DNA of 11,671 nucleotides, taken from NCBI GenBank assembly GCA_002686955.1, contig NYZA01000164.1:1-11671 (forward strand). The letters run 5' to 3'. The notes below the pieces were generated by a model. It saw nothing but the letters and a program-made list of their open reading frames with translations. It was not told where the DNA came from and searched no databases. Source of the DNA: Gemmatimonadota bacterium. Lineage in GTDB: Bacteria; GCA-2686955. A program made the position numbers and the translations under genes. Shown here piece after piece: positions 1 through 11,671 of this stretch. Numbering within the stretch: the stretch's first letter is position 1; each line of letters begins with the position of its first letter.

Positions 1-21
1 ACCGTTCGGCGTCATGGGCAT
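1..21 (-). CDS. Start of an unidentified gene running off the left edge (partial)
   Basis: Only seven codons (MPMTPNG) lie inside the window, so no function can be given. The start is called from its signals. On the minus strand GGGAGG (positions 33-28) sits six bases before an ATG at 21-19, which is an ideal Shine-Dalgarno arrangement. A promoter-like pair, TTGTCC and GATAAT, lies just upstream at 78-49. A second ATG at 15-13 in the same frame is less well spaced. The gene starts 75 bases after the stop of the regulator gene on the same strand and appears to have its own transcription start. It could also be a chance start. Confidence 0.5.
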
Positions 22-48
22 CGGGAACCTCCCTTGGTCGGCCCCGGC

Positions 49-78
49 ATTATCCCGGCAAAGGCGGCGGCAGGACAA
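49..78 (-). promoter_or_regulatory. Candidate sigma70-type promoter for the left-edge gene
   Basis: On the minus strand the -35 element is TTGTCC (78-73, 4 of 6 matches to TTGACA) and the -10 element is GATAAT (54-49, 5 of 6 matches to TATAAT), with an 18-base spacer. Transcription would begin near 42, giving a short leader of about 20 bases that contains the GGGAGG ribosome binding site. It is one of the better-looking promoters in this GC-rich window. It has not been tested. Confidence 0.5.
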
Positions 79-96
79 GGGAGGGAGAAAGCCCGG

Positions 97-708
97 TCAA
101 TCCTTGAAGCGGAAGTGTTCGATCCGTTCGACACTGACATCGTCGCCGAGTGTGGCCTGGATTAGACGGAGCTCGCTCTCGCAAAGGCTGGGGCAGATCC
201 GGGCCGCCCTTTCGATCGCACAATGGCTCTCCACGAGCTCGACTCCACCGCCCGATCGGCGCACGGACTCGGCCATGTAGTTCTCTTCGCGTCTGATTCG
301 CGCCAATTCGGTGATGCGATCGGCCAGAGATGCCTCGCTCCGCTCCGGAATGCGGGCGCGGTAGCGCTCGAGCTGCCGCTCGGCTCGATCGGCCACCAAT
401 CTCTCCAATCCCTCATCACCGAAGAGGTCTCGAATCGCTAGCAGCAAACCCGCCGCGAACTCCGCGTGAGAATCCGGGAATCGGGCGTGCCCCTTGGACG
501 TCAAGCACCAGAGATGAGCCGGACGACCCTTGCCGCTCCGCTCCTTGGTGTAATCGACGAGAGCGTCCGCCCGCAGACCGGCGAGCTGCTGATGAGCCGC
601 CGCCGCGGTCACCCCCAGGTTCTCCGCGATCTTTCCCGCGGTCATCGGTCCCAGGGTCTTGAGCATGACGAGCAGTTTCTCCCCGGAGGAGGCGCCGCTA
701 CCCGCCAT
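97..708 (-). CDS. SufR/DeoR-like helix-turn-helix transcriptional regulator
   Basis: Predicted cytoplasmic DNA-binding regulator of 203 residues. Residues 8-70 form a winged helix (EKLLVMLKTLGPMTAGKIAE, then a recognition-helix region) ending in the GRPxxLW wing (61-67) typical of the SufR-like group. The C-terminal part keeps the family pattern HC...CPSLCxxEL, with Cys163, Cys172 and Cys176. Cys163 and Cys176 are 12 residues apart, as in the first Cys pair of cyanobacterial SufR. The later family cysteines, including the usual C-terminal RCxY end, are absent because the protein stops at IEHFRFKD. An Fe-S cluster, if bound, would need unusual ligation. I chose the ATG at 708, which overlaps the end of the flavin-reductase gene by 11 bases. 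A TTG at 726 would add six residues. It is probably co-transcribed with that gene and may autoregulate; its targets are unknown. Confidence 0.8.
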   Translation of the reverse strand: MAGSGASSGEKLLVMLKTLGPMTAGKIAENLGVTAAAAHQQLAGLRADALVDYTKERSGKGRPAHLWCLTSKGHARFPDSHAEFAAGLLLAIRDLFGDEGLERLVADRAERQLERYRARIPERSEASLADRITELARIRREENYMAESVRRSGGGVELVESHCAIERAARICPSLCESELRLIQATLGDDVSVERIEHFRFKD

Positions 709-1201
709 AGAAGACGTTCTCGCCAAGATCCCTGAGCCAGAGAGTGGCGTCGTCGGCGCGGCCCTCGGGAAGCTCGCGCACCGCGGCTTCGGTCACCTCG
801 CCGACAACGATCGAATGGTCCCCAATCGTGAGAGTCTCGACCACGCGACACTCGACCCAGGCCGGCGTCGCCGTGAGGACCGGAACTCCCCCGGGGCTGC
901 GCTCGAACGCGTGACCGCCGATCGTATCTCCCTCGCGCTCGTGCGGCTTGAAGAAGGTGAAGGCCAGATCCTTCTGGTCCTTGCCCAGGACGTTCAAGGC
1001 AAACCGCCCGGAGTCGCTGACGATCGCATGCGATCTCGAATCGACCTTGACTCCGATCGCCACGAGGGGCGGTTCGAAGGAAGCCTGCGTGGCCCAATTG
1101 ATCGTGGAAGCGGCAACCGAGTCGTCGCCGGCTTCAGCGGTCAAGACATACAGGCCATAGGGGATCATGCGGAGGGCGGTCTTTTTGGCATCATTGTTCA
1201 T
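698..1201 (-). CDS. Flavin reductase-like FMN-binding split-barrel protein
   Basis: Predicted 167-residue cytoplasmic flavoprotein of the flavin-reductase-like domain family, which binds FMN and uses or supplies reduced flavin. The N-terminal IPYGLYVLTAEAGDD, the central ASTINWATQASFEPPLVAIG (FMN-binding strand-loop region) and the ending GENVFYGG are typical. The substrate or partner cannot be read from sequence. Some relatives act in rubredoxin or diflavin systems of anaerobes. I start it at the ATG at 1201, preceded by CTGGAAACCCA, because the further ATG at 1252 overlaps a good -10 hexamer and so could not be in the transcript. That longer reading would add 17 unconserved residues. It overlaps the following regulator gene by 11 bases, so the two form an operon. 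Confidence 0.85.
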   Translation of the reverse strand: MNNDAKKTALRMIPYGLYVLTAEAGDDSVAASTINWATQASFEPPLVAIGVKVDSRSHAIVSDSGRFALNVLGKDQKDLAFTFFKPHEREGDTIGGHAFERSPGGVPVLTATPAWVECRVVETLTIGDHSIVVGEVTEAAVRELPEGRADDATLWLRDLGENVFYGG

Positions 1202-1251
1202 TGGGTTTCCAGGTGTTGGGAAACATCCGTCGTGCGGATTCCTTTCAGTCA

Positions 1252-1280
1252 TTGATAAAGCGAATCCTATATAAAGTCAA
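1252..1280 (-). promoter_or_regulatory. Candidate promoter of the flavin reductase-regulator operon
   Basis: On the minus strand TTGACT (1280-1275, 5 of 6 matches) and TATCAA (1257-1252, 4 of 6) are separated by exactly 17 bases in a locally AT-rich patch. The -10 hexamer overlaps an upstream in-frame ATG (1252-1250), so translation must start downstream at 1201. A 6-bp inverted repeat (GGATTC at 1267-1262 and GAATCC at 1241-1236, 20 bases apart) straddles the -10 and the likely start site and could be an operator. Confidence 0.5.
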
Positions 1281-1369
1281 CGGGGCCGGTCGCGTTTGTT
1301 GGAGGGCTGCGCGCTTGCTCCTTGCCGTTCGTTATCATTGACGGGCTGTCCCCACAAGTGACGCGCCGG

Positions 1370-1399
1370 TTGATGGAATCGCCGATCCTGCGCTAAACT
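1370..1399 (+). promoter_or_regulatory. Weak candidate promoter of the first beta-helix gene
   Basis: TTGATG (1370-1375, 4 of 6) and TAAACT (1394-1399, 4 of 6) are 18 bases apart, about 60 bases ahead of the ATG at 1460. The match is only moderate and the surrounding DNA is GC-rich, so this is a suggestion. The 207 bases between the divergent genes at 1201 and 1460 hold this candidate, the opposing promoter at 1252-1280, and nothing else I can identify. Confidence 0.3.
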
Positions 1400-1459
1400 T
1401 GGTGGACGCGCTTCGGATTTCGCCGATCGCACCAGGGGTGATTCCACGAGGAGGACTTC

Positions 1460-2704
1460 ATGCATCGACCCCATGATTCCCATTTTGGGACGACAAGTAC
1501 GTCTTTCCGCGCTCCGCTCGCGGGAGCATTCGCCCTCGCGTTGATCTGGGCCGGACCAGGTCGCGCCTGGACGATCAATGTGCCGGCCGACATGCTCACG
1601 ATCCAGGCCGCGATCGACACGATTGCAGCCGGCGATACCGTCATGGTTCATCCCGGCAACTACGCCGAGTCGATCGATTTCGGCGGCAAGTCGATCGTGG
1701 TCACCGGAACGGCGCCGGACGAGCTCGATACCGTCAAGGCCACGGTCATCGATGCCGGCGGCCTCGCGACGGTGGTGAGCTTCCAATCCGGAGAGGACGA
1801 AGGTGCGGTGCTCGCGGGGCTCACTCTCACCGGAGGGCGTGGTGCGCCAAACGGCGGCGGCGTCAATTGCGACGGCGCCAGTCCGACTCTTGACCACTGC
1901 GTGATCATCGCGAACAGTGCGGCTGAGAGCGGGGGCGGAGTGAGCGGTAGCGACGCTTCTCCAACTCTCAGCGACTGCATCATCGACAGCAACTTCGCCT
2001 CTACGGCGCAAGGAGGAGGCTTCTCATTTTCCGGATCATCGAATCCGACCTTCGTGCGCTGTCTGATCGCTCGAAACCACGCGGCGACACGCGGGGGTGG
2101 CGGCGCGTGCTCCGATGGCACGGAGCCGTCTCTGAGCAACTCCGTCGTGTTCTTCAACACGGCCGATGGCAGAGGCGGCGGTCTGGCGGTGGGCGGGTCG
2201 GGCGCAATGACACTCACAAACTGCGCCATCAGCGAGAATCTGGCCGAGGCAGGAAGCGGTATCGACGTACGCGCACTCGGCGCACTGATGATCGATCAGG
2301 TCACGGTCGCCGGAAATGTCGCGAATCCCTCGGGCGGCGCGATCCTGCTGGCGGGTGAAGGATCGATCGGCAACAGCGTGTTGTGGGGCAACTCACCAGA
2401 TGAGATCATGCTCGAGGGCGCGGGCAGCGCAGATGTGCGCTACACCGATGTGAGAGGTTCATACTCGGGAGAAGGGAACCTCGATGTGGACCCAAACTTT
2501 GCTCTCTACTTCCAGCGTGGCTATCCCCTCCGCGCCGGCTCGCCTTGCATCGATGCCGCCGATCCGGCTGTAGAGGACGGTATCTGGGACGCGCATCCCA
2601 GCTGGCCGGCACCCTACTCGAACGGCGTCCGGGCCGATATGGGTGCATACGGCGGTCCGGGAAACGCCGATTGGATCGGCTTTCTCGCGCTTCTTGGCCG
2701 CTGA
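1460..2704 (+). CDS. Secreted right-handed parallel beta-helix repeat protein
   Basis: A 414-residue exported protein. A positively charged N-terminus and a hydrophobic run (about residues 18-31, LAGAFALALIWAG) end in an AxA-like site near GRA-W (36-37), consistent with a signal peptide. Residues 38-100 match the start of many such proteins (INVPADMLTIQAAIDTIAAG, then DTVMVHPGNY). Residues 120-315 carry five to seven PbH1-type coils of about 23-28 residues with GGG turns and the pattern SPTLxxCxIxxN. The end (GNLDVDPNF, SPCIDAADP, DMGAYGGPGN) is the usual closing segment of the family. No C-terminal sorting domain or anchor is visible, so it may be released to the periplasm or outside. The ribosome binding site GAGGAG (1449-1454) is five bases before the ATG. 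Polysaccharide binding or cleavage is known in the fold, but no catalytic residues can be assigned. A paralogue lies at 6240-7313. Confidence 0.9.
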   Translation: MHRPHDSHFGTTSTSFRAPLAGAFALALIWAGPGRAWTINVPADMLTIQAAIDTIAAGDTVMVHPGNYAESIDFGGKSIVVTGTAPDELDTVKATVIDAGGLATVVSFQSGEDEGAVLAGLTLTGGRGAPNGGGVNCDGASPTLDHCVIIANSAAESGGGVSGSDASPTLSDCIIDSNFASTAQGGGFSFSGSSNPTFVRCLIARNHAATRGGGGACSDGTEPSLSNSVVFFNTADGRGGGLAVGGSGAMTLTNCAISENLAEAGSGIDVRALGALMIDQVTVAGNVANPSGGAILLAGEGSIGNSVLWGNSPDEIMLEGAGSADVRYTDVRGSYSGEGNLDVDPNFALYFQRGYPLRAGSPCIDAADPAVEDGIWDAHPSWPAPYSNGVRADMGAYGGPGNADWIGFLALLGR

Positions 2705-2729
2705 TGATTCGACCCGTCTGCGCTATGAT

Positions 2730-2791
2730 GGCCTGCCCCTACGAGGAACAGGAATACCCCGCCGGAGGGCGGGGGAAGGCAGGCCTTCTTT
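2730..2791 (+). terminator. Nested hairpin element, probable terminator or structured RNA
   Basis: Two sets of complementary segments lie here. CCCCGCC (2757-2763) pairs with GGCGGGG (2768-2774) around the four-base loop GGAG. GGCCTGCC (2730-2737) pairs with GGCAGGCC (2778-2785), enclosing the first hairpin. An alternative short hairpin GAAGG/CCTTC (2775-2779 and 2784-2788) competes with the outer stem and is followed by TTT (2789-2791). The element starts 25 bases after the stop of the beta-helix gene, so termination is the simplest role. The two mutually exclusive pairings and a TATGAT (2724-2729) just before the outer stem also allow a small structured RNA. It matches no riboswitch consensus I know. 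Confidence 0.5.
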
Positions 2792-2831
2792 CATGGTGCA
2801 GCGATCGAACGACTTCGGAGGCATCGCATCT

Positions 2832-3184
2832 CAGCCGCACTACCCGCAAGTTCGGGTCGATCCCGACGGAAAAGTGTTGCGGAAACTTGGCTTCAATCCG
2901 GGCACTGAGATCTTGCGCCGCCAGCTCACCGAAGCCCCGGATGTCGAGGGACGTATCCTGGCGGGGAAAGAGCTGGCCGAGACCGGGAAGAGACGCAACA
3001 TAGAAGCGATAGGAGCACAGCCTACACGAGTGAACCCTTCTGGGGCGTACGGGTGGAGATGGCCCGTGCATTGGCGAAGGCTAGGAGCGAGCACGCAATC
3101 GAGGCGTTGGTGAAGATGCTCGAGAGCGAATCGGATCCGATCGCCATGGCCAGGGTGGCCGCGGCGCGCGGCTCGTACCGCGAC
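2832..3184 (+). pseudogene. Frameshifted remnant of an M1-family aminopeptidase C-terminal region
   Basis: No intact gene fits, but two frames read in order resemble the C-terminal part of M1 metallopeptidases. The frame from 2832 gives VRVDPDGKVLRKLGF, then GTEILRRQLTEAPDVEGRIL and AGKELAETGKRRNIEAI. Known members have the pattern VRxDPxGxxLKxLxF followed by a HEAT-like region. Around 3009-3031 the similarity switches frame and goes on as SEPFWGVRVEMARALAKARS, then AIEALVKMLESESDP and VAAARGSYRD; the DPFWGVRxEAARALG motif is characteristic. Only about 115 of the usual 800-900 residues remain. There is no catalytic HExxH part and no plausible start, so this is decayed DNA rather than a functional gene. 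A sequencing indel could explain the frameshift but not the missing N-terminal body. The rest of 2705-3283 holds the hairpin element and nothing else I recognise. Confidence 0.65.
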
Positions 3185-3283
3185 GCACGAACGGCTTCCG
3201 CTCCGCGCACCTATCTCGACCGCGAAGGGCGGTGCCCGATGGTGTTGTCAGGGTTTCGACGACCAGCGAATCACCTCGACCCC

Positions 3284-4987
3284 TCAGGCCCCACCCAGCG
3301 ACCCGATCCTTCCCCAAGTAGCCGGATCGAGCCTCGACGAAACCGCCAGAGGCCAGTGCCAGACCGCACGCCCGATCTGCGGAGTGTCGCTATTTGGTGC
3401 CCAATCGAGCCTTACGAAACACCGCGCGATTCTCGGATCGACACGCGGCGGCCCGGGAGCGGAAGACCAGCGCCACAAGCTCTGATCATCCGCCATCAGC
3501 TCCGGATCGTCGAGCCGCCCTGAATACTCTCCGATCACCTTGTCGATCGCCGTCGACCGCCCGCGGCCATCGAAGCTCCACCGGAAGGCCCAGTCCCCGG
3601 TCCCTGAAATCCGTCGGTCGCCGTCCGCATCGACCCAGACTGTCAAAGTCGTGATGCCGCCTGTCCCTCCTGGAAAGAAGTGTCGCTCGAGGGCCAACTC
3701 CCCTGTCGCGGGGTCGAGCTGGATCGGCAGGGCTCGCTCCACCTCGAGACTCTCCCCGCCTGGGGGACGGTTTGCGAGCTGCATCGGGGCGCGGCTGTTT
3801 ACGCCGCCGGCCGCCTCGATGGCGACCAGGTTCCAAGTGCGCCACCACCGCATTCTTCTCAAGTCGAGTTGCGGTACGTCACGGATTCGGGGTTGGGCAC
3901 TGCCGGGCTCCAGCTCGAAAGGCGCGAGAGAGAGCTCCTTGAGATCGCGCACTGCCGTGGGCACCGCGTCGATCCACTCCCTCTGAGCAGCCGGAAGCGC
4001 ACCCCGCAAGGCCTCGGCGAATCCGTCGACTGGTCCGCGGGCCGTGGCCGCCGCCTCGGGAGAGAGCGTGCCCCCGCGCCGCAGCCGTACCAAGGCCTCG
4101 ATGATCGGCTCCACTTTGCGCGCCGTCTCTTGTGAGAGCCTCGGCCCCTCCCCATCCGCCAGCCGATGAATGCCCAGCACCGTCCGCGCGAGCGAGTCGG
4201 CGTTGTAGGGGTCGGCGCGCCCCGCCGTGATCGATCCGACCAGCACCGCCGCCGCCGCGAGAACCACCCCGAACGCGCGCTTCACGAGAGCCGGACGCAT
4301 CCGCCCGATTCGGTGAACCCGCGACCCGATCGCCCCGCCGATCAGAGCAGCCGGCGCACAGATGGCCGCCCAGCGCAGGTCCACCACTCCGTAGCTCCAA
4401 TGGCCCAGGAAACCCGCGGCCGAGGCTGCGACCACGATCGGCGCGGTCGTTGCGGCCGCACGCAGCGGCGGAACACCCGCCGCCAGCAAGACGGGCAAGG
4501 TGACGATCCCGCCGCCGATCCCCAGGAGTCCCGCGACCACACCGTTGACTCCCCCAAGACCCGCTCCGGCGGCTACCTGAATCGATCGCCTGGGCCAGCC
4601 GCGCCCGCGCCCCCCCTCGCGCCGTCCCCCCTCCGCCTGCAGCAAAAAGCGCAGCGACGCGAACGCGAGCAGCGCCACGACCCCCCAACGCAGCATTCGC
4701 ACATCGTGCCGCCCCGCCTCGAAGGCGGCCAACGGGGCCAGCGCGATCCCGATCGCCGCGGCGGGCCATACGATCAACCCGATCGCCTGGCGCCGCCGTA
4801 TGTACTCGATCGACGCCGCCGAGCCCGCGAGCATGTTGAGAAGGAGAGCCGTCGATGCGGCAACCCGGTAGGAGGCCCCGAGCCCGTAGATCAGAGGCAG
4901 GTAGACGATTCCCCCCCCGAGGCCAAAGGTCGTGAAAAGCGCCGCGACCCCCGTGACCGCAAACGCGGCCAGGGCGATCTCGCTCAC
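3284..4987 (-). CDS. TauE/SafE (TSUP) family membrane transporter with long C-terminal domain
   Basis: Predicted inner-membrane protein of 567 residues. Residues 1-255 are a TSUP unit with two inverted halves: FTTFGLGGGIVYLPLIYGLG (18-37) and VNGVVAGLLGIGGGIVTLPV (147-166), each starting a multi-helix bundle, about eight membrane segments in all. Family members move sulfite, sulfonates, sulfide-derived anions or other small organic anions. Residues 256-567 are additional and soluble. A helical part (about 262-355) is followed by a beta-rich part with an acidic loop DADGDRRIS (453-461) that resembles a calcium-binding loop but lacks the final Glu of an EF-hand. Ordinary TSUP proteins end near 250-300 residues. 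The start is the GTG at 4987, which overlaps the preceding gene's TGA (GTGA) and is preceded by GGAG four bases away. An ATG at 5050 would add 21 residues. The substrate is inferred only from family and from its sulfur-carrier-type neighbours. Confidence 0.8.
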   Translation of the reverse strand: MSEIALAAFAVTGVAALFTTFGLGGGIVYLPLIYGLGASYRVAASTALLLNMLAGSAASIEYIRRRQAIGLIVWPAAAIGIALAPLAAFEAGRHDVRMLRWGVVALLAFASLRFLLQAEGGRREGGRGRGWPRRSIQVAAGAGLGGVNGVVAGLLGIGGGIVTLPVLLAAGVPPLRAAATTAPIVVAASAAGFLGHWSYGVVDLRWAAICAPAALIGGAIGSRVHRIGRMRPALVKRAFGVVLAAAAVLVGSITAGRADPYNADSLARTVLGIHRLADGEGPRLSQETARKVEPIIEALVRLRRGGTLSPEAAATARGPVDGFAEALRGALPAAQREWIDAVPTAVRDLKELSLAPFELEPGSAQPRIRDVPQLDLRRMRWWRTWNLVAIEAAGGVNSRAPMQLANRPPGGESLEVERALPIQLDPATGELALERHFFPGGTGGITTLTVWVDADGDRRISGTGDWAFRWSFDGRGRSTAIDKVIGEYSGRLDDPELMADDQSLWRWSSAPGPPRVDPRIARCFVRLDWAPNSDTPQIGRAVWHWPLAVSSRLDPATWGRIGSLGGA

Positions 4988-5721
4988 GAAGCTCCAGAGC
5001 AGACCGGGCAGTCGGGCCGCCGCGGAGCATCGAGTCGCTGGAAGCTCCATCGGGCCAGGTCGAAGCGGAGCAGACGACCCCCCGGACCCCCGGGAAGCCC
5101 GGCGAGGATCTTGACGACCTCCGCGGCGCCGATGCAGCCCGCGACCGCAGAGGTTGCGCCAAGCACCGGAAAGGGCTTCTCGAGCGGTGGTGGCGACTCA
5201 CAGAGGCACGCCAGACAGGCGCTCTCGCCAGGGAGCACGACGAGCACCTGACCGAGCCACCCGTGCATTGCCGCATCGATAAAGGGGATACGCGCGCAGA
5301 CCGCCGCTTCGTTGAGCCAGAGTCGCTGCTCCATCGAAGGCGGAGCACTCAGCACCGCATCCATCCCCGCCACCAGCTCCTTCGCGTGCTCCCGGGAGCA
5401 CGTATCGGAGCCGATCGCCTCGTAAACGATATCTCCATTCACCCGCCGCAACGCCTCGATCCCGGAATCGATCCCCGGATCCCCCAAGGCTGTGTCGGCC
5501 ATCGCTATCATGCGGTGCATATGCGCCGGCTTGATCGGCTCACCGTGCGCCACGCGCAACCGGCCGATCCCCGCCACGGCCAGCTCGAGCGCCGCCGGAC
5601 CGCCGAGCCCGCCGATCCGAGCGCAAAGAACCGACGAAGCAGCGAGACGGGCCTGTCCCTCGGCACCAAAACCGGGCAGGAGCATCTGATCCCTGGCTCG
5701 ATCCAGCGGCGGAATCGTCAT
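4984..5721 (-). CDS. MoeB/ThiF/HesA-like E1 homologue with degenerate nucleotide site
   Basis: A 245-residue protein of the ThiF fold, normally an enzyme that adenylates the C-terminal Gly of a MoaD or ThiS partner. The family outline is clear: RARDQMLLPGFGAEGQARL (8-26), the Rossmann region VLCARIGGLGGPAALELA (31-48), GAAEVVKILAG (198-208) and the zinc motifs CxxC at 169/172 and 238/241. The active-site residues differ. By ungapped comparison with E. coli MoeB from memory, the first Gly of GxGGLG is Arg35, the DFD of the second strand is His59-Gly60-Glu61, the Lys after the Arg finger is Gly83, and the TDN aspartate is Pro128. The Arg finger (Arg70) is kept. It may therefore bind its partner without the usual ATP chemistry. 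GGGAGG lies six bases before the ATG at 5721, two bases after the MoaD-like gene's stop. It overlaps the transporter gene by four bases. Confidence 0.82.
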   Translation of the reverse strand: MTIPPLDRARDQMLLPGFGAEGQARLAASSVLCARIGGLGGPAALELAVAGIGRLRVAHGEPIKPAHMHRMIAMADTALGDPGIDSGIEALRRVNGDIVYEAIGSDTCSREHAKELVAGMDAVLSAPPSMEQRLWLNEAAVCARIPFIDAAMHGWLGQVLVVLPGESACLACLCESPPPLEKPFPVLGATSAVAGCIGAAEVVKILAGLPGGPGGRLLRFDLARWSFQRLDAPRRPDCPVCSGAS

Positions 5722-5723
5722 GC

Positions 5724-5990
5724 TCAACCTCCCGCGAGCGGGCTGAAGAGGAGGACTCGCTCCGCGCCATCCAGGTCGCGCGACGCCGGATCCGGAACGA
5801 TCTCGCCGTCGACCGCTACGATGATCTTGATCGGGCCACCGGGGTCGCAAATCCGGGATCGGTGGGGCGCGCCGACCAGCTCGGCCACGTGCCGGACCGC
5901 GTCGGCGGCCGAGGCGGCGCCCGAAGGGTCGAAAACGAGGCTCCGGCGGCCCGCAAGGTCGGCCAGAGCGGAATCGAGCTCGATGATCAT
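5724..5990 (-). CDS. MoaD/ThiS-like ubiquitin-fold sulfur-carrier-type protein
   Basis: A small cytoplasmic protein of 88 residues. Its C-terminal half (IKIIVAVDGEIVPDP, then RDLDGAERVLLFSPLAGG) follows the MoaD pattern of an AVN/D strand, a D-G-x-E/D-V turn and a free C-terminal Gly-Gly. In MoaD and ThiS this Gly-Gly is adenylated and thiocarboxylated to deliver sulfur for molybdopterin or thiazole. The middle helix (about 27-40) and overall length fit the family. It is the first gene of a three-gene minus-strand operon, two bases ahead of its E1-like partner. Its own ribosome binding site is weak (GGAAG about ten bases upstream). The 249 bases between its start and the divergent beta-helix gene hold no convincing promoter. 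Whether it serves Mo/W cofactor, another sulfur pathway or protein tagging cannot be decided here, and no moaE or thiG is visible. Confidence 0.8.
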   Translation of the reverse strand: MIIELDSALADLAGRRSLVFDPSGAASAADAVRHVAELVGAPHRSRICDPGGPIKIIVAVDGEIVPDPASRDLDGAERVLLFSPLAGG

Positions 5991-6239
5991 TTTCTGAATG
6001 CTTCCGTGGGTTCGGATCGGGAAAGAGGCGCGGCGAGCATATCTCGAATCTGGGCTTGGGAGGCGATACGCGATATCAAGACCCCGCCCCCGGATGCGAC
6101 GCAAACTCCAACGGTCGTCACCGACGAAGGGCCTGAACAGCCCGCGCTTTTGAACGCGTGCGCCGGAGCGCTCGTCGCTCGCGCGCGGCAAGACTACGGT
6201 TACCCTTGCGCGGACCCCAATCGCCCAAAGGAGGGCATC

Positions 6240-7313
6240 ATGAAGAACCGCGCCAGTGTGATCGCGCTCATCGCCACCACCTCCGCCACCGCGGCCACGA
6301 TCCACGTCCCCGGCGACCAGCCCACCATTCAAGCGGGGATCGACGCCGCCGCGCTGAACGATACCGTGTTCGTTGCTCCAGGAACCTACACGGGGGCGGG
6401 CAACAAGAACCTCGATTTCGGCGGGGTCGATCGCGTGCTGCTCTCCGAAGCCGGAGCGGATGCCACGGTGATCGATTGTGAGGGGGACGGCAGAGGGATG
6501 TACTTCGGCGGTGGCGAGAGCGAGAGTTCCGTTCTGGAGGGCTTTGCTGTCATGCGGGGTGACGACTACTACGGCGCCGGCGCCGGAATCAGGGTGGACG
6601 GCAGCTCTCCCACACTGCGGCACATTACGATTTCCGATTGTCGTGGTGACGTCGGCGGAGGCATCACCTGTTTCGATGCGGCGCCGAGGATCGAAGGCTG
6701 CACGATTTCCGACAATAGAGGATTCTACGAAGGCGGTGGAATGGCCTGCTACTCGTCGGCGCCGGTGTTGACGCACTGCACCATCACGAACTGCGGCACC
6801 TTCTACAGCGGTGGAGGGCTCTACTGTGACGGCTCCACTCCAACGCTCATCAACTGCATAATCGCCGAAAACACGGGGGGCGCGTACGGTGGCGGTGGCC
6901 TGTTCTGCACCAGCGACTCGGCTCCCTTGCTGCTCAACTGCACCATCGCCAACAACTCAGCCTACGATACGGGTGGCATCCATTCCGCGCGATCGTCACC
7001 GGTACTGGTCAACTGCGTGCTTTGGGGCAACCCCCCACGCGAGATTCAAGGCGGCGCACCCACACTGACCTACTGCAACGTGCGCGGCGGCTTTCCCGGC
7101 GAAGGCAACATCGATGCCGACCCGCGCTTCCGCTCCTTCGCCGGCTTCGACTACCTGCTCGGCATCTCATCGCCCTGCATCGACACCGGCAGACCGGAGC
7201 TCCAAGACGGCGTCTCGGACTGGCACCCGCTCTGGCCAGCTGGGCATGTCGACGGCCCCCGCTCCGACATGGGCGCCTACGGCGGCCCGAACAACCTCGG
7301 CTGGATTCGGTGA
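6240..7313 (+). CDS. Secreted Cys-rich right-handed parallel beta-helix protein
   Basis: A 357-residue exported protein with a short signal peptide (MKNRASVIALIATTSATAAT, cleavage near residue 19). It has the same opening (IHVPGDQPTIQAGIDAAALN, then DTVFVAPGTY) and ending (GNIDADPRF, SPCIDTGRP, DMGAYGGPNN) as the protein at 1460-2704, so the two are paralogues. Residues 112-262 hold about six PbH1-type coils of 25-28 residues with GGG or GGI turns. Each coil carries a Cys-x9-Cys or Cys-x10-Cys pair (144/154, 170/180, 196/206, 223/234), so two columns of cysteines would stack along the helix. This ladder is much more regular than in the paralogue. GGAGG sits five bases before the ATG at 6240; an in-frame extension reading upstream to 5862 lacks such support and would bury the signal peptide. 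It ends 19 bases from the convergent ModC-type gene. No catalytic residues are recognised. Confidence 0.9.
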   Translation: MKNRASVIALIATTSATAATIHVPGDQPTIQAGIDAAALNDTVFVAPGTYTGAGNKNLDFGGVDRVLLSEAGADATVIDCEGDGRGMYFGGGESESSVLEGFAVMRGDDYYGAGAGIRVDGSSPTLRHITISDCRGDVGGGITCFDAAPRIEGCTISDNRGFYEGGGMACYSSAPVLTHCTITNCGTFYSGGGLYCDGSTPTLINCIIAENTGGAYGGGGLFCTSDSAPLLLNCTIANNSAYDTGGIHSARSSPVLVNCVLWGNPPREIQGGAPTLTYCNVRGGFPGEGNIDADPRFRSFAGFDYLLGISSPCIDTGRPELQDGVSDWHPLWPAGHVDGPRSDMGAYGGPNNLGWIR

Positions 7314-7315
7314 AC

Positions 7316-7329
7316 CGGAGGCGGCTCCG
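7316..7329 (+). terminator. Short hairpin between convergent genes
   Basis: CGGAG (7316-7320) and CTCCG (7325-7329) can pair around GCGG, between the stop of the beta-helix gene and the stop of the convergent modC-type gene. There is no T-tract on either side, so it would be a poor intrinsic terminator. It is listed because it is the only candidate in this 19-base gap. Confidence 0.2.
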
Positions 7330-7332
7330 TCC

Positions 7333-8373
7333 TCAGCGCCGCCCGATCACATGAACCCCCTCCGTGTCGACGGCCACCCGCACATCCGCGCCTTCCCGCA
7401 CGCCGATCTCCCTCGCCGCGGCCGGCGAGATCGACGCGAGTAGCCCTTCTCCATCCTCCTCCCCCGGTGCCAATAGCCGCAGCAACAGATCCCGGCTCCG
7501 CCTGCGGACCGACGAGACCCTCGCCGGCTGGCCTCGCCCGCTCTCGGCGCTCATCACCAGCACGTTTCCGGCGCGGATGGCCACCAGGGCAGAACCCGGA
7601 GACAGCCCATTCGGCCCCCGAAGATCGAAGCCCGCGGCCACCATTCGTCCCGCCCGATCCACCTTCGCACGGAGCAGATTGTCCACCCCCACCGAGCGGG
7701 CCACGCTCTCATCCATCGGGTGGTCATAGACACTGTCCAAAGGCCCCCACTGGAGAATCCGGCCTCCACGGATCACCCCGAGATGGTCGGCCAGTGCCAG
7801 CGCCTCTTCCATCTCGTGGGTCACGTGCAGAATGGTTGTGCCCATCGACCTGTGGACATTCCTCAGGACCGAGATCATATCGAGACGGGTGGCCGGATCC
7901 AGTCCCGTAAGTGGTTCGTCCAGAAGGAGCGCGGGTGGATCGGGAGCAAGCGCGCGAGCCAGCGCCACGCGCTGGGCTTCCCCCCCGGAGAGGGTAGAGG
8001 GGCGCCGATCGACCAGATGGGCGATGCCCAGCTCCCCGACAAGATTGGACACTCTAGAGCTGTTGTCCGGTGCCCGGTCATCGAGTCCGAATGCTATGTT
8101 CCTGGCGACCGACATATGAGGGAAGAGGGCACGGTCCTGGGGGACGTATCCCAGTCGCCGGTGCTCGGGAGGCGCGGAGCTGAGATCTTCGCCGTGCGCG
8201 AAAACCGCGCCCGAGTCCATGGGCTGTAGACCCGCGATCGCCTCGAGCAGAAGGGTCTTCCCCGCCCCCGTCGGTCCGACGATGGCGCCGTAGGCACCGG
8301 TCGGCAGATCGAGGCTCATCCCCCGGAGGCGGAAACTTCCGGTCGAGACCCGGAGATCGCTGACTCGGATCAT
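7333..8373 (-). CDS. modC: Molybdate/tungstate-type ABC transporter ATP-binding protein
   Basis: The 346-residue ATPase that powers the oxyanion importer at the cytoplasmic face of the membrane. Walker A is GPTGAGKT (33-40), the Q-loop is Gln79 in GYVPQD, the signature is LSGGE (128-132), Walker B is ALLLDEP (148-154) and the switch His is His186 in HVTHE. All key residues are present, so it should be active. Residues from about 230 to 346 form a C-terminal TOBE-type region (RAKVDRAGRMVAAGFDLRG, then LLASISPAAAREIGVREGAD) that in ModC and WtpC relatives binds oxyanion and gives feedback inhibition. It starts ten bases after the permease stop, with TGGGG about six bases before the ATG, and is the last gene of the operon. 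Sequence alone does not separate molybdate from tungstate or sulfate, and the symbol is by family resemblance. Confidence 0.85.
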   Translation of the reverse strand: MIRVSDLRVSTGSFRLRGMSLDLPTGAYGAIVGPTGAGKTLLLEAIAGLQPMDSGAVFAHGEDLSSAPPEHRRLGYVPQDRALFPHMSVARNIAFGLDDRAPDNSSRVSNLVGELGIAHLVDRRPSTLSGGEAQRVALARALAPDPPALLLDEPLTGLDPATRLDMISVLRNVHRSMGTTILHVTHEMEEALALADHLGVIRGGRILQWGPLDSVYDHPMDESVARSVGVDNLLRAKVDRAGRMVAAGFDLRGPNGLSPGSALVAIRAGNVLVMSAESGRGQPARVSSVRRRSRDLLLRLLAPGEEDGEGLLASISPAAAREIGVREGADVRVAVDTEGVHVIGRR

Positions 8374-8383
8374 CGCGGCCCCA

Positions 8384-9166
8384 CTACCAGAGGTAGCCCT
8401 GGCCGCCGAGCCGCTTGAACGCCACGAGGCTCAATGTGCTGATCGCCAGCATGATCACGGCCAGCGCCATGGCGGCCTCGATCTTGCCCACCGAGAAATC
8501 GAGCCAGATCGCGATCGGCAAGACTTCGGTGCGCCAGCGGGTCGCGCCGCAGAAGATCAGAATCGGTCCGAACTCACCGATTGCGCGGGCCCAGGTCATG
8601 ACCGCGCCTGCCACCATACCTCTGCGCGCGAGCGGTAGCACGACCCGGATGAAGGCGCGCGCCGGCGTGGCGCCCAAGGTGCGCGCCACCTCTTCGAGCC
8701 GAGGATCGATCGAGTCGAAGGTCGCCTTGAGCGTGCGGATGGCGAAGGCCGCCGCTACCAGGAACTGGGCGAGAACGATGCCCGGCACGCTGTAGCGCAG
8801 ATCGAGTCCGCCGGCGACGAGCAGATCTCCGAGTGTTGTCTGGTAGACGACGAGTAGACTGAAGCCGATCAGAAGCGGTGGCAGCACGATCGGCAGATCG
8901 ATCAACGTGTCCACGACCCCCGCGAAAGGGATCTTGAAGCGCGAGAGGGCGTAGGCGGCCGGGAGAGCGAGGGCCATGGCCAGGGCGGTTGTCACCGAAG
9001 CGGTGATCAGAGAGAGGCGGATGGCGAAGAGGGTCTCGGCGTCGGCGATCTCGTTCCATAGAGTCGCGGGGTCGAGGTAGAGCAGATCGGCGCCGACGAG
9101 GATCGCGACGAGAGAGGCGAATGTCGCCAGCATTCCGATCGCCCCGGCACGAAAGGCGCGATTCAC
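8384..9166 (-). CDS. modB: Molybdate/tungstate-type ABC transporter permease
   Basis: A 260-residue inner-membrane permease, of usual length for ModB or WtpB. There are about five to six hydrophobic segments, at 11-29, 52-75, 86-109, 128-145, 184-207 and 232-250. The cytoplasmic EAA loop that docks the ATPase is clear at 158-178 (EEVARTLGATPARAFIRVVL, then Pro). The segment WARAIGEFGPILIFCG (192-207), followed by TEVLPIAIWL, is close to the archaeal and bacterial WtpB/ModB consensus. I use the GTG at 9166 because it forms a GTGA overlap with the stop of the substrate-binding gene, which suggests translational coupling. The alternative ATG at 9133 would remove 11 residues and lacks that coupling. 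It lies between the binding-protein and ATPase genes, as in classical mod operons. Confidence 0.88.
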   Translation of the reverse strand: MNRAFRAGAIGMLATFASLVAILVGADLLYLDPATLWNEIADAETLFAIRLSLITASVTTALAMALALPAAYALSRFKIPFAGVVDTLIDLPIVLPPLLIGFSLLVVYQTTLGDLLVAGGLDLRYSVPGIVLAQFLVAAAFAIRTLKATFDSIDPRLEEVARTLGATPARAFIRVVLPLARRGMVAGAVMTWARAIGEFGPILIFCGATRWRTEVLPIAIWLDFSVGKIEAAMALAVIMLAISTLSLVAFKRLGGQGYLW

Positions 9167-9969
9167 CGAGGCGTCGTCCCGCCTGACAGCCCCGAGGTGT
9201 CGTAGCCCTTCGATCGGAAGACCGAGATCCCACCCTCGGGGTCGGCCATGAACTCGAGAAAGCGCCGCGCCGCCGCCATCTGAGTGCTGGAATCCAGAAT
9301 GCCGAGCGGGATGGTCGTTCTGCGGGAGCTCTCGCGCGGTATCTCCACGGCGTCGGTGTCGCGATCGAAGAGCCCTGCGGTCGCATCCCAGGCGATCGCG
9401 GCGTCGAGAGCTCCCAGTGACACGGCGGTCCCAAGCTCGTTGACATTCAGCGCCGCCATGATCTGATTGGCGCCGATCGATTCCTCGAGCTTCCCATCCC
9501 GCAGCAGGGCGTCCGCCGCGATTCCACAAGCGGTGGCCTCCGGATCGCCCAGTCCCACCCTGACTCCGGGTCGCGCCATATCCGCGAGCTCCTGAATCCC
9601 TTTTGGATTCCCCTCCTGTACGAGCACCACGGGCCACATATGGGCGATCGGTCGCTCCTCGGCGATCAGTCCTCGCTCCCGGGCTTGCTCCATGAAGAAC
9701 TCCTCACCCGGCATGTAGAGATCGCCCCGCCGAGAGAGCGAAGCCTGGGCAAGCAAGCAACCGGAGCCGGCGAATGAGAGCTCGACCGATATTCCGGTCT
9801 CTTCGCGAAAGCGTCCCGCCGCTTCCTCGACCGGTAGGCGAAACCCCGCGCCGACATAGACGAAGAGCGGGTCTTCGGCGCCGCTCCGGCGGAGATTGGC
9901 CAAGGCCAGCGCCGCCAACGCCGACGCGGCACCGATGGCCAACCAAGCGAGACGGGGAAAGGGTCTCAT
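9163..9969 (-). CDS. modA: Molybdate/tungstate-type periplasmic substrate-binding protein
   Basis: A 268-residue exported protein with an N-terminal membrane or signal segment (about 8-25, AWLAIGAASALAALALAN). No lipobox Cys is present. The mature part has the two-lobed oxyanion-binding pattern: LFVYVGAGFRLPVEEAAGRF (35-54), LSFAGSGCLLAQ (64-75), RGDLYMPGEEFFMEQA (81-96), RVGLGDPEATACGIAADALL (137-156) and ALNVNELGTAV with GALDAAIAWDA (173-196). It captures the anion in the periplasm and hands it to the permease. The ATG at 9969 is chosen because the signal segment follows directly. An in-frame start at 10083 would place 38 unlike residues before it. The start has only a weak GGA three bases upstream. 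The family also includes binders of other anions, so specificity is inferred from operon order. Confidence 0.82.
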   Translation of the reverse strand: MRPFPRLAWLAIGAASALAALALANLRRSGAEDPLFVYVGAGFRLPVEEAAGRFREETGISVELSFAGSGCLLAQASLSRRGDLYMPGEEFFMEQARERGLIAEERPIAHMWPVVLVQEGNPKGIQELADMARPGVRVGLGDPEATACGIAADALLRDGKLEESIGANQIMAALNVNELGTAVSLGALDAAIAWDATAGLFDRDTDAVEIPRESSRRTTIPLGILDSSTQMAAARRFLEFMADPEGGISVFRSKGYDTSGLSGGTTPR

Positions 9970-10039
9970 GAATCCGATCGAAGCACGAAAATCATGGAAC
10001 GAGGGGGGATGATCCGGTCGATGAAAGGGGTCAGAATAG

Positions 10040-10057
10040 GAGGATCGGAGCATCCTC
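10040..10057. repeat. Inverted repeat between modA and the small secreted gene
   Basis: GAGGAT (10040-10045) and ATCCTC (10052-10057) form a 6-bp inverted repeat with a 6-base centre (CGGAGC). It lies 71-88 bases ahead of the modA start and 86-103 bases ahead of the divergent gene at 10143, which would suit an operator. It does not match the ModE site pattern I know. Chance is quite possible at this length. Confidence 0.25.
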
Positions 10058-10100
10058 GCATATCCCAAGCCGCCATTCCTCACGAACCCCAGCCGCCGCG

Positions 10101-10132
10101 GGAAGATCGACGGGAAGGCGGGCAGATCTTCC
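10101..10132 (+). promoter_or_regulatory. Leader hairpin next to a ribosome binding site
   Basis: GGAAGATC (10101-10108) and GATCTTCC (10125-10132) are perfectly complementary over eight bases with a 16-base loop. The 3' arm ends directly at the GGAG (10133-10136) ribosome binding site of the gene at 10143. If it is in the transcript, the stem could affect access to that site. Whether it is transcribed is unknown. Confidence 0.35.
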
Positions 10133-10142
10133 GGAGTCTTTC

Positions 10143-10436
10143 ATGCCCCGCCGAATACTAGCCGCCTCCGCACTCTTCCTCACTGGGTTCGCGACAGGAG
10201 CTCTTCTCTCCGCTCCATTCGCGGGGGCCGAGCTTTCCCCCCCCGCGACGTCGGGCATGGAACCGGCGCTCGGTCCTCCCGGAACCACTTACCGCTACGA
10301 AATGGTCTCGATCAAGCCGCTGGGCCGACACCCCGAGCTCTTCGCCACTCTCCTCGAGGAACGAGGCAAGGCGGGTTGGGAGCTGTGCGCCGTGACGCAG
10401 ATCGCGGACTACGCGGTTTTCATGAGGGAAGAATAG
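10143..10436 (+). CDS. Small exported protein with a DUF4177-like domain
   Basis: A 97-residue protein with a signal peptide or single membrane segment (MPRRILAASALFLTGFATGA, cleavage perhaps near residue 29). A low-complexity Pro/Gly stretch (about 30-48) follows. The C-terminal half, YRYEMVSIKPLGRHPEL (50-66), LLEERGKAGWELCAVTQIAD (70-89) and YAVFMRE, fits the DUF4177 pattern of an initial Y-x-V strand, L-N/E-x-x-G-x-x-G-W-E-L, and a final F-x-R strand. The function of that domain is not known. GGAG lies six bases before the ATG at 10143, directly after an 8-bp hairpin. It is divergent from modA and upstream of the kinase gene. The 182 bases between it and the kinase hold no gene I can support. 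Confidence 0.75.
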   Translation: MPRRILAASALFLTGFATGALLSAPFAGAELSPPATSGMEPALGPPGTTYRYEMVSIKPLGRHPELFATLLEERGKAGWELCAVTQIADYAVFMREE

Positions 10437-10618
10437 GCGGACTACTCGAGCAGCTGAGCAAGTCTCAAGCGGGGGGCATCGAAGGGCCGATCCTCTTGAG
10501 CAGGGAAGGCGAAGGTCGTGTCCACTGGCAATCGCGCCGGTGTGGGGGAGCGCCAACCGACCAGCGGTGAGGTCCATGGCGGTCCAGATCCGCTCGGGCA
10601 AGAAGAAGAACCGCTAAG

Positions 10619-11671
<1,053 letters not shown>

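Follow-up and report, generated by a model that had tools for sequence, protein, structure and literature searches.

An E1-fold protein of the HesA type whose ATP-site residues have been exchanged, linked to a MoaD-like protein and a molybdate/tungstate-type importer

What does an E1-fold protein do beside a ubiquitin-like carrier when the residues that would activate the carrier have been exchanged? The question is raised by two minus-strand genes of the window, by which we mean the whole stretch of 11,671 nucleotides analysed here (contig NYZA01000164.1 of a Gemmatimonadota bacterium). The E1-like gene (4984..5721) encodes 245 amino acids matching PF00899 with an E-value of 7.4e-36, and lies 2 bases 3′ of the gene for a MoaD/ThiS-like β-grasp protein of 88 amino acids with a Gly-Gly end, LAGG (5724..5990). 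Both open reading frames exist on this strand where an earlier note, made from the sequence, had placed them. The AlphaFold model of the E1-like protein (pLDDT 92) has ThiF (1zud; Z 34.0, rmsd 1.7 over 239 residues, 33% identity) and MoeB (1jw9; Z 34.0, rmsd 1.6 over 237 residues, 28% identity) as its best fold matches, covering nearly the whole chain. With an E-value of 7e-36 to PF00899 and a fold Z of 34, the E1 relationship is far beyond chance, and the ThiF fold outline described in the earlier note is indeed kept.

Residue equivalences were derived from HMMER alignments to the solved ThiF and MoeB and from an alignment of the family; the roles of the individual MoeB and ThiF residues are established knowledge of those enzymes. 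G38 of MoeB corresponds to R35, D62, F63, and D64 to H59, G60, and E61, K86 to G83, and D130 to P128, so that the canonical catalytic set (first Gly of the Gly-rich loop, Asp62/Asp64, Lys86, and Asp130) is missing from the window protein. All of these replacements had been claimed before, as had the retention of both zinc CxxC pairs (C169, C172, C238, and C241), and all are borne out. No substitute residues for the lost functions were found elsewhere in the protein, and the alignment runs through the motifs without gaps; functional Gly, Asp, Lys, and Asp at other positions, which would have spoken against the earlier reading, were thus not found. The claim that the Arg finger, Arg70, is kept held for the residue but not for its role. 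R70 (R73 in MoeB) is retained, as is R133 (R135 in MoeB); however, Arg70 is the other phosphate-contacting arginine, whereas the finger donated in trans is Arg14 of MoeB, which is lost and replaced by Asp11. The crossover-loop cysteine (Cys184 in ThiF, Cys187 in MoeB) is also missing. Judged from its sequence, the protein is without the residues of canonical adenylation as known from MoeB. The losses of the trans finger and of the crossover cysteine were absent from the earlier note, as were the HesA kinship and the molybdate/tungstate transporter described below.

MoaD might nevertheless still be activated, with ATP or another phosphate donor, through the new Arg/His set: Arg70, Arg133, and the Gly-Gly tail are kept, and arginines are able to bind phosphates. 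Such altered activation would have to proceed without the acidic Mg/ribose pair, without the catalytic Lys and the TDN Asp, and without trans Arg finger or crossover Cys; in addition, a canonical E1 lies near several MoaD loci, and three MoaD partners carry residues beyond Gly-Gly. We therefore consider it quite unlikely.

The fate of the exchanged positions among homologues was followed through 84,980 species genomes, scanned with the pattern F[PG]V[LF]GA[VT][SA].., which leaves the catalytic positions outside. More than 400 relatives were obtained; the best 80 were taken and, with two more added from the genome set, form a family of 82 sequences that excludes the window protein and was aligned with 27 canonical E1s. 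By their record titles, family members come from Planctomycetota, Verrucomicrobiota, Lentisphaerota, Kiritimatiellota, Hydrogenedentota, Omnitrophota, Poribacteria, Armatimonadetes, and Bacteroidota. In every one of the 82, Arg stands at the position of MoeB G38, Gly at D64, Arg at K86, and Pro at D130, compared to Gly, Asp, Lys, and Asp, respectively, in 27/27 canonical E1s. R14 is replaced by Trp in 81/82 (Arg in 26/27 canonical E1s), N70 by Asp in 81/82 (Asn in 27/27), and D62 by His in 78/82 (Asp in 26/27), with no deviation among the 82 at R73, R135, or any of the four zinc Cys. The replacement residues in the family are under strong constraint. As identical non-catalytic residues recur in 82 homologues of several phyla and the 27 canonical E1s are catalytic at these sites, random decay is excluded; the earlier view of a pseudo-E1 or altered chemistry rather than decay is supported to this extent.

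The 82 sequences were selected as those that match the window protein best; yet they unanimously depart from it at two positions, with Gly61 and Arg83 where the window protein has Glu61 and Gly83, and the signature is thus more than similarity to the query. Both residues are also invariant in the three nif-side matches introduced below (3/3). With Gly for Arg83 and Glu for Gly61, the window protein may have drifted or specialised. Among the nearest relatives, the search covered one other genome of the phylum, which gave no match at E 1e-33.

Loss of the whole catalytic set, with fold, zinc site, architecture, and the Gly-Gly of MoaD kept, would suit a pure pseudo-E1, i.e., a MoaD-binding scaffold, regulator, or delivery adaptor with the old ATP pocket ligand-free. 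Arg35, Gly61, Arg83, and Pro128 in 82/82 sequences are, however, unexpected of a plain scaffold: the pocket replacements show the same degree of conservation that the catalytic set shows in real E1s, and they persist in loci without a MoaD neighbour. We regard this reading as rather unlikely, though it carries appreciable weight.

In a further three matches, D62 is likewise replaced by His, D64 by Gly, and K86 by Arg, but Gly38 and Arg14 are retained; two of these are located in nif clusters, one (L037) with nifK, nifE, nifN, nifX, and nifV and the other (L038) with nifB and nifV; the gene order of L037 matches nifENX-(orf1)-hesA-nifV of Paenibacillus, and HesA of nif clusters occurs in Paenibacillus, cyanobacteria, and Frankia. 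In the phylogenetic tree, nif-side HesA and the branch linked to MoaD and the transporter form one clade apart from the canonical E1s (support 100/99), which makes HesA the nearest known protein and the MoaD/transporter-linked branch a variant of the HesA kind. The E1 fold, His at D62 (H59 in the window protein, 3/3 on the nif side, 78/82 in the MoaD/transporter branch), Gly at D64, Arg at K86, Arg73, Arg135, and the zinc Cys are shared between nif HesA and the family. In contrast, nif HesA has Gly38, Arg14, and Pro/Tyr/His at Asp130 where the family has Arg, Trp, and Pro, and it sits in nif operons without an adjoining MoaD. As the position of Arg35 is Gly in nif HesA, the function of one branch may differ from that of the other.

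The window protein itself is placed at the base of the MoaD/transporter branch (94/71) as its most divergent member, on a long branch of 2.96, and departs from the clade consensus (Gly for D64, Arg for K86), a criterion defined here and not a published one. It is also not a nif HesA proper, as it lies in a molybdenum transporter context and its host genome (84.5% complete) contains no detected nitrogenase-type subunit (PF00148). The long branch and the departures at Glu61, Gly83, His67, and Met71 could point to a decaying pseudogene; this is barely conceivable in view of an open frame with coding base composition similar to that of neighbouring genes, tight spacing to the flanking genes, retained zinc Cys, Arg70, and Arg133, and a confidently predicted fold.

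For HesA, genetic data exist. Deletion of hesA in Paenibacillus polymyxa nearly abolishes nitrogenase, and this defect is suppressed by high molybdate or cystine and incompletely rescued by nifQ or E. coli moeB, with nitrate reductase unaffected in the mutant; HesA function is linked with the delivery of Mo and S (PMC6361004).

A metal context is likewise found in the window. Upstream of the E1-like gene and its MoaD partner, on the same strand, are genes for an ABC transporter ATPase of the WtpC/ModC-like type (7333..8373; best NCBIfam match tungstate_WtpC, E 6e-78, under the cut-off), a molybdate-type ABC permease (8384..9163; TIGR01581 Mo_ABC_porter, 215.5 bits against a cut-off of 210.3), and a ModA-like ABC substrate-binding protein (9163..10083; TIGR01256 modA, 63.9 bits against 62.5). 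For the permease, the listed reading frame extends to 9637, and the family match starts near 9079. With modA and Mo_ABC_porter both over their cut-offs and an ATPase alongside, the genes encode a Mo/W importer, noted as of Mo or W type because the ATPase stays under the WtpC cut-off. Binding protein, permease, and WtpC-like ATPase are of types common to ModABC/WtpABC importers, from which the window importer differs in being genetically linked with MoaD and HesA-type genes.

On the other side, the E1-like gene is followed by a gene for a TauE/SafE membrane protein that is extended by a long C-terminal region (3284..4987, minus strand; PF01925, E 1.5e-28); its GTG start at 4987 and the E1-like stop share 4 nt (GTGA). 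The genes for MoaD, the E1-like protein, and TauE/SafE thereby form a tight three-gene unit. Since a plus-strand gene for a beta-helix protein (6240..7313) separates the ATPase from moaD, this unit probably has its own promoter; a promoter and terminator scan found nothing. In the relatives whose maps were examined, moaD mostly lies directly after the ATPase. A Mo-type permease occurs within 5.5 kb on the same strand in 16 of 17 MoaD-bearing loci (those flanked by 5 kb or more on either side, window excluded), compared to 9 of 33 loci without MoaD. The HesA-type protein is linked with Mo/W uptake and, in many loci, with a MoaD that keeps its tail.

The MoaD-like protein matches ThiS (PF02597) on its own with an E-value of 0.0024, below the curated cut-off, while 29/29 aligned members of its family match this profile; its model (pLDDT 92) has SAMP1 (TM up to 0.80) and MoaD as best matches. 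With an HMM built from MoaD partners, such a gene was found upstream of the E1-like gene in 31/86 loci, and the combination of conserved substitutions with moaD-type genes, which the earlier note had suggested looking for, is therefore recurrent. The partners are only 14–28% identical to the window MoaD, yet all 31 keep the Gly-Gly that was noted earlier for the latter; it is the exact C-terminus in 28, and 2–20 residues follow it in the other three (L064, L035, L105). In the tree, MoaD is distributed across the branch with scattered absences, which fits repeated loss. Over half of the family loci lack an adjoining MoaD, meaning that it is dispensable in some or encoded elsewhere.

Fold and terminal Gly-Gly are common to the window MoaD and the carriers SAMP1, MoaD, and Urm1; the difference is that its partner is without the residues of activating chemistry. 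There is no sign that it serves MPT synthase: MoaE is absent from its neighbourhood, and the host genome has a MoaD-MoaE reading frame elsewhere (contig C85), in addition to ThiS-ThiF with ThiG and ThiE (C249) and MoaD-E1-rhodanese with JAMM and CysM-like genes (C27). With these other carriers accounted for, the window MoaD is a dedicated fourth carrier. The genome also contains MoaC and molybdopterin oxidoreductases. Service to MPT synthase was rejected on the same grounds, and MoaE was undetected in 10/41 locus-bearing genomes and MoaC in 8/41, several of them possibly incomplete.

A drifted MoeB working in the molybdopterin synthesis of this genome would account for the MoaD neighbour and the molybdate-type importer. 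It is highly improbable, since the genome has its own MoaD-MoaE and canonical E1-rhodanese, MoaE is not seen in the 10 locus-bearing genomes just mentioned, and the catalytic residues are absent. Two other client enzymes were considered and rejected. Aldehyde ferredoxin oxidoreductase was not found in the host genome and is absent from 32/41 genomes with the locus, and nitrogenase exceeds the cut-off in only 1/41.

APPBP1 is the inactive half to UBA3 in a heterodimeric E1, and the HesA-type protein could in the same way complete the active site of a canonical E1. Such a second, canonical E1 is encoded near L049, L067, L087, and L093, which are MoaD loci where it has rhodanese-fusion length (363–378 aa), and near L079, L086, and L088. 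No second E1 lies near most loci, however, and the residue that a partner would donate (Arg14 of MoeB) is Trp in 81/82 family members and Asp in the window protein, which makes an inactive E1 half very unlikely.

Compared to E. coli MoeB, which acts with MoaD, the window protein shares the fold, the zinc site, and a MoaD-type partner ending in Gly-Gly, but every adenylation residue examined is replaced. Fold and zinc site are also shared with E. coli ThiF, which acts with ThiS, whereas the adenylation residues and Cys184 are not. We give an even chance to the proposal that the pair consists of a MoaD-like sulfur carrier and a non-adenylating HesA-type protein for uptake and delivery of molybdate or tungstate; the probable task of the HesA-type protein is the handling of metal and sulfur, in place of an ATP-dependent activation of MoaD. 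In such a system, the MoaD tail would be loaded with sulfur (thiocarboxylate) elsewhere, by a canonical MoeB-rhodanese enzyme of the cell, and loaded MoaD would dock onto the HesA-type protein as MoaD does on MoeB. The former ATP pocket, stripped of its acidic residues and in the family putatively lined by Arg35, Arg70, Arg83, Arg133, and His59, might hold an oxyanion (molybdate or tungstate) in place of MgATP. Sulfur and metal could then be united and handed on, a role that HesA has been proposed to play in assembling the FeMo-cofactor; these hand-over steps are drawn from HesA genetics and the transporter linkage. Without Arg83 and with Glu61, the pocket of the window protein itself would be less basic than that of the family. 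This counts against the proposal, as do the many family loci without an adjoining MoaD, the Gly of nif HesA at the Arg35 position, and the lack of a detected nitrogenase in the host genome. A more specific version, in which the E1 fold has been rebuilt as an oxyanion-binding protein and the thiocarboxylate carrier puts its sulfur on molybdate or tungstate, or both are handed over, in a cofactor route outside molybdopterin synthase and nitrogenase, is a tentative suggestion that we hold to be unlikely as it stands.

In the open literature searched, outside which most subscription journals fall, no description of a MoaD/HesA/molybdate-transporter cluster or subfamily was found. A widespread HesA branch whose hosts mostly have no nitrogenase, and which comes with a Mo/W importer and in many loci a MoaD of its own, suggests a general Mo/W-sulfur handling role for HesA-type proteins, and the MoaD/transporter-linked loci offer simpler systems for testing the HesA-type role. 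They also provide a clear case of an E1 active site swapped for other conserved residues with the diglycine tail of the ubiquitin-like partner retained.

Further neighbours recur around the family. A PQQ-propeller/LamG/methyltransferase-like group (c4) and an uncharacterised group with CxxPVF and CSC motifs (c5) were rejected as universal clients, as each occurs in 17/86 loci; c5 was not found in the window genome, a weak negative. TauE also lies near five other MoaD loci (L035, L056, L063, L066, and L087).

On contig C27 of the host genome, consecutive genes (locus L001) encode a CysM-like protein, a JAMM protease, and a triple fusion of MoaD, E1, and rhodanese. This gene row would represent a CysO-like cysteine pathway, in which one protein appears to serve as both carrier and activating enzyme. 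On contig C85 of the same genome, one reading frame spans MoaD and MoaE (L134:3940-5406), forming an apparent single-chain MPT synthase.

Variant MoaD-like partners occur in relatives. At locus L115, a single open frame (7611-8558) holds both an ABC ATPase and a MoaD-like protein, an apparent importer ATPase/sulfur carrier fusion. Moreover, the partners at L035 (10767-11051), L064 (9705-9977), and L105 (immediately upstream of 9980) carry 2 to 20 residues beyond the Gly-Gly, so that trimming would precede any C-terminal chemistry. In the genomes behind L049, L052, L056, L066, and L118 as well as in genome G144, MoaC was found while MoaE was not; a MoaD-like gene with its HesA-type neighbor is present in these genomes.

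An uncharacterized neighbor family, marked by the motifs ACxxPVFxYALxRW and CSCxVK, recurs at 17 loci, including L111:5116-6384 and L110:6524-7726. The L111 member, the sole one scanned, has no match in Pfam or NCBIfam. Within its clusters, the family often has an FtsX/LolD-type pair close by, along with a PQQ-propeller protein (L111:1484-5089).

Within the window, two plus-strand genes encode secreted right-handed β-helix-type proteins, one (6240-7313) between the ABC ATPase and moaD genes and a second at 1460-2704. A similar-looking protein adjoins the canonical E1 on host contig C27 (L001, from 2703). Finally, overlapping minus-strand genes for a SufR-like regulator (97-726) and a flavin reductase (698-1252) lie 3′ of the TauE gene.
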